Shown here: positions 1 through 64,000 of the stretch, piece after piece
Numbering within the stretch: the first letter of the stretch is position 1
Layout of the letters: each line of letters opens with the position of its first letter
Origin: Candidatus Thermodiscus eudorianus
GTDB taxonomy: Archaea; Thermoproteota; Thermoprotei_A; Sulfolobales; Acidilobaceae
Direction of reading: 5' to 3'
Assembly: GCA_015521085.1 (NCBI GenBank)
Contig: WAOW01000005.1
Location: 248,001 to 312,000 of the forward strand
DNA: 64,000 bases
Notes under the pieces: generated by a model
What the model was told of the DNA's origin: nothing
The model's database searches: none
The model's input: the letters and a program-made list of their open reading frames with translations, nothing else
Position numbers and translations under genes: made by a program

Positions 1-1
1 A

Positions 2-445
2 CATGCTGAGAGGCTTGGAGTGCCCCTGGTAAGGGGTAGGTATGGGGCGGATCCAGCTAGCGTCGCTCACGACGCTATAAGCTATTCCCGGGCTAGGGGG
101 TACCGTGTAGTCCTGGTTGATACTGCTGGTAGAATGCATGCTGATTATGATCTAATGGGCGAGTTGAAGAAGATAGTGAGGGTTTCCAAGCCCGACTACA
201 AGGTGCTGGTGGTTGACAGCCTGACGGGTAACGATGCTGTGGAGCAGGCTAGGAGGTTTAATGAGGCTGTTGGGGTCGACTTTGTCATACTCACGAAGAC
301 GGATGCAGACGTTAAGGGGGGTACTGCCGTGTCCGTAGCTGGCGTCATAGGAAAGCCCATAGCCTATCTCGGCATTGGCCAGGGCTATGGAGACCTAGTA
401 CGGTTTGATGCGAAAAAGTTTGTAAAGGATTTAGTGGGGGCCTAG
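2..445 (+). CDS. ftsY: Signal recognition particle receptor FtsY, C-terminal part (5' end outside window)
   Basis: This is the C-terminal part of the SRP receptor GTPase, which docks SRP-ribosome complexes at the membrane. The reading frame is open to the left edge, so the N-terminal helical domain and the P-loop lie outside the window; the GTG at 20 is internal. Visible are the GADPASVA segment, the G3 motif DTAGR at 119-133, the G4 motif TKTD, and the closing GIGQGYGDLVRFD stretch typical of FtsY. The last bases overlap the stop of the convergent CBS gene by 4 nt. The identification is secure; only the start is missing. Confidence 0.95.
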   Translation, partial: HAERLGVPLVRGRYGADPASVAHDAISYSRARGYRVVLVDTAGRMHADYDLMGELKKIVRVSKPDYKVLVVDSLTGNDAVEQARRFNEAVGVDFVILTKTDADVKGGTAVSVAGVIGKPIAYLGIGQGYGDLVRFDAKKFVKDLVGA

Positions 446-1305
446 TATTCCGCGATTACTGATACGAACTCGTGCTTGGTTAATAGTAGTTCTAACCTAC
501 CCTCCTCGTCCACTACGGGGAGCGCCCCTATGCCGTTTGCCACCATTATTCTAGCGGCTTCAGCGGCATCGATGTCCTTTGTGGTGGTTATGATGTCCTC
601 GCTCATGAGGTCTCTGGCTAGGGGGACTATGTACTCTCGTAGCGCTACTATCTTGTCCCTACCCATGTAGTCCCTTGACTTCACCTTCCTGTATCGGTCT
701 TTGCCTCGGGCGAGCCTGGATTCCAGGGGTATGCTGGCGAATGCCAGGTCCCTCTTAGTAATTATGCCGATTGGCTTGTTATCGTCGTCGACCACGACGA
801 CTTTACCGGCCGGATCGAGTGCTATAAGTCTAGCTACATGAAACACTGCGTGATAGGGATTCGCCACGGCGTAGGGTTCCCGAGCTAGATCGCCCACCAG
901 GAACTTCCCCTTGTAGATGTCTGCAAAAGCCCTAGTGAGGTCGGTCCTAGTTATTATGCCCTTGACAGCTCCATCATCTTCTACGACGGGCAATCCCCCG
1001 ATCTTATACTTCTTCATCAGTTGAGCGGCATACTTGATGGATTTCCTCGGCGTAACCACCTTGGGGTCTCTGGTCATTACATCAGAGGCCGTGAGCGTGT
1101 TGATGGGCCTGCTAGGGTATCGGCTTAGGAGGGCGTTGACTAGGTCGGATACAGTTATTATACCGACCGGCTTATCGTTCTCGTCTGCGACAATTATCCT
1201 ACCGATACCGTGGCGTAGCATTAGGCGGCGTATGTGAGCTAGGTTCTCCCATGGGCGGACGACTACGACTTCCATGCTCATATATGATGAGATCCTAGGG
1301 GGCAA
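442..1305 (-). CDS. Four-CBS-motif protein, third gene of a CBS operon
   Basis: A soluble protein of 287 residues built from four consecutive CBS motifs (two Bateman modules), recognisable by repeats such as VGIITVSDLV, VKGIITRTDL and IGIITKRDLA and a last degenerate copy near the C-terminus. CBS pairs usually bind adenosine nucleotides or SAM; no catalytic domain is attached, so it probably acts as a sensor partner. The TTG at 1305 follows the preceding stop by 6 nt, and a GGTGAT ribosome binding site overlaps that stop; ATG codons at 1281 and 1275 are alternatives. It is the last of three tandem CBS genes. Its ligand and partner cannot be read from the sequence. Confidence 0.85.
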   Translation of the reverse strand: MPPRISSYMSMEVVVVRPWENLAHIRRLMLRHGIGRIIVADENDKPVGIITVSDLVNALLSRYPSRPINTLTASDVMTRDPKVVTPRKSIKYAAQLMKKYKIGGLPVVEDDGAVKGIITRTDLTRAFADIYKGKFLVGDLAREPYAVANPYHAVFHVARLIALDPAGKVVVVDDDNKPIGIITKRDLAFASIPLESRLARGKDRYRKVKSRDYMGRDKIVALREYIVPLARDLMSEDIITTTKDIDAAEAARIMVANGIGALPVVDEEGRLELLLTKHEFVSVIAEY

Positions 1306-1311
1306 ATTGCA

Positions 1312-2334
1312 TCACCATAATATAGCTGTTAACACGTCTCTCTCAGTCACGATACCGATAATGTCGTTATTATCATCAACAACGAGTAGACTACTCGTGT
1401 TATACTCCATCATCGAAGCCGCTGCATCGCCAGCATCAACGTTCTCGTTCACAGTATAGAAGCCCGGCGTCATTATCTCGTAGACGGGGATCTTCAATAC
1501 CTCCTCGATATCGACGCTGGAGAGCTCCTTAAACGCCGTGTGACCGCCGAAGAACCTGACATAGTCTTTCGCGGTGACGATCCCTTTAACCTCGTCTCCG
1601 GACTCGCTTACAACGGGTAGCCTCCTGAACCCGAATTTCACCATCTGCCTAGCGGCATCCATCAATGTATCCTCTATGTTTACGGTAACGATACTCCTAG
1701 TGGCTATCTGGCCCACCTTTACCCCCAGCTTCTTGCCAGCTATGTGTTTCACAATATCGTGCTCGGTCACAACGCCATATACACTCCCATCCTCGTATAC
1801 TACTGGTATGATCCCCACGCCGTTCTCTATCATTAACTGTATCACGCTGTCAAGGGCCTCGTCCCTTGTCACGAATATGGGCGTCGGGTTTGCTATCGAG
1901 CTAACATACTCGTCTCTCAAGGCAGAGTATATGTTCCTCTTGTGCCTCTCGACAACGATACTATAGTACTCGCCCCCGCCTAGATAATTGACTAGATCCA
2001 TGGCCGTCAGCAAACCCTTTAGCAACTGTCTAGCGGGATCGGCTACTATGAGTCCTCTAACGTTCTTCTCAGCAATTGTCTCGGCAGCCTCAAGTATGGT
2101 GGAGTTAGGCGCTATAGTCACGGGAGGCCGGGAGGCTGTTAAGGCTACCTCCCCCTCCCTGGGCGGAATCCATTGGCGCCAGTTTGGAGTTCCATCAGCC
2201 CTCAGCCACCGAATGCCTTCTGGCCTCACAATGATCCTTGTCTGGGGGACTGGCTTCCTCCTGACACGAGCCACAGACACCTTTTTAATAGGGGGTCTCC
2301 TCTCCCTCCTGGCTCCACGCACAGGTCTACTCAC
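1312..2334 (-). CDS. Four-CBS-motif protein with basic N-terminal extension
   Basis: 340 residues. The first 60 or so are rich in Arg, Lys and Pro (RRERRPP, RVRRKP) and precede four CBS motifs, each ending in the usual GxVTxxD pattern (LKGLLTAMDLV, VYGVVTEHDIV, VKGIVTAKDYV, IIGIVTERDVL). The basic tail is absent from the two neighbouring CBS proteins and could bind nucleic acid or another polyanion; that is inference. The GTG start at 2334 has a GGGAGGGG ribosome binding site and lies 2 nt after the upstream stop, so the two genes are translationally coupled. Family assignment is certain, function unknown. Confidence 0.85.
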   Translation of the reverse strand: MSRPVRGARRERRPPIKKVSVARVRRKPVPQTRIIVRPEGIRWLRADGTPNWRQWIPPREGEVALTASRPPVTIAPNSTILEAAETIAEKNVRGLIVADPARQLLKGLLTAMDLVNYLGGGEYYSIVVERHKRNIYSALRDEYVSSIANPTPIFVTRDEALDSVIQLMIENGVGIIPVVYEDGSVYGVVTEHDIVKHIAGKKLGVKVGQIATRSIVTVNIEDTLMDAARQMVKFGFRRLPVVSESGDEVKGIVTAKDYVRFFGGHTAFKELSSVDIEEVLKIPVYEIMTPGFYTVNENVDAGDAAASMMEYNTSSLLVVDDNNDIIGIVTERDVLTAILW

Positions 2335-2336
2335 TT

Positions 2337-3182
2337 CTAATCCCCTCCCAACATAATCCTAACGATATCCTCGCGATCAACTATACCAGTGAGTCTCCTA
2401 GACGATTCCGATTCTACTATAGGTACCCTGCCGAAGCCCTTCTTAATCATTATCTCGGCAGCTTCAAAAACTTTAGACCATGGATAGAGGTAGACGACGC
2501 TGGTAGTCATAACCTCGCGAACCCTCGGGCCCTTCTGGGCTCCACTTGAAGACTCCAAATTAACCCTAGCACCAGCGACGAGCAAGTCGTACTGTGTTAC
2601 AATACCTACAAGCCTTCCTTTCTCATCGACAACTGGGAGTCCGGCATAATCTAGTTCGCGCATCTTCTCCCAGATACTCATTACAAAATCGTCAGCGCTA
2701 GCAGTCTCCAAGTCCTCCCGTGTCATGACTTCCTCAACACTCAAATTCTCCAAGGTGTCTGGATCCTCGTCCACCATGCTCTTTACCACGTGTTCTAGTC
2801 CGATATGGCCGACCAACCTCTCATTGTCTACGATTGGCGCATACCACTCGTCAGCCTTCAACATCAGCTCCACGCTATCAACGACTTTATCGCTCGGGCC
2901 TAGGATAACGGGAGGGTCCTCCATAACAGTCTCGACAATCGCATTACTCTTAGCACTCGTTATAGCCAGTATATCGGCACGCGTTATTCTACCCAAGAGC
3001 CTCCCAGTCCGCTCCTCTAGCACGTATGCGACCCGCGCCCTTGTAGATCGGAAGAGTGCCCGCGCCCTAGTCAGGGGATCCCTCGGATGGACCGTCACGG
3101 GAGAGGCGTCCATAAGCTCGACTACAAGCTTCTTCCGGGTTCCGGGGAAAAGATCTCTTGTCACGGGGATGCGCCCCACCAA
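2337..3182 (-). CDS. Four-CBS-motif protein, first gene of the CBS operon
   Basis: 281 residues with four CBS motifs (LLGRITRADIL, LVGHIGLEHVV, LVGIVTQYDLL, LTGIVDREDIV), spaced as two Bateman modules with no additional domain. A TATA-like box on the minus strand at 3205-3213 would place transcription initiation near 3184, almost at the TTG/GTG start codons (3182/3179), so the mRNA is probably leaderless. This gene heads an operon of three CBS proteins totalling about twelve CBS motifs. Bound nucleotide and target enzyme are unknown; a hetero-oligomeric sensor assembly is one possibility. Confidence 0.85.
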   Translation of the reverse strand: MVGRIPVTRDLFPGTRKKLVVELMDASPVTVHPRDPLTRARALFRSTRARVAYVLEERTGRLLGRITRADILAITSAKSNAIVETVMEDPPVILGPSDKVVDSVELMLKADEWYAPIVDNERLVGHIGLEHVVKSMVDEDPDTLENLSVEEVMTREDLETASADDFVMSIWEKMRELDYAGLPVVDEKGRLVGIVTQYDLLVAGARVNLESSSGAQKGPRVREVMTTSVVYLYPWSKVFEAAEIMIKKGFGRVPIVESESSRRLTGIVDREDIVRIMLGGD

Positions 3183-3204
3183 GTATAACTATGTTGGCAG
3201 GATG

Positions 3205-3213
3205 TTTATAAGG
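3205..3213 (-). promoter_or_regulatory. TATA box of the three-gene CBS operon
   Basis: CCTTATAAA on the minus strand, centred about 25 bp before the first codon of the 281-residue CBS gene. The spacing fits an archaeal core promoter giving a leaderless transcript. It lies between the arms of a 7-bp inverted repeat (AACTATG near 3188, CATAGTT near 3221), which may or may not matter. Confidence 0.5.
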
Positions 3214-3300
3214 TTATATTCATAGTTTTTCCATTAACCTCAATATGGACTCAACCCGAATTCCCAATCAACCCTCCAGCGAACACGCCTCAAGGACACC

Positions 3301-4062
3301 CTACCGTATTAGAAGGACGCCGGGCGTACCCCTAGAAGGCCGAAGGATCCTGTAACCTAGTAGCCTCGAAGCACGCCATATGATCTCCCTAGCGATGTGA
3401 AGCTTCTCCTCTTTAGCTCTAGCACTACATAAAGCCTTGCCCACGCACCTAGCGTGGTTAAAATCGAACCCCAATAGAGCGATTGCACCAGCGTCCATAT
3501 ACATTGAGAAGACGGCTAGTCTATCGCCGTCCGTGAACCCTCCGATACCGAGCACTGGCCAAAGGCAAGCAACTTGGCTTGTGAATACAATCCCCTCGTC
3601 TCGGAGAACCCGGTCAAGTACTCCATTATTAGACAACAGCATCGTGTTATCGCCGTGAACGTGTACAAGCCAATACATTGAAGCATCCCTAGGATGGATA
3701 CTGGCCTTATCCAACGAGTCTAAATCGCCTGTCAGGACGTCGACCCCGTATGGTAGACTCGTTACTTGCTCAACCCCGATAACCACATCGCAATCGTTAA
3801 GGCCATCGCCCTCGAAGAGGGGGCCTAAAACGCACACCCTCCTACCCGGTATATTTGATACCGCCCATTGGAGAAAGCCGCATGTGCTGGATGGCACCGC
3901 GTAGCGGGCCGCCAGCTCGGCTGCCTCGATCTCCCTCCTGCGCGGTAACCTAAGTCTCTTCTCAGCGATGTCAATGTATAATCCCCTTGCTGGTGCGAGC
4001 TTTCTACAGACCCCCTCGTATAACTTGCAGTAGTCTCCTCGCAACGTTATCAATGTTGCCAC
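3301..4062 (-). CDS. mptE: Archaeal 6-hydroxymethyl-7,8-dihydropterin pyrophosphokinase (MptE, DUF115)
   Basis: Likely transfers pyrophosphate from ATP to 6-hydroxymethyldihydropterin in archaeal pterin biosynthesis. The signs are the DUF115 pattern in the middle and C-terminal half: TGDLDSLD, then VHVHGDN, then GGFTDGDR, which form the metal and ATP site in this family. At 253 residues it is about the usual length. It overlaps the upstream 182-residue gene by 59 nt, unusually long for a same-strand pair, so the true start may be further in; I kept the ATG at 4062. A PTPS-fold protein 2 kb away could belong to the same pathway. Confidence 0.8.
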   Translation of the reverse strand: MATLITLRGDYCKLYEGVCRKLAPARGLYIDIAEKRLRLPRRREIEAAELAARYAVPSSTCGFLQWAVSNIPGRRVCVLGPLFEGDGLNDCDVVIGVEQVTSLPYGVDVLTGDLDSLDKASIHPRDASMYWLVHVHGDNTMLLSNNGVLDRVLRDEGIVFTSQVACLWPVLGIGGFTDGDRLAVFSMYMDAGAIALLGFDFNHARCVGKALCSARAKEEKLHIAREIIWRASRLLGYRILRPSRGTPGVLLIR

Positions 4063-4552
4063 CGCCAGGGATGGATCGCTCTATACAGCGTAGCAAGTAG
4101 TCTAGCACGCCCCAGTCCGGTTCTATGACGTGGGCCCTCACCCTGCTATAAATTATGAGGAGCTCTACCAGGCATCCATAGCCCCTATTGTAGCCCCTCC
4201 AGGGAGCGATACTAATGGGCCTCAGCCTATCGCATTCGTAGAGGACGTACTCGGGGGCTTCTCCAACCCGAACAGGACTACAGGTAAACACACTACCCAG
4301 TCCGGCTAAAGCATCCAGGTCACGGAGCTCCTTCCTACGCTCTAAGCTATGCATGATGCTCTCGTAAAACACGAGGGGGTCGATGGGTGCTAGGAGGAGG
4401 AGGCAGCCCCCCACGTTCTTCTCTTCTCCACTCATTGGGTCCTTGTATATCTTGAAGAAGTAGGGTCCCTCCCCTAGAATACCTAGGGGCATTGAGTAGC
4501 TGGCGTCACAAGACACCATAACAAACTCCCTGTACATCCACGCTTGGGTCAT
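4004..4552 (-). CDS. Hypothetical protein coupled to mptE
   Basis: 182 residues, no family recognised. Visible features are an N-terminal segment with Gly/Pro turns (LGILGEGPYFFKIY), a hydrophobic stretch GGCLLLLAPIDPLVFYE, and five cysteines spread through the chain with no metal-binding spacing. No signal peptide or clear membrane helix. It precedes mptE on the same strand and overlaps it by 59 nt, so the two are co-transcribed and perhaps functionally linked to pterin metabolism. The coding potential is good: the frame is long, base composition matches its neighbours, and it has no better competitor on the other strand. Confidence 0.6.
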   Translation of the reverse strand: MTQAWMYREFVMVSCDASYSMPLGILGEGPYFFKIYKDPMSGEEKNVGGCLLLLAPIDPLVFYESIMHSLERRKELRDLDALAGLGSVFTCSPVRVGEAPEYVLYECDRLRPISIAPWRGYNRGYGCLVELLIIYSRVRAHVIEPDWGVLDYLLRCIERSIPGGGNIDNVARRLLQVIRGGL

Positions 4553-4616
4553 GCTTATTTCCCTCGGCTACGAGGCATACAAGAGAGGCCTGTGAGGTCC
4601 TCTGCCGCTGCTGAGG

Positions 4617-4635
4617 GACCCCCGCGCCGGGGGTC
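4617..4635 (-). terminator. Strong GC hairpin downstream of the htpX operon
   Basis: GACCCCCG and CGGGGGTC form a perfect 8-bp inverted repeat with a 3-nt loop, 9 nt beyond the stop of the 76-residue membrane protein. A weaker inverted repeat (AGAGG/CCTCT) follows on the minus strand near 4591-4610. There is no T-run, so it may block 3' degradation rather than act as a terminator. Confidence 0.4.
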
Positions 4636-4644
4636 TAGGTGAGG

Positions 4645-4875
4645 TCAGCGAACCCCTGACCGAGGCCTTTCAGCGCGTTCCGCTATTATCCAGGTTCTAA
4701 CCAGCGTAACGGATGCGCTGACCAGGGATAATCCTAGTATCGCTGCTAGTAGGCTAGCGGCCACGCGGGGAGGGTCTCCTGTGATCAGTGACATGCTGTT
4801 TAGGAGGAAGTATATGCCTGTGGCGAGGAGTAGTAACGCGATAACCGCAGTCATTACCTGTTTGGCCCTACTCAA
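4645..4875 (-). CDS. Small two-helix membrane protein
   Basis: 76 residues with two predicted membrane helices: VMTAVIALLLLATGIYFLL near residues 7-25 and a second around residues 39-60, followed by a short basic tail ending RAERPRSGVR. It lies 8 nt after htpX on the same strand, so the two form an operon. It may assist or be a substrate of the membrane protease, but nothing in the sequence proves it. No family recognised. Confidence 0.6.
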   Translation of the reverse strand: MSRAKQVMTAVIALLLLATGIYFLLNSMSLITGDPPRVAASLLAAILGLSLVSASVTLVRTWIIAERAERPRSGVR

Positions 4876-4883
4876 CTAGTGTA

Positions 4884-5954
4884 TCACCCGCCATAGAGGG
4901 ATAGTCTGTCGAGGAAGCGCAGTCTCTTCGAGATCGGCGGGTGGGTAGAGAACAGCTCCATTAGGGGGCTCTCCTCCTCGTGCTTCAGCGTCTCCACGAG
5001 GTCATCTATATCAACTAGCATACCGCCGCTCACTTCCACTAATGGGGCTACTATGAAGAGCGGGGCTGCGAACGACGATTTAACAGCCTCTACAGGGCTT
5101 CTCTTGACTGCAATGTAGATTTTGGCTAGGGCCCTTTGAAGGGACCTCGGCCGGCCTGTAGTCAAGGCAGAGTGTGCATCGGCATAATACTCCCTCAACC
5201 GGTTGAAGTGTGCTATGAGGAACCGGAAGACTATGCTTAGAGCTAACAGTGCGGCTCCAATAGCCGCCAGTATAAGGGGGTTGCCCTCCTCACGCCTCCT
5301 GTCGCCGCCACCTAGTAGGCCCGTGAATATGAGTATTCTCCCCATGAAGTATACCACTAGGGGGATTATGCTTAAGGCCAGGATCCAGCTCACGTCACGG
5401 TGTTTGAGGTGGCCTATCTCGTGGGCGGCGACCGCCTCCACCTCGTCCTCGCTCAACAGTTCCAGGAGGCCCCTGGTGAATGCAACATACTTGCCTGCGA
5501 GTGGGCTGCTGTAGGCGAAGGCGTTTGGCATTCTGAGATCAGCTATCCTAACCTTCACCCCTCCTATGCCACTCCTCTCCGCCACTCTACCGACAATAGT
5601 CTCAAGGATCTTCTCATTATAGGTGGCGGGCTCCCGGGTCCTATAGAGGACGTTTATCAGCCAGGGCGATATCAGCCACTGTAAGACCACGAGGCCGGCT
5701 GATAGGATCATTGCTCCTATTACGAGCTGGTCCCCAACGGCTCCAAGATACTTCGCTATCCCGATTATCAAGGCGAAGTAGGCTACTACGGTGACGAGTG
5801 CTGTTAAAGCCATGCTACCCTTGAGTGCGGCGAGGCTCGTCGGCGTGTTCCCCACGAGTCTATTGGCGTTTAGAGCTAGTAGCCCCATTACCCCAGCCAC
5901 TACTAGGCTCTCGATCAGCAGTAGCCACCAGTATGCGAATATCCATGCGAACAT
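4884..5954 (-). CDS. htpX: HtpX-like membrane zinc metalloprotease (M48)
   Basis: 356 residues. Two N-terminal membrane helices, then the M48 catalytic domain with the zinc motif AAHEIGHLKHRD (HExxH) facing the cytoplasm, two further hydrophobic segments, a distal FLIAHFNRLREYYADAHSA segment supplying the third ligand, and the C-terminal STHPPISKRLRFL block. This is the archaeal HtpX arrangement, a quality-control protease for membrane proteins. It is followed after 8 nt by a small membrane protein gene and preceded on the same strand by a PTPS-like gene 12 nt away, suggesting a three-gene unit. Identification is firm; substrates are unknown. Confidence 0.9.
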   Translation of the reverse strand: MFAWIFAYWWLLLIESLVVAGVMGLLALNANRLVGNTPTSLAALKGSMALTALVTVVAYFALIIGIAKYLGAVGDQLVIGAMILSAGLVVLQWLISPWLINVLYRTREPATYNEKILETIVGRVAERSGIGGVKVRIADLRMPNAFAYSSPLAGKYVAFTRGLLELLSEDEVEAVAAHEIGHLKHRDVSWILALSIIPLVVYFMGRILIFTGLLGGGDRRREEGNPLILAAIGAALLALSIVFRFLIAHFNRLREYYADAHSALTTGRPRSLQRALAKIYIAVKRSPVEAVKSSFAAPLFIVAPLVEVSGGMLVDIDDLVETLKHEEESPLMELFSTHPPISKRLRFLDRLSLYGG

Positions 5955-5966
5955 CGCTTCCCCCCT

Positions 5967-6314
5967 TCATGCAAGCTCTCCGATCGAGACTATTATATCG
6001 CCATCCGGTATGCTCGCCTCGCACCAGGCGTCGAGCAACTCTATCTTTTCCTTACTAATAGATTCTCTTATACTATTTAATACATTAAATAAGAGATCTT
6101 CTATAAGTGCTCCATCGCCCAAGACATCGTCTAAAAGGGTATGATCGTATCGGGAGACAGTATCCCTAACAAGCCCGGAGAACCACGATATATCGACTAC
6201 ACTCCTAGTCTTAATGCAAACTCTAATCCACACGTCATGGCCATGAAGGGAGTACCCAAGCTTGCCAGCGCTTAACGCGATGCTCGCCACAGCCCTAGAG
6301 CAGTACACGGGCAT
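5967..6314 (-). CDS. 6-pyruvoyltetrahydropterin synthase-fold protein lacking usual ligands
   Basis: 115 residues with the PTPS/QueD pattern: LHGHDVWIRV (residues 23-32), VVDISWFSGLV, then YDHTLLDD. The family normally binds zinc with one N-terminal His plus the two His of HxH, and uses a Cys just before HxH. Here no His precedes H24, and the only early Cys is C5. The start is fixed: an in-frame stop lies just upstream with no other start between, and a GGTGGGCGAGG site precedes the ATG. It is therefore a divergent member, either with altered chemistry or inactive. A role near archaeal pterin synthesis (mptE is close) is possible but unproven. Confidence 0.65.
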   Translation of the reverse strand: MPVYCSRAVASIALSAGKLGYSLHGHDVWIRVCIKTRSVVDISWFSGLVRDTVSRYDHTLLDDVLGDGALIEDLLFNVLNSIRESISKEKIELLDAWCEASIPDGDIIVSIGELA

Positions 6315-6378
6315 CCTCGCCCACCGAGACTGATATTACACTAGATTCCCTAGGAAATGTATGAAACGGTGGCTGGCA

Positions 6379-6702
6379 ATGCCTGTTAACCAGGACTTGA
6401 TAAAAAAGAACGTGAGAGAGATCGGTAGAGGCGTAGTCATCCAGTTCTACGTGAAACCCGATTCCAACCGTACTACGCTAGTCGTGGAGGAAGACGAGCT
6501 AGTATTCTACACCGATGAACCGCCGGTGGGAGGCCGTGCAAACGCTAGCCTAATCAAGTTCCTGTCCAAGACACTACGTGTATCGCCTTCGAAGATACGT
6601 ATCGTCAAGGGGTCTAGAGACCGGTTGAAGATCGTCGAGGTAAACGATGTCACACTAGACGATGTCGTTAAGATGCTCTCAGAGGCAGCAGAGCCTTGGT
6701 GA
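6379..6702 (+). CDS. DUF167/YggU-family protein
   Basis: About 107 residues matching the DUF167 family: a strand IQFYVKPDS, then EDELVFYTDEPP, the family hallmark GGRANASLIKFLSK, and KIRIVKGSRDRLKIVEV. The fold is a small alpha/beta domain of unknown function found in all domains of life. I prefer the ATG at 6379, preceded by a GGTGG ribosome binding site at good spacing, over the ATG at 6361, which has none. The gene stands alone on the plus strand between two minus-strand genes; its stop is 2 nt from that of gcvT. Confidence 0.85.
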   Translation: MPVNQDLIKKNVREIGRGVVIQFYVKPDSNRTTLVVEEDELVFYTDEPPVGGRANASLIKFLSKTLRVSPSKIRIVKGSRDRLKIVEVNDVTLDDVVKMLSEAAEPW

Positions 6703-6704
6703 CC

Positions 6705-7823
6705 TCACCGCGGGATAAGAGGGAAATCCTGGATCTTGGCCTCTCCACTCCTCTTACCGCCACGCGCGACAATTGCCACCGGCTCGCCTAGTATGGCGTA
6801 GCGTGTATCGATGTAACCCATGCCGACCCCCCTCCCGATTACCGGGCTGAAGGTTCCACTGGTAACCCAGCCGACAGGGATCCCCTCGATCTCGATCGTG
6901 TAGCCATGCCTTGGAATAAACCGGGCGAACTTCTTCTTCATAACCAGCCCGACTCGAATCCACCTCACCCCCTCTCTCCTACAGGTTCTCAACATGGACT
7001 CGCCAACGTACCCGGTCTTCTTCCAGTCGATAGCTCCAAGCCCGTACCTCAGGCTTAAGGCGCAGGGATACCTAAGGGGGTCCTCTCCATACTCGTTGCC
7101 GCCGAGGACAAAGCCCATCTCGATCCTCAAAGAGTCCCTCGACGCGATGCCAACGGGCTTCACTCCCTTCTCTAGGAGCGCCTTGTAGAGCTTGACCGCC
7201 TCACTGTGTTCAATCCAGAACTCGAATCCGTCCTCCCCCGTCCATCCACTCCGGCTGGCCACGTATATCCTCGCCGGGCCGAGCTTGACGTCAACGAGGA
7301 ACTCTAGGGGCTTCAGCGATACCAGGTCAGATCCGCCGAGATCCTCCACTATAGCCGCGCTCCTAGGCCCCTGGAGGGCTAAGAGACTATACCTGCCCTG
7401 TAGATCCTCTACCTCCACCTCTAATCCATACTCCCTAGCCTTCTCGATAAAGTAGTGTTTCATCGCTTCTGCAACCGCCGCGTTGGGTACAACCAGCCAT
7501 TCATCATCGCTGACCCTGTAGAACATCTCGTCATCCTTCACTCTAGCGTATTCGTTCAGGGCCAGTGTTGGCCCGCTCATGAACCCTTCCTTTGTCTTGG
7601 ATAGCCTCTTGGTGAAGAGCCTCTCAAGCAGGTCAAGCGATCCTCCTCCCCGGATCCTCAGCCTGCCCATATGGCTGATATCGAATATGCCGACAGCCTC
7701 CCTTACACTAACGTGTTCTTCCAGCGCAGAGGTATAATACATGGGCACATTCCACCCGGCGAACTCGCCAAACGTGGCCCCAAGCTCTTCATGGAGACTT
7801 TTCAGGGGCAGGTCTCTAGCCAC
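6705..7823 (-). CDS. gcvT: Glycine cleavage system T protein (aminomethyltransferase)
   Basis: 372 residues, the usual length for GcvT. It transfers the methylene group from aminomethylated H-protein to tetrahydrofolate or tetrahydromethanopterin, releasing ammonia. Sequence signs: LPLKSLHEELGATFGEFAGWNVPMYY at the N-terminus (split here: AGWNVPMYY is the core), VGIFDISHMGRL, SGWTGEDGFEF, and the C-terminal VTSGTFSPVIGRGVGMGYI barrel. The GTG start at 7823 is preceded by a short intergenic gap. The other cleavage-system genes (gcvP, gcvH) are not in the window, so they must be elsewhere. Confidence 0.93.
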   Translation of the reverse strand: MARDLPLKSLHEELGATFGEFAGWNVPMYYTSALEEHVSVREAVGIFDISHMGRLRIRGGGSLDLLERLFTKRLSKTKEGFMSGPTLALNEYARVKDDEMFYRVSDDEWLVVPNAAVAEAMKHYFIEKAREYGLEVEVEDLQGRYSLLALQGPRSAAIVEDLGGSDLVSLKPLEFLVDVKLGPARIYVASRSGWTGEDGFEFWIEHSEAVKLYKALLEKGVKPVGIASRDSLRIEMGFVLGGNEYGEDPLRYPCALSLRYGLGAIDWKKTGYVGESMLRTCRREGVRWIRVGLVMKKKFARFIPRHGYTIEIEGIPVGWVTSGTFSPVIGRGVGMGYIDTRYAILGEPVAIVARGGKRSGEAKIQDFPLIPR

Positions 7824-7890
7824 CTAGGACTCACCGTTGGTAACGATTGTGGAGGAAAGCTTTAATCGTGTAATGATACTGCTTGTGCAA

Positions 7891-8388
7891 TTACTCCCCA
7901 GAATCGAGTGGTTCTGAGTAATATCCCACGGGGAGAGGGTCCCTCTCCGCATCTACCTCCAATAGAAGGCGCGGCCTATAGGAGCAATGGCCCACTAGCT
8001 CCAGAGCCCCGCGCATATCTCCCCCGTAAATCTTCCTCCAGAGGGATAGAACCGTCCTATCATCTAGCCTAGGAGGGTTGCCACACGTGCCAGCGGCTAG
8101 GAACCCGTGTTGCGGTAGTACACGGGATAAGGGCACCGGGTCCACATCGCCGATGTCCACCAGGATTACTCCGCCGTAGAGTATCGCGAGTGCCAGAGCA
8201 TACTCCTCCGGTTTGAGCTTCCCGATCTCGTCTCCCTTGAGGACTCGTACTACGGCCTCGGCTACTGTTTCGGGAGGAGGGGGTCCCTCTCTTAGGACAG
8301 TCGCCATGGCGTAGTTCTCCGACTCCGCTACTATCACTGGGGTGTAGAGTGTTAGCCTCGTGCCCTCCAATTCTACTTGCGCGGGCAT
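7891..8388 (-). CDS. Hypothetical protein, second gene of the operon divergent from suf
   Basis: 165 residues, not recognised. Mostly hydrophilic with a mid-chain hydrophobic stretch (YALALAILYGGVILVDIG) that looks like a buried helix-strand pair rather than a membrane span. Two cysteines, in AAGTCGNPP and VGHCSYRP, are too far apart to suggest a metal site. The gene follows the DUF2299-like gene by 12 nt, so they share a transcript that diverges from sufCBD. The segment at 7933-7947 inside it is a perfect 15-bp palindrome containing the AGGGTCCCT word described in the findings. Confidence 0.65.
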   Translation of the reverse strand: MPAQVELEGTRLTLYTPVIVAESENYAMATVLREGPPPPETVAEAVVRVLKGDEIGKLKPEEYALALAILYGGVILVDIGDVDPVPLSRVLPQHGFLAAGTCGNPPRLDDRTVLSLWRKIYGGDMRGALELVGHCSYRPRLLLEVDAERDPLPVGYYSEPLDSGE

Positions 8389-8400
8389 GGGTTGACTCCT

Positions 8401-8925
8401 CTACATGAAGCTGGTAGGGTATCCGCTTTCGTCTTTCCTCGGCTTGGGGAGCACCTTCAGCTCGGCGTTTAGAACCGCCGAGATCAGTGCCAGTATGTTC
8501 GAGAGCTTTCGGATGGTATCGGCTACGAGGGCCCTGTCCAGCTTCTCGTGGTATGCTATCTTGGTTATGAGTATGTTCTTGGCGTTTACCAGGTCAGGTT
8601 GGATTACGATAATGCACTCTGGACAGATCCCGTAGGCGGTTTTCAGGACTTCTGTGATGACTCTTATCTTATCCTCGCCCTCTAGAGCGTCGTACTTCGC
8701 CTTATGGTCTGGACTAATCAGTATGCCTAGAGTGAATACTAGCTGGTCTTTCTTTGCAGCTGGCTGCTGTATTAGTATGTGGGCAATTGTCGGCGGTATC
8801 CGCGCCACCACTCGAAGGACCCACTCGACGGGCGCCTCCCTCGGCACTATCTCGCTTTTGACCTCCAGCCCCTCGTCTAGTAGCCACTGTACTATCTTGT
8901 CTTTGACCGTGTCCAACCCATACAC
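8401..8925 (-). CDS. DUF2299-like crenarchaeal protein
   Basis: 174 residues. Start VKDKIVQWLLDEGLEV followed by an amphipathic alpha/beta region (VEWVLRVVARIPPTIAHILIQQP) and a long C-terminal helix (LSNILALISAVLNAEL). This resembles the archaeal DUF2299 proteins of unknown function; I hold that name loosely. No signal peptide, no membrane helix; two cysteines in GICPECIIV form a CPEC pair. A TATA-like element on the minus strand around 8952-8962 would give a nearly leaderless mRNA. It is transcribed divergently from sufCBD, which hints at a link with iron-sulphur or stress physiology. Confidence 0.6.
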   Translation of the reverse strand: MYGLDTVKDKIVQWLLDEGLEVKSEIVPREAPVEWVLRVVARIPPTIAHILIQQPAAKKDQLVFTLGILISPDHKAKYDALEGEDKIRVITEVLKTAYGICPECIIVIQPDLVNAKNILITKIAYHEKLDRALVADTIRKLSNILALISAVLNAELKVLPKPRKDESGYPTSFM

Positions 8926-8990
8926 CGGCTAGTCGGCGTGTGTATTATTAGCCTTATATTTACCTGTTTTCCATGCGTTATGGTGGCAGG

Positions 8991-9030
8991 TTTATAAAGC
9001 GTGGATCAGCAATGTTTAACGGTGTTAAAC
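8991..9030 (+). promoter_or_regulatory. sufCBD promoter with 17-bp palindromic operator
   Basis: A TATA box TTTATAAAG (8991-8999) is followed by the perfect palindrome GTTTAAC-GGT-GTTAAAC at 9014-9030. The expected transcription start (about 25 bp after the box) falls in the palindrome, so a bound protein would block initiation. The same site recurs upstream of the 2-oxoacid:ferredoxin oxidoreductase genes at 29010-29024. A ribosome binding site GGGGGAG (9031-9037) then leads to the GTG at 9043. Confidence 0.65.
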
Positions 9031-9042
9031 GGGGGAGTGCAG

Positions 9043-9798
9043 GTGGCTAAAGCACTGGAGGTAGACTCGCTGAAAGTAAGCGTACATGGGAAGACTATCC
9101 TCAAAGAAGTAAACCTAGACATAAACTATGGAGAGGTACACGCCGTCATGGGGCCAAACGGGAGCGGGAAATCCACTCTAGCATACACCATAATGGGGAG
9201 AGAAGGCTATGAGGTAACAGAAGGCGACATAAAGCTGGACGGGACCAGCATAAAAGACCTCCCAACCGACGAGAGGGTATTGAGGGGGCTGTTCCTCGGC
9301 TTTCAAGAGCCCCCAAGTATACAAGGCGTTAGGTTCTCCACGTTCCTGATAGCTATTATAAACAAGAGGCTCGGAGCCGAAGACCTAACAACACTCAAGG
9401 ACCCCAAGAAGCTCCGCGAGATCTATAGCCTCTTGGAAGAGGTTGGCCTCGACAAGAGCGTGTTACAGAGGGAGCTATACGTCGGCTTCAGCGGGGGAGA
9501 GAAGAAGAGGGCGGAGATGCTGCAAGCCCTGTTAATGGATCCAAAGGTGGTTATACTGGACGAGCCGGACAGCGGATTAGACGTTGACGGTGTCAGGAAG
9601 ATCGCTGATATCATAAGAAGCCTACGGGATAACGGTAAGGCAGTGCTGCTAATCACACACTACGCCAGGCTCTTCAACTACGTCGAACCAGACAGGGTAA
9701 CAGTACTAGCAGACGGTAGAGTCGTAGCGACGGGTGACAAGGACCTCGCCAGGCTGATAGAGGAGAAGGGCTACCAAGCCCTCAGAGAATCGAGCTAG
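9043..9798 (+). CDS. sufC: SUF Fe-S cluster assembly ATPase SufC
   Basis: ABC-type ATPase that drives the SufBCD scaffold for iron-sulphur cluster assembly. It shows the Walker A GPNGSGKST, the signature FSGGEKKR, the Walker B VVILDEPDSGLD and the H-loop ITHYARL. I place the start at the GTG at 9043, with GGGGGAG 5 nt upstream; a longer reading from 9001 would translate the operator and is unlikely. About 251 residues, normal for SufC. It is the first gene of sufC-sufB-sufD; sufB follows after 18 nt. Archaea usually have this minimal SUF system without SufS/SufE. Confidence 0.95.
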   Translation: MAKALEVDSLKVSVHGKTILKEVNLDINYGEVHAVMGPNGSGKSTLAYTIMGREGYEVTEGDIKLDGTSIKDLPTDERVLRGLFLGFQEPPSIQGVRFSTFLIAIINKRLGAEDLTTLKDPKKLREIYSLLEEVGLDKSVLQRELYVGFSGGEKKRAEMLQALLMDPKVVILDEPDSGLDVDGVRKIADIIRSLRDNGKAVLLITHYARLFNYVEPDRVTVLADGRVVATGDKDLARLIEEKGYQALRESS

Positions 9799-9816
9799 CC
9801 TGGAGGTCGAGGAGCC

Positions 9817-11253
9817 TTGTCTAGGAAAGGAGCTGTTAAGCTTCGGGAGGAACTCCTAAGGGGTATGGATACAGTAGATATGCTCGGCCTCACAGGGAAA
9901 CCCTACAAGATCGAGGTAGAGCTACGGGGGAAGATAAGCCGTAGCCTGGTCGAAGAGATAAGCAGGATAAAGAAGGAGCCGGACTGGATGAGGAGGCTGA
10001 GGCTCAGGAGCCTCGAACTATTCGAGAAGCTCCCCATGCCTAAGTGGGTCCCCGGGATAGAAGAGATAGACCTGGAGGAACTAGCACACTACGTCAAGCC
10101 AGACGCGTTCCAAGCCCAGAGCTGGGACGAGCTACCCAGGGAGATCCGGGAATACTACGAGAGGCTCGGTATACCAGAGGTGGAGGCGAGATTCCTCTCG
10201 GGCCTCTACGCGGTCATGGACAGTGAGACGGTCTATGGCAGGGTAAAAGAGGCTCTACGTAGCAAGGGAGTAGTCATAATGTCTATGGACGAGGCGGTTA
10301 GGAAGGACCTCCCAATACTAAAGGACTACTTCATGAAGATATTCCCAGCAGCCGACCACAAGTTCGCCGCACTCCACGGCGCCCTCTGGAGCGGCGGTGT
10401 CTTCATGTATGTTCCCAAGGGGGTGAAGATCCCCGAGCCCATCGAGGGATTCTTCCTCATAGGTAAAGCGTATGAGGGCCAGTTCGAGCATACCCTGATA
10501 GTAGCGGATGAGGGTAGCTATGTAAACTTCATCGAGGGATGCAGCGCTCCAAGGTTTACTGGTTATAGCTTCCATGACGGCATGGTTGAGCTATACGCGC
10601 ATAGGAACGCCACAATAAAGTTCACGACCGTCCAGAACTGGAGTAAAAATGTGATAAACTATAATAATAAGAGGGCTATAGCCGAGTCGGGGGCCAAGGT
10701 GGACTGGTTCGAGGGAAGTATAGGGAGCAAAGTAACAGTCACATACCCAAGCACCATACTGAAAGGCGACAACGCCATCTCACGAAGCATGGTGGTAAGC
10801 CTATCCAAGGGCCCGGTGATTAAAGACACAGGGAGCAAGATGATCCACCTGGCACCAAGAACCAGGAGCAGGATAGTCAACAAGACGATAAGCGCCGGGG
10901 GAGGAGTAAACATCTATCGAGGGCTAGTAAAGATAGTGCGCGGGGCAAAACACTCCCAGGCCGACGTAGAATGCGACAGCCTAGTATTCGACAAGGAGAG
11001 CAAAGCCCACACTTACCCGCATAACCAGGTGGACGAGCCCACAGCACAAGTGACCCACGAGGCGACCACCGGGCGGCTGAGCGAGCCACAGCTATTCTAC
11101 ATGCAGTCTAGGGGGCTAAGCGAGGACGAGGCCAAGAGCCTAATAGTACTCGGCTTCCTAAGCGACATCCTAGTCGAACTACCCTTCGAGTACCTGAACA
11201 TACTCAACAGGGTCATCCAGCTAGAGTTCAAGGAGCTAGGAGCGGTAGGGTAG
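9817..11253 (+). CDS. sufB: Fe-S cluster assembly scaffold SufB
   Basis: 478 residues, typical SufB length. It is the scaffold subunit in which new clusters form, in complex with SufC and SufD. Recognisable blocks are GALWSGGVFMYVPKGVKIP, GCSAPRFTGYSFHDG, RAIAESGAKVDWFEGS, and the C-terminal LSEPQLFYMQSRGLSEDEA motif shared with SufD. The conserved Cys/His region is present in VECDSLVFD and THEATTG. The start is the TTG at 9817, preceded by a GGAGG ribosome binding site; sufD follows after 21 nt. Codon use is biased toward A/C-ending codons as in other highly expressed genes of the window. Confidence 0.95.
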   Translation: MSRKGAVKLREELLRGMDTVDMLGLTGKPYKIEVELRGKISRSLVEEISRIKKEPDWMRRLRLRSLELFEKLPMPKWVPGIEEIDLEELAHYVKPDAFQAQSWDELPREIREYYERLGIPEVEARFLSGLYAVMDSETVYGRVKEALRSKGVVIMSMDEAVRKDLPILKDYFMKIFPAADHKFAALHGALWSGGVFMYVPKGVKIPEPIEGFFLIGKAYEGQFEHTLIVADEGSYVNFIEGCSAPRFTGYSFHDGMVELYAHRNATIKFTTVQNWSKNVINYNNKRAIAESGAKVDWFEGSIGSKVTVTYPSTILKGDNAISRSMVVSLSKGPVIKDTGSKMIHLAPRTRSRIVNKTISAGGGVNIYRGLVKIVRGAKHSQADVECDSLVFDKESKAHTYPHNQVDEPTAQVTHEATTGRLSEPQLFYMQSRGLSEDEAKSLIVLGFLSDILVELPFEYLNILNRVIQLEFKELGAVG

Positions 11254-11274
11254 GCAGAGGAGGCGGAAGGAGGG

Positions 11275-12405
11275 ATGAACACGCTACGGAGCCGCTACAT
11301 GGAATTAGCCAGGAGAGAGGCGTTCCAGGAGATAGCAGACTCGCCTACCGTGAAATACTACACCAACTGGAGGGAGTTCGAGCGCAGGCTGGATGCTGCC
11401 GACTCCAGGAACTATCCGAGCCCGCCAGAATGGCTGGAGGCCCTGGAGCCTAGGAAACTAGTCATAACCAATAGAGTCGCTGCTGAGGGTGTCGAATCTA
11501 GCTGGATAAGAGTCTATAGCGATTACGACGTCATAAGCGACTTGAAAGTCGCCGGCAAGCTCGAATACCTCCATGCGGCACGCGCCAAGCCGATAGTAGA
11601 GCTTAAGATACCTGAGGGTGTAGACGCTGGCCCCATACTGATAGTCTCCATGGCCGGTGAAGCGTACACGGGACACCACCTGAGGATTATACTGGAGCCT
11701 GACTCTAGCGTGGAGTTGTTGATGGCTGATCTAGGCAATGAGAGTGAAGGGTCCCTCAAAACCCTAACCACGGTCTACGAGGTATCAGAGGGCGCGTCTC
11801 TAAGGCAATACGTCTATGCCAACCACGAGAACACAGCGGTCTATGTTAGAAGGATCTACAGGCTCGGAACGGGCAGCAGGCTGGAACTGAACACCCTATA
11901 CTCTGGGGGTCCCTCTACTAGGGTGAACGAGGATGTATTCCTGGACGGCCAATACAGCGAGGCTAGAGTGGTCTCCTCCGCGGTATCAAGAGAGACCGCC
12001 TGGAGCGACGTGCTACTCAACGTTAGACACAGGGGTTCCAGGTCAAGGGCTTTCGTCGAGGGGCGTGGAGTCGTCCTTAACCGGGGACTTCTAACGCTTC
12101 GAGGCATTGCGATCGTCGAGGAAGAGGCTGAGTGGTCAGCGTCGCACGTCGAGGTCCACGTCTCGACATTCGGCGAGGAGGCTAAGGGGTACGCGAGCCC
12201 CATGCTGGAGATACACACTGGGAATGTCGAAGAGGCATTCCACAGCGCCAGCGTGGCTAGCATAGGCGAGGACGAACTATTCTATCTAAAGAGCAGGGGG
12301 TTAAACGAGTCGGAAGCCAGGGAACTCCTAATAGAGGGCATAGTTAACTACTCCGGTGTCATCGAGAGGATGAGGATACCCTACGCTAAAGTAGCCGGGA
12401 GATAA
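11275..12405 (+). CDS. sufD: Fe-S cluster assembly protein SufD
   Basis: 376 residues, paralogue of SufB and its partner in the SufBCD complex. It carries the beta-helix core and the C-terminal block TGNVEEAFHSASVASIGED followed by LFYLKSRGLNESEAREL, the SufB/D signature. The start is the ATG at 11275 after GGAGGCGG and GGAGGG sites. The gene ends 4 nt before the stop of the convergent HD hydrolase gene. Compared with SufB, the N-terminal part is short and divergent, as usual for SufD. It contains one copy of the AGGGTCCCT word at 11748. Confidence 0.93.
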   Translation: MNTLRSRYMELARREAFQEIADSPTVKYYTNWREFERRLDAADSRNYPSPPEWLEALEPRKLVITNRVAAEGVESSWIRVYSDYDVISDLKVAGKLEYLHAARAKPIVELKIPEGVDAGPILIVSMAGEAYTGHHLRIILEPDSSVELLMADLGNESEGSLKTLTTVYEVSEGASLRQYVYANHENTAVYVRRIYRLGTGSRLELNTLYSGGPSTRVNEDVFLDGQYSEARVVSSAVSRETAWSDVLLNVRHRGSRSRAFVEGRGVVLNRGLLTLRGIAIVEEEAEWSASHVEVHVSTFGEEAKGYASPMLEIHTGNVEEAFHSASVASIGEDELFYLKSRGLNESEARELLIEGIVNYSGVIERMRIPYAKVAGR

Positions 12406-12409
12406 CCCG

Positions 12410-13003
12410 TTATAACTCCTCCTCCAGCTGGGATACGAAACGCCTAACGATCTCTAACCTCCTATATGCCATCCTCCTAGATGGCTCCAGGTACATGTGC
12501 TCTGGAAGGCCCAGTATCTTCTCGTGGAAATGCCTTAAGCTGTCCTCGAACGAGCGGTTGATCCGGCAACCGGTATGTATAACCCTAGCTATACCAACGG
12601 CGCCTAGAGCATCTAGCTTGTCAGCATCTGACAGGATCTTCGCCTCTAGAGTAGTAGCGGCTTCTCCAAGCGAAAAGCTATGACTCCTGATAGCGTGTAC
12701 AATGGATTCCACCTCGTCTACCCCATAGCCTAGGCCTGGCAGAATTTCCCCAGCAAACCTAGCGCTTTTTACAGCATGGTGCTCTACTCCCTCGATACTC
12801 CTTCCTATGTCGTGGAGCAGTATCGCCGCCTCCAGGATCCTCCAGTTGACCGGCTCATCTAGCCCTTCGGCGATTTTCCTCGACAGCTTGTGCACCCTCA
12901 CTATGTGGGGCCATCCATGGGCTGGATCCGCTCCCATCATGGCTCTGGCTATTGCGATAAGCTGTCTGGGAGTGTTTTCGAAGTTGTGCTTCAATCGCAT
13001 CAC
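12410..13003 (-). CDS. HD-domain metal-dependent phosphohydrolase
   Basis: 197 residues with all elements of the HD superfamily: His in GWPHIVRV (H33), the HD dyad in ILLHDIGRS (H64-D65), further His in VEHHAVKSAR, and Asp in LSDADKLDALG (around D126). The SDADKLDALG form is common in small stand-alone HD proteins related to yedJ/YpgQ, which act on nucleotides. Substrate is unknown. It is convergent with sufD and divergent from citrate synthase. No membrane or signal segment. Confidence 0.8.
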   Translation of the reverse strand: MMRLKHNFENTPRQLIAIARAMMGADPAHGWPHIVRVHKLSRKIAEGLDEPVNWRILEAAILLHDIGRSIEGVEHHAVKSARFAGEILPGLGYGVDEVESIVHAIRSHSFSLGEAATTLEAKILSDADKLDALGAVGIARVIHTGCRINRSFEDSLRHFHEKILGLPEHMYLEPSRRMAYRRLEIVRRFVSQLEEEL

Positions 13004-13104
13004 CCTGTGAGGCAGTATACCTAAGCTCTTGATTTAGGTGGTATAGGTGTGTCGAGCCTGGAACCCTATAACTTTGAATTGTGGGGCTATGGTGGGTGTG
13101 ATCG

Positions 13105-13137
13105 TATAAATGTATGTATTTACACGTGTACTTACAT
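13105..13137 (+). promoter_or_regulatory. Citrate synthase promoter with 24-bp dyad
   Basis: A TATA-like box TATAAAT (13105-13111) is followed by ATGTATT-TACACGTGTA-CTTACAT at 13114-13137, a dyad whose core TACACGTGTA is perfect and whose outer ATGTA/TACAT arms also match (two mismatched pairs between). It covers the expected transcription start, so it could be an operator. The remaining leader up to the start codon holds the AGGAGGTG ribosome binding site. Confidence 0.5.
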
Positions 13138-13208
13138 GTGATTAGGGTAAAGCGAATACCCTAGCAGGTACCAATAATAAAATGAAAGTAACGCAGGAGG
13201 TGCTTGTA

Positions 13209-14396
13209 TTGTCAAAGCAACCAGAGTGCAAGGTGGAGAACGGTTATATAATAGCGCCTAAGGGCCTGGTTAACGTCGTCCCAGACGTAACGTACATCAG
13301 CGGAGTAGACCCCAAGGGAGAGCACACGATCTACAGGGGGTACACTATAGACGACATAGGCAAGAACGCTAGCTTCTACGAGGCCACTTGGCTCTTCCAC
13401 AAGGGAGAACTGCCCTGCGAGGAAGAGCTAAAGGAGATCAAGAAGAAGATCGACACCTACAGAGGCCAAATACCCGAAAAGGTCCTAGACGCTCTAAAGA
13501 TAGTGCCCAAGGCCCACCCAATGTACTACGGAAGCTACGGAGTCGCCCTACTGGGCCAGTATAATGCGCCAGAAGACTGGAAGTTCGACGACGACTTCCT
13601 CTTCGACCACGCGCTCAGGCTGATAGCACAGCTCCCAGTGATATTCGCCGCTGGGTGGAACCTAGCCCACCACGGAACGTTCCTAAGGCCAGACCCCAAC
13701 ATGGATCATGCAAAGGACGTGCTAAGGATGATCACACTAAGAGAGCCCTCCGACCTAGAGGCCAGGGCCTTCGAATCCTCACTAGTTCTCTACATGGACC
13801 ACGGCTTCAACGCATCAACCTTCACGACCAGGGTGATAGCCAGCACCCTAAGCGACATGTATAGCGCGATAGCAGGGGGAATTGGCGCCCTGAAAGGCCC
13901 ACTCCACGGCGGAGCAAACGAGAAAGCACTAGTGATGCTCCTCGAAGCCAAGAAGCTAGCGGAGGAGAAGGGCAAGCCCCTAGAGGAGTACATAGAGGAG
14001 TACATCCTAGAGAAGCTCGCCAAGAAGGAGAAGATAATGGGATTCGGCCACAGAGTCTACAAGATACACGATCCCAGGACCGACGTGGCGGCAGAGTACA
14101 TCAAGCAGCTCCCAGAGGGAGACTACTGGCTGAAGGTGCTGAAGAAGGCAGAGGAGGTAATGTGGAGGGAGAAGAAGCTCCCAGCCAACATAGACTTCTA
14201 CACAGCCATACTATACTACCAGCTACAGATACCGATACCCATGTTCACGCCAGTATTCGCGATGGGCAGGATAGTCGGATGGACAGCCCACTACATAGAA
14301 CAAGTCAAGAACAACAAGATAATCAGGCCAAGCGAGAAATACGTCGGCCCTGTAGGGAAGAAGTACCAGCCCATGGAAGTAAGGTGTAAGAAGTAG
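13209..14396 (+). CDS. gltA: Citrate synthase
   Basis: Condenses oxaloacetate and acetyl-CoA to citrate, the entry step of the citric acid cycle. Catalytic blocks are all present: LYMDHGFNASTFTTRV, GPLHGGANEKAL (His), GFGHRVYKIHDPR (His/Arg) and ANIDFYTAILY (Asp). Near 395 residues, like other archaeal enzymes. I prefer the TTG at 13209, which has AGGAGGTG at 13195-13202, over the ATG at 13182, which would place that ribosome binding site inside the coding region. It is monocistronic, with a pyrimidine-rich TCCTTTTTAAC stretch just after the stop. Confidence 0.95.
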   Translation: MSKQPECKVENGYIIAPKGLVNVVPDVTYISGVDPKGEHTIYRGYTIDDIGKNASFYEATWLFHKGELPCEEELKEIKKKIDTYRGQIPEKVLDALKIVPKAHPMYYGSYGVALLGQYNAPEDWKFDDDFLFDHALRLIAQLPVIFAAGWNLAHHGTFLRPDPNMDHAKDVLRMITLREPSDLEARAFESSLVLYMDHGFNASTFTTRVIASTLSDMYSAIAGGIGALKGPLHGGANEKALVMLLEAKKLAEEKGKPLEEYIEEYILEKLAKKEKIMGFGHRVYKIHDPRTDVAAEYIKQLPEGDYWLKVLKKAEEVMWREKKLPANIDFYTAILYYQLQIPIPMFTPVFAMGRIVGWTAHYIEQVKNNKIIRPSEKYVGPVGKKYQPMEVRCKK

Positions 14397-14416
14397 CACC
14401 ATTACTCCTTACCTTA

Positions 14417-14437
14417 TCCTTTTTAACAATTTCTCCC
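14417..14437 (+). terminator. Pyrimidine-rich terminator after citrate synthase
   Basis: TCCTTTTTAACAATTTCTC lies about 20 nt after the citrate synthase stop. Archaeal terminators are commonly short T-tracts like this. No hairpin precedes it. Confidence 0.4.
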
Positions 14438-14523
14438 ACAGGTCCTCTTACCTAGTCGATCAAAGTTCAAAGCGACTCTAGCGATAGCTCCTGGGCCTCA
14501 GGCATTCATCAGAGCCAAATTAT

Positions 14524-15735
14524 ATGAAGATCTCTTCTAAGTCTCTATTAACGGTGTGGGATACATTGTCAAAAACAGAGAGCCAGAACGACCTAGCGGG
14601 CATACTAGCCGAGGCGTTGAATATATCCACGGAGAGGGCCAGCAGACTGTTAGAGTCAAAGAGCACGAGGGTAATGAGGTACAAGGACATACGTTACATA
14701 GCCTTGAGAAGGGATGTAGCTGACCACTACGAAGGGACAGTAATACTAATCACGAGGGACGACTACCGGGTAGTAGAAGGCTATCCCCATATAGAGAGGG
14801 TACTCCTCCTCTCAAGAGCCCTACCACGCCACTTTATAGACTATATTATAGTCGAGGAGAAGATGGACGGGCACAACGTGAGGGTTGTACGCCTAGATGG
14901 CGAGATCCTAGCGATAACCAGGGGAGGCTACATATGTCCCTACACGACTAACAGGATGCGTAGAACCTACGGAGGGAAGATCAACAGCCTGTTCGATGAT
15001 CTGGGAGAAAACGCGGTCATCGCCGGCGAGGTTGTCGGAATGGAGAACCCCTATACACGCTACTACTACCCCGAGGCGCCCTACTGGGACTACTTCATAT
15101 TCGATATATACGATGACGGCGGTAACCCGTTGCCTGTAGACGAGAGGAGGATGCTAGTAGACAAGCACGGGCTAAGGAATGTTCCCCTACTCGGGAGAAT
15201 ATACAAGGAGAACTGGCAAGACTTAATGGAGATAGTCAGAGGCTTAGAATCCGCTGGTAGGGAGGGGGTTGTGCTCAAAGACCCTGAATACAGGGTGCCT
15301 CCCCTGAAGTATACAACGAGTTACATAAACACGAGAGATATACAGGAGGGCATGAAGTACCCATTCGACGAGGGCCACACCTTCATCTTCCCAAGGGTCC
15401 TACGGCAGATGTTCAAGGCCTTCGAAGAGGATTGGAGCGAGGAGCGATTAAGGGAGGAAGCGAGGAGGCTAGGCGAAGCAATATTACTACCCGCTATCGA
15501 GAGCATAAGGAAGTTCGCTGTAGGCGAGCCTCTGGCCGAGGAGTTTATACTAGAGTTTAGCGACCTAACAGACCTAGAGGAATATATATCCTATGCGGCT
15601 AGCCTAGGCGTTCCAATAACGGTGATCTCAATAGACAAGACAGACTCCACTATAAAGGCTAGGATGCTCAAGCACAAGAGGACCCCTGAGTATTATAAGA
15701 GGATCTTTAAGACGGGCATATCACCCCTCGACTAG
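14524..15735 (+). CDS. ATP-dependent RNA ligase, Rnl3 (Pab1020-type) family
   Basis: 403 residues. The nucleotidyltransferase motif I is EEKMDGHNVR, giving K113 as the predicted AMP-bound lysine; motif III is WDYFIFDIYD, motif IV EGVVLKDPEYR, and motif V LKYTT. An N-terminal domain of about 100 residues and a C-terminal all-helical part surround the core, as in the homodimeric Rnl3 ligases of hyperthermophilic archaea, some of which circularise RNA. The physiological substrate is not settled in the family. The ATG comes right after an AT-rich stretch and may be leaderless. The 3' end overlaps the convergent CitG-like gene by 15 nt. Confidence 0.88.
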   Translation: MKISSKSLLTVWDTLSKTESQNDLAGILAEALNISTERASRLLESKSTRVMRYKDIRYIALRRDVADHYEGTVILITRDDYRVVEGYPHIERVLLLSRALPRHFIDYIIVEEKMDGHNVRVVRLDGEILAITRGGYICPYTTNRMRRTYGGKINSLFDDLGENAVIAGEVVGMENPYTRYYYPEAPYWDYFIFDIYDDGGNPLPVDERRMLVDKHGLRNVPLLGRIYKENWQDLMEIVRGLESAGREGVVLKDPEYRVPPLKYTTSYINTRDIQEGMKYPFDEGHTFIFPRVLRQMFKAFEEDWSEERLREEARRLGEAILLPAIESIRKFAVGEPLAEEFILEFSDLTDLEEYISYAASLGVPITVISIDKTDSTIKARMLKHKRTPEYYKRIFKTGISPLD

Positions 15736-16707
15736 CTCGCCTATTAAGACCGAGTAGACTATGCCGCTGGCGACGCCAACTATATCAAGTACGGCTCCGG
15801 GGTTCCACCCCCTTCTCCTCCACAGGTTATCCAGGTATTCTAGCGAGGCTCTGACGCCATGCCTAAGGGATAGCTCCTTAGCGTATCTCGCCTCTCGGAG
15901 AGCCTTTAGGTAGGCGCTCATCCCCCACTTCCTAGCGATCAGTGTATCGCCGTGGCTAGCCAATAGTTCTAGGATAGCGGCTAGTATAGCTTCCTCTATA
16001 CCGTCGTCAATTCGATCCAGCATGATCTTATAGGCCTCTGCCGTCAACGGGTAACCCGATAGCAGCTCGTTATGGACGTGATCCCACCTGGAGGCCTCAA
16101 GAGCCGGGACTAGGCCCGGGGGATACTCGCCGGAACCAACGCTTGGAACCGCGCCCTCGTACCGTCCAAGGTGGCTCGCTCCCAAGAGTGATAACGCATC
16201 GTAATAGGCCTTGCCGGACTCAAAGCTGTCGCAAGCGACTACAAGCTTCGAAGCATTACTAAAGAGATCCCCAGGGGTAGAGGAGTCATGGAGAGCCCTA
16301 CACAGGGGGAGGAGCAGGAGCACACTGCCCAACTGTATATTCGTCTTGGAGACCCTCGTCACCGACTTTATGTAGGAGTTTAAACCCCTGCCAATGAACC
16401 CCCTGCACTCGCCGCTACAAGCGGCCATACAGGCTTTCAGCGCCGGATAGACGCCCATCACGAAGTCATAGACATCCTTATCAGGGTGGCTCTTGCACCT
16501 AGTTACGCCTCCGGGCTTGGGATGTGCGAGGGGTTCGAGTACGAGCCCCCAGAGTATCGAGTAGCCCCCGCAGTGCACCAACTTGGATAGAGCACCGATT
16601 AACTTGAATACACCTGGCTCTAGGAGAATATATGTTGGCCCCTGGGGGCTCGCGGGAGGGACAGTGCTTGCCGGAGAGGGACCCTGTAGATGCACTGCTA
16701 AGAGCAT
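15721..16707 (-). CDS. CitG/MdcB-like triphosphoribosyl-dephospho-CoA synthase family protein
   Basis: Up to 328 residues. Family signs: EPLAHPKPGGVTR (the HPKPG motif), DVYDFVMGVYPAL, NIQLGSVLLLLPL, and the C-terminal WNPGAVLDIVGVASG. In bacteria CitG makes the prosthetic group of citrate or malonate lyase; archaeal members occur without those lyases and their product is unknown. The first 40 residues (a Pro/Ser-rich stretch) are unlike the family and overlap the start of a head-to-head gene, so translation probably begins nearer the LVHCGGYSILWG segment. Its 3' end overlaps the RNA ligase gene by 15 nt. Confidence 0.75.
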   Translation of the reverse strand: MLLAVHLQGPSPASTVPPASPQGPTYILLEPGVFKLIGALSKLVHCGGYSILWGLVLEPLAHPKPGGVTRCKSHPDKDVYDFVMGVYPALKACMAACSGECRGFIGRGLNSYIKSVTRVSKTNIQLGSVLLLLPLCRALHDSSTPGDLFSNASKLVVACDSFESGKAYYDALSLLGASHLGRYEGAVPSVGSGEYPPGLVPALEASRWDHVHNELLSGYPLTAEAYKIMLDRIDDGIEEAILAAILELLASHGDTLIARKWGMSAYLKALREARYAKELSLRHGVRASLEYLDNLWRRRGWNPGAVLDIVGVASGIVYSVLIGELVEG

Positions 16708-16997
16708 TATACGGCATGGCCCTGTCTAGGGGCTCTGGAATAGCTGGAATAGCCAGGGCAGGGGGGCAGAGTCGTGTCAAGATCAACATAAGGGCCCTCT
16801 TCAAGTACCACGACGAAGAAACAGGGTATAGGCTGGTCGAGGAGGCAATAGCCGAGCTGGGAGACGAGGGGTCTCGTAGACTGGAAGCTATGGGTATAAA
16901 GCTGGTTAAACGGGGAGGGACCCTATACATCGAAGTACCCGTAGATCTACTAGCCAATCCCCGGGGCCTACTAGCAAGGGGACAGGGCGAGGCGTAG
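16632..16997 (+). CDS. Hypothetical protein upstream of aminopeptidase
   Basis: At most 121 residues, family unknown. The central part (VKINIRALFKYHDEETGYRLVEEAIAELGDEG) reads as a strand, then an amphipathic helix, and the C-terminus has a strand pair (MGIKLVKRGGTLYIEVPVDLLA). The beginning is uncertain: the ATG at 16632 overlaps the divergent CitG-like gene, while TTG 16668 or ATG 16716 would reduce or avoid the overlap. Its stop is 2 nt from the aminopeptidase start, so the two are co-transcribed. It holds two copies of the AGGGACCCT word. Confidence 0.55.
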   Translation: MLAPGGSREGQCLPERDPVDALLRALYGMALSRGSGIAGIARAGGQSRVKINIRALFKYHDEETGYRLVEEAIAELGDEGSRRLEAMGIKLVKRGGTLYIEVPVDLLANPRGLLARGQGEA

Positions 16998-16999
16998 CT

Positions 17000-18721
17000 T
17001 TGATGATAGCTAATAGCCTAGAGCTAGCGGCCAAGGTTGCACGTTCACTCCAAGGCTACGTTAGCGAGAGGAGGGTATTCGACGTACTCAAGAGGATAAC
17101 ACTATATAATAGGATACAGGCCTCGCCGGGCCTAGTAGAGGCCGTCGGCGATATAGAGAGGTTCATCATAGACGAAGCCCCAGACATTGTCGAGGTGAGA
17201 AGCTTCAAGTACACGGGAAAGGCAGGACCCGAATGGCTCTCCCTACCAGCCCATTGGGAGGCACACGACGGGTGGATAGAGGCGGCAGGTAAAAGATACA
17301 CGCTGAACCAGCATCCAACCCTAGTAGCGGCACACAGCCCCGGCAGCGACGGTATAATAGAGGGGAAGGTAGCCGAGCTAGAAGACCCCCTCAACCCGGA
17401 CTCCTATAAGAGTCGAAGCGACGCGATACTCCTTATCAAGAAACACCACAAACTGGCATACCGCCTAGCGGCGGAGGCAGGGATACCAGCAGTCATACTG
17501 GCCGACCCCTCCAAGGACCACGACAGCTTCCCCTACATGGGGCTATTCCTCTCCCAAGACGAGGCCCAGAAGTACCAGACAGTCGCCGTGACACTGCCTT
17601 GGAAGCTGGCAGAGTCCCTCCCCGGCAAGACAGTACGGATAAAGGTCGACGCTGATCTCGGAGGCCCAGGCCAGTTACCAGTGTTGGCTGCGTGGATCGG
17701 AGATAAGGATTCCAAAGGACCAGTCGTGCTAGCTCATATTTGCCATCCAAAGCCCGGCGCCAACGACAATGCCAGCGGCTCCGCAGCGGCTGTCGAAGCG
17801 TTCCTATCATTGGCCGAGGCTATAGACGAGGGCGCTCTAGAGCCTCCAGGCGAGACTATAAGGCTAGTCCTATTACCCGAGTACACGGGCTCCTTCCTAA
17901 GCATGGAGGGCTGGCTCTCCCAGCTACTCACGCATGCGTTGAACCTAGACATGATTGGCAGGAGGGACCCCTATTCGAGTGAACCCAGACTCCTGTATCC
18001 GCCCGTGACACATGGAGTCTCCCGCATAGGAGACATATTCTATGATGTCGGCCTCACCATAGGCGCCAACGCGAGCATAGACTACTACATGGCCGGGAGC
18101 GACCATGACGTGGCACTGGCCTATGGGAGGGACGCGGTAATGTACAACCAATGGCCCGACAGGTTCTACCATACGGACTCTGACGACGCAGACACCGTAT
18201 CCACTGAGAGACTTCACAGGACGGCTCTCCTAGCGGCAGCCACGCTGTACCTAGCCTCCACCGAGTACAAACCCACCGATACCTCTAGGAAGAACCTAGT
18301 AAATGGAATGATAGCTCGACACGTCGCCCAGGGAGACTACGATACTGCTAGGCTGGCCTCAGCCATAATGCCATTAAAATACAACGTTGAGGCTCCACTG
18401 CAGAGCCTCATCCAATGGGAGCCCGTTGATGACGACAGAGAGGTCAAGCCTAAGATACCGCTATACGCAGGTATACTGGTCCAGTTGGAGTCACTTGAGG
18501 CCAGACTCAAGCTTACAAGCGAGATTGAGAGGCTAGGATTCAAGTCCAACACGTTAAATATACTAGACGAGGTCTTCTTCTCAGCCCACGGCGGGAGCAC
18601 GGTTAGAAGGCTCCACACAGAGCTGGCAAGCGCTTACGGTATAAACCTGGTAAGCAGTGACAGGCTCCAAAACCTCCTAGCATCGCTAGAAGACGCCGGG
18701 CTTATAGAGCTAACCGGATAG
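17000..18721 (+). CDS. M28-type aminopeptidase with DUF4910-like architecture and C-terminal helical domain
   Basis: 573 residues. A PA-like insert (residues about 100-210) precedes the zinc peptidase core, which shows AHICHPKPGANDNASGSAA (His and Asp ligands), LLPEYTGS (Glu), NLDMIG (Asp) and FYHTDSDDADTVS (His). The C-terminal 100 residues resemble a winged helix (LHTELASAYGINLVSSDRLQNLL). The order fits the DUF4910 group of M28 aminopeptidases. TTG 17000 and ATG 17003 are both possible starts. No signal peptide, so it is cytoplasmic and probably recycles peptides. The 3' end overlaps the convergent phosphatidyltransferase by 12 nt. Confidence 0.8.
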   Translation: MMIANSLELAAKVARSLQGYVSERRVFDVLKRITLYNRIQASPGLVEAVGDIERFIIDEAPDIVEVRSFKYTGKAGPEWLSLPAHWEAHDGWIEAAGKRYTLNQHPTLVAAHSPGSDGIIEGKVAELEDPLNPDSYKSRSDAILLIKKHHKLAYRLAAEAGIPAVILADPSKDHDSFPYMGLFLSQDEAQKYQTVAVTLPWKLAESLPGKTVRIKVDADLGGPGQLPVLAAWIGDKDSKGPVVLAHICHPKPGANDNASGSAAAVEAFLSLAEAIDEGALEPPGETIRLVLLPEYTGSFLSMEGWLSQLLTHALNLDMIGRRDPYSSEPRLLYPPVTHGVSRIGDIFYDVGLTIGANASIDYYMAGSDHDVALAYGRDAVMYNQWPDRFYHTDSDDADTVSTERLHRTALLAAATLYLASTEYKPTDTSRKNLVNGMIARHVAQGDYDTARLASAIMPLKYNVEAPLQSLIQWEPVDDDREVKPKIPLYAGILVQLESLEARLKLTSEIERLGFKSNTLNILDEVFFSAHGGSTVRRLHTELASAYGINLVSSDRLQNLLASLEDAGLIELTG

Positions 18722-19291
18722 GGCCCTGATTACGCGCCAGCTCCTGCTAGCGACAGTATAGGCCATTAGGATTACTAGGGCCCAGAGCAGTAGCCTTGAC
18801 ACGCTCCATAGGCCTAGTGCCGCTAGTAGGGCTATGAGTGTTATGACCAGGATCCTATCGCCCCTCTCCATTAAGCCGACCCCCCTCATCTCGACCCCTA
18901 GGACCTCTCCCTTAGCCCTGACGTAGCTTATCGATATGGCCAGCGAGAGGCCCACTAGCACGATCCCTGCCTGGAAGCCGTAGCCCAGCAGGGCGTAGAA
19001 GTAGGCGGTGTCCGAGAATCTGTCGAGGACTGAGTCTAGGAACTCCCCCCTCTTGCTTGCCCGCCTAGTAGCTCTCGCAACGGCGCCGTCAAACGCGTCT
19101 ACAAGCCCCGAGACGGGGATCACTATCGCCCCTGCAAGCAGGTGTCCCCAGTAGACTAGGACCGGACTAGTCCAGGCGAGGACTAGTCCTAGAAACGTGT
19201 AGACGTCGGGGTCGCTAGACACCTTTGATAAGAGCAGTCCTACGCGCATCGTTTGTCTCTCAACCCTCTTCCGGAGCCTCTCCATTACCAC
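18710..19291 (-). CDS. CDP-alcohol phosphatidyltransferase (archaetidylinositol-phosphate synthase type)
   Basis: 193 residues, mostly membrane helices. The CDP-alcohol motif D-x2-DG-x2-AR-x8-G-x3-D-x3-D is complete: LVDAFDGAVARATRRASKRG followed by EFLDSVLD. The enzyme links a CDP-activated archaeol to a polar alcohol; the sequence and size resemble archaeal archaetidylinositol phosphate synthase, but the head group cannot be fixed from the sequence alone. It is a single gene, convergent with the aminopeptidase and divergent from a peroxiredoxin. Confidence 0.85.
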   Translation of the reverse strand: MVMERLRKRVERQTMRVGLLLSKVSSDPDVYTFLGLVLAWTSPVLVYWGHLLAGAIVIPVSGLVDAFDGAVARATRRASKRGEFLDSVLDRFSDTAYFYALLGYGFQAGIVLVGLSLAISISYVRAKGEVLGVEMRGVGLMERGDRILVITLIALLAALGLWSVSRLLLWALVILMAYTVASRSWRVIRALSG

Positions 19292-19371
19292 CCTATCTAG
19301 CTCCTCCGCGGCTTATACTATACTTCAGTAAAATAAACCCCCTGCACTATATAGATGATGGTGACTAGAAT

Positions 19372-19851
19372 ATGGTTAACCCTATCCAGCCCGGCTCGAA
19401 GGCTCCCGACTTCGAGGCGCCAACCCATACGGGTGGCAAGCTAAGGCTCAGCGACTACAGGGGCAAGATAGTAGTGTTGTACTTCTATCCGAGGGCAATG
19501 ACTCCGGGATGCACCAGGGAGGGCCGCCGCTTCAGCGAACTCTCAGAGGAGTTCGCCAAGCTAAACGCGGTCATCATAGGGGTCTCCACCGACCCGCCAG
19601 AGAGGAACAAGAGATTCGCCGAGAAGGAGGGCTTCAAGGGAGTAATACTCGTAAGCGACACAGACGGCAAGATAGCTGAAGCCTACGGGGTCCTAAGGAA
19701 GAAAAAGAGGATCTCCGCGGAGCGGGCGACCTTCATAATAGACCCTGACGGGGTAGTACGCAAGGTTCTAGTCAATGTAAGGCCAGCCGAGAAACACGCC
19801 GACCTAGCCCTAGAAGCCGTTAGGGAGCTCGCAGGAGGCCAAGCTTCATAG
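19372..19851 (+). CDS. Peroxiredoxin, Bcp type, single cysteine
   Basis: 159 residues, thioredoxin-fold thiol peroxidase. The active site PRAMTPGCTREGRRF has the peroxidatic cysteine at C47 in the PxxxTPGC form. There is no other cysteine in the chain, so no intramolecular resolving residue exists and an external thiol or the thioredoxin-like proteins of this window must complete the cycle. It lies just upstream of the polyamine-type transporter but is separated from it by its own promoter and hairpin. A second peroxiredoxin (28492) is of a different subtype. Confidence 0.9.
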   Translation: MVNPIQPGSKAPDFEAPTHTGGKLRLSDYRGKIVVLYFYPRAMTPGCTREGRRFSELSEEFAKLNAVIIGVSTDPPERNKRFAEKEGFKGVILVSDTDGKIAEAYGVLRKKKRISAERATFIIDPDGVVRKVLVNVRPAEKHADLALEAVRELAGGQAS

Positions 19852-19869
19852 GTTTATATTCTTTTTCGC

Positions 19870-19894
19870 CACCCGGGGTTTAGCCCCTAGGGTG
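19870..19894 (+). promoter_or_regulatory. Hairpin between TATA box and start of the ABC transporter operon
   Basis: CACCC-GGGG-TTTAG-CCCC-TA-GGGTG forms a strong inverted repeat just upstream of the potD-like start (19901). A T/A-rich element (TTTATATTC, 19852-19860) lies before it, so transcription would begin inside the repeat. It could be an operator, or a 5'-UTR hairpin that hides the AGGGTG ribosome binding site. Confidence 0.45.
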
Positions 19895-19900
19895 CATTAA

Positions 19901-20998
19901 ATGAGCAAGGCCGCGGTAGCCGGGATACTGGTGGTCGTAATAATCATCTTAGCCGGCATCGGATACCTATATTATGCCAAGCCGGAGCAGCGGGTCCTGA
20001 AGGTACTCAACTACAGCGAGTACATCGATCCAACGGTGCTAGAAGACTTCGAGAAGGAGTACGGCGTCAAAGTGGTATATGACGAGTATGAGGCCGCCGA
20101 GGAGGCATGGGCCAAGCTAAAGGCCGGAGGAGCTGGGTACGACGTCATAATAACGGCTCACTCCTACGTGGGGCTGGCAAGGCAACAGGGACTCCTCCAC
20201 CCGCTAGACAAGTCGAAGCTGCCCAACCTAGTAAACCTAGACCCACGGATAGCGTCGCACCCGGCGGACCCGGAGCAGAAGTATGCGGTACCCTATATGT
20301 GGGGGACAACCGGTATAGGCTATGTGAAGACGTGCGTCAAGGAGCCGCCCAGGACATGGAAGCAATTCTATAACGCGTCGTATCTTTCACAGTATCCCGG
20401 GAAAGTCTCGTTGCTGAGCGAGTTCTCGGAGACAGTGATGACTGCCATGATAGCCCTCGGCTATGATCCAAGCGTTAGGGAGAACTGGAACGACCAGGTT
20501 ATGAAGCAGGTGGAGAACCTTCTCCTTTCTGTGAAGCCATACATAGTAGGCCTATACGGCGCCTCCCAGTACATGCCGGAGCTCCAGAACGAGCACATAT
20601 GCCTAGCGCTCGCATGGAGCGGCGATATACTTGTTGTCCAGGAAGAGAACCCTAATGTCGAGTTCGTTAACCCGAGTGACGGGGCCCTGTTCTGGGTCGA
20701 TTTCATGGTCATACCAAGGGATGCAAAGCACGTCAACGAGGCCCTGGAGTTCATCAACTTCATGATGCGCCCGGACATAGCGGCTAGAAACGTGAAGGCG
20801 GTCTGGTATGCGTCGGCTCTCAAGAAGAGCCTGATCCTAAAGATAGCCGAGGAAAATAATGACGAGGAGCTACTTGAGATCCTAAACAACCCCCTAGTAT
20901 ACCCACCGCCAGACACCAAACTCATCCCAAGCCCGGTACTAGACGAGGAGATGTCGAGCTACGTAGAGACCATTAGGCTACACGTCATGGGAGGCTAG
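19901..20998 (+). CDS. potD: Spermidine/putrescine-type ABC transporter, substrate-binding protein (PotD-like)
   Basis: 365 residues. An N-terminal hydrophobic anchor (AGILVVVIIILAGIGYLYY) tethers it to the outer face of the membrane. The mature part matches PotD: LKVLNYSEYIDPTVLEDFEKE, LKAGGAGYDVIITAHSYV, YAVPYMWGTTGIGY, and NFMMRPDIAARN. The ligand is likely a polyamine, which these organisms make in long and branched forms, though related proteins bind other cations. It heads a four-gene transporter set: binding protein, ATPase and two permeases. Confidence 0.88.
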   Translation: MSKAAVAGILVVVIIILAGIGYLYYAKPEQRVLKVLNYSEYIDPTVLEDFEKEYGVKVVYDEYEAAEEAWAKLKAGGAGYDVIITAHSYVGLARQQGLLHPLDKSKLPNLVNLDPRIASHPADPEQKYAVPYMWGTTGIGYVKTCVKEPPRTWKQFYNASYLSQYPGKVSLLSEFSETVMTAMIALGYDPSVRENWNDQVMKQVENLLLSVKPYIVGLYGASQYMPELQNEHICLALAWSGDILVVQEENPNVEFVNPSDGALFWVDFMVIPRDAKHVNEALEFINFMMRPDIAARNVKAVWYASALKKSLILKIAEENNDEELLEILNNPLVYPPPDTKLIPSPVLDEEMSSYVETIRLHVMGG

Positions 20999-21075
20999 AG
21001 AGGCTAAAGGTATACTCTTAAAACACCAGTACAACCGCCTCCAAACAACATAGAGGGTGGGCGAGGCCACTGGGA

Positions 21076-22056
21076 TTGCCGGGGGTAGAGGTATACGCGG
21101 AAAAGATAACAAAGACCTATAAGAGGGTCACAGCGTTAAGAGAGGTCACCCTGAAGGCTAGGAGGGGCCACATAACCACGCTCCTCGGCCCCAGTGGCTG
21201 CGGGAAGACAACACTCCTAAAAGTGATAGCGGGCCTCGAAAAACCAACCAGTGGAAAGATCTACTTCGACGGCGAAGACGTCACGAGCCAGCCGCCCGAG
21301 AAGAGGAACATAGGCTTCGTATTCCAGGACCTAGCACTGTTCCCCCATCTAAACGTGTATGAGAACATAGCCTTCGGGCTGAGAATAAGGCGTTATAGCG
21401 ATGCCGAGATAAAGAGACGGGTATATGATACACTAGAGCTAGTGGGGCTTGACCCCGGGGAGTTCGCGTCCCGGAGAATAAACGAGCTCAGCGGCGGGCA
21501 GCAGCAGAGGGTCGCCCTGGCCAGGGCACTAGTGATAGAGCCAGCAGTCCTATTGCTAGACGAGCCCTTCGCCCACCTAGACTACAAGATAAAACAGAGG
21601 CTACTCCTCGAATTGAAGAGGATCCAGAGGGAGACGATGACCACAGTAATCTACGTTACACACGATCAAAACGAGGCAATGGCTGTAAGCCACGAGATAG
21701 CCGTTATGAGGGATGGCATGATACTACAGGTGGGGGCGCCAGAGGAGGTATATGAGAGTCCGCGGTCGGCTTTCGTAGCTTCCTTCTTCGGCGAGGCGAA
21801 TGTCCTGCCCCTAGGTGATGGAAGGTTCCTCGTTGTAAGGCCGGAGCGCGTGAAAGTGAACCCGGAGCGGGCCGACGTCGAATACGAGGGCGTCGTGGAG
21901 GATGTCATATTCCAGGGCCCGCTCCTGCGGCTAGAGGTGAGAGTCAACGGGAAGATGATTAAGGTAATCATGCCCAGGAATGGCGGCCGGTTCAAGCCAG
22001 GCGCCCAAGTAAGGGTGGGATGGCGCCTGGACGATGCCAGGGTGGTAAGCGAGTGA
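21076..22056 (+). CDS. potA: Spermidine/putrescine-type ABC transporter ATPase (PotA-like)
   Basis: 326 residues. ABC motifs in order: Walker A GPSGCGKTT, Q-loop FQDLALFPHLNVYEN, signature LSGGQQQRV, Walker B LLLDEPFAHLD and the H-loop THDQNEAMA. A C-terminal TOBE-like regulatory domain follows (residues about 235-326). The TTG start at 21076 fits; the 77-nt gap from the binding-protein gene carries TCTTAAAAC, perhaps an internal promoter. The stop overlaps the GTG of the next permease as GTGA. Confidence 0.93.
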   Translation: MPGVEVYAEKITKTYKRVTALREVTLKARRGHITTLLGPSGCGKTTLLKVIAGLEKPTSGKIYFDGEDVTSQPPEKRNIGFVFQDLALFPHLNVYENIAFGLRIRRYSDAEIKRRVYDTLELVGLDPGEFASRRINELSGGQQQRVALARALVIEPAVLLLDEPFAHLDYKIKQRLLLELKRIQRETMTTVIYVTHDQNEAMAVSHEIAVMRDGMILQVGAPEEVYESPRSAFVASFFGEANVLPLGDGRFLVVRPERVKVNPERADVEYEGVVEDVIFQGPLLRLEVRVNGKMIKVIMPRNGGRFKPGAQVRVGWRLDDARVVSE

Positions 22057-22817
22057 AACCCTCCCTGGCAATCATACCGCTACTCATCTTCCTCCTCGTA
22101 TTCTTCTACGCGCCTTTCGCTATACTGGCTTATCAGAGCTTCACGGGAGTGGGCGGAGGGCTAACCCTGGAGAACTACTTGGCTATAGTGAGGGATCCCT
22201 CCTATACGAGGATAGTATTCTATAGTATAATGATCGCCTCCGAGACAACGCTCGTAACCCTAGCCCTTGCATACCCCGTGGCATACTATGTGGCAAAGGT
22301 GTCTACCGGGCGGGAGAAGATACTCTTGCTAGCGCTCCTACTAACCCCCTTCTGGGTAGACGTGTTGCTCCGATCCCTTGCGATCAAGACAGTGATATAC
22401 ACGATAGGCTTGAAGGAGGGGTTCCATGCTATGATGCTAGGCATGATCTATGAGTACTTCCCTATAATGCTCCTCCCCTTGTTCGCCTCGCTATCAAGAA
22501 TACCAGACAACGTGCTAGAGGCCGCTAGGGTCCTAGGCGCATCGACTAGAGACCTCGTATCAAGGGTGGTAATCCCCTTAACACTGCCGGGGATAATCGC
22601 CGGGTCACTCCTAGTACTGCTAATGTCTATGACCGAGTTCGTCATACCAACACTCCTCGGAGGGAAGTCCGGGTTCACCGTTGGAAGCCTCATCTACTAT
22701 CTCTTCCTAAGCGGGGGCATGTGGGGCGTGGGCGCTGCCCTCGCAGTAGTAATAACGCTGGCTCTCATGGTAGCCGCGTTTGCCGTTGCTAGGAGGACGG
22801 GGGAGGATATGCTATGA
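22053..22817 (+). CDS. potB: Spermidine/putrescine-type ABC permease 1 (PotB-like)
   Basis: About 254 residues with six membrane helices. The cytoplasmic EAA loop reads EAARVLGASTRDLVSRVVIPLTLPG. I chose the GTG at 22053 because it makes a GTGA overlap with the ATPase stop and starts at KPSLAIIPLLIF, where the first helix begins; a reading from 22020 would add eleven polar residues inside the ATPase gene. It overlaps the next permease by ATGA. Together the two permeases form the channel of the transporter. Confidence 0.9.
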   Translation: MKPSLAIIPLLIFLLVFFYAPFAILAYQSFTGVGGGLTLENYLAIVRDPSYTRIVFYSIMIASETTLVTLALAYPVAYYVAKVSTGREKILLLALLLTPFWVDVLLRSLAIKTVIYTIGLKEGFHAMMLGMIYEYFPIMLLPLFASLSRIPDNVLEAARVLGASTRDLVSRVVIPLTLPGIIAGSLLVLLMSMTEFVIPTLLGGKSGFTVGSLIYYLFLSGGMWGVGAALAVVITLALMVAAFAVARRTGEDML

Positions 22818-23587
22818 GGATCCTCAAATACTACACGTATGCCGTTATCACGCTCCTCTATATACCGATCATCGTCATGGCGGTATACAGTTTCGACGAC
22901 AGCAAATTCTTCGGGACATGGAAGGGGTTCACCGTGAAATGGTACCTCCAGCTCCTCCACGACACAGAGGCTTGGATAGCCTTCAAGAACAGCATAGTCG
23001 TGGCGGTAGCCAGTGCACTGATATCTACTGCCATAGCACTCCCAGCGGCCCTAGCCTCCAGGAGGGAGGATAGAGACCTGGTATCGCTCCTCATATACCC
23101 CCCGGTGATAATCCCCGAGATAACCGAGGCAGTATCCCTGATGCTCCTCTTCCTCTACCTGGGTTTCCCCCTGGGCCTTGTCAGCGTGTTGATAGGTCAT
23201 ACAGCCTTCAACGTCGCCTACGCCTATATAGCGCTGTCGCCTGTGGGGAGTAAGGGTTCTCGTCTGGCCACGGCGGCGAGGACTCTCGGAGCCGACAAGC
23301 TCACGGCGTTTCTAAAGGTGACTATACCCGTTTCCATGCCGGGGATAATAGCGGCTCTGGGGCTAGCCTTTATGATGAGCTTCACGGACTTCACGAAGAC
23401 GCTTTTCACTAAGGGCCCTGGGTTTGAGACCCTGCCTATCTTGGTCTGGAATAGGGCTAGGAGGCCTGGGTTAAACGACTATTCTAGCCAGCCGGCTATA
23501 GCGGCTCTAGCAACTATACTCGTCGTCCTAAGTATATCGGTAGCGTTAGCCTATACTCTATGCGAGTTGAAGCGGTCCAAGGGTTGA
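22814..23587 (+). CDS. potC: Spermidine/putrescine-type ABC permease 2 (PotC-like)
   Basis: 257 residues, six membrane helices; EAA loop ATAARTLGADKLTAFLKVTIPVSMPG. The start codon overlaps the stop of the previous permease by 4 nt (ATGA), showing translational coupling. It closes the transporter operon; the next gene, a crotonase, has its own TATA box. Composition and codon use are as in the other three genes, so there is no sign of recent transfer. Confidence 0.9.
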   Translation: MRILKYYTYAVITLLYIPIIVMAVYSFDDSKFFGTWKGFTVKWYLQLLHDTEAWIAFKNSIVVAVASALISTAIALPAALASRREDRDLVSLLIYPPVIIPEITEAVSLMLLFLYLGFPLGLVSVLIGHTAFNVAYAYIALSPVGSKGSRLATAARTLGADKLTAFLKVTIPVSMPGIIAALGLAFMMSFTDFTKTLFTKGPGFETLPILVWNRARRPGLNDYSSQPAIAALATILVVLSISVALAYTLCELKRSKG

Positions 23588-23668
23588 TCCCTCACGGAAT
23601 CACATGCCCCATATTCTATAGCAATATTCTCAATATGTTTTACTAGTCTATATAAGGTAGCTGGCAAG

Positions 23669-23706
23669 CATAATAACTTTATAGACGGCATCCCGGTCTT
23701 GAGGTG
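23669..23706 (+). promoter_or_regulatory. Crotonase gene promoter and ribosome binding site
   Basis: CATAATAACTTTATAGAC (TATA-like, about 23669-23686) precedes a GAGGTG ribosome binding site at 23701-23706 and the ATG at 23715. A second TATA-like element, CTATATAAGG, lies at 23648-23657. Confidence 0.4.
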
Positions 23707-23714
23707 AATACATT

Positions 23715-24473
23715 ATGCCTATCCGAGTAGAGAGGGACCCCCTCATATCCTGGATAATCATTGACAGGGAGGATAAGGGGAACAGCCTAGACTACGAGCA
23801 CGCAAGAGAACTAGCGAATGCAATCAAGGGTGAATGCGAGGATCAAAACACAACTGTTATCGCGATAAGAGGAGCCGGTGAGAGGTTCTTCTCGACAGGG
23901 GTGGACCTGGAGTCGGTAGCGAAAATAACTGGGACGGATGACGCGTGGAAGATAATGTATGAGGGCCTAGGCGGGGTCTGCAGAGCGTTATCCGAGTGCA
24001 GTAAACCCGTTATCGCCGCTGTCAACGGGCATGCAGTCGGCATAGGATTCGAGCTGCTATACGCCAGCGATATCGCAGTCGCTGTGAGGAAGGCTAAGCT
24101 GGGTAGCCCGGCGGTTAAATGGGGAATGGTGCCCCCCGCAACGCCTACCGTGGGCCCGTGGCTCATTGGGTATAAGAGGGCTGCCTTCATAGCCTTGACT
24201 GGCTTACTCATTACAGCTGAAGAGGCCTTGGAATATGGGATAGTTAATATGGTTGTCGACAACGTAGACGAGCTCGTGGCAAAGGTAAGAGAGGTTGCAG
24301 AGGCCATTGCCTCCAATGACCAGTGGGCTGTTCGAACTGCTAAGGAGTTGTTACGGGAGGCGAGGCCGCATCTAATGCTCCAGCGAGGATTGATGAGCCT
24401 GGTGTATTCTGCTTCGAGGCCAGAGACTGTGGAGAGGGCTAGAGGGTTCCTAGACAGTAAGAATAAGAAATAA
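23715..24473 (+). CDS. Crotonase-superfamily protein lacking the hydratase glutamates
   Basis: 252 residues. The CoA-binding fold and oxyanion hole are clear: IRGAGERFFSTGVDLESV and NGHAVGIGFELLYASDIAVA. In enoyl-CoA hydratase the two catalytic Glu sit in PE(I/L)xxG and in the xExxLTG helix. Here the matching segments read SPAVKWGMVPP and AFIALTG, so both are absent. It is therefore unlikely to be a simple hydratase; an isomerase, hydrolase, decarboxylase or another crotonase reaction is possible. It stands between the transporter operon and nitric oxide reductase, convergent with the latter. Confidence 0.75.
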   Translation: MPIRVERDPLISWIIIDREDKGNSLDYEHARELANAIKGECEDQNTTVIAIRGAGERFFSTGVDLESVAKITGTDDAWKIMYEGLGGVCRALSECSKPVIAAVNGHAVGIGFELLYASDIAVAVRKAKLGSPAVKWGMVPPATPTVGPWLIGYKRAAFIALTGLLITAEEALEYGIVNMVVDNVDELVAKVREVAEAIASNDQWAVRTAKELLREARPHLMLQRGLMSLVYSASRPETVERARGFLDSKNKK

Positions 24474-24493
24474 AAAAAGACTTGTTTTATTGT

Positions 24494-26638
24494 TTAGCCT
24501 TTTTTGAATGCCTTTGGGAATCCCTTCACTAGATAATACACTATCCAGAGTATGGCCAGTCCAGCTATCACGTCACCGACCAGTCTAGCCCATATAATGT
24601 GCTGCATAGTCGGCTGGGTCCATATGCCAGCGAGCTTCCCGTCTGGAGTCACGAGGCTCTTGATATACCAGTATCCCAGCTGGCTTCCTGCGTCGAACTG
24701 CTTGTACATCATTACTCCAAGGCTCAGCAGTACCTGGAGGTAGAAGCCTACCGCGGTTATAACTACGGCCTTCCTTATATTCGGCAGGGCCTCGACCGGT
24801 ATCCCGCCGGCCAACACGAAGGCTATGACCCACATCAGCATGGTCGGCACTCCGTAGGCTAGGGGCATTGCTAGGTGTGCGTGGACCATTGTTGCCTGTG
24901 AGCCGTGTAGGTAGTAGTTTACTATTGGCATGTTGATTAGCCCGGCGCCGAAGGCCACGACGCCGATGGCCCCTCCTAGCGCCGCGACTAGCGTGAAGGT
25001 TAGGACTGTCTTCTGTATCTCGTTTTGTATCTCGCCCCTCTTCCACAGTACTATGGCGTATGCTATGACGAATCCTATGGGGAGTACCTCTAGAGTAGAT
25101 ATCGCGGCTCCTATATACATCCAGAAGGTGGGTTCTCCTCCCCAGTAGTAGTGGTGTGCCGTGCCTATCATACCGGTCGCTATCTCTAGGGTAGCGTCTA
25201 GACCGGCAACGGCTACTGCTAGCCTAGGCGGTACCATGCCGGTTATCACTAGCAGTATCAGTAGTATCGGTATCACTATCGCCGGCCAGAACCCTTCCAC
25301 GAAGGCGTGTATAGTTATCCACCTAAAGTACTCGTCCATGGTGAAGTTAGTCCATGGCTTGACGATTGGTAGCGCGCCTATGAAGGCTCCGAAGGCGGTG
25401 CCGCCTAGCCCGATTGAGAGTATCTTGAGTAGGGCGTTGAAGGGATACTGGTTCTGCTTGGCTACCTTGTAGGTTGTTACAGCCAGGTAGCCGACGAGGC
25501 CCGCTATAAGGAGTAGCCACACGGTTCCGAGGCTGACGACTGGCCTGCCCTGGCTGCCGAAGAGGAACCATAGGGAGTCCGGCATCTTGCCCAGGTAGCT
25601 GCTCCATAGACCTAGTAGTCCTAGTATCGCTACGAGGCCTCCAGCCAGCAGTATGGTTAGGGACTGCTGCTTGGTTATCTTGAGGCCGAAGTAGGGTAGG
25701 ACGAATAGTGCGAAGCTGACCCAGGTCACGGCGATCCAGAGTATCGCCAGGTTATAGTGTAGCCCTCTGGCTACGTTGAAGGGCAGTAGATGGCTTAGGT
25801 CTATGCCGTAGAGCTCGGGCTCTGCGTATAGGTGCATCATGTAGCCTCCCAGTAGCCCCTGCACGATCAAGCCGAGGGCCGCTAGGAGCATTCCGAGCAG
25901 TGCAACCCTCTGAGTTGGTGTTGGTTCTGGGAGGCTGACGGTTATCCTCTCGTCCCTCCAGTAGTCTATGAACTTTATTATAATGTAGCCAGCTATCGGC
26001 ATTATCACTAGTAGTAGCACGAATATCGTGATCCAAGTCGCCCTGGTCGCGTCTATAGTCTGCTCCACTAGGCCGGGAGTGTAGGGGAACCCGTTCGTGT
26101 ATCCCTTCATGGCGATCAGGGCTGTCCAGGTGAAATAGGCCGTTATCTTCGATATGTCCTCGTCTGTGAGCAGCTTGTCCAGCGCTAGTCTATCATTGAC
26201 GTACTCGTCTCTCCACAGCGATTTATAGTAGTTGTAGAGCTTCTCGTAGGCCCTAGCGACCTCGTCTCCGACGACAAAGGTCACAGGGCTGTGCTTCTCT
26301 ATCGATACGAGCTCGTTTCCAGGCTTACCATTGGCCTCCATTTGTATGAATTTCAGCGCGTAGGCTGTATAGTCGGTCCCGAAATACCCGCCGAATCCGA
26401 GCACGCTTCCATAATCTTGTATGCCGTATCTCTGTACCAGGTACTTGCCCTCTATGATATCGTCCTTGGTGAAGAGGACCGTGCCGTCGCTTGTAACAAC
26501 GCTCTCGGGGATCGGCGGTAGGTTCTGGAAGGTATAGGCGGCTGCAGCGAAATAGAACACGTAGACTAGTATAGCTACTATCAGGACGAGGCGTGCCCAC
26601 CCATTATTCCCATTTGAGGCCAAGTAACTCCACCCCAT
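24494..26638 (-). CDS. norZ: Quinol-dependent nitric oxide reductase (qNOR / NorZ)
   Basis: 714 residues with about 14 membrane helices. It reduces NO to N2O with quinol electrons, in the membrane. The N-terminal 220 residues are the extra qNOR part: helix 1, then a hydrophilic domain without a haem c motif (no CxxCH). The haem-copper oxidase core follows, with MDEYFRWITIHAFVEGFWPA, IGTAHHYYWGGEP, TLEVLPIGF and SQATMVHAHLAMPLAYG carrying the haem and FeB histidines. The ATG at 26638 is 165 bp from a divergent HTH regulator, with a 23-bp palindrome in between. Confidence 0.93.
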   Translation of the reverse strand: MGWSYLASNGNNGWARLVLIVAILVYVFYFAAAAYTFQNLPPIPESVVTSDGTVLFTKDDIIEGKYLVQRYGIQDYGSVLGFGGYFGTDYTAYALKFIQMEANGKPGNELVSIEKHSPVTFVVGDEVARAYEKLYNYYKSLWRDEYVNDRLALDKLLTDEDISKITAYFTWTALIAMKGYTNGFPYTPGLVEQTIDATRATWITIFVLLLVIMPIAGYIIIKFIDYWRDERITVSLPEPTPTQRVALLGMLLAALGLIVQGLLGGYMMHLYAEPELYGIDLSHLLPFNVARGLHYNLAILWIAVTWVSFALFVLPYFGLKITKQQSLTILLAGGLVAILGLLGLWSSYLGKMPDSLWFLFGSQGRPVVSLGTVWLLLIAGLVGYLAVTTYKVAKQNQYPFNALLKILSIGLGGTAFGAFIGALPIVKPWTNFTMDEYFRWITIHAFVEGFWPAIVIPILLILLVITGMVPPRLAVAVAGLDATLEIATGMIGTAHHYYWGGEPTFWMYIGAAISTLEVLPIGFVIAYAIVLWKRGEIQNEIQKTVLTFTLVAALGGAIGVVAFGAGLINMPIVNYYLHGSQATMVHAHLAMPLAYGVPTMLMWVIAFVLAGGIPVEALPNIRKAVVITAVGFYLQVLLSLGVMMYKQFDAGSQLGYWYIKSLVTPDGKLAGIWTQPTMQHIIWARLVGDVIAGLAILWIVYYLVKGFPKAFKKG

Positions 26639-26689
26639 GGAAGCCGCTTGCTCATTGAAGTGATGTGGGGCTATGGGACTACTAGAGAC

Positions 26690-26712
26690 AACGGATAACC
26701 AGGTTAACCGTT
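26690..26712. promoter_or_regulatory. 23-bp palindromic operator between norZ and the HTH regulator
   Basis: AACGGATAACC-A-GGTTAACCGTT: the arms match at 10 of 11 positions. On the minus strand the site lies about 25 bp downstream of GTATATAAAA (26733-26742), the likely norZ TATA box, so it covers the expected norZ start and suits a repressor. For the plus-strand regulator (TATA-like CCTTAAATAAAGG, 26755-26767) it is an upstream site. Confidence 0.7.
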
Positions 26713-26732
26713 CCCCAGCCGGAGACCGGGAG

Positions 26733-26767
26733 TTTTATATACAACTATATTCCACCTTAAATAAAGG
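26733..26767. promoter_or_regulatory. Divergent core promoters of norZ and the HTH regulator
   Basis: TTTTATATAC (26733-26742), read on the minus strand as GTATATAAAA, is placed to serve norZ. CCTTAAATAAAGG (26755-26767) is placed to serve the plus-strand regulator, whose ATG at 26804 is preceded by GGAGGG near 26787. Confidence 0.5.
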
Positions 26768-26803
26768 CTGGCAAACCAGTTCCTCTGGAGGGTATATGAG
26801 TTT

Positions 26804-27286
26804 ATGAAGCTGCTCAAGGTGACTATGAAGCAGTGCGACCTGCTCCGTCAGTTGAAGCCAGACGAGTACCTAGGCACTAGAATAGGCACATGCCCGGCCA
26901 AGATCGAGCACATCGTAGTGTCGAATCGACGGGTACACGTGTTGAAGAAGAGCTGTGACGACTGTGTCCTCGCGAAGCTCATGCGTGCTACACACGTCAT
27001 AGGACAACCCGTTATAAGAGGCGACGAGACTATAGTCTTCATAGTGAGAGACAACAAGTATACCAGGAGGCTCCTCAAGGAGCATAGCTATGAGATAGTC
27101 GATGTCGGCGAGGTGGACTATAGGGAGGTTTATTTGACCCTACGGCAGAAGGAGGCTCTGCGCATGCTGGCTAATGGCGAGGCCTCTAACATATCGAGGC
27201 TAGCTAGAAAGCTTGGAATATCAAAGCCAGCGGCCCTGAAGCTGGTTAAGAGCAGTATTAAGAAGCTGGCCAGCAAGTACTCTTAG
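26804..27286 (+). CDS. Cysteine-containing HTH regulator (Bat/HTH_10-like), divergent from norZ
   Basis: 160 residues. The C-terminal 50 residues form a helix-turn-helix of the bacterio-opsin-activator type: LTLRQKEALRMLANGE followed by ARKLGISKPAALKLVKSS. The N-terminal domain has four cysteines, C11, C30, C51 and C54 (the last pair as SCDDC), a possible metal, Fe-S or thiol sensor. Haloarchaeal regulators of anaerobic respiration (NarO, DmsR) share this build: N-terminal cysteines plus a Bat-type HTH. Its position next to norZ with a palindrome between suggests it controls NO reduction. Sensing of NO or redox is inference. Its stop overlaps the convergent thioredoxin-like gene by 4 nt. Confidence 0.8.
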   Translation: MKLLKVTMKQCDLLRQLKPDEYLGTRIGTCPAKIEHIVVSNRRVHVLKKSCDDCVLAKLMRATHVIGQPVIRGDETIVFIVRDNKYTRRLLKEHSYEIVDVGEVDYREVYLTLRQKEALRMLANGEASNISRLARKLGISKPAALKLVKSSIKKLASKYS

Positions 27287-27756
27287 TCGAGCTCTTCAGC
27301 GACTGGTATTGGGCACTGGCCTTTTTCCAGGAGATTGGCTAGGAACTCTTCTAAGACCTCTGGAGGCACTAGCCCTACGAGCCTATCCACTTCCCTGCCG
27401 TTGTGGAATGCTATCGTTGTCGGGGTACCCATTATGTATAGCGCTCCTGCCAGTTCGAAGAGGCGTGCGGCGTTTACCTTGAAGAAGTATACTCGGTCTC
27501 CTAGTATAGCGGCGGCCTCCTCCATGAGGGGCTCCATCATCCTGCAGTAGGGGCATGTGGGCGTGTAGAAGAAGCCTATCGCTAGTCTACACGTTGAGAT
27601 GGCCTTCTTGAATTCCTCTATCGTGTTGATTTCGACGAGTTCCTTCCTGGGTTTTATCTTGCAGCACTTCCTTAGCTTCTCTTGTATTAAGAGTTCTTGT
27701 ATGATCTTTTCCCTGGCTTTCTCTAGTACTAGCTCCTCGTCCATCTCGTATTCCAC
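27283..27756 (-). CDS. Thioredoxin-like protein with N-terminal extension
   Basis: 157 residues. A thioredoxin fold with the active site TPTCPYCRMM (C68-P-Y-C71), the cis-proline loop MGTPTTIAF, and an N-terminal charged helix of about 45 residues containing a CC pair (C31-C32). C56 is a further cysteine. The CPYC motif and the extension set it apart from the CGPC thioredoxin at 42589; glutaredoxin-like or protein-disulphide-type activity is likely. It lies between the nor regulator and ferritin and could supply electrons to the peroxiredoxins, which is inference. ATG 27756 or 27744 are possible starts. Confidence 0.8.
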   Translation of the reverse strand: MEYEMDEELVLEKAREKIIQELLIQEKLRKCCKIKPRKELVEINTIEEFKKAISTCRLAIGFFYTPTCPYCRMMEPLMEEAAAILGDRVYFFKVNAARLFELAGALYIMGTPTTIAFHNGREVDRLVGLVPPEVLEEFLANLLEKGQCPIPVAEELD

Positions 27757-27802
27757 CCGGGGTTTGTCTTTTGGCCTCTACTGGCATGCTAGGAAACGCC
27801 CT

Positions 27803-27856
27803 TATATAGGGGCCTATATATCATACATAATATTATTATAGTTTATATAATATACT
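27803..27856. promoter_or_regulatory. AT-rich divergent promoter region of the thioredoxin-like and ferritin genes
   Basis: TATATAGG-GG-CCTATATA (27803-27820) is a perfect 8+2+8 palindrome that contains a TATA box in both directions; on the minus strand CCTATATAAGG suits the thioredoxin-like gene. GTTTATATAATATAC (from about 27841) suits ferritin. The 150-bp region is strikingly AT-rich. No other feature is seen in it. Confidence 0.45.
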
Positions 27857-27908
27857 GTACTAAATGATATATATCGGTGTGATTCACAGGGCCGAAATGT
27901 GAGGAGTC

Positions 27909-28400
27909 TTGATCCCAAAGGAGCTACAGGACGAGTTAAACAAGCAATTAAACAGGGAACTGTACTCGGCGTACCTATACCTCTCAATGGCAGCGTACTT
28001 CGACGACAAAGGCCTCGGCGGGTTCGCCCACTGGATGAAGGTACAGGCCAAGGAGGAGTTGGAGCATGCAATGAAGTTCTACGAATTCATAAACGACCGT
28101 GGAGGCAGGGTGGAGCTATACAAGGTAGACGAGCCCCCTAGGGAGTGGAAGAGCGTGACAGACGTGTTCAGGGAGGCCCTAGAGCACGAGAAGACGATAA
28201 CCAAGCACATAAACGACCTCGTGGATCTGGCTAGGAAGCTCGACGACAAGCCGACGGAGGTATTCCTGCACTGGTTTGTGACGGAGCAGGTAGAAGAGGA
28301 GAAGACCTTCCAGGAGATACTACAGTTATTGGAGTTCAGCGGCGAGACCCCACAGGCCGTGCTCATGTTGAATGCCAGGCTCGGACAGAGGAAGCACTGA
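27909..28400 (+). CDS. Ferritin (non-haem iron storage protein)
   Basis: 163 residues forming the four-helix ferritin subunit. Ferroxidase ligands are visible: the Glu in NRELYSAYLYL, the Glu/His pair in EELEHAMKFYEF, the Glu in ALEHEKTITKHI and the acid cluster in TEQVEEEKTF. It oxidises and stores iron in a 24-mer cage. The start is the TTG at 27909 behind GGAG. It is followed by a T-rich stretch and a peroxiredoxin with its own TATA box, so the two are separate but adjacent oxidative-stress units. Confidence 0.92.
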   Translation: MIPKELQDELNKQLNRELYSAYLYLSMAAYFDDKGLGGFAHWMKVQAKEELEHAMKFYEFINDRGGRVELYKVDEPPREWKSVTDVFREALEHEKTITKHINDLVDLARKLDDKPTEVFLHWFVTEQVEEEKTFQEILQLLEFSGETPQAVLMLNARLGQRKH

Positions 28401-28410
28401 GATAATAAAA

Positions 28411-28429
28411 CAATTTTATATTCTTTTAA
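28411..28429 (+). terminator. T-rich terminator after ferritin
   Basis: CAATTTTATATTCTTTTAA follows the ferritin stop by about 10 nt. The T-tracts fit archaeal intrinsic termination. A TATA-like ACTTATAA for the next gene lies at 28453-28460. Confidence 0.45.
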
Positions 28430-28491
28430 TATAATATATACCCAAATCTAATACTTATAACTACCAGACTTAAAGTAACCGGTGGAACTAC

Positions 28492-28962
28492 GTGGTCGAG
28501 GTAGGCGATATAGCGCCCGACTTCAGGTTGCCGGACGAGAACTTCAACCAGGTCACACTAAAGCAACTCCTAGGAGAAGGCAAGCCAGTCATCCTGGTCT
28601 TCTTCCCAGCAGCCTTCAGCCCCGTCTGCACGGCAGAGCTATGCGCTTTCAGGGACAAGATGGCGAAGCTGGAGAAGGCCAATGCGACAGTCGTGGGGAT
28701 AAGCACCGACAGCCCCTGGTGCCTGAAGGAATTCAAAGCCGCAAACAGGCTACAGTTCCCCTTACTGAGCGACTATAACAGGGAGGTCATCAGGCTGTAT
28801 GGAGTTGTCCACGACGAGATACTAGGGTTGCGCTATCTGGCTAAGAGAGCGGTCTTCATCATAGATGGAGAGGGCAGGGTTGCTTGGAAGTGGGTTAGCG
28901 ACGATCCCAGAGTAGAGCCGGATTACGATGAGGTTATATCGGTGGCGTCGTCTATAGCTTAA
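28492..28962 (+). CDS. Peroxiredoxin, AhpE/Bcp-like, multi-cysteine
   Basis: 156 residues. The peroxidatic cysteine is C46 in FFPAAFSPVCTAELCAF; C51 and C77 are candidates for the resolving residue. The PxxxSPVC form and the CTAELCAFRD sequence distinguish it from the single-cysteine enzyme at 19372. GTG start at 28492 with GGTGG upstream. It probably removes hydrogen peroxide or peroxynitrite in the cytoplasm; the latter would suit the NO reductase nearby, but that is inference. Confidence 0.9.
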   Translation: MVEVGDIAPDFRLPDENFNQVTLKQLLGEGKPVILVFFPAAFSPVCTAELCAFRDKMAKLEKANATVVGISTDSPWCLKEFKAANRLQFPLLSDYNREVIRLYGVVHDEILGLRYLAKRAVFIIDGEGRVAWKWVSDDPRVEPDYDEVISVASSIA

Positions 28963-28981
28963 TAGGATTTATTTTATTGTC

Positions 28982-29024
28982 TTTAACGGGGTTTACTTAC
29001 ATAATGTTATTTAACACCGTTAAA
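28982..29024 (+). promoter_or_regulatory. Operator sites upstream of 2-oxoacid:ferredoxin oxidoreductase
   Basis: TTTAAC-ACC-GTTAAA at 29010-29024 is a perfect 6+3+6 palindrome, identical on the opposite strand to the core of the sufC site (9015-9029). A second, imperfect copy TTTAAC-GGG-GTTTAC starts at 28982, 28 bp upstream centre to centre. The position of the TATA box is unclear (ATTTATTTTA near 28968 or ACATAATG near 28999). Confidence 0.6.
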
Positions 29025-29056
29025 GTTATAGGGTAGGATGGAGCCGGTGAATAGAG

Positions 29057-31913
<2,857 letters not shown>

Positions 31914-31933
31914 CTGTTTTTATAAAAACCCCA

Positions 31934-33244
31934 CTACTTCTCGATCCTATATGGCTTAACCATTTTTTCCAGGTCGAGCAACTCCCTAACCCGGTCCGGC
32001 TCCAGTCCAGCCTCCTCTAACGCCTCCTCTAGAGAAGCCCCCTCCTGGAGCCTCTTAACTATAGCGGCCACCCTATCATAGCCCAGCACAGGCGACAGCA
32101 CAGTCAATAACGCAGCGCTCCTGTAGGCCAGGCTCCTCATCCTATCGGGCCTAGGCTCGATACTGGGTAGGACGAGATCGCTCATCTTGCCGAGGGCCTC
32201 CAATAATAGCTTGGCTTGAACCACTACATTATACCCCGTGACGGGTATACCCATGCTCAGCTCGAACTCGCCCAGCATAGAGGCGTTGGATATCGTGGCG
32301 TCGATGCCGACGGCCTGTGTAGAGGCTTGCATTATAGCCTCTAGGGTCACGGGATTCCTCTTACCAGGCATAATACTGCTCCCGGGGATATCCTGTCTAA
32401 TGTCTATCTCGCCAATCCCGGTGAAGGGCCCGCTGAACATAAGCCTAAGGTCCTGGGATAGCCTCCACAGCTCTAGGGCTATAACCCTGTAGACGGAGCT
32501 CAAGAGAACTATATCGGTTAACAACCGCATGGCTCTGAAGGTGTTCGCCGGTGAGACCGGTAGCCCCGAGAGCCTGGCAAGCTCGTTTATGGCAAGATCC
32601 CTGTACCCCTCGGGCGAATTGACCCCCGTGCCGACAGCGGTGCCGCCTAGAGGAACCTCTCCCACGTACTCTAACGCATGGCCCAGTAGCCTGTAGTCGT
32701 GCCTGAAAGCGTCTAGATAAGCTGAGAGTTCCTGGCCGAGTGTTACCGGGAGCGCGTCTCTTAGATGCGTCCTCCCAGGCTTCACTAACCCGCTATACTC
32801 CTCAACATACCTCGACAGTACATCGATTAGCCTCCTAAGGGAGTCTCTGACCTTGACCCCCGTTTTTAAGGCAGCCAGACGGATGGCTGTTGGGACGACG
32901 TCGTTGCTACTCTGGCTCATGTTCACGTCGTCGAGTGGATGGACTTTTACGCCGTGATTCTCCCATGCTTTCCTGGCTATTACCTCGTTCACGTTTAGGT
33001 TGAGCCCGGTCCCGCTCCCAGTCTGGAAGACGTCAACATCGATGTCTCTATCGTATTTGCCGTCGGCGAGCCTTAGGGCCTCGGCCTTGATAGCCCTATA
33101 CTTGTCAGGGGAGAGTAGGCCTAGCCTGTAATTGGCCTCAGCCGCGGCAGCCTTTACCAGCCCCATACCCCATATGATCTCACGGGGAAAACGGGTGCCT
33201 GTATCGAGGTAGCCCGTCCTAGCCTTCTCGACATATGACCCCAT
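31934..33244 (-). CDS. fumC: Fumarate hydratase, class II
   Basis: 436 residues. Interconverts fumarate and malate. The family signature GSSIMPGKRNPVTLEA is present, with DVFQTGSGTGLNLNVNEV, VKPGRTHLRDALPVTLGQE and LGGTAVGTGVNSP. Aspartase and argininosuccinate lyase share the signature, but the TGSGTGLNLNVNEV and GRTHLRDALP blocks favour fumarase. Slightly shorter than bacterial FumC (about 460). With citrate synthase and the 2-oxoacid oxidoreductase it makes up the citric-acid-cycle content of this window. Confidence 0.88.
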   Translation of the reverse strand: MGSYVEKARTGYLDTGTRFPREIIWGMGLVKAAAAEANYRLGLLSPDKYRAIKAEALRLADGKYDRDIDVDVFQTGSGTGLNLNVNEVIARKAWENHGVKVHPLDDVNMSQSSNDVVPTAIRLAALKTGVKVRDSLRRLIDVLSRYVEEYSGLVKPGRTHLRDALPVTLGQELSAYLDAFRHDYRLLGHALEYVGEVPLGGTAVGTGVNSPEGYRDLAINELARLSGLPVSPANTFRAMRLLTDIVLLSSVYRVIALELWRLSQDLRLMFSGPFTGIGEIDIRQDIPGSSIMPGKRNPVTLEAIMQASTQAVGIDATISNASMLGEFELSMGIPVTGYNVVVQAKLLLEALGKMSDLVLPSIEPRPDRMRSLAYRSAALLTVLSPVLGYDRVAAIVKRLQEGASLEEALEEAGLEPDRVRELLDLEKMVKPYRIEK

Positions 33245-33329
33245 GCGCTAGCCCTGGAAGCATATACGTTACATGCAAGATATATCTCAGCACATATACG
33301 AGGTGTCGTCCACCACCGCTCTCCGGAGA

Positions 33330-35078
33330 CTACTTCTCAACGGAACCCTCCTGGCGCAGCAGGAACTGCACTGCCGGCCACAGTATCTTCAACGCGTCCT
33401 CCACGGTGTTGACAGTATGGCCCATGTCAGGTGCAATATATGCCTCGAACGTCTTGCCATGCTCGGCGGCCTTATCCATGAAGCGGAGGACCGGTTTCAG
33501 GGGAGTCCTCGAATCATTCTGGGGGTGTATGATCATCAGGGGGTCCCTCAGGTTCTCGACGAAGTTGATGGGACTCCTATCATCCCACAGCTCTGTTCTC
33601 CCGCCGAACACCATGTGTATGAATGACTTGAACGCGGCGTCACTCAACTCGTACATCTCCCTCCAATCGACGACGCTAGCCCCGGCGACGCCGGCCTTGT
33701 ACTCGCCGGGCTTCTTCGTGAGGGCGCACATAGTCATGTAGCCTCCATAGCTGTACCCCATTATGTACACGTGGCTGGCTAATCCCGATTCCATAGCCCA
33801 TCTGGTAGCGCTGATAATATCCTCCAGCTCGCCCCCACAGGGATCGCCTATAATCTTCAGCCTCCACCTCTCACCATAGCCAGTGCTACCCCTGTAATTC
33901 ACCATTAGAACGTGGAAGCCGGCCAAGGCCAGGCCTCCTGCTAGTACGTTCCACATATCGGCGTCCTCGGCGAAGGGACCCCCATGCACTAATACCACTG
34001 TGGGGCCTGGCTTGGAGGCCCTATTGCTCTCTAGATAGAACACTGGGACCCTCTCCCCGTCGAAGCTCTCGACTAGAGCAAACCCACTGCTACCTAGCGC
34101 CCCGGTTACATTGCTTGGCACGGACCCGGTTAGTAGGACCTCATAGTCGTTGCCTCCCAGCTTTATGATCCTGGGTGGGAGCGAGAGGCTGGTATGCGTT
34201 ACTGCAAGCCCGCCCTTCCACTCGTAGACTGCTCCATGGATCCCTTCTGGGGCCTTTACTAGACGCCCGTCTAGGAATATCTTGCTCCTGCCGTTTTTCC
34301 TGGCCACCGCGATGAGGGACCCTCCTGGCGTGTACCCGATGTAGTTGAACGAGACGGGCTTGTACTCTTTAAGGTCATCTCCTGGCAGTGAAAGTTCGCT
34401 GTCCTCCATTGTGGCTGGGTCTAGCTTCATCAACACCGCGTTATCGCTCCTGTCGAGTGTATAGACTATGGAGTCGTCGGGGGCTATCCTGGCCATGAGT
34501 ATGCTCCCATCAGGCCTCTCGTGGATTTTGACGTCCCCCTTCTCTAGGTCTGCTATGAAGAGCTGGAACTTCCCCGTGGTGGGCTTTAGGGCTCCGATGC
34601 CGACCGCTATAGGCCACTTATGGTCTATCACGGCGGCGAAGCCCGGGAGCGTGGCTACCTTACTCCTCTTACCGTCTCTAACAAGGAATATCGCGTTTTC
34701 AGCCATGGTCGCTGCCCCGTACACTAGAACCTCGTCGTCGTAGGAGCCGCCTAGTATACGAGCTGGCTCGACGCCCTCAACGGGCTTCTCGACCCCTGGC
34801 GCGTCAGGGTCGATCTCGTATAGCATGTACTGTTCCCTGCCCTTGGCGACGTCCCTCATTATAATGGCCTTGGATACATTGTACTTGGCTTCGAGGACGC
34901 CGTTAACAGGCTTCTCGTTGAGCTTCACGAGCCTGCTCCCATCGTAGGTGTAGACGTTGGTCTTGCCCTCGCGTAGAGCCGATACAAGTAGTCTTTCGCC
35001 TATAACTCCCCGTAGACCGTATAAGTCCGTGTTGAGTAGGCTGATTATTTCATCGAGTATCCTCGCATAAGGGTGCAT
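33330..35078 (-). CDS. Acylaminoacyl peptidase (prolyl oligopeptidase family S9C)
   Basis: 582 residues, the same length as the Aeropyrum pernix enzyme. An N-terminal beta-propeller (residues about 20-320) covers an alpha/beta-hydrolase domain. The triad is S443 (GYSYGGY), D522 (PQNDSRTPL) and H554 (DMGHTVN); in the A. pernix protein these are S445, D524 and H556. KIIGDPCGGELED and GASVVDW blocks are near-identical to that enzyme as I remember it. It removes N-acylated residues from short peptides in the cytoplasm. It is monocistronic, with an AT-rich upstream region. Confidence 0.93.
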   Translation of the reverse strand: MHPYARILDEIISLLNTDLYGLRGVIGERLLVSALREGKTNVYTYDGSRLVKLNEKPVNGVLEAKYNVSKAIIMRDVAKGREQYMLYEIDPDAPGVEKPVEGVEPARILGGSYDDEVLVYGAATMAENAIFLVRDGKRSKVATLPGFAAVIDHKWPIAVGIGALKPTTGKFQLFIADLEKGDVKIHERPDGSILMARIAPDDSIVYTLDRSDNAVLMKLDPATMEDSELSLPGDDLKEYKPVSFNYIGYTPGGSLIAVARKNGRSKIFLDGRLVKAPEGIHGAVYEWKGGLAVTHTSLSLPPRIIKLGGNDYEVLLTGSVPSNVTGALGSSGFALVESFDGERVPVFYLESNRASKPGPTVVLVHGGPFAEDADMWNVLAGGLALAGFHVLMVNYRGSTGYGERWRLKIIGDPCGGELEDIISATRWAMESGLASHVYIMGYSYGGYMTMCALTKKPGEYKAGVAGASVVDWREMYELSDAAFKSFIHMVFGGRTELWDDRSPINFVENLRDPLMIIHPQNDSRTPLKPVLRFMDKAAEHGKTFEAYIAPDMGHTVNTVEDALKILWPAVQFLLRQEGSVEK

Positions 35079-35238
35079 GTGAGAGACACCTCAAGGGATA
35101 ATAACCGTGATACAGGTATAAATATATTAATAATGAAAATAGGGATTTGAATTAAGCAGCAATGCCGAGGGATCAACGGGGGTGCGAGGGCTAGAAATAG
35201 TAGTACGGGGCCAGGCTTAATACTAGAGGCCAGAGGCG

Positions 35239-36372
35239 ATGCCGGGCATAGCGGACCTCCCTCTACACCACGGGAGGGTCCCTCAATGGATGCTGGAGGT
35301 CATGACAAAGCTAGCCAGGGCCATAATAGATTACATGGTTGAGGTAAAGGGTCCCTCAGCAGTGCTAGCCATGCTAGCCGACCCACTATGGTTCCAGGCC
35401 TTCAATAACGTAATAGGCATGGACTGGGACAGCAGCGGGAGCACGACGGTCGTCGTGGGGATACTGAAGAGGATAACCTGGGAAGGCCACGACCGCGGGA
35501 TACTAGTCCTAGGCGGTAAGGGAAGCAGCATGAAGAAGCTACCCGAAGAGGCCGAGAAGGCGGGCGAAGCCTACGGCCTGGATGCATCAGAGCTGAGGAG
35601 GGCCAGTAAGACGGCCGCTAGGGTAGACTCTGCATTCCTGCAGGACGGGTACGAGCTATACATACACGCCCTCGCAGTGACTAGGATGGGAGAGTATATA
35701 GTCGTGCAGCAGGGCATGAACACGGCCACCGGAATGGCCAGGAGATACCACGTAACACGCTTCGACCTAGAGGAACCCCACTCGGGCGTCGCAGGCCTCC
35801 GGGCCAGTGTACTGCTCAATGCAACGGCCTCCGAGAGCAGAAAGGCCCGCAGGATGTACATTGACCTAATCCAGGATGGGCCACGGCGCATAGCCAGGTA
35901 CCTGGAGGAAGCCAACCGGGTGATCCAGGGCAAACCCTCGCTCCTCGACTACGTATCCAGCGGGAGGGACCCTCCCCCACGGGTGAAGCCCTACTACAGG
36001 CCCGTGAAACCTTCAAGGCAGCTCCTCAAGTCGTTCGAGACCATAGGCAACTACCAGGTCACCGATGAACGCGACCTAGCCATAGCCCCCGGGCTAGGGC
36101 CCAGGGTTGTGAGGGCCCTAGCCCTCATCGCGGATATACTCTACGGGGTCCCTACTAGCGTGAGGGACCCTCTATCCCACCCGCTAGACCCATTCGCATA
36201 CTCCTACGCGATCGGAGGGAAAGACGGGGTCCCCTACCCCTTTGACAGGGAGACTGCTCTCAAAGCCTACCAGTTCCTCTTGGAGGCGGTTGAGGAGGCT
36301 AGGCTTGGAGTTGAGACGAAGTCGCGCGTGCTAGCGCGGTTGAGGAGGCTGGTGAGGCGCCTGGAGTCTTAA
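35239..36372 (+). CDS. DUF763 family protein
   Basis: 377 residues. Typical DUF763 start GIADLPLHHGRVPQWM, then DWDSSGSTTVVVGILKR, VLGGKGSSMKKLPEEAE, VDSAFLQDGYELYIHALAV and VQQGMNTATGMARRYHV. The family has no established biochemical role. The gene is notable for four copies of the AGGGWCCCT word within 900 bp (35275, 35348, 35965, 36163). The upstream 160 bp contain TATA-like AT-rich sequence toward the peptidase and nothing else I can name. Confidence 0.85.
   Translation: MPGIADLPLHHGRVPQWMLEVMTKLARAIIDYMVEVKGPSAVLAMLADPLWFQAFNNVIGMDWDSSGSTTVVVGILKRITWEGHDRGILVLGGKGSSMKKLPEEAEKAGEAYGLDASELRRASKTAARVDSAFLQDGYELYIHALAVTRMGEYIVVQQGMNTATGMARRYHVTRFDLEEPHSGVAGLRASVLLNATASESRKARRMYIDLIQDGPRRIARYLEEANRVIQGKPSLLDYVSSGRDPPPRVKPYYRPVKPSRQLLKSFETIGNYQVTDERDLAIAPGLGPRVVRALALIADILYGVPTSVRDPLSHPLDPFAYSYAIGGKDGVPYPFDRETALKAYQFLLEAVEEARLGVETKSRVLARLRRLVRRLES
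35275..36171. repeat. Cluster of four AGGGWCCCT palindromes
   Basis: Copies at 35275-35283, 35348-35356, 35965-35973 and 36163-36171. Ten more are at 4462, 7936, 11748, 16677, 16916, 34315, 40156, 42226, 46925 and 52481. The word is usually extended to GAGGGWCCCTC and is read in different frames, so it is a DNA-level feature. Confidence 0.6.
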
Positions 36373-36431
36373 TATATAAAGGTATAATAGACGGCTGAAC
36401 ATTACTAACGGACGCGGGTGCAATATAATCC

Positions 36432-37019
36432 ATGACCCGGATCCTCCACGTGACAGACATACACTGTCGCAACGACAAGCTCAGGAAGGTATTCGACTCA
36501 GCCTCCTACGACCTCGTCGTCTCCTCGGGCGACTTCGAGTGCGTCGACACCGTAGAGCTGTTCCTAGAGGAGGCTGGGGCCCCCGCCGTAGCGGTTACGG
36601 GCAACATAGACAACCCCGGGGTTGCTAGGCTTCTACGCGCCAAGGGCGCTTTGCTGGATGGGAGGATGGTTGAGGTAGAGGGCCTGGTCTTCGCTGGCAT
36701 AGGGGGTATGGAGGTCGTCGGCAATATAAGGATGCTCCAGTCCCTAAGCCCCTCCAGCGGGGTGGATGTGCTCGTATCACATCACCCCCCGCGCGGGGTA
36801 CTGGATAGGACTTTCATAGGGTTGAGGGCCGGCTTGAAGGAGCTCTGGGACATTATATCATCCCTGAAGCCCAGGGTACACGTCTTCGGCCATATACATG
36901 AGAGCTCCGGATTCGAGGAGAGGGATGGCATCATCTTCGTCAACCCGGGTCCCCTGGCCAAGGGTAGATACGCGGTAATAGATTACGATACTGGCGAGGT
37001 CGAGCTGCGTAGCCTCTAG
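36432..37019 (+). CDS. Calcineurin-like metallophosphoesterase
   Basis: 195 residues. The two-metal site is complete: DIHC (residues 8-11), SSGDFE, TGNIDNP, VSHHPPRG and FGHIHES. This is the small archaeal phosphoesterase type (COG2129-like), probably a phosphodiesterase or phosphomonoesterase of unknown substrate. ATG at 36432; the 59-bp gap from DUF763 contains AATATATAAAGG, a likely TATA box. Confidence 0.85.
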   Translation: MTRILHVTDIHCRNDKLRKVFDSASYDLVVSSGDFECVDTVELFLEEAGAPAVAVTGNIDNPGVARLLRAKGALLDGRMVEVEGLVFAGIGGMEVVGNIRMLQSLSPSSGVDVLVSHHPPRGVLDRTFIGLRAGLKELWDIISSLKPRVHVFGHIHESSGFEERDGIIFVNPGPLAKGRYAVIDYDTGEVELRSL

Positions 37020-37081
37020 GGCCGCAGGGTATCGTATTAATTATGGGAGTGCATTCCTTGTAGCAATAGGGTGTTGAGGCA

Positions 37082-37474
37082 ATGGTGGCTATGACACGGG
37101 AGGACGCATTAAAGTCCATCTCGGAGTACGCTGCTAGGTACGGTTTGAAGCCTAGCGTCGACCTGGACAATGGCGTGCTAGTCATTCTACACGGCGAGTA
37201 CCCTATAAGGATAATCGTGGAGCCCAGAGGCGAAGGAGTGTATGCCGTCGAGCTTAAGGTCGGAGAGGGCATCGACGAGTCGATCGAGGAACTATTGGAT
37301 GCAGAAGTGGATCCGAGGGCAGAGCTAGAGGACGTCGTAGAGGTGCTCGTACAAGTGGTGGATTACGCCGTCAGGAAGCTGGAAGAGGCCGGCTTCAAGG
37401 TTAGAAGACTGACCAGGGAAGCAATACTCGACGTCTACGACGCGTTAGAGTCGTTCCTAGAAGAGGAGGAGTAG
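37082..37474 (+). CDS. Small acidic crenarchaeal protein of unknown function
   Basis: 130 residues, acidic, no recognised family. Two parts: an alpha/beta N-terminal half (YPIRIIVEPRGEGVYAVEL) and a helical C-terminal half (VEVLVQVVDYAVRKLEEAGF) ending in an acidic run FLEEEE. The last 40 bases overlap the coding end of the convergent XPD-like helicase, the longest convergent overlap in the window. ATG 37082 and ATG 37091 are possible starts. Confidence 0.65.
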   Translation: MVAMTREDALKSISEYAARYGLKPSVDLDNGVLVILHGEYPIRIIVEPRGEGVYAVELKVGEGIDESIEELLDAEVDPRAELEDVVEVLVQVVDYAVRKLEEAGFKVRRLTREAILDVYDALESFLEEEE

Positions 37475-39324
37475 ACCGCTAACCTCGCACGGGCCTCCGC
37501 TATAGCGGAGGCCAACCCGGACAAGCTGGACACCACCCTGGAGACAGGGACCTCCAGTTGCACCCGGAGATCCCTCCTCAGATACCGATAGTCTAGGAGG
37601 AAGTAGACAGCGCGGTCCTCGGGGGAACGCGTGGCCCTGCCGAGGGCCTGTTTTATCCTCACGATAGTCTGGAAATCAAACACGTAGTAGCGGGCGCGGC
37701 TCCTCCCTATCCTAGCCTCAAGGTCCTCCTCCATAGTCCTACTATAGTCGTCTGGCTGTGGGTATGGTACGCCCACAAGGGCCACTATATGGAGCAGGTT
37801 CCTACCCTGTTCATCGGTGAACTCGACGCCCTCGACCAGCTTTCCACTAGCCACGGCGTGCACACTCACCTCGGGCGACTCCCGGATCCACTCCTCTACC
37901 TCGTCTATACTGGTGCCGCGCGACTCGACTAGGACGTCTAGATTCACTGGTAGACGAGACACTACCTCTTTCATGACCTCGTAGCTAGGGTATACGAATA
38001 ACTTCAACCCGGGGAGCCCGCCGGCTATAGCGGCTACATAGGCCGAGAGCCTCTTATACATGTAGGCCGACCGCTCCCTGTAGCGGGTAGTGACGTCCCG
38101 CGCGACGACTGTATAGATGTTGTCGAAGTGCACGAACCTCCCAAAGGCCACATCGGTATCCACATACTTGACCTGTCTCTCCACGCCGAGAAGCTCCCGC
38201 ACGAAATCCCCTCTAGGGAGTGTGCCGCTGGCCAGTATGACAGCTCTAGCATTCTGCAATGGAGTCCTCACAACCACCGCTGGATCCATTGGGAGTGTCA
38301 CGTACTCGGGCTCCTCCTCGCCGGGTTCCACGAACAGGCGCGACTCGGGGAGGACCAGGATCGAGAGCCAGGAAGCCACCCTGGAGATCCAGGTCCTAAC
38401 CCTTCCCAGGAGGACGTTCCCCCCGCTTAGCAAGGCCTCTTCAAGCTTCTTATCACGGACCTCCTCGGCCGCGTCTAGGATAACGCTGAGGTCGAGTCCC
38501 TCTCCGAGTATCTCCTCTTTGTCGATCCTCCTAGGCTTCTCCAGCTTCCTGGGCTTGAGCCTCCTCAAGACGACTAGAAGATCCTGTAGCTCCTGTACCA
38601 CGAGTCTGGCCTCGGGGAGGTACTTCTCGACCTCCTCTATGCTCTTCTCGATCGTGGACGTTTTCAGCCTCTGCTCCAGCAGGTTGTTTACCGTGGCTAG
38701 GGTGTGTGCCTCGTCCACGACGACTATGAAGTCACTGTAGTCGTAGGGTTCCAGGACTCCCTGGAATATATCGGCTCTAAACAGGTACGGGTATGTGGCT
38801 ACGATGAACGTGGACGAGTCAACTAGCTTGCGTAGGGTGAAGAAGGGGCAGGAGTCGAGCTCCCTTGCAATCCTCCTGGCAAGCATGAGGGGAGGCTCGC
38901 TGGACCTAGAGATCATGTCCATGACTGCCTCGACCGCCACCTTATCCACGTTCGAGAAATACCTGCATAGCCCCCTCAGCCTGGCTAGCCTGCAGTTATC
39001 CCAGAAATCCTCCTGGGGAGGGGGCTTCCCTTCGAGCGACATCAGAGGGCAACTCCTCCTGGCACTGAATAAGAGCGTGAAGGGCTGTCTAAACCTCCTG
39101 AGCTCCCTGACAACCGGGTATAGCTCGTTAACGGTCCTGACTAGGTAGAGGACCTTCTCCGCCCCAGCTAGCAATAGGCCATATATTATACTGGCCGTCT
39201 TGCCGAAGCCCGTCGGAGCCCTCACGGCAAGCACCGCGCCATCCTCTACAGCCTCCTTTACGAGGAGTGCAACCTCCCTCTGCCCCTTCCTGAACCCTGT
39301 ATACGGGAATAGCGGCTCGCTCAT
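37435..39324 (-). CDS. XPD/Rad3-like Fe-S DNA helicase
   Basis: 629 residues. Superfamily 2 helicase motifs: APTGFGKTASI (I), VVVDEAHTL (II, DEAH), ASGTLPRG (III region), and the C-terminal QALGRATRSPEDRA (VI). Between I and II four cysteines in RSCPLMSL, DNCRL, GLCRYF and DSCPFF give the spacing of the 4Fe-4S cluster of XPD. It unwinds DNA 5' to 3' and probably acts in repair. Its C-terminal tail overlaps the opposite-strand 130-residue gene by 40 nt. yjbQ lies upstream on the same strand. Confidence 0.9.
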   Translation of the reverse strand: MSEPLFPYTGFRKGQREVALLVKEAVEDGAVLAVRAPTGFGKTASIIYGLLLAGAEKVLYLVRTVNELYPVVRELRRFRQPFTLLFSARRSCPLMSLEGKPPPQEDFWDNCRLARLRGLCRYFSNVDKVAVEAVMDMISRSSEPPLMLARRIARELDSCPFFTLRKLVDSSTFIVATYPYLFRADIFQGVLEPYDYSDFIVVVDEAHTLATVNNLLEQRLKTSTIEKSIEEVEKYLPEARLVVQELQDLLVVLRRLKPRKLEKPRRIDKEEILGEGLDLSVILDAAEEVRDKKLEEALLSGGNVLLGRVRTWISRVASWLSILVLPESRLFVEPGEEEPEYVTLPMDPAVVVRTPLQNARAVILASGTLPRGDFVRELLGVERQVKYVDTDVAFGRFVHFDNIYTVVARDVTTRYRERSAYMYKRLSAYVAAIAGGLPGLKLFVYPSYEVMKEVVSRLPVNLDVLVESRGTSIDEVEEWIRESPEVSVHAVASGKLVEGVEFTDEQGRNLLHIVALVGVPYPQPDDYSRTMEEDLEARIGRSRARYYVFDFQTIVRIKQALGRATRSPEDRAVYFLLDYRYLRRDLRVQLEVPVSRVVSSLSGLASAIAEARARLAVYSSSSRNDSNAS

Positions 39325-39379
39325 GCCCTTCCACTCCTAGAGGCTTCTAGGGGGTCCCACAGCCGCCACATCTTCACCG

Positions 39380-39413
39380 CACCACCCAGAGAAGGCAGTG
39401 CTCTGGGTTCAGG
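39380..39413 (-). other. Stable hairpin between yjbQ and the XPD-like helicase
   Basis: ACCCAGAG (39384-39391) and CTCTGGGT (39401-39408) form a perfect 8-bp stem with a 9-nt loop, and flanking CACC/GGTG add four more pairs across a small internal loop. It lies in the 111-bp gap between two minus-strand genes. It may be a processing or termination structure, or part of a small RNA. Confidence 0.4.
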
Positions 39414-39435
39414 GTGATGGTCATCCCTTTCCCCC

Positions 39436-39903
39436 TTAAACCCCGATCACCGTTACAATAACCCTCCTAGTCCTCGGCCCGTCCATCTCGACTAGGAGGA
39501 TGCTCTGCCACGTTCCCTTAACCAGCGAGCCGTTGGCTAGGGGGAGGCTGGCGTGGTGGCCTAGCATCGATTGCCCGAGGTGGGCGTGGGCGTTGTCGTC
39601 TATCCTGTTATGCATCCAGTCTCCCGAGGGCTCTGTATGCTTTGACAGGAACTCCACTATGTCCCTCATGAGGCCCGGCTCGGCCTCATTAATCGTTAAC
39701 CCGCACGTGGTATGGGGTACGAAGACGTGTACTATGCCATCCCTTACTCCAGACTCGGCAACTACGTCCTCGACCCTACGCGTGATGTCGACTACATCGA
39801 AGCGGCTCCTAGTCCTCACATCAACCTGGCCCCTATACACTTTGCACGACAAGCCATGGCCCCCGCTACCATAATATCCCCGCCTGGACTTATTCTTTGA
39901 CAC
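39436..39903 (-). CDS. YjbQ/UPF0047 family protein
   Basis: Up to 155 residues. The family core is clear: VFVPHTTCGLTINEAEPG, GDWMHNRIDDNAHAHLG, ANGSLVKGTWQSILLVEMDGPR. Members have a conserved His/Cys pocket, and YjbQ of Escherichia coli has thiamine-phosphate-synthase-like activity; the real role is unsettled. The GTG at 39903 leaves only 15 bp to the divergent start at 39919 and adds about 17 Gly/Ser/Arg-rich residues, so translation probably starts nearer 39852 or 39840. Confidence 0.85.
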   Translation of the reverse strand: MSKNKSRRGYYGSGGHGLSCKVYRGQVDVRTRSRFDVVDITRRVEDVVAESGVRDGIVHVFVPHTTCGLTINEAEPGLMRDIVEFLSKHTEPSGDWMHNRIDDNAHAHLGQSMLGHHASLPLANGSLVKGTWQSILLVEMDGPRTRRVIVTVIGV

Positions 39904-39918
39904 CCGGGTGGACGATCC

Positions 39919-40578
39919 TTGCCTAGACCGTATACGGTAATCTTCTCCACCATGACCATCGACGGCAGAATCGCCTCGAAGACAGGATACAGTAGGCTAT
40001 CCTGCTGGGAGGACTTCGAGCTACAACACAAGATCAGGGCGGCGAGCGATATAGTAATCGTGGGTAGCGGGACAGCGCTGATCGACGATCCAAAGCTCAC
40101 GGTACGCCGCGTCCCCGGCAGATCGCCTATGCGGGGTGTTGTTGACTCAAAGCTGAGGGTCCCTCCCACAGCCCAGATATTCCAGAGGCCCGGCGCAGTG
40201 CTTATCACGACCAGTGGACATGGGCCCGGCGAGTTGGAGCCCTATAGGAAGCTGGGCGTTACGATAGTCCAGGCTGGCGTGGAGAGGGTGGACCTGGCTG
40301 GTGCATGGTCTATGCTGTATGACATGGGTGTTAGGAGGGTTATGGTTGAGGGTGGAGGGCACTTGAACTTCGCCCTACTCCGGGAGGGCCTTGTCGATGA
40401 GGTATGGGTCACGGTGGCTCCCTACGTATTCGGGGCTGGAGTCTCGGTGTTTGAGGGGCCGGGGTTTGACGGTGAAAACGAGGTCGCGAGGCTTCGTGTA
40501 AAGGAGATTGTGGGCTTGTGCGGCGGGGGCTGGGTTAATATTAGGTTTGAAGTGCTCTATCCCCGCCGCCCACTCTAG
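39919..40578 (+). CDS. 2,5-diamino-6-ribosylamino-pyrimidinone 5'-phosphate reductase (ArfC/RibD C-terminal type)
   Basis: 219 residues. NADPH-dependent reductase of the archaeal riboflavin and F420 pathway. It shows FSTMTIDGRIASKTG, SDIVIVGSGTALIDDPKLTVR, and VRRVMVEGGGHLNFALL, the RibD C-terminal-domain signatures, with no deaminase domain, as in the archaeal stand-alone enzyme. TTG start at 39919 behind GGGTGGA. Its end overlaps the tetraether synthase gene by 4 nt (convergent). Confidence 0.88.
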   Translation: MPRPYTVIFSTMTIDGRIASKTGYSRLSCWEDFELQHKIRAASDIVIVGSGTALIDDPKLTVRRVPGRSPMRGVVDSKLRVPPTAQIFQRPGAVLITTSGHGPGELEPYRKLGVTIVQAGVERVDLAGAWSMLYDMGVRRVMVEGGGHLNFALLREGLVDEVWVTVAPYVFGAGVSVFEGPGFDGENEVARLRVKEIVGLCGGGWVNIRFEVLYPRRPL

Positions 40579-42362
40579 AATATTATGCCCTTGTATGCCT
40601 CCTTGTAGATCGGGTGGTTCTTCATGCGCACTATGTACTTGCTCCTGTCGTATTTCTCGCCTGGGTTGAAGGTCTTCACCTCTATCTCGTGCTTGTAGGC
40701 CTCTAGGTCTGTTGAGTATTGTTTGAGCACATAGTCCCTGTAGATGCTCTCCATCACGTTATAGGCGCAGAATGGTATTATCCTGCCGTCTGGCGCTGTG
40801 TAGTGTATGTTACACCTCCTAACCCGGGTCACGTCATAATTGTATAGGTCCATGAAGTGCATCATCCCGAGGAACATCATGTGATAGTGTAGCTGGCCTA
40901 AGGCGTCGTAGTTCCTCTTTATGAACACGTTCCACAGTAGCTTGGTAAAGCTGAGCTCCTTGGGCATCTTCTTGGTGTCGACGAACTTCTTGAGGTCTAG
41001 CGTGCTCTTCAACATGAGCATCTTCTTACTCTTACCCTCAAGAAGGTATATCCTCTTCTCGTCGAGCCACTCTATGAAGGCGTCGACATCGAAGAACTCG
41101 GTTATCGGAACGAACCTCTTGGCTAGGCCATTGGCATCCCTCTCCACGAAGATGTAGGTTCCAGCCCCGCACATGGGGTGGTTCGACATGCAGAACTGCG
41201 GCACAGCAGTCCAGGCCTCGACGAACTTAGCGAACTTGGCGGCCACCGGGATGGGGTACCAGGCCTCCGGGGGTATCTGGTAGTCGGTCTGCTCGGCTAT
41301 CTTGTTTATGGCGTCCGCAATAGTTATCCTCATCCTCTCCCTCTCCTTCTTCTTGAGCTGCCCGCTCAGGCTGACGGGCTGGAAGTTGACGCTCCTAACG
41401 ATATCCATGTGCTTCGCGCCGAACCGTATGATGTCGCCTAGCTCGTGGTCGTTCATTCCCTTGATAACGGTAGGGACTAGGACTACACTAGTCATGCCGG
41501 CCCTCCGGAAGACCTCAAAGGTAAAGGGTACCTCCCAGTGGTTCTTCCAGTTCACCTTGGGGGTTACGCCGTCGAAGCTCATGTACACGGTGTTGACTCC
41601 AGCCTCCCTAAGCATCTTGGTGTAGTGTACAGCGTATTCTGGATCATCGAAGAAGGTCTTAGCGAACCATATACCATTGGTATTCAACTGTACGTGCCTG
41701 ACTCCCTCCTCCTTGAGCATCCTCACTATATCGACTAGATCGCTCCTCATCATCGGCTCTCCGCCGGTTATCTGGATAGCCATAGTGACTCCCTGCCTCT
41801 TGAGCTGCCTTACCTGGGCCCGCAGTTGCTCTATCGTTGGCTCGTAGACGTAGCCAGCCTTCTCGGCGTAGAAGAAACAGTAGAAGCAGGATAGGTCACA
41901 CCTGTTTGTAACCACGAGGTTGGCCAGGGCCGTATGGTTCTCGTGCATCGAGCATAGCCCACAGTTGAAGGGACACGGGGCTGAAAGGCCAACGTAGGCC
42001 TTGACCTGGCCCGGGCCCTTGCCCGTCTCCTCATACGCCATCATTCTATAGTAGAGCCTTGCATCGCCATAGTACAGTTCCTCGAACTCGCCGTGCTCCG
42101 GGCAGACCTTCCGTATGTAGATCTTGCCGTCTCTCTCGAAGATCCTGCCGGGCACTAGCCTCATACAGTACGGGCATAGAGTCGATGTAACCCTAACATG
42201 TTTCTCTCCGGGCTTAAGCTTGGGGAGGGTCCCTCCCAGGGGAATCCTCCTGCCCGCAATCTCGACATAGGCCTTCCCGTTTATCGATACTAGCCTCCCC
42301 GGTGGAGGCAGTGTCCTGGCCTCCATCATTTTTCTCGGCAGAGTTGAAGGATTAATCGTCAT
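40575..42362 (-). CDS. tes: Tetraether lipid synthase (radical SAM, Tes / GDGT-MAS)
   Basis: 595 residues. Joins two archaeol-type chains tail to tail to make tetraether membranes. The radical SAM triad is C155-x3-C159-x2-C162 (NRCDLSCFYC). Further metal ligands are C63, C66 and C87 at the N-terminus (LCPYC, KVCPEHG), C130, C134 and C137 (PCPFNCGLC), C391 and C398, and C517 and C532, consistent with the multi-cluster build of this enzyme. QITGGEPMMR binds SAM. Its length is typical. Several paralogues exist in the family, so another lipid-modifying role is possible. It implies a tetraether-making host. Confidence 0.9.
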   Translation of the reverse strand: MTINPSTLPRKMMEARTLPPPGRLVSINGKAYVEIAGRRIPLGGTLPKLKPGEKHVRVTSTLCPYCMRLVPGRIFERDGKIYIRKVCPEHGEFEELYYGDARLYYRMMAYEETGKGPGQVKAYVGLSAPCPFNCGLCSMHENHTALANLVVTNRCDLSCFYCFFYAEKAGYVYEPTIEQLRAQVRQLKRQGVTMAIQITGGEPMMRSDLVDIVRMLKEEGVRHVQLNTNGIWFAKTFFDDPEYAVHYTKMLREAGVNTVYMSFDGVTPKVNWKNHWEVPFTFEVFRRAGMTSVVLVPTVIKGMNDHELGDIIRFGAKHMDIVRSVNFQPVSLSGQLKKKERERMRITIADAINKIAEQTDYQIPPEAWYPIPVAAKFAKFVEAWTAVPQFCMSNHPMCGAGTYIFVERDANGLAKRFVPITEFFDVDAFIEWLDEKRIYLLEGKSKKMLMLKSTLDLKKFVDTKKMPKELSFTKLLWNVFIKRNYDALGQLHYHMMFLGMMHFMDLYNYDVTRVRRCNIHYTAPDGRIIPFCAYNVMESIYRDYVLKQYSTDLEAYKHEIEVKTFNPGEKYDRSKYIVRMKNHPIYKEAYKGIIF

Positions 42363-42448
42363 CTTTTATTCCCCTCTCGGTTAAAGAATAGTGCTGGACC
42401 ATATATAACCCTTGACACGTGTTTGATGTCTAGAAACGACGCTTGCTC

Positions 42449-42560
42449 CTAATAAAGGGCGCCGGGAGTGGAGGGGCCGGGGACAGGCATTCCTCCAGGA
42501 TACCGGTGGTCTCGGTAGCCCCGCCGCGGTTGTAGGCAAGACATATCTACTATAGCCTCT
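42449..42560. other. GC-rich, possibly structured intergenic segment
   Basis: The 226-bp gap between tes and thioredoxin contains a GC-rich stretch able to form a GGGGC/GCCCC stem (about 42475-42517) with inner CCGGGG/CTCGG pairing and a small ATTCCT/AGGAT hairpin. It does not fold as a tRNA. It could be a small RNA or a 5' leader, or nothing. A TATA-like CATATATAAC (42398-42407) lies nearer tes. Confidence 0.25.
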
Positions 42561-42588
42561 AACCCTCCATAGCCCCCGGGGGTAGGAT

Positions 42589-43011
42589 ATGGACGACGTG
42601 AAAGACCTAGCAGAGAGGCTCGCACGCGAACTAGAAGACAGGGCAAGGTATGTCGAGAAGATGGCGCTAGACCCCGTGCCGGAAATCACTAGAAAGGATT
42701 TCGAGAAGCTCGTCGACGAGAACAAGGTAGTTGTACTTTACTTCACGGCCGACTGGTGCGGCCCATGCATATCGTTCTTGGAGTCGTTCCGCGAAGTAGC
42801 ACTTCAACTCTCTAGGCCAGGCGTCGCCTTCGCGAGAGTCGACGTCGATAGAACCTATAGCCTAGCCGACAAGTATAACATACAGCATATACCAACAATA
42901 GTAATCTTCCGCCAGGGTAAACCCGTGGAGACGATACTGGGGCAGACCTCGAAGGAAGAACTGGCCAAGATCATCAAGGCACACATGAAGGCCGAGGGGT
43001 TCTCGGTATAG
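42589..43011 (+). CDS. Thioredoxin with N-terminal helix
   Basis: 140 residues. Classic thioredoxin fold with the active site FTADWCGPCISF (C57, C60) and the cis-proline loop IQHIPTIVIF. The first 35 residues form a charged helix (LAERLARELEDRARYVEK) not present in minimal thioredoxins. It probably reduces peroxiredoxins and other cytoplasmic thiols. It is monocistronic; the ATG follows a GGGGGTAGG ribosome binding site. Confidence 0.9.
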   Translation: MDDVKDLAERLARELEDRARYVEKMALDPVPEITRKDFEKLVDENKVVVLYFTADWCGPCISFLESFREVALQLSRPGVAFARVDVDRTYSLADKYNIQHIPTIVIFRQGKPVETILGQTSKEELAKIIKAHMKAEGFSV

Positions 43012-43099
43012 AGGGTCTAACGTAACCCACCTAACTCGTATGTTAGTGGAAACAGGCTCCCCGCGCTAGGTCCTTTGCACAGGAATAGTTTATAGGGTC

Positions 43100-44275
43100 C
43101 TACAACGATACCTCTTCTAACTGCTCTAAGACGTAACCACGGATCTCGTCTAGGCTTGGGAGGCTCCTTACCAGCTTCCCATTCTCAATGTACTTTACGG
43201 TTACTTCCTCGTAGCCCTCTCCGCACTCCAGGGTCTCGTCTAGGAACACGGTTAGTCTCTCACCGTTGCATCTAACTATTTTCTTGGCCCCTGGGAGCTT
43301 TCCACGCTTGGAGATCTTCTCCCATCCATTGCCCCTGTCAACCTCGACGATGTCCATGCTTAGATCGACGCTGGGCGCGGCGGCGATGCTGGTCCCGACT
43401 CCGAACCCGTCGACGACGTCCCTCAGCTCTACTATCTGGTTCTCACCGATACCTCCGCTCACGATTATCTTGACATCCGGGTATCCCTCTAGCTTAAGGA
43501 TCCATTTAACCTCCTCCACTATCTCCCTCATCTTACCCCTCCTACTACTCGGGGTATCAAGCCTGACCCCCCACAGCCTGTCACCCAGGGTCTCGACTGC
43601 TAGACGCGCCTCTACCCTCTCATCGTCGAACGTGTCGATTAACGCGATCACGGGAGTCTCCCCGCTATACAGGTCGGCGAACCACTTCCACGCCTTCCTC
43701 TGGTCCCCGAACGCGATTATCAATGCATGCGGCATGGTGCCCTTCGGCTCCACACCTAGGTACTTCTTGGCTAGGACGCCACTTACACCATCAACCCCTC
43801 CTATATACGCGGCCCTATCGGCCGCTGGATATACTGCTGGATGGAGGGCTCGGAGGCCGAAGAAGAGTATCGATTTCTCCCCTGCGAGCTTCTTCATCCT
43901 GGCAGTCGCGGTGGCTATGGATGAGGAGAACCTTAACACGCCGAGTATCGAGGTCTCTAGATCGGCGAAATCACTGTATCTTCCTTCAATGACCATTACT
44001 GGCTCCTTCTTGTAGAATATAGTCCCCTCTGGTATGCTGTAGACCGTCACATCTCTGCCTTCTAGTATGGCTAGAGCCTCCTCCAGCCCCGCCAGCACCG
44101 CCCACTCGTAGCCCTTGGGCATGGAGTAGGCGTGTACCTCCATTCTAACCTTTAGATCGCTGAGGCCGGCCTCCTCTATGATGCGTTTCGTCCTCTTGAA
44201 GTAGATGTCTGTGGCTTCACCGGTCTTGACCTCGTCGGGGCTCGACATGTAGAGTGTTGGCTTTCTTCCCGGCAT
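43100..44275 (-). CDS. pncB: Nicotinate phosphoribosyltransferase
   Basis: 391 residues. Makes nicotinate mononucleotide from nicotinate and PRPP in NAD salvage. The archaeal form is recognised by MSSPDEVKTGEATDIYFKRT, FFGLRALHPAVYPAADRAAYIGG (His), GTMPHALI, IALIDTFDDERVEA, VRLDTPSSRRG and IVSGGIGEN. The length is as expected. The C-terminal part has a Cys pair (RCNGER, LECGEG) that may bind zinc, as in some archaeal homologues. It is divergent from the THUMP gene. Confidence 0.92.
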   Translation of the reverse strand: MPGRKPTLYMSSPDEVKTGEATDIYFKRTKRIIEEAGLSDLKVRMEVHAYSMPKGYEWAVLAGLEEALAILEGRDVTVYSIPEGTIFYKKEPVMVIEGRYSDFADLETSILGVLRFSSSIATATARMKKLAGEKSILFFGLRALHPAVYPAADRAAYIGGVDGVSGVLAKKYLGVEPKGTMPHALIIAFGDQRKAWKWFADLYSGETPVIALIDTFDDERVEARLAVETLGDRLWGVRLDTPSSRRGKMREIVEEVKWILKLEGYPDVKIIVSGGIGENQIVELRDVVDGFGVGTSIAAAPSVDLSMDIVEVDRGNGWEKISKRGKLPGAKKIVRCNGERLTVFLDETLECGEGYEEVTVKYIENGKLVRSLPSLDEIRGYVLEQLEEVSL

Positions 44276-44390
44276 TCTCGACGCCTCCGTAGTTTGCGCT
44301 GGCGTCTAGATTCATATATATTGATAACGATGGATGCAGGGTAGCTTTTTCAACTCGGGTCGGGGACAGCTAAAGCGGTGGAGTGACTCG

Positions 44391-44927
44391 ATGGGAAATG
44401 CTAGGATAAAGACTGGACCCTTCAACCTGATCATAACACACCTGCCGGGATGGCCCCACGCGAGGGATGCCGAGAAGCACCTCTACTGGCTCTTAGACGG
44501 CGTAGAGATCGTGCACAGGGCCCCCAACATAATACTTGCACGCGTCGATGACGCTAGGGGTAGTGTTGAAAGACTAAGGAGGAGTCTACCAGCCAGCACC
44601 CCCATCCTCCGGGTCATCCCGGTCGACGAAGTCGTATACCCCAGGGTATCCGATGTTAAGGAAGCGGTACACGGCTTGATCAAGGATGCGCCCCCGGGGA
44701 GTTACGCGATCAAGCTAGACGGCCATCTATACGATGACAATGGCGAGTTGATGCATAAAATCGACTCGATCAAAGTCATAGCTGAGGGTATAGAGAGGCC
44801 CGTGGACCTAACGAACCCGGACATACTAGTCTATATAAAGGTGGTAAAGTACCGGAGAGGCCATCTCGCCGCCATCTACGTCGGGCCTAGAGATGGAATC
44901 CTCTCCACCGTAAAGGAGAGGAGGTAG
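44391..44927 (+). CDS. THUMP-domain protein (Tan1-like)
   Basis: About 178 residues. N-terminal FNLIITHLPGWPHARDAEKHLYWLL and the C-terminal THUMP part SYAIKLDGHLYDDN, NPDILVYIKVVKYRRGHLAAIYV fit the archaeal THUMP proteins related to Tan1, which help tRNA acetylation at C12. The ATG at 44391 is preferred: it has GGTGGAG upstream, while the longer reading from 44334 adds a low-complexity leader. It ends 7 nt before the phosphohexomutase gene, so they share a transcript. Confidence 0.78.
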   Translation: MGNARIKTGPFNLIITHLPGWPHARDAEKHLYWLLDGVEIVHRAPNIILARVDDARGSVERLRRSLPASTPILRVIPVDEVVYPRVSDVKEAVHGLIKDAPPGSYAIKLDGHLYDDNGELMHKIDSIKVIAEGIERPVDLTNPDILVYIKVVKYRRGHLAAIYVGPRDGILSTVKERR

Positions 44928-44934
44928 TACCCCT

Positions 44935-46377
44935 TTGGCCAGGCTCTTCGGGACCGCCGGGATAAGGGGACGCTACCTAGAGAAGATAACCCCCGAGCTA
45001 GCCTACAGGGTGGGTTTGAGCGTCGCCGCCTACGTCGGGGGGCTGGGCTCGGCCACTGTAGGATACGATATACGCACTACAAGCCCGTTACTGGCCCAGC
45101 TAGTCGCGGCTGGCCTAATGGCCGGCGGCCTAGACGCGATCGATACCGGCCTCGTGCCGACGCCCGTGTTGGCATACTCTGTTCCAGAGACGAAGTCTAA
45201 GGCTGGCGTCATGGTTACTGCCAGCCACAACCCGCCCCCGGACAATGGTATAAAGGTGTTTGACTCCACGGGCATGGAGTACACCCTTCCCATGGAGAGG
45301 GATCTGGAGGAGCTGATATTCAATGGGGACTTGAAGAAGCTCCACGCCTCATGGGATAACGTGGGCAGACTAGTCTACGGCCATGAGATAGTCGAGGAAT
45401 ACGTATACGATATACTAGAGATGGTGACGGTCGACAAGCCTAGAATAGAGCTACGCCTCGCGGTAGACTGTGCTAATGGTACGGCGAGCACAGTCACCCC
45501 CAGGATACTACGCATGGCCGGCGTGAGTAGCGTGATAAGCTTCAACTGCCACCAAGACGGGTTCTTCCCAGGCCGACACCCGGAGCCGCGTCCCGACACG
45601 ATAGGCCCCTACATAAGCGCCACCTCTACGCTAAACGTCCACGGGCTACTAGCCCACGACGGAGACGCCGATAGACTGGCTATAGCAGTCCCGGGGCTGG
45701 GCTTCGTAAAGCAGGACCTAATCATAGCACTCTTCGCCTGGTGGAAGCTGAGGGAGAGAAAGGGTACGGTAGTCGTATCGGTCGATGTAGGGATAGAGGT
45801 CGAGGAGATAGTCGAACGCCTAGGCGGGCGCCTCGTAAGGAGCAAGCTAGGTAAGTTACACGAGAAGATAAGGGATACCCCGGGAGTCATACTGGCGGCC
45901 GAGCCCTGGAAGCTGATTGACCCGGCCTGGGGACCCTGGGTGGACGGGATCTACCAGGCAGCGCTCTTCGCCCGTATAGCAATGGAGGAGGGGGAGCCAC
46001 CAGCCGCACTGGTGCAGAGGCTCCCCTTCTATCCATCGGCTAGGATAAACGTCAAGCTCGCTAAGGACGAGGACAAGCTCAAGTTATATCCCGTCCTCGA
46101 AGAGAAGGCTAAGAGCATCCTAGCGAAGGGAGCAGTCGACATACTTGAGATAGACGGTGTTAGGATAACGTACGACGACTCAAGCTGGATACTCCTACGC
46201 GTTAGTGGGACCGAGCCGAAGGTCAGAATATACGCCCAGGCCACGGGCAAGCAGAGGCTACTGGAGCTGGTGTCCAGGGCTAAGGAACTGGTCTATGCTA
46301 CCGCGGGCCACCTAGGGTTGAAGATAACTGGCGTGGAGGAGCATATCGACCTGGGGCGTAAGAGGCCTAGCTTCTAA
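44935..46377 (+). CDS. Phosphoglucosamine/phosphomannomutase family enzyme
   Basis: 480 residues, alpha-D-phosphohexomutase superfamily. It shows the N-terminal LFGTAGIRGRY, the phosphoserine loop MVTASHNPPPDNGIK (active Ser in TASHNP), the metal loop AHDGDADRLA, and the C-terminal phosphate-binding RVSGTEPKVRIYA. The substrate could be glucosamine-, mannose- or glucose-phosphate; archaea often use one enzyme for several. TTG start at 44935. The end overlaps the convergent membrane protein gene by 11 nt. Confidence 0.9.
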   Translation: MARLFGTAGIRGRYLEKITPELAYRVGLSVAAYVGGLGSATVGYDIRTTSPLLAQLVAAGLMAGGLDAIDTGLVPTPVLAYSVPETKSKAGVMVTASHNPPPDNGIKVFDSTGMEYTLPMERDLEELIFNGDLKKLHASWDNVGRLVYGHEIVEEYVYDILEMVTVDKPRIELRLAVDCANGTASTVTPRILRMAGVSSVISFNCHQDGFFPGRHPEPRPDTIGPYISATSTLNVHGLLAHDGDADRLAIAVPGLGFVKQDLIIALFAWWKLRERKGTVVVSVDVGIEVEEIVERLGGRLVRSKLGKLHEKIRDTPGVILAAEPWKLIDPAWGPWVDGIYQAALFARIAMEEGEPPAALVQRLPFYPSARINVKLAKDEDKLKLYPVLEEKAKSILAKGAVDILEIDGVRITYDDSSWILLRVSGTEPKVRIYAQATGKQRLLELVSRAKELVYATAGHLGLKITGVEEHIDLGRKRPSF

Positions 46378-47131
46378 CCCCATATCTCTTGATAACCTCT
46401 GCCAGCCTCTTCGGGTTCTTGGCGTAGAACCTCAGCTTTGTGACAGTCCTCTTTGACTTCTTCACGAGCTCTACGAACTTCCTCTTCTCGTTCACGTTGA
46501 CCTCTATGTCGTCTGGTAGCGGGAATGTTATGGCAGTCTTACCTACTAGGCCCTTTATCACTATACCCTTGTCGGTGACCGTGTAGGAGGGGGCCGGCTG
46601 TAGCATCGTCACCTTGCCGACCTTCCTCAGCGCCCATATGTACACCAGCTGGTTTATAACGAAGAGCCCCTCGAAGTATATGAGGAAGGCTAGGAACTCC
46701 GCTAGCTTGCCCGGACCCGTGTAGACTGAGACGTACTGGTAGAGAGTGTCAACATACTTCCATAACAGGAAGAAGTAGAGCATTGCTATGAACATCCCCA
46801 TGCTCGTGTACATGGTGAACCTCGACTGCTCCTGCATATCCTTCATTATATCCAAGTCCTTGGTCTGCAGCTCCCTAGCGTTTTCCTCCTCGTAGAGCTT
46901 CCTCCCCTTCAGCACCTCCTCGGGAGGGACCCTGGCCTGGCCTAGAGGGTTCTTTCCAGACCTGTTCTGCAACACGCTTATTATAATAATTAGTATAAAC
47001 ACTAGTATGAAGGTCTTATAGTTCCTGCCCAGGATAGCAGCCGCCACAGAGTAGAGGAGAATAGAAAACTGTCCGAGCAACACCCTGCTCTTAACATCCT
47101 CTATCTGGTTCGCCAACCCTATCCATCCCAC
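46367..47131 (-). CDS. DUF2208-like membrane protein
   Basis: 254 residues. Four predicted membrane helices: two near residues 20-55 (LLYSVAAAILG, FILVFILIIIISVL), two around 105-160 (GMFIAMLYFFLLWKYV, LAFLIYFEGLFVINQLVYIW), and a soluble C-terminal domain rich in Lys (KFVELVKKSKRTVTKLRFYAKN). It resembles the crenarchaeal DUF2208 membrane proteins of unknown function; the name is tentative. Topology suggests the tail faces the cytoplasm. One AGGGACCCT copy lies at 46925. Confidence 0.65.
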   Translation of the reverse strand: MGWIGLANQIEDVKSRVLLGQFSILLYSVAAAILGRNYKTFILVFILIIIISVLQNRSGKNPLGQARVPPEEVLKGRKLYEEENARELQTKDLDIMKDMQEQSRFTMYTSMGMFIAMLYFFLLWKYVDTLYQYVSVYTGPGKLAEFLAFLIYFEGLFVINQLVYIWALRKVGKVTMLQPAPSYTVTDKGIVIKGLVGKTAITFPLPDDIEVNVNEKRKFVELVKKSKRTVTKLRFYAKNPKRLAEVIKRYGVRS

Positions 47132-47165
47132 ACTAAACTCTGGCTCCAGATACTGCTATTAATCG

Positions 47166-48314
47166 TTGAGCCGTAAACCCCCAATAAACGTGCTGGGAGA
47201 GATGGCGAGAGAGACGGCAATAAAAGCGGGACTAGCACTGGTAGGCGCGGACCTGGAAGCAAAGAGAGACATATGCATTGTCATAGACGAGGGCATGATA
47301 GCTGAAATAGGCAGAGGCGATTCATGCCCCCTCAACCACATAGGAGGGCCCGACATAGTAGTGACTCCACAACCCGGCCTAGCCCATACACACAGCGGGG
47401 ACCACGCCTTCCCCGAGTACGGAGTCGAAGAGGAACTCTCCAGGCTAGTGGCCCCGCCGCAGGGCTTGAAGCACAGGAGGCTGCAGGCAACACCGCAGTC
47501 GAGGATCGAGGACGCGATAACAGAGTACTACAGGCTCGCATGGCGTTATGGAGTGGGCCTGCTCATAGACTTCCGGGAGGGCGGGGGAGTAGGGTGTAGT
47601 CTATCCAAGAAGGCCGTCGAGAGGACACCGGAGGGCCTCGACGTGGTAGTGCTTGGTAGGCCTGGGCCAGGCTTCCCCGACGGGTGCGACGGGCTAGGGC
47701 TCTCCAGTCCCCTGGACTACGATGTCGATAGACTCACCGAGCTGGTGAGGAGTCTGAGGCCAGCCTTCACACACGTAGCCGAGACCCGGGCCGCCAGGTT
47801 ACAGGGCGATCTAGAGAGGGCTCTAGATGCTGGATTCGACGCCGTCATCCATGGGACCCATCTATCGGATAGCGACCTAGAGCTGCTGGCTGAGAAGGAG
47901 GTAGCTTTGATTCTATGCCCTAGGAGCAATCTCTGGCATGGCCTGGGCATTCCGCCTGTGAGAGAGGCGTTGTCGAGGCTGGATCTAGTGGGGTTAGGCT
48001 CTGATAACGCTTCCTGGATGCCGCCCGACCCTTGGCGTGAGGCCGAAGCGGCGGTGCTTCTGGCGAGGCTGAAGGGTCCCAGCGGGGAGTGGCTCGCCGA
48101 CAAGGTCATGAAGGCGGTCTATGTGGTCCCCTATGGCATAGTGGGTATGAGGCCTAAGATCGTCGAGGAGGGAGTGCCCGCTAACATGTTGCTCTTTGAC
48201 GCCAGCGACACGGGGGTTCTACGGGCTGAGAGCGTTAAGTATGGGCTCGTGAAGAGGGTTGGGAGAGAAAATATGGTTGCGAGGGTTGATCGAGGCGAGG
48301 TATCCTTTGTCTAG
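47166..48314 (+). CDS. Amidohydrolase (metal-dependent, cytosine-deaminase-like)
   Basis: Up to 382 residues. TIM-barrel amidohydrolase with metal ligands in PGLAHTHSGDH (HxH), THVAETR (His), IHGTHLSD (His) and LGSDNASW (Asp). A small beta-sandwich domain is formed by the two ends (ICIVIDEGMIAEIG and PANMLLFDAS). The substrate is unknown; deamination of a nucleobase or a guanidine-like compound is the usual reaction in this subfamily. TTG 47166 or ATG 47202 (behind GGGAGAG) may be the start. Convergent, 4-nt overlap with the SCP2 gene. Confidence 0.82.
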   Translation: MSRKPPINVLGEMARETAIKAGLALVGADLEAKRDICIVIDEGMIAEIGRGDSCPLNHIGGPDIVVTPQPGLAHTHSGDHAFPEYGVEEELSRLVAPPQGLKHRRLQATPQSRIEDAITEYYRLAWRYGVGLLIDFREGGGVGCSLSKKAVERTPEGLDVVVLGRPGPGFPDGCDGLGLSSPLDYDVDRLTELVRSLRPAFTHVAETRAARLQGDLERALDAGFDAVIHGTHLSDSDLELLAEKEVALILCPRSNLWHGLGIPPVREALSRLDLVGLGSDNASWMPPDPWREAEAAVLLARLKGPSGEWLADKVMKAVYVVPYGIVGMRPKIVEEGVPANMLLFDASDTGVLRAESVKYGLVKRVGRENMVARVDRGEVSFV

Positions 48315-48655
48315 CCCTTTAGGCCAGCATCTAGGAGCTTCTTTAGGTTCATCGTGTCTAGGACGTTCCCCGTTATCTTTATCTGCCTCTTCATGAAGGC
48401 CGCCATAGCGTCTAGCTGCCCAGTTATTATCTTCTCAAGGACCTCGGCGGTCCCTGTTATGGTGGCGATTGGACTGGGGTGTTTGCCCTTCTCAACCTTT
48501 ATCTCGCCGTTTGATATGTCTATGTAGAACTCCTCTCCGGTGTCTTCTACAACGAACTGGTATACCTTTTTCCAGCTGGTCACCTCTGGGAGGGTACCCT
48601 TAGCCTTCTCGAAGATCCCCTTGAAGGCCTCAGCCGCCTTCTCATATATAGCCAT
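48311..48655 (-). CDS. SCP2 sterol-carrier-like domain protein
   Basis: 114 residues, one SCP2 domain: EEFYIDISNGEIKVEKG, PSPIATITGTAEVLEKIITGQLDAMAAFMKRQIKITGN (split: ATITGTAEVLEKI and FMKRQIKITGN). SCP2 proteins bind hydrophobic ligands in a tunnel. In animals this domain is fused to a thiolase as SCP-x; here the SCPx-type thiolase is the next gene, divergent. The physiological ligand in an archaeon with isoprenoid lipids is unknown; polyprenyl or acyl-CoA compounds are possible. Confidence 0.85.
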   Translation of the reverse strand: MAIYEKAAEAFKGIFEKAKGTLPEVTSWKKVYQFVVEDTGEEFYIDISNGEIKVEKGKHPSPIATITGTAEVLEKIITGQLDAMAAFMKRQIKITGNVLDTMNLKKLLDAGLKG

Positions 48656-48902
48656 CTCAGACCACCCGGGACATGCATATCCATGCCTTCAGTAAGGTCT
48701 CCCCGGGATTCTATTCATTGAACAGCGTCCTTGTTCATTACCAGTGGTTCATTAAGCATTTATATCGATCCAGTCGGGCCTCCGGTGCTTTAAAATACGT
48801 CCATGGATCCCGGGTATGTGTCTATATTAAACTATTGATTTCAGTCGCACAGCCAAGCTATATCGAGTGAGGATCCACGTGGGTTCGAGAGAGGGATAAC
48901 TT

Positions 48903-50099
48903 ATGGGTCGAAGAGTAGCAATAGTCGGGACAGGCCACTCTAAATTCGGCGTCAGGAACGATGTAAACCTCCCAGAGCTAGCGTACGAAGCTATAAAACA
49001 GGCCATAGCAGAGGCCGGGATTGAGAAAAAGGACATAGACCTAGTGGTAACGGGCTACGTCGGCGGGTGGAGCAGCGAAGGCCTAGCCCCCGTAGTAGTA
49101 ATGGAGTACGCTGGCCTAACAGGGAAGCAGGGGTATAGGATTGAAGCCGCGTGCGCCACGGGGAGCGCCGCGATAAAGGCTGCAAGAGACGCTATCGCCG
49201 CCGGGGAAGCCGACATAGCACTCGTCGTAGGAGTAGAGAAGATGAACGAGAGCCCGACGCCGACAGTCGTAGAGTTCATTGGAAGGGCAGGGAACTACTT
49301 CTGGGAGTTCGAGAACTTCGGGCTGACGTTCCCAGGCTACTACGCCCTCTACGCAACAGCCTACCTGCAGAAGTACGGTGCCACAGAGGAGGACCTCTGT
49401 AAGGTGGCGGTCAAGAACCACTACTACGCCAGCATGAACCCCAAGGCACAGTTCCCAAGGCAGATAACCCTGGACATGTGCATGAACTCCAGGTACATCG
49501 CCTGGCCGCTAAAGCTGTTCGACTGCAGCCCCATAACAGACGGGGCCGCGGCCGTGGTATTGGCGAGCGAGGATATAGCCGAGAAGCTGACCGACACGCC
49601 GGTATGGATAGAGTCGATAGGCGTGTCGGTGGGCACCAGTAACTTGTCCAAGAGGAGCCAGTTCACTAGCCTGGAGGCTGCTAGGATAGCGGCGCAGGCC
49701 GCCTACAAGAAGGCGGGCATAGACCCCGAAGACCCCGCCAAGTACCTCGACGTCGCAGAGGTACACGACTGCTTCACAATAGCAGAGATACTGGCCTACG
49801 AAGACCTGGGCTTCGCCAAGCCAGGCGAGGGCTACAAGCTGATACGCGATGAACAGACGTATATCGGGGGGAAGATACCGGTCAACCTAAGCGGTGGTCT
49901 GAAGGCCAAGGGGCACCCGCTAGCGGCAACCGGAGTGAGCATGGCCGTCGAGTTAACCCGCCAGCTCCTGGGCAAGGTAGAGAAGGGCAGGCAAGCCGAT
50001 ATAAGGAACGGGAGAGCGCTGGCGCACAACATCGGGGGGACAGGCCACTACGCATACGTTACAATCTATTCGCTTTCCAAGCCCCGTACCCCGGTCTAG
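48903..50099 (+). CDS. SCPx-type thiolase (archaeal acetyl-CoA acetyltransferase)
   Basis: 398 residues. Active-site cysteine in EAACATGSAA, second-site motifs EVHDCFTIAEIL and GGLKAKGHPLAATG. It belongs to the archaeal SCPx/nonspecific lipid-transfer thiolase group, which makes acetoacetyl-CoA for mevalonate synthesis together with HMG-CoA synthase and a DUF35 protein. The DUF35 gene follows after 18 nt; HMG-CoA synthase is not in the window. The 247-bp upstream region has several TATA-like sites (48758, 48821, 48858) and three loosely repeated TTCATT words, nothing more. Confidence 0.9.
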   Translation: MGRRVAIVGTGHSKFGVRNDVNLPELAYEAIKQAIAEAGIEKKDIDLVVTGYVGGWSSEGLAPVVVMEYAGLTGKQGYRIEAACATGSAAIKAARDAIAAGEADIALVVGVEKMNESPTPTVVEFIGRAGNYFWEFENFGLTFPGYYALYATAYLQKYGATEEDLCKVAVKNHYYASMNPKAQFPRQITLDMCMNSRYIAWPLKLFDCSPITDGAAAVVLASEDIAEKLTDTPVWIESIGVSVGTSNLSKRSQFTSLEAARIAAQAAYKKAGIDPEDPAKYLDVAEVHDCFTIAEILAYEDLGFAKPGEGYKLIRDEQTYIGGKIPVNLSGGLKAKGHPLAATGVSMAVELTRQLLGKVEKGRQADIRNGRALAHNIGGTGHYAYVTIYSLSKPRTPV

Positions 50100-50117
50100 T
50101 CTAGGAGGTGGTGTAGT

Positions 50118-50660
50118 ATGAGTACCCAGAAGGAGCAGGCGGACATGTTCCTGGCCCAGATGGACCAGTTCGCGAACACGATGAAGGAGAGCATAGGCAT
50201 ACCAGCGCTAATGGACCAGAAGACCGGCGTGAGGATGTGGTGGGACCAGAGGGAGATTAAGCTAAGATTCCTGATAAGCATAGAGAAGACCTTCAAGTTC
50301 TTCGAGGCCCTTGGGGAGGGCAAGCTACTGGCCACACGCTGCAAGAAGACTGGAAAGATACTATTCCCGCCGCAGGTAGACTGTCCAGACGATCCAGAAG
50401 ACGAGGTCGAATGGGTCGAGCTACCAAACGAGGGAGAACTGCTGACGTGGACAGTCATATACGTTAAGCCATACAGCTTCGGCCACTACAACGACTACAC
50501 GGTAGGCATAGTCAGGCTCAAGAACGGAGTCCAGGTCCTCGCATGGGTGAGGGAGGTCGACCCGAAGAAGCTGAGGGCTGGAATGCCGGTCAGGGTCGAG
50601 ATAGTGAGGAGGCAGCCAGAGAACTACCTGACATACGAGATAGTCCCCCTAGAGGGTTAA
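50118..50660 (+). CDS. DUF35 OB-fold acyl-CoA-associated protein with degenerate zinc ribbon
   Basis: 180 residues. An N-terminal helical region of about 60 residues, then the rubredoxin-like zinc ribbon, then an OB fold (GELLTWTVIYVKPYSFGHYND, YTVGIVRLKNGVQVLAWV). DUF35 proteins shuttle or channel acyl-CoA between thiolase and HMG-CoA synthase. The usual CxxC...CxxC ribbon is reduced here: TRCKKTGK and VDCPDDPE keep only the first Cys of each pair, so zinc binding is doubtful. AGGAGGTG precedes the ATG. Operon with the thiolase. Confidence 0.85.
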   Translation: MSTQKEQADMFLAQMDQFANTMKESIGIPALMDQKTGVRMWWDQREIKLRFLISIEKTFKFFEALGEGKLLATRCKKTGKILFPPQVDCPDDPEDEVEWVELPNEGELLTWTVIYVKPYSFGHYNDYTVGIVRLKNGVQVLAWVREVDPKKLRAGMPVRVEIVRRQPENYLTYEIVPLEG

Positions 50661-50664
50661 GACG

Positions 50665-51819
50665 CTAACCCCCTTTTTCCTTCAACTCTCTCAATGCCTT
50701 AAACAACGTGGAATACGCCTTCCTAGACGCCTCATCATCGCTAGTCCCTAACCCGATCCTGATGACGCCTGGCAGCTCGAAGCATTCCCCGGGGTTCACA
50801 AGCAGTCTATAATCGGTGTATATTCTCTGCGACAGGCTAAGAGTGTCCCTAGCCCACGGTATCCTTAGGAGCATGAAGGCACCCGCTTCAGGCCACCACG
50901 GCTCTACCAGCCCCTCGGCCCCAGCTAGCTCCTCTCTTAGAAGCTCCAGGTTCCTCCTAACGATCCTCTGGGCCCTCTCCACGAGCTTACCCCTTATATA
51001 GGGGCTTAGAACGGCCTCGGCTACAGCCTCGCTGAGCCGAGGCGGGCTTATGGTTGTATAGTCCTTGATGGACCAGGCCTTCTCAATGATGCCGCTATCG
51101 GTGCTAGCGATCCACCCGATCCTCAGGCCGGGTAACCCGTAGACCTTGGATAGACCGGCCACCGACACCGCCGGCACATTGTACTTGCTGGCGTACTCTA
51201 GTATGGATGGAGCCGGCGTCGTGGAGTGTTCGAGCCCCTTGTAGACCTCGTCTACTATTACTACCGTGTTGTGCTTGGCCGCCTCCTCTACTAGGCTCTC
51301 CAGGGCCTCCCTTTCAACCCTGCCGGTGGGGTTGTTGGGGTTTGTTACGAAGACGGCGCGCGGCTTCCTCTTCCTCAACAGTTCTAATAGATCCTCTATC
51401 GGCATGCTCCACTCCTTCTGGGGCGATCTCCACGCCTCGTATATCTCGGCGCTCCTGGCCTGGAGTAGCCCGTGTACCTGCATGTAGTTCGGCATATCGA
51501 CTACAACAATGTCGCCTGGCTTGACTATAGTCGCCACGGCCAGTAGGTTGGCTTCGGCGGAGCCAGTCGTGACGAGTACCTGGTCCTCGTTGATAACCGA
51601 GTATAGCTCGGCTATCCTCTTTCTGAGCCCGGGAGAACCCCTAGTCCACCCGTACCCGAGATCTACGGAGTAGAGGTCTACATCAACACCGATACTCTTG
51701 AGGTACTCCAGAGTAACCGGGTCCACGCCACTTTCACTCAGGAGGATCTCGGCCGACGTCTCTCTTTCACTCTGCCACCTCTCCAGGCAAAAAGGGGGAA
51801 GATCGCCAGCGAAGACCAT
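50665..51819 (-). CDS. PLP-dependent aminotransferase, class I/II
   Basis: 384 residues, fold type I. PLP-site blocks: TTGSAEANLLA, VTNPNNPTGRVE (Asn), VIVDEVYKGLE (Asp/Tyr), AGLSKVYGLPGLRIGWI (Lys Schiff base) and a late GVIRIGLG (Arg binding the carboxylate). Probably an amino acid aminotransferase; the substrate (aspartate, aromatic or alanine) cannot be assigned. The stop is 5 nt from the end of the convergent DUF35 gene. The nitrilase-family gene lies upstream on the same strand, 56 bp away; aminotransferase and omega-amidase-like nitrilases often work together. Confidence 0.88.
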   Translation of the reverse strand: MVFAGDLPPFCLERWQSERETSAEILLSESGVDPVTLEYLKSIGVDVDLYSVDLGYGWTRGSPGLRKRIAELYSVINEDQVLVTTGSAEANLLAVATIVKPGDIVVVDMPNYMQVHGLLQARSAEIYEAWRSPQKEWSMPIEDLLELLRKRKPRAVFVTNPNNPTGRVEREALESLVEEAAKHNTVVIVDEVYKGLEHSTTPAPSILEYASKYNVPAVSVAGLSKVYGLPGLRIGWIASTDSGIIEKAWSIKDYTTISPPRLSEAVAEAVLSPYIRGKLVERAQRIVRRNLELLREELAGAEGLVEPWWPEAGAFMLLRIPWARDTLSLSQRIYTDYRLLVNPGECFELPGVIRIGLGTSDDEASRKAYSTLFKALRELKEKGG

Positions 51820-51875
51820 CTCGGAGACACCACCCCTCAGCGGCCACTATAAGTAGAGGCGTTCCAGGCCTTAAG

Positions 51876-52673
51876 CTAGCCGATTCCACTGTATAGATCG
51901 GTTCTCCTCAGGCCGAGTAGCGGTAGGATTTCCCGGGCCCTCTCCAATTCCCTGGTGTCGATTCTAGCCTGGAGCACCTTCTCCCCGTATCCAGCCTCGG
52001 CAGTCACTACGCCAAGCGGGTCCACCACCATGCTCCTCCCAGTGAACCTTGACCCGTATAGTATGGGCGCGGCGATCCATATCGTGTTCTCATGGGCCCT
52101 AGCCTGGGCTAGAAAGCGGTATTGCTCCTCCTTCCCATGGCCAGTATACCATGCGCTCGGTATGACGACGATATCAGCCCCATTAAGGGCCTGATATCGG
52201 AGGATCTCGGGGAATCTTATCTCGAAGCAGATAGCCAGCCCGATCCGGAGACCACAGGCCTTTACCGGCTTGAATAGCCTCTCGCCCGGCGTGAACACGT
52301 CGCTCTCCCTGTAGCCTAGCGCGTCGAAGAGGTGGGTCTTCCTGTAGCTGGCTATGACCTCTCCGTGCTCGTCGAGTATGATGGCGGTGTTGTAGGGCTT
52401 GCCCCTAGAGTTCCGCTCTATGAGAGTGCCTATGATGCAGGAACCCTTACTGCGTGCTATCTCAGAGAGCCCCTCAACCCAGGGACCCTCCATAGTCTCG
52501 GCTATCCTGTTGAGCTCCTCCGCTTTGACGCCTGTGGGATCGTACATAGCGTATTCCGGCATGGCTATTATGCTGTTATCCGATATGCGAGTCGCTAGCC
52601 TTCGAACCGCCTTCAACGACTCCGCTTTATCTAGCCTGGCGTTGAGCTGTATTAGACCGATTGTGGCCTCCAC
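51876..52673 (-). CDS. Nitrilase-superfamily amidohydrolase
   Basis: 265 residues. The Glu-Lys-Cys triad is present: Glu in IAMPEYAMYD, Lys in YRKTHLFDA, Cys in IGLAICFEIRFPE. Carbon-nitrogen hydrolases of this size cleave amides such as omega-amides of dicarboxylates or carbamoyl compounds. Its position just upstream of an aminotransferase hints at an omega-amidase working on ketoglutaramate or similar; that is inference. One AGGGACCCT copy at 52481. Confidence 0.85.
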   Translation of the reverse strand: MEATIGLIQLNARLDKAESLKAVRRLATRISDNSIIAMPEYAMYDPTGVKAEELNRIAETMEGPWVEGLSEIARSKGSCIIGTLIERNSRGKPYNTAIILDEHGEVIASYRKTHLFDALGYRESDVFTPGERLFKPVKACGLRIGLAICFEIRFPEILRYQALNGADIVVIPSAWYTGHGKEEQYRFLAQARAHENTIWIAAPILYGSRFTGRSMVVDPLGVVTAEAGYGEKVLQARIDTRELERAREILPLLGLRRTDLYSGIG

Positions 52674-52773
52674 CGCGGTAGCACCGTGGCTGTATACTGG
52701 TCGTCCTCGAATTATTATAGGGGAGGTCTTGTCAAAATGTAGCCCGTGATATAGTCTAGCGGGCGGGCATAGC

Positions 52774-53253
52774 GTGAGGCTCTCTACACATATAGCGTTC
52801 GGCGTTGGAGTAGCTGGCGCGGCTTCCGCTTACCTTCTAGACTGTAGTATAACGTGCTGGATACTGTCATTGATTGCCTCGGCAACCGTAAATATCATGG
52901 TCGACATCATGGGCCACGACCACAGGCTCTTCAGACCCCCCGCGAGGACAAAGGTGACCCACAGCCTACCAGGGATAATCGGGATCTCCATCGCGGTGGC
53001 CTGGCTGATCCAAAGGGGCATCGCATCCCCATTACTCCCCCAGCCCTATAAGATCTACACCGCAACCATAATCGGGGGTCTCAGCCACTGGTTGCTAGAC
53101 GCTCTAAACCCAACGGGAGTATATGTCGTCAAGGGGAGGTTCCGCATAGCTAGGATCCCATACCACAGCCTAGCCGCTAATATGGTGCTCCAAATGATCG
53201 GGGGAGGCTTGCTGTTCTACTCTGCCATGAGATACTATGGCGTACCCGGCTGA
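52774..53253 (+). CDS. DUF1286-like membrane metal-dependent hydrolase homologue
   Basis: 159 residues. Two to four membrane helices with conserved His/Asp: STHIAFGVGVAG at the start, DIMGHDHRLF, ARTKVTHSLPG, and GGLSHWLLDALNPTG. This pattern is shared with the YdjM-like and DUF1286 membrane proteins, assigned as metal-dependent hydrolases; DUF1286 members also occur in crenarchaeal viruses. Activity is unproven. GTG start at 52774. The gene diverges from the nitrilase gene. Confidence 0.72.
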   Translation: MRLSTHIAFGVGVAGAASAYLLDCSITCWILSLIASATVNIMVDIMGHDHRLFRPPARTKVTHSLPGIIGISIAVAWLIQRGIASPLLPQPYKIYTATIIGGLSHWLLDALNPTGVYVVKGRFRIARIPYHSLAANMVLQMIGGGLLFYSAMRYYGVPG

Positions 53254-53290
53254 GTACTAGCCTTTATCAACCATCAAGCCCAACCCCAAC

Positions 53291-53309
53291 AATCCCCGGA
53301 GAGGGGATT
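53291..53309 (+). promoter_or_regulatory. Hairpin covering the MBL-hydrolase ribosome binding site
   Basis: AATCCCC-GGAGA-GGGGATT is a perfect 7-bp stem with a 5-nt loop, ending 6 nt before the TTG start at 53316. The purine-rich GAGGGGAT arm is the only ribosome-binding candidate, so the stem could limit translation. At growth temperatures near 90 degrees it may be open. Confidence 0.35.
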
Positions 53310-53315
53310 AGGACT

Positions 53316-54221
53316 TTGAAGTCTATAGTAGAGACAGTCGACGTGACACCCTCGGGGTGGGGCAGCGATCTTATAGCCTCCTATATAGTATCGGGGGATA
53401 AGACCGCCGTGATAGACACGGGGCCGGGGAACTCCTACGAAAGGCTGAAGCGCTCCCTGGAATCCCTCGGCATAGAGCCAGACTATGTAATACTAACCCA
53501 TATCCACCTAGACCACGGTGGGGCCTCGGGCCATATAGCCCGCGATTATCCCTCCGTAAAGATACTAGTACACCCCAAGGGGGCCAAGCACCTAGCCAAT
53601 CCCTCTAAGCTATGGAACTCCGCCAAGGTGGTACTAGGCCGGGTGGCCGAGATATACGGCGAGCCGGTGCCCGTTCCCAGCGAAAACATTGTAGCTGTAG
53701 AGGACGGCTACAGGCTAGACCTTGGAAGAGGGGTCTCGCTAGGGATATACCATACACCGGGGCACGCGAGCCACCACATGAGCATACTCCTTGAACCCGA
53801 GGGGGTGATCTTCACTGGCGACTCGGCCGGGGTATCGATAGTCATCGACGGCGTCAGGGTGGAGTTGCCAACTACTCCGCCGCCATTCCACCCAGGGCTC
53901 TACCTCAAGAGTCTTGAGAAGATGAAGGCGTTAAACCCTAGGAGGCCTGCCCCGGCACACTACGGGGTTAAGGACGAGGACGCGGTCGAGTATATCGACA
54001 GGGAGAAAAGACGGTTATCAAGCTGGTACGAGATAGTCCGCGAGACCGTGAAGCAGGGGATAGTGGACGTCGGCGGAGTGGCAGAGGTGCTAGCCTCCAG
54101 GAATAGCGATGCTAACAGGGCATTCAACCACTCGAACCCCATCGTCAAAGAGGTATTCTATATGGGCACTGTATGGGGGCTAGTCGAGACCGCTAAAAAA
54201 GAGCTAGGTTTAGAGGGCTGA
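53316..54221 (+). CDS. Metallo-beta-lactamase-fold hydrolase
   Basis: 301 residues. The metal motif is LTHIHLDHGGASG (HxHxDH), with further ligands in TPGHASHHMS (His), FTGDSAG (Asp) and APAHYGVKD (His). The C-terminal 90 residues are helical (EKRRLSSWYEIVRETVKQG) as in the family of RNase Z-unrelated, glyoxalase-II-like hydrolases. Substrate unknown; a thioester is possible. TTG start at 53316, preceded by the hairpin listed separately. Confidence 0.85.
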   Translation: MKSIVETVDVTPSGWGSDLIASYIVSGDKTAVIDTGPGNSYERLKRSLESLGIEPDYVILTHIHLDHGGASGHIARDYPSVKILVHPKGAKHLANPSKLWNSAKVVLGRVAEIYGEPVPVPSENIVAVEDGYRLDLGRGVSLGIYHTPGHASHHMSILLEPEGVIFTGDSAGVSIVIDGVRVELPTTPPPFHPGLYLKSLEKMKALNPRRPAPAHYGVKDEDAVEYIDREKRRLSSWYEIVRETVKQGIVDVGGVAEVLASRNSDANRAFNHSNPIVKEVFYMGTVWGLVETAKKELGLEG

Positions 54222-54229
54222 AGCCCCTC

Positions 54230-54562
54230 CTAGCCCTTGAGCGACGCTACTATATAAGAGAGGGCCGCTGGGACGATCAGGTGGTAGCTGAACGCTACGA
54301 GCACCGTCACGGGGCCCCCGATCCCAGCGAGTATCCTCACGCCATCGACTCCACCAGCCACCCCCAACAGTAACACGTACCCGGCCAGTCCTGCTAGGAA
54401 GCCCACTAGAGCCGCATCTCTAGCCCCGATTCTACCGGCAAGTACGACTGCCGCCACTAGCACCGGGGCCGCTATTAGGCCATAGGCTGGCGGCAGCATT
54501 AAGCCAAACATGTAGGCTATGGTAGCTACAAGCCATGATATCCCAAGCCTTGACCCACTCAT
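54230..54562 (-). CDS. Small membrane protein downstream of the penicillin-amidase homologue
   Basis: 110 residues with about four hydrophobic helices (WLVATIAYMFGLMLP, LIAAPVLVAAVVLAG, ALVGFLAGLAGYVLLLG, VTVLVAFSYHLIVP). No known family. It begins 6 nt after the acylase stop on the same strand, so it is co-transcribed. It might be an anchor or transporter component but there is no direct evidence. Confidence 0.6.
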   Translation of the reverse strand: MSGSRLGISWLVATIAYMFGLMLPPAYGLIAAPVLVAAVVLAGRIGARDAALVGFLAGLAGYVLLLGVAGGVDGVRILAGIGGPVTVLVAFSYHLIVPAALSYIVASLKG

Positions 54563-54568
54563 CGCGCA

Positions 54569-57133
54569 TCACCCTTCGCGATCGAATACGAGGCTAGGCC
54601 CTTGGTACGCGTTGGGCCCCAAGCCCAGAGTGTAGTAAAGGTACTCGCCCCGTGTCCAGTAGTACAGGTATATGTCCTGGTAGTGCTTGCTGAAGGGGTT
54701 CCCACTCTCCCCGCCTGGAAGCGATATCATGTAGCCCGTACTGGATAAATCGACTATTTGCCTGATGCTTGGTCCATGGGTCACCGGCATGCCCTGGCTT
54801 GCATCGACTACAGTTGGCCTGGCAACGTTTATACTATAGGGGCCGCCGCTGGCTGGGACCCTCTTGTAGTCGAGTATCTGGAAGGCTGGATGCTCTACCA
54901 GGTAGTAGTGTATGTCTCCGTACCTCCACTGGCGGTAGTCGCTGGTGCCGAAGTACCTGGATAGAAGCTTTAGGGCGTCGTCGAGGCTAGCCTCTGCTAG
55001 GCCCTTGAGGTCTCCGCCCGGTATGAGGCTTAACGCGTACTCGTCGCCCTTGGCGGCGGCCTTCACTATGCTTAGCAAGTAGTGGAATCTCAGGAAGCCG
55101 AGGTCTTTCTCATCGCCGTATAGGTGTTTCCACACGTTCTTGTGGAAGGAGTAGATCCACGCCACGGCTATAGCTGGCTGGAACTCGTCCTTATCCATGT
55201 TTGGCCCTTCTGCGGCGAGCCAGGCCTTGAGGATCTCCGCGTACTCGCCGCTAGCGTAGGGTAGTATGGCGGTTTCGAGGTAGTCCTCTACGCTCAAGTC
55301 GTAGTAGTCGGTCTGTATACTCTTCATCTCGTCAATGGTGACTACGCCGTCAGCCAGCGCCTCCGTGAGTAGCTCCTTTATCCTCTCCTCCCTATATCGA
55401 TCAGCGTAATGCCATCCTATGAAGTCCCCGCAGCTCCCGTCGAAGGGCTTGCTGTTCGCCGTCGCTATGAAGGGGATCGGTGGGTTGTAGAGGATGGGCA
55501 ACTCCTCCTTGGGCATGTACCCGGTCCATTCGCCCTCGCCCCTACTGCCGTTAAATGGTATGTAGCCCTTGTTGACCAGCTTGCCCATGTCGACTCCGGC
55601 TACAACCACATCGTCCAGCAGCACCGGCAGGTTGTCTCTCACGGGGTACGCGCCGACAGGACTATACGCGAAGTCTCCCTGGTCGTCGGCTACAACTAGG
55701 TTCTGGATGGGCACGTGGAACCATCTCTGCGCGGTTATAGCCTCTCTCACGCTAGACGCATTGTTTAGCTCCACGAAGAACTCTAGTTCGAAGCTGACGT
55801 CGAGCCCGGTCCAGGCCACGGCATACCTGGTGCCATCGCGCTCTAGGACGGGTCCATGTATGGTCCTCAGCACTGTGATCTCGCGCTTCTCGTAGGTCCT
55901 CTTGATTGGGTTGTAGACTAGGATTGTCTCGCTAGTCTTATTGGCGTCTAGCCACTCGCCCCTGTAGTAGTACTTGTCCCCCCTCCAGACGTAATAGTAG
56001 TAGTCTGTGAAGTCTCCCATAACATTCGTAAAGGCCCAGGCCAAATGCTGGTTCCTCCCTATCACTACCAGCGGGGTCCCTGGGAAGAGGGCGCCGATGC
56101 TCTTGAAGCTGGGAGTGTTTATCTCGGCTAGGAACCATATGGGGGGAACGCTCAACTGCAGGTGGGGGTCGTTGGCGAGCAGGGGCTTACCGGTTTCGCT
56201 CACGCTACCGTTGACGACCCAGTTGTTCGAGGCTAACCCCATTGCCGCTACAGACCATAGTCCCCTGACCTCGTCGATCCATTTTAGAACAGGGTCCACG
56301 TCTGGTAGGGTGTACTTATCGCCTGGCACTGTCGACAGCTTCTTCCTGGAGGAGTAGTCGTAGGCGTTAGGCTTGGATGAGACCTGGCCCCACTTGGTGG
56401 CGTAACTACACTTGGCCTGGACGCTCGTCCCCCTCCAGTAGGGTATATCCATGTACGCTATTATCCTGGGCCCCCATTTCTCGACAAGTTTGCCTAGCAC
56501 CAGGTCCTCATCGTTCCACGCTAGACCTAGGGCTATTACGCGTGCAATCGATAGCGTGTCTATGGGCCTCCAGTGGACCGGCTTTAACCCCAGGACCCTG
56601 TACTCGACTGGAAGCAGGTTGTTCTCGATGGCATAGTCTATGTAGCTGTTGACTCCGGCCGAGTAGGCCAGGAGCAGATCCTCCAGCTTCTGGAGTTCGG
56701 GCCTCTCCACTATCTGCTTCCACGTCTCCTCTAGGACGTGGTTCAACCCTATACTCCTAATGAACACGTCATTATCATAGCCGGGCTCCCCTACGAGGGC
56801 CGAGAGGTTCCCTTCCCCGATTCTCCTCAGGAGGTCCATTTGGAAGAGGCGCATGCTAGCGGTGACCCAGCCCATGGCGTACACTCCGGCTTCATCCGTA
56901 GTTGCATAGATGTGGGGTATTCCATGCTCGTCCCAGACGACCGTTGCATTACCCACGACGAGTATATTGTGCTCTCCCGATGGAGGGCTGGCTGCAAGGC
57001 CTGCCCCTGTCACCCCATGGTAAGGGTCTAGGAAGGACTGGAGTACGGGTGCGATGTATGGTAGTGCCATGAAGGCTATAGCTATCACTCCAACGAGAAC
57101 TATCTTACCCTTTTTAGCCAATCCAGGAGTCAC
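54569..57133 (-). CDS. Penicillin amidase (S45, Ntn-hydrolase) family protein
   Basis: 854 residues. An N-terminal anchor (IVLVGVIAIAFMALPYIAPVL) puts it outside the membrane. The alpha chain (WDEHGIPHIYATTDEAG, MGWVTASMRLFQMDLLRRIGEG) is followed by a linker and the beta chain starting at the predicted nucleophile S302 in GLASNNWVVNG; family members normally have Gly before this Ser, here Ala. NDPHLQLSVPPIWF and PIQNLVVADDQGDFAY carry the His and Asn of the active site. Bacterial relatives cleave amide side chains of beta-lactams or acyl-homoserine lactones; the archaeal substrate is unknown, perhaps an N-acyl amino acid or peptide cap. Confidence 0.87.
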   Translation of the reverse strand: MTPGLAKKGKIVLVGVIAIAFMALPYIAPVLQSFLDPYHGVTGAGLAASPPSGEHNILVVGNATVVWDEHGIPHIYATTDEAGVYAMGWVTASMRLFQMDLLRRIGEGNLSALVGEPGYDNDVFIRSIGLNHVLEETWKQIVERPELQKLEDLLLAYSAGVNSYIDYAIENNLLPVEYRVLGLKPVHWRPIDTLSIARVIALGLAWNDEDLVLGKLVEKWGPRIIAYMDIPYWRGTSVQAKCSYATKWGQVSSKPNAYDYSSRKKLSTVPGDKYTLPDVDPVLKWIDEVRGLWSVAAMGLASNNWVVNGSVSETGKPLLANDPHLQLSVPPIWFLAEINTPSFKSIGALFPGTPLVVIGRNQHLAWAFTNVMGDFTDYYYYVWRGDKYYYRGEWLDANKTSETILVYNPIKRTYEKREITVLRTIHGPVLERDGTRYAVAWTGLDVSFELEFFVELNNASSVREAITAQRWFHVPIQNLVVADDQGDFAYSPVGAYPVRDNLPVLLDDVVVAGVDMGKLVNKGYIPFNGSRGEGEWTGYMPKEELPILYNPPIPFIATANSKPFDGSCGDFIGWHYADRYREERIKELLTEALADGVVTIDEMKSIQTDYYDLSVEDYLETAILPYASGEYAEILKAWLAAEGPNMDKDEFQPAIAVAWIYSFHKNVWKHLYGDEKDLGFLRFHYLLSIVKAAAKGDEYALSLIPGGDLKGLAEASLDDALKLLSRYFGTSDYRQWRYGDIHYYLVEHPAFQILDYKRVPASGGPYSINVARPTVVDASQGMPVTHGPSIRQIVDLSSTGYMISLPGGESGNPFSKHYQDIYLYYWTRGEYLYYTLGLGPNAYQGPSLVFDREG

Positions 57134-57240
57134 CGGTGATATGACATTGTCGTCGCGGCTGATAATAAGGCTTGATTACCAAGCCATTAGGGCGTTACAG
57201 TGGAAAGGAGGTATTTTTAGAGAAGTGGGGTTGGCCCTGG

Positions 57241-59304
57241 CTATTTTGCAATGATTATCTCCACCCCGGGCAGGAGTACCGGTTCGAAGGGCTTTCCAGT
57301 GCCAGAGTAGAACTTGCTGAAGTACTCGTAGAAGTGGAGCCTCATGCTGTGGGCAAACGCTATAATCGCCTCTAACGCGGCGACCATTAGGTTCCCGAAG
57401 GCGTAGACGAGTGCTCCTAGGAATATAGCTACCGCTGCCGGCAGCATAGTGGTCCCGGCGATGGCATAGTATAGTTCGGTGAAGCCTAGCATGAGCCCGG
57501 AGTGGGCCAGGCCGAGGCCCATGATTCTAAGGAAGCTTGGGATGTTGCCGAGAGCCATCAGGAACATCTCGTAGACTCCCATGAAGCTCTCGCCCAGGCC
57601 GTGTAGGAAGCTCTCGCCCTCCAGGGCCAGCCCAATGGGCTCGCCTATCAGCTTCCAGAGCATCGCCACTACGGCTCCATAGAACGTTATAGCCTGGATG
57701 ATGCCGCCGCTCCCCTTCTGGAAGATCGCCTGGTTGAGTATGCTTCCCCCCTCGCTGGCGCTCGCGGTCACGAGGAACGGTAGCGTCGCTGAGAAGAAGA
57801 ACAGGAATACGGGTAGCTTGCTTAGGACCGCCCCTATCTTGTCTCCCTTCAGGAACGCATCGACTACCCCAAGGAAGGTGCCTAGGGTCAGCATGAAGGC
57901 GGCTATCCACAGGGCTATACTCAGGGTGTTGAATATCAGCTGCCTCACCACCTCCTGGCCTAGGTGCTCTTCAACGGCCAGTGTCGCCTGGGCCAGTGGA
58001 GGCGTCTCGAAGCCTAGCTTGTGCCAGAAGTCTAGGAGCCCGACCTTGGCGGCGACGAGGGATCCGAAGAACTCCCCTGCTAGGAACCCTGTGACCATGC
58101 TGGCGGCTCCGAGCACGGAGAGGATGAATCTCCAGTTGGCGTCCTTGTTCCTGAGATACCATTGGGCGAAGAGGAGCACGAGCAGCCCGTGGCCCATGTC
58201 GGGGAACATCAATGCGAATATGAGCGGGAATGTTATCGCCATGAAGATCGTTGGGACGATCTCGTCAGCGTCGGGCTCTCCGTACATTCTAACTATCATG
58301 TGGAAGGGCTTCAGGAACCTGGGCATCTCTATCTTTGTGGGCACCTTCTTGGCGGCCCTCTTAACCCCCAGGCTCAATACTATGAAGGCGCCGTTCAGGG
58401 CTTCATCGAGTATCTTCCTAAACTTCCTCGAATCGGCCTTGTCGACGAAGCCCCTGAACATGGCCATAGTCTTTGTAAAGACCGTGTTCGCGAGGAGCCT
58501 TGAGGCCTCTCTCAGCGCGTAGACGAGCGTGTAGTACTTGTCTAGCTCGCTCTTGCGCGAGCGCAGGGCGCTTACTATCTCGTCTGCCTCCTTCTGGAGC
58601 CTCTCTATCTCCGAGACCAGGGCCGCGTACGCCTTGCTCGGCTCTCCGGGTAGCTCCTCTGGGATCGAGATTGGGGTCCACTTGAACTGCCTCATGGATG
58701 CGAGGAACTTCCTCACCCTACCGGGGTCTCCGGCCACGGCCACGACCGCTATCTCCTCGGTCGGCGTCTCGACCGCCGCTATAACGCCGTGCTTCTCGGC
58801 CGACCTTCTAACGGCCTCTACGAGGTTCTCCCCGGTTATGTATCCTATGGCGTAGCCTATGAAGCTGAGCGCAGTCGCACTCCTCACATCAGCGTCTACA
58901 TCCTTGACTAATTCCAGCACGGATTTGAGGGCCTCGTACTCCTTGATCTTAGTCTCTATAGCCGTTAGCCTCTGGACGCCCCTCTCGTATTCCCTCTCAA
59001 GGTCTCTATACTCCTCCTGTAGCTTCTCGAAGGCCTCCTCCCACCCGCCGGCCTTGAGCCGGAGCCCCTGGACCGTGGAGGGCTCTATTCCAAGTACCTT
59101 ATAGTAGGATTGGAGCCTGCTGAGCTTCTCGTTGACCCTAGCGTAGAAGCTCCTGTACTTCCTGGAGACGTAGCCCCCCTTAACCTCCCGCGGAGGCTCG
59201 TCGACGTGGAGTATGCCTGCCGTAGCCAGCGCCGCGACTGCCTTGTCATAGAGCGATATGGGCACGCTCGCCAGCACTTCCTCGATCCTTCTCGGCAGCA
59301 GCAA
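57241..59304 (-). CDS. atpI: A-type ATP synthase subunit I (subunit a)
   Basis: 687 residues. The N-terminal half is a coiled-coil stator arm (LQEEYRDLEREYERGVQRL, LVSEIERLQKEADEIVSALRS); the C-terminal half has about eight membrane helices with the proton path, including FPDMGHGLLVLLF and the Arg/Glu-rich SFMGVYEMFLMALGNIPSFLRIMGLGLAH (core: GNIPSFLRIMG). It is on the opposite strand from the F-E-A-B genes and diverges from atpF; in most archaea it heads the same operon. Subunits D, C and K are not seen here. Confidence 0.93.
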   Translation of the reverse strand: MLLPRRIEEVLASVPISLYDKAVAALATAGILHVDEPPREVKGGYVSRKYRSFYARVNEKLSRLQSYYKVLGIEPSTVQGLRLKAGGWEEAFEKLQEEYRDLEREYERGVQRLTAIETKIKEYEALKSVLELVKDVDADVRSATALSFIGYAIGYITGENLVEAVRRSAEKHGVIAAVETPTEEIAVVAVAGDPGRVRKFLASMRQFKWTPISIPEELPGEPSKAYAALVSEIERLQKEADEIVSALRSRKSELDKYYTLVYALREASRLLANTVFTKTMAMFRGFVDKADSRKFRKILDEALNGAFIVLSLGVKRAAKKVPTKIEMPRFLKPFHMIVRMYGEPDADEIVPTIFMAITFPLIFALMFPDMGHGLLVLLFAQWYLRNKDANWRFILSVLGAASMVTGFLAGEFFGSLVAAKVGLLDFWHKLGFETPPLAQATLAVEEHLGQEVVRQLIFNTLSIALWIAAFMLTLGTFLGVVDAFLKGDKIGAVLSKLPVFLFFFSATLPFLVTASASEGGSILNQAIFQKGSGGIIQAITFYGAVVAMLWKLIGEPIGLALEGESFLHGLGESFMGVYEMFLMALGNIPSFLRIMGLGLAHSGLMLGFTELYYAIAGTTMLPAAVAIFLGALVYAFGNLMVAALEAIIAFAHSMRLHFYEYFSKFYSGTGKPFEPVLLPGVEIIIAK

Positions 59305-59432
59305 TCGCCTGGCACCCCATACTACCAGTTAAGCCCATGGCCTCTAAGGCCTTCTCCCAGATTATTAACGATACTAGTCCCCACTACTTTAAAACAGGGA
59401 TCGGAGCACGGATCTGTTATGGGAGGTACGCT

Positions 59433-59750
59433 TTGAGTGATAAGGCGGAGATGGGCACTATAGTCGTGGTCTCCGATAGTGTAAACGCGCCGCTCTTTAG
59501 GAGCGTGGGCTTCACGGTATACGAGGCCCGGGATAAGAAGGACTTGCTAGACACTATCAACTACGCAATGCAGAAGGAGCAGAACGCCAAGCTCCTGATA
59601 GTCCTGAAACACCTAGTGGAGGACGAGGACAAGCTAAGGAGGCAGGTCGACCAGTATGATGTAACGCTCCTAATACTCCCGACCCGGTGGGCAAAGGCCG
59701 AGCCCATTAACGTTGATAAACTACTTGCAAAAGCCCTAGGACTGGGATAA
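59433..59750 (+). CDS. atpF: A-type ATP synthase subunit F
   Basis: About 105 residues, the usual size. Typical subunit F pattern: TIVVVSDSVNAPLFRSVGFTVYEA, LLIVLKHLV, and a C-terminal YDVTLLILPTRW. Subunit F sits in the central stalk and regulates rotation. The TTG at 59433 is chosen: GGGAGG lies just upstream, while reading from 59337 would add 32 residues without family match. Followed after 15 nt by subunit E. Confidence 0.88.
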   Translation: MSDKAEMGTIVVVSDSVNAPLFRSVGFTVYEARDKKDLLDTINYAMQKEQNAKLLIVLKHLVEDEDKLRRQVDQYDVTLLILPTRWAKAEPINVDKLLAKALGLG

Positions 59751-59765
59751 CGGAAGTGGTGGGGC

Positions 59766-60368
59766 ATGGCGATCACAGGTAATCCTGAAAAAGTCGCCAG
59801 AGAGGCCGTCGAGAGAGAGCTTGAGAAGGCCATCAAACAGCTAAGCGAAGCCAAGGCTGCAGCCGAGAAGCTGATCAGGGACTCCTACACCTCCAACCTC
59901 AGGGAGGCCGAGAAGAAGCTCAAGGAGGAGTTCGCCAGGGCCGAGGAGCAGCTTAAGAGCCTGATATCAGTATTGGAGTTGGAGCTGAAATCCAAGGTCT
60001 CAGAGGCCAAGAACAAGTATATCGACGAGGTACTGGAGAAGGCTAAGGCCAGGATCAAGGAGGCCAAGAGAGGAGCCGACTGGTACAATAGCTACATGGA
60101 GAACATCATAAAGAAGCTCTCCGGAGAAGTCGAGAGCGAGATGATGGTATTAACCGCTCCAGAAGACCGCGAGCTGGTACAGGGCCTCCTAGAAAAGTAT
60201 GGCGGTGGAAAACTCAAGTTGTCCGAGGACGCCGTTGACATCCTCGGCGGGATCATAGCGGTATCCCCAGACGGGTCTACTAGAGTCGATTACAGCCTCG
60301 ACCTCCTCGTCAAGATGGAGGAGTACAGGCTCAGGGGCGTGGCCTCGAAGGTATTGTTTAAAGAGTAG
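59766..60368 (+). CDS. atpE: A-type ATP synthase subunit E
   Basis: 200 residues. A long charged coiled coil (REAVERELEKAIKQLSEAKAA, EAEKKLKEEFARAEEQLK) followed by a globular C-terminal domain with the subunit-E blocks ELVQGLLEKYG, DILGGIIAVSPDGSTRVDYSLD. It forms the peripheral stalk with subunit H. ATG start at 59766 behind GGTGGGG. The name follows archaeal use: this is the stalk subunit, not the bacterial c subunit. Confidence 0.92.
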   Translation: MAITGNPEKVAREAVERELEKAIKQLSEAKAAAEKLIRDSYTSNLREAEKKLKEEFARAEEQLKSLISVLELELKSKVSEAKNKYIDEVLEKAKARIKEAKRGADWYNSYMENIIKKLSGEVESEMMVLTAPEDRELVQGLLEKYGGGKLKLSEDAVDILGGIIAVSPDGSTRVDYSLDLLVKMEEYRLRGVASKVLFKE

Positions 60369-60400
60369 GTTAGGCCCCGGTTAATGGAGGGAGGAGAGAT

Positions 60401-62212
60401 TTGGCGGTTAAGGGTAGGATAGTTAGGATCTCGGGCCCCCTCGTCGTCGCCGAGGGCATGGAAGGCGCCCAGATGTACGAGATGGTCTGGGTAGGAGAGG
60501 ACAAGCTGATAGGGGAGATAACCAGGATCAGGGGAGATAGGGCGTTCATACAAGTCTACGAGTCCACGACCGGGTTGAAGCCGGGCGAGCTCGTCGAGGG
60601 GACGGGTGCCCCTCTCAGCGTATGGCTGGGCCCAGGCATTATAGGCAACATCTACGATGGCGTCCAGAGGCCGCTCCCACTCATAGCAGACAAGATAGCC
60701 AAGGAGGCGCCCCACAGGAAGATGTTCATCGAGAGGGGTGTACACGTAGACTCCATTCCCAGAGACAAGAAGTGGCACTTCAAGCCCGGGTTTAACGGCA
60801 AGAAGATCGAGCCCGGGCTAAAGGTCGAGCCTGGCGATCTCATAGGCACTGTACCGGAGACCAGTTTAATCGAGCACCGAGTCATGATACCCCCAGGCAT
60901 CCACGGCAGGCTCAAGTGGATAGCTCCAGAGGGAGACTACACGATAGAGGAAACGATAGCAGTTGTCGAGAGCGAGGGGAAGGAGGTAGAGGTCAAGCTA
61001 GCCCATAGATGGCCCGTCAGGATCCCCAGGCCCTATAAGGCGAAGCTGGAACCCTCGCTGCCGCTGATCACGGGCGTCAGGATAATCGACACGTTCTTCC
61101 CCATGGCCAAGGGAGGCACCGGCGCGGTGCCCGGAGGCTTCGGCACTGGGAAGACCGTGACTCTACACAGCCTCGCGCAGTGGAGCGACGCCAGGGTCGT
61201 AGTCTACATCGGATGCGGCGAGAGAGGCAACGAGATGACTGAGGTGCTAGAGAGATTCCCAGAGTACAAGGACCCGTGGACTGGTAAGCCCCTCATGGAG
61301 AGAACAATACTCATAGCTAATACCAGCAACATGCCCGTCGCCGCCAGAGAGGCCAGCATCTACGTGGGAGTCACCCTGGCAGAGTACTATAGGGATATGG
61401 GCTACGACGTCCTCCTTGTAGCCGACTCAACTAGCAGGTGGGCGGAGGCCCTAAGAGAGATTGCTGGTAGGCTTGAGGAGATGCCTGCTGAGGAGGGATA
61501 CCCAAGCTACCTGGCCTCAAGGCTAGCCGAGTTCTACGAGAGAGCCGGCAGGGTCGACGCGCTTGGCAGCCCCGATAGGCGGGGTAGCGTGACTATAGTG
61601 GGAGCCGTAAGCCCGCCGGGAGGAGACTTCACGGAGCCCGTCACGAGCCACACGAAGAGGTTCATAAGAGTATTCTGGGCACTAGACACTAAGCTAGCGT
61701 ACTCAAGGCACTACCCGGCCATCAACTGGATAATGAGCTACAGCGCCTACGTGGACCTGGTCACCGAGTGGTGGCACAGCAACGTGGATCCGAGGTGGAG
61801 GGAGTACAGGGACCAGGCCATGGAGATCCTGATGAGGGAGGACGAGCTCCAGGACATAGTGAGACTCGTTGGAACCGAGAGCCTGGACGAGAAGGACAAG
61901 CTGATACTAGAGGCGGCCAGGGTCCTGAAGGACGGTTTCCTCAAGCAGAACGCGTTCGACCCCATAGACGCGTTCGCGACGCCCGAGAAGCAGTTCAAGA
62001 TGCTGCAACTCTTCATAGACTACTACAAGAAGGCCCTGGAGCTGGTCGAGCACGGGATACCGGTGGCCAGGATAAGAGAGGCCATGGGTAGGCTGTACGT
62101 TGAGATGGTAAAGGCGAAGTTCGAGGTACCCAACGACCAGTTGGAGAAGCTCGACGAGCTCAGAATGAAGGTCCTCAAGACACTGGACGAGGTGGAGGCC
62201 CGGTCCGGGTAG
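60401..62212 (+). CDS. atpA: A-type ATP synthase catalytic subunit A
   Basis: 603 residues. Catalytic subunit: P-loop [13 protein letters not shown], Walker [18 protein letters not shown], and the archaeal-type insertion between the beta barrel and the nucleotide domain (residues about 115-190, the non-homologous region). Signature [22 protein letters not shown] present. TTG start at 60401 after GGAGGGAGGAG. The B subunit follows after 14 nt. Highly biased codon use suggests strong expression. Confidence 0.97.
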
Positions 62213-62226
62213 AGGGGGTGTAAGGG

Positions 62227-63624
62227 ATGGCTTATGGAGTGAGGGAGTATACTAGGGTAAGGGAGATCAAGGGCCCCCTCCTAATAGTGGAGGGCGTCTC
62301 AAACGTCGCCTACGATGAGATCGTGGAGGTCGAGCTGGCCAGCGGCGAGAAGAGGAGGGGCAGGGTACTAGACGTCCAGAGGGGAGTAGCCGTAGTACAG
62401 GTATTCGAGGGGACAACGGGCATCACAACAACCGGGACCAGGGTGAGGTTCCTGGGGAGACCCCTTGAGATACCGGTAAGCGAGGACATGCTTGGCAGGA
62501 TATTCAACGGCCTAGGAGAGCCGATCGACAACGGGCCCCCGATAGTGGCAGAGGACGAGAGAGACGTAAACGGTGCCCCACTGAACCCGAGCGAGAGGGC
62601 CTATCCAGAGGACTTCATCCAGACCGGAGTAAGCGCGATAGACGGGATGAACACCCTGGTCAGGGGCCAGAAGCTACCGATATTCAGCGGCAGCGGCCTG
62701 CCCCACAACGTGCTCGCAGCCCAAATAGCCAGGCAGGCAACCGTAAGGGGCGAGGCGGAAGAGTTCGCAGTAGTATTCGCAGCGATAGGAATAAAGTACG
62801 ACGACTTCATATTCTTCAAGAAGTTCTTCGAGGAGACGGGCGCCCTAAACAGGGTAGCCATGTTCGTCAACCTAGCCGACGAGCCAGCTATGATTAGGCT
62901 GGTGACGCCCAGGGCGGCCCTGACACTAGCCGAGTACCTGGCATACGAGAGGGACATGCACGTCCTAGTGATACTGACCGATATGACAAACTACGCAGAA
63001 GCCCTCAGAGAGATCTCTGCAGCGCGAGAGGAGGTACCTGGGAGGCAGGGATACCCGGGATACCTATACAGCGACCTCGCAAGCATCTACGAGAGGGCCG
63101 GCAGGGTCAAGGGCAAGAAGGGCAGTATAACCCAGATGCCCATACTCACGATGCCCAACGACGATATAACACACCCAATCCCCGACCTGACAGGCTACAT
63201 CACAGAGGGCCAGATAGTCCTCAGCAGGGAACTACACAACAGGGGAATCTACCCGCCGATAAACGTGCTCATGAGCCTCTCAAGACTCATGAAGGAGGGA
63301 ATAGGCCCCGGCAAGACGCGTGAGGACCACGCGGACGTGAGCAATCAGCTATACGCGGCGTACTCCAGGGGAGTAGAGCTCAGGAGCCTAGCAGCAGTGG
63401 TCGGAGAGGAGAGCCTAAGCCCGGTGGACAGGAAGTACCTGGAGTTCGCAGACCTATTCGAGCAGCGGTTCCTAAAGCAGGGAGAAAGGGAGAACAGGAC
63501 GCTGGAGCAGACGCTTGACATAGCATGGGAGATACTAGCCATACTACCGGAGGAGGAGCTGACCAACATAAAGGAGAAGTACATAAAGAAGTATCATCCA
63601 AAGTACAGGAGCCAACAGGCCTAG
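62227..63624 (+). CDS. atpB: A-type ATP synthase regulatory subunit B
   Basis: 465 residues. Non-catalytic partner of subunit A in the A3B3 head. Matching blocks: [83 protein letters not shown] (core: [16 protein letters not shown]). No Walker A motif, as expected. Its stop overlaps the convergent TtuA/Ncs6-like gene by 4 nt. The D subunit, often next, is absent here. Confidence 0.97.
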
Positions 63625-64000
63625 CCGAGACCCCTAACCATCTCCCTGATTCTTTCCCTCACCCTAGCGCCCAGAGCCTCGCCCTTCAACTTGAAGGTCA
63701 ACCTGCAGAGCGAGCAGATACCACTACTAGAGAGGAGGCCGCAGTACTTGCACCCCTCGACCCTAGCCTCAGCGGCCGGGTAGCTCGATATCCTCTCGGC
63801 CAGCTTGTTCAGGAAGCCTAGCTTGAGGCTGGGCTTCTCCTCCTCAAGCCTGTTCAAGTACTCCTTGACTCGGAAGTCCAGGCTCGTGAACCTAGCGTGG
63901 GGGCAGTCCCTGTGGAGGTAGGGTAGACCCTTGGCTATAACGTAGAGGAACGACTCCCTCTCGTACACATTGTAGAGGGGCCTTATGCGTGGAGCGGCTA
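63621..64000 (-). CDS. TtuA/Ncs6-like tRNA 2-thiolation protein, C-terminal part (5' end outside window)
   Basis: The last 126 codons of a PP-loop tRNA sulphurtransferase of the TtuA/Ncs6 family, which thiolates U54 or U34. The reading frame continues to the right edge ([17 protein letters not shown]), so the GTG at 63968 is internal. Visible are [24 protein letters not shown], and a zinc finger near the C-terminus (CKYCG and CSLCRL). The catalytic PP-loop is outside. It is convergent with atpB. Confidence 0.85.

Follow-up and report, generated by a model that had tools for sequence, protein, structure and literature searches.

In the heat-loving archaeon Thermodiscus, the gene for nitric oxide (NO) reductase is divergent from that of a small helix-turn-helix (HTH) protein, and between them lies a palindromic site whose core recurs in the nor promoters of related regulators. 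We consider it fairly probable that this protein is a local, dedicated repressor of NO reductase, released when NO, or an accompanying redox change, alters a metal or Fe-S site that has three cysteines and one histidine as ligands (3Cys-1His), and the palindrome would probably be the switch that turns NO reductase on when NO appears. Sequence comparison supports the linkage of regulator and reductase, the conservation of the operator, the joint divergence of site and regulator, a repressor-like position of the operator and the invariance of the 3Cys-1His set. The features concerned lie in the window, by which we mean the whole 64-kb stretch of DNA analysed:

24494-26638, minus strand: gene for a quinol-type NO reductase (qNOR, norZ) of 714 aa; PF00115, 94 bits; PF22085 (NorB_cytochrome_c-like), 76 bits
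26690-26712, no strand: 23-bp palindrome (operator plus outer arms), AACGGATAACC-A-GGTTAACCGTT, with 10 of the 11 arm positions matching
26694-26708, no strand: core operator GATAACCAGGTTAAC, consensus GTTAAC-N3/4-GTTAAC
26733-26742, minus strand: predicted TATA box of the nor promoter; TTTTATATAC reads GTATATAAAA on the minus strand
26804-27286, plus strand: gene for the 160-aa regulator, with an N-terminal 3Cys-1His domain and a C-terminal HTH (from sequence and an AlphaFold2 model)
26834-26836, plus strand: codon of Cys11, invariant in 31 of 31 family members
26909-26911, plus strand: codon of His36, likewise invariant (31/31)
26954-26965, plus strand: C51-x-x-C54 motif; C51 in 30 and C54 in all of the 31 members
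27134-27280, plus strand: HTH region, residues 111-159 (weak MarR, HTH_10 and GerE matches; model)

Linkage of the regulator to nitric oxide reductases

The reductase is of the quinol type: models of the haem-copper catalytic domain (PF00115) and of the fused N-terminal NorC-like domain (PF22085) both score above their cut-offs, the HxxVEG motif is present, and the protein contains HAFVEGFW and TAHHYYWGG, like the other NORs examined. Its identity and the divergent arrangement of the pair, both proposed in an earlier sequence-only reading of this DNA, are confirmed. The regulator is followed by thioredoxin-like, ferritin and peroxiredoxin genes (27283-28962) that form an oxidative-stress cluster, and on the far side of nor there is an ABC transporter operon (19901-23587; substrate-binding protein, ATPase and two permeases), apparently of the polyamine type as judged from sequence. 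No hemerythrin gene was found in the source genome. Since a scan confined to nitrite reductase of the cd1 type found none in 11 of 12 genomes, the source genome included, the NO of Thermodiscus may come from outside or from chemistry.

A search of 229 genomes of the class at E < 1e-30 delimited a core family of 20 members, 18 of which adjoin an NO reductase (14 qNOR and 4 norCB). The qNOR gene is divergent in all 14 cases and norCB in three (G193, G181 and G197, the last on a contig with only a norC fragment at its edge), while in G010 norCB lies upstream of the regulator in the same direction. The regulators of G054 and G228 adjoin a divergent hemerythrin gene, with norCB on other contigs. 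All 20 core regulators occur in genomes with NOR genes (Fisher p = 4e-19, counting G197 as lacking NOR), and among 60 relatives the seven regulators of at least 49% identity, our own included, are all divergent from nor. The two reductase classes were separated by motifs (HAFVEG type in qNOR, HYWVEG in norB, which has a di-haem c subunit as partner; HHYxW was also used), and because both serve as partners, the common factor is NO reduction. Linkage across families and to two reductase classes, together with the conserved palindrome described below, thus speaks for the dedicated regulator of NO reductase proposed in the sequence-only reading.

In a sample of the phylum, the family also lies beside nor in the Pyrobaculum-type genomes G279, G314, G265 and G516 and less than 4 kb from it in G374; several further Pyrobaculum-type members are not beside nor. 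In G279, which we take to be P. aerophilum, a short family member is directly downstream of nor, in an island that also includes a cytochrome-d1 protein, an NnrS-like protein (below cut-off) and a molybdopterin oxidoreductase. A second paralogue there, convergent with the first (L158:8908-9368), has an in-frame TGA and a 107-aa ORF, and is either a pseudogene or a sequence error. At another locus (L171:5281-8846, G210) nor is split into two ORFs that flank an opposite 321-aa ORF, as though an insertion had broken up the gene.

Conservation and position of the operator

The palindrome has the position and the 10/11 arm match first ascribed to it, but its shape is at chance level: the window holds eight palindromes with 11-bp arms, one mismatch and spacers of 0-7, against about 6.1 expected in first-order Markov random sequence. 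Its significance therefore lies in its conservation. Within three mismatches the full sequence matches only itself in the 1.52-Mb genome, and its outer arms, intact on both sides in the source genome, are not kept on both sides in relatives; the conserved unit is not the 23 bp originally described but a core of 15-17 bp, GGTTAACCnGGTTAACC. This core is shared by relatives, as the sequence-only reading had suggested should be looked for, and its conservation extends to Pyrobaculum. The 27 promoters linked to short regulators are not all independent, as some of the genomes form close pairs (G003/G004, G017/G089 and G054/G228). GTTAAC-N3/4-GTTAAC is matched at best with no mismatch in 10 of them, one in 10, two in 2 and at least three in 5, so that 22 lie within two mismatches; only 4 of the 336 tiles of 190 bp in the window reach this level, the operator's own tile among them. 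The motifs were chosen after the promoters had been seen, and shuffle p-values accordingly describe the fit and are no blind test. Better evidence comes from two sites in trans and from the different motif of a sister lineage. The norCB genes of G054, on a contig other than that of the regulator, have CTTAACGGTGTTAAC, and nor of P. oguniense, some 66 kb from its regulator, has GTTAACGAGGTTAAC. A palindrome that arose by chance, with the regulator acting at some other place, is thus extremely improbable: repeats of this quality are about as frequent in the window as expected, but the core is kept in otherwise diverged intergenic regions of several families, as well as at two nor genes not linked to the regulator, and a different palindrome occupies the nor promoters of the longer regulators. 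We rejected a chance origin on the strength of this conservation, although shape alone would have allowed it.

The five promoters that match poorly are those of G181, G197, G182, G183 and G374. The norCB subclade (G193, G181 and G197) has GGTTGC-N5-GCAACC in 3/3 promoters with at most one mismatch, the two Pyrodictium genomes (G182 and G183) have common GTAACCGA-n-TCGG(T/A)TAC-like sites, and the G374 promoter has TCTGGTTAACCAGA. The association of distinct palindromes with distinct regulator subclades indicates that site and regulator diverge together, and it is on this co-divergence that we base family-wide recognition, because the operator itself differs in Pyrodictium and in the norCB clade. 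As for other targets, the source genome has seven further places within 1-2 mismatches of GTTAACCNGGTTAAC, all inside long ORFs, and nor may be the only target of the regulator there. Hemerythrin promoters carry the operator in G054 and G228 and, weakly (two mismatches), in G374; none was found in those of G279, G244, G314 and G079 as read, some starts being uncertain. Of the 229 genomes, 65 have exact GTTAAC-N3/4-GTTAAC sites, mostly without the regulator, and the motif alone is therefore no marker of a regulon. One genome without a core regulator (G011:C32:10813-10846, L071) has two adjacent GTTAAC-N4-GTTAAC sites; they fall within a predicted ORF and have a small HTH ORF nearby.

The TATA-like sequence noticed earlier on the minus strand upstream of norZ is borne out, and transcription starts of nor were placed from such sequences. 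In Thermodiscus (G000, G003 and G004) the TATA-like 8-mer begins 33-36 nt 5' of the operator, which would put the operator at or just past the expected nor start. In three Pyrobaculum-type promoters (G516, G265 and P. oguniense) it begins 12-16 nt before the operator, which would place the latter between TATA and start. By the scan used, G033, G088, G083, G189 and several others have no clear TATA box, and some promoters offer two or more candidates. In promoters with a recognisable TATA box the operator is on its 3' side, a position that fits a repressor. The repression of norZ supposed in the sequence-only reading is consistent with this position, from which we infer the repressor role.

The regulator and its longer relatives

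All four cysteines first singled out (C11, C30, C51 and C54) are present in the 160-aa ORF, but C30 is not conserved across the family and H36 is invariant instead. Conservation in the 31 members thus replaces the four-cysteine sensor site by C11, H36, C51 and C54 as candidate ligands; C51 is an Asn in one member (G189). The AlphaFold2 model (pLDDT 91.8) has an alpha-beta N-domain followed by three C-terminal helices (113-123, 130-137 and 141-159) that would form the HTH. Assignment of this HTH to the Bat/HTH_10 type did not hold, as the window protein scores 17.2 bits against a gathering score of 23.1 for HTH_10 (PF04967). The protein falls short of the cut-off of every Pfam and NCBIfam model, and no PDB fold matches it at E <= 0.001. 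Searches up to E = 1 with domains of bacterial NO regulators found neither the Rrf2 domain of NsrR, nor the AAA+ sigma-54 activator domain of NorR (the protein has 160 aa), nor the cNMP-binding-like sensor domain of the CRP-FNR proteins DNR and NNR. The protein belongs instead to the short nor-linked regulator family delimited here, having the C..H..CxxC N-domain with HTH, the linkage to NO reductase and GTTAAC-N3/4-GTTAAC in the nor promoter. In a tree of the 31 members, a qNOR-rich clade stands apart from a second clade that unites the norCB- and hemerythrin-linked members with three qNOR-linked ones.

Longer regulators of 204-215 aa, above the HTH_10 cut-off, lie beside archaeal nor or hemerythrin genes. 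Like the window regulator they are divergent from nor and have the C..H..CxxC pattern (C20, H47, C88 and C91, invariant in six sequences), and profile comparison indicates homology from the CxxC through the HTH (97%, E 6.7e-11); unlike it, they pass the HTH_10 cut-off and have a different candidate operator, CCTAA-N4-TTAGG, exact in 6/6 of the nor or hemerythrin-nor promoters that face them. At two loci (L103:7227-8560 in G028 and L173:6192-7488 in G086) hemerythrin precedes nor on the same strand, at distances of about 190 and 75 bp, and CCTAA-N4-TTAGG lies between them and a divergent HTH_10 regulator of 209-215 aa, which makes these a second lineage of nor regulators.

Proposed mechanism and comparison with known systems

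DNA binding, repression, cofactor and signal are what we infer for the regulator. A dimer would bind the two GTTAAC half-sites, which would span the nor transcription start or follow it closely, and would block RNA polymerase. C11, H36, C51 and C54 would hold a metal or Fe-S site that NO, or an accompanying redox change, modifies; the modified regulator would let go of the DNA, so that nor is transcribed until NO has been removed. Sensing of NO through the 3Cys-1His site is suggested by the partners and the residues, and by analogy with bacterial NsrR. Proteomics of Pyrodictium delaneyi found more NOR protein on nitrate than on iron oxide (PMC8105010). In P. aerophilum, denitrification genes varied little across conditions (PMC8105010), which would fit weak regulation and counts against the proposed repressor.

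Other readings keep the regulator and change its ligand, signal or sign. The 3Cys-1His site could be structural zinc, with the NO signal reaching the regulator otherwise; this seems somewhat unlikely. CxxC with Cys/His is also a common zinc motif, and the NO-reductase partners are the sole point against a zinc site. A different signal (oxygen, redox state or nitrite) acting on the same protein and operator appears unlikely. The CxxC motif is generally known to be capable of redox switching, ferritin, peroxiredoxin and thioredoxin-like genes adjoin the window regulator, and haloarchaeal NarO has been described as an oxygen sensor (PMC11218638), but the family's partners are two NO reductase classes, hemerythrin and NnrS-like genes, and the oxidase-adjacent relatives (G012 and G049) are distant and outside the core family. 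It is quite improbable that the regulator activates nor, as NarO does nar: the rise of NOR on nitrate is compatible with either sign (PMC8105010) and activation is the role described for NarO and DmsR (PMC11218638, PMC10062603), but in nor promoters of both the Thermodiscus and the Pyrobaculum type the operator is on the 3' side of the visible TATA box and thus poorly placed for activation.

Beyond the dedicated repressor, we propose tentatively, and with more doubt than confidence, that these proteins represent an archaeal class of NO-sensing repressors, with 3Cys-1His Fe-S or iron sites and neither a curated family name nor a solved structural relative, which together with the longer sister lineage would control NO reductase across the Thermoproteota, each with its own co-evolved operator. 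NO sensing in archaea is poorly known, and our analysis narrows the question to one delimited protein family, four of its residues and a site of 15 bp. Some members of the group can be cultured (Pyrobaculum and Pyrodictium), and the regulator-operator pairs form a natural set whose specificities seem to have changed together.

NsrR is a bacterial NO-sensing Fe-S repressor whose cluster is ligated by cysteines. It would share with the window regulator a small size, an HTH, conserved cysteines and the repression of NO-detoxifying genes; unlike NsrR, the window protein has no detectable Rrf2 domain, a different N-terminal domain and an archaeal core promoter. The sequence-only reading held that such a pair had not been described in crenarchaea, and our literature search, with most subscription papers outside it, found no account of such a regulator there. 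Some caution is in order: Cozen et al. (2009, J Bacteriol) reportedly predicted that P. aerophilum has a transcriptional regulator responsive to NO, possibly of the same family as the short member downstream of nor in G279. A 2008 review noted that the archaeal genomes available at the time lacked the bacterial regulators of nitrate reduction (PMC2483277). The nar, nir, nor and nos promoters of Haloferax mediterranei have in common a semi-palindrome, CGAAYATDKTYG, whose mutation lowers activity and whose regulator is unknown (PMC10062603); its sequence is unrelated to the GTTAAC operator. NarO and DmsR, haloarchaeal regulators of the bacterioopsin-activator type that control anaerobic respiration, were initially thought to have the same build as the window protein. 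By description they too are archaeal HTH regulators of small size that lack PAS and GAF domains, but because they are described as activators (PMC11218638, PMC10062603) the likeness is one of general build, and the window regulator differs further in falling below the HTH_10 cut-off and in its conserved 3Cys-1His set.
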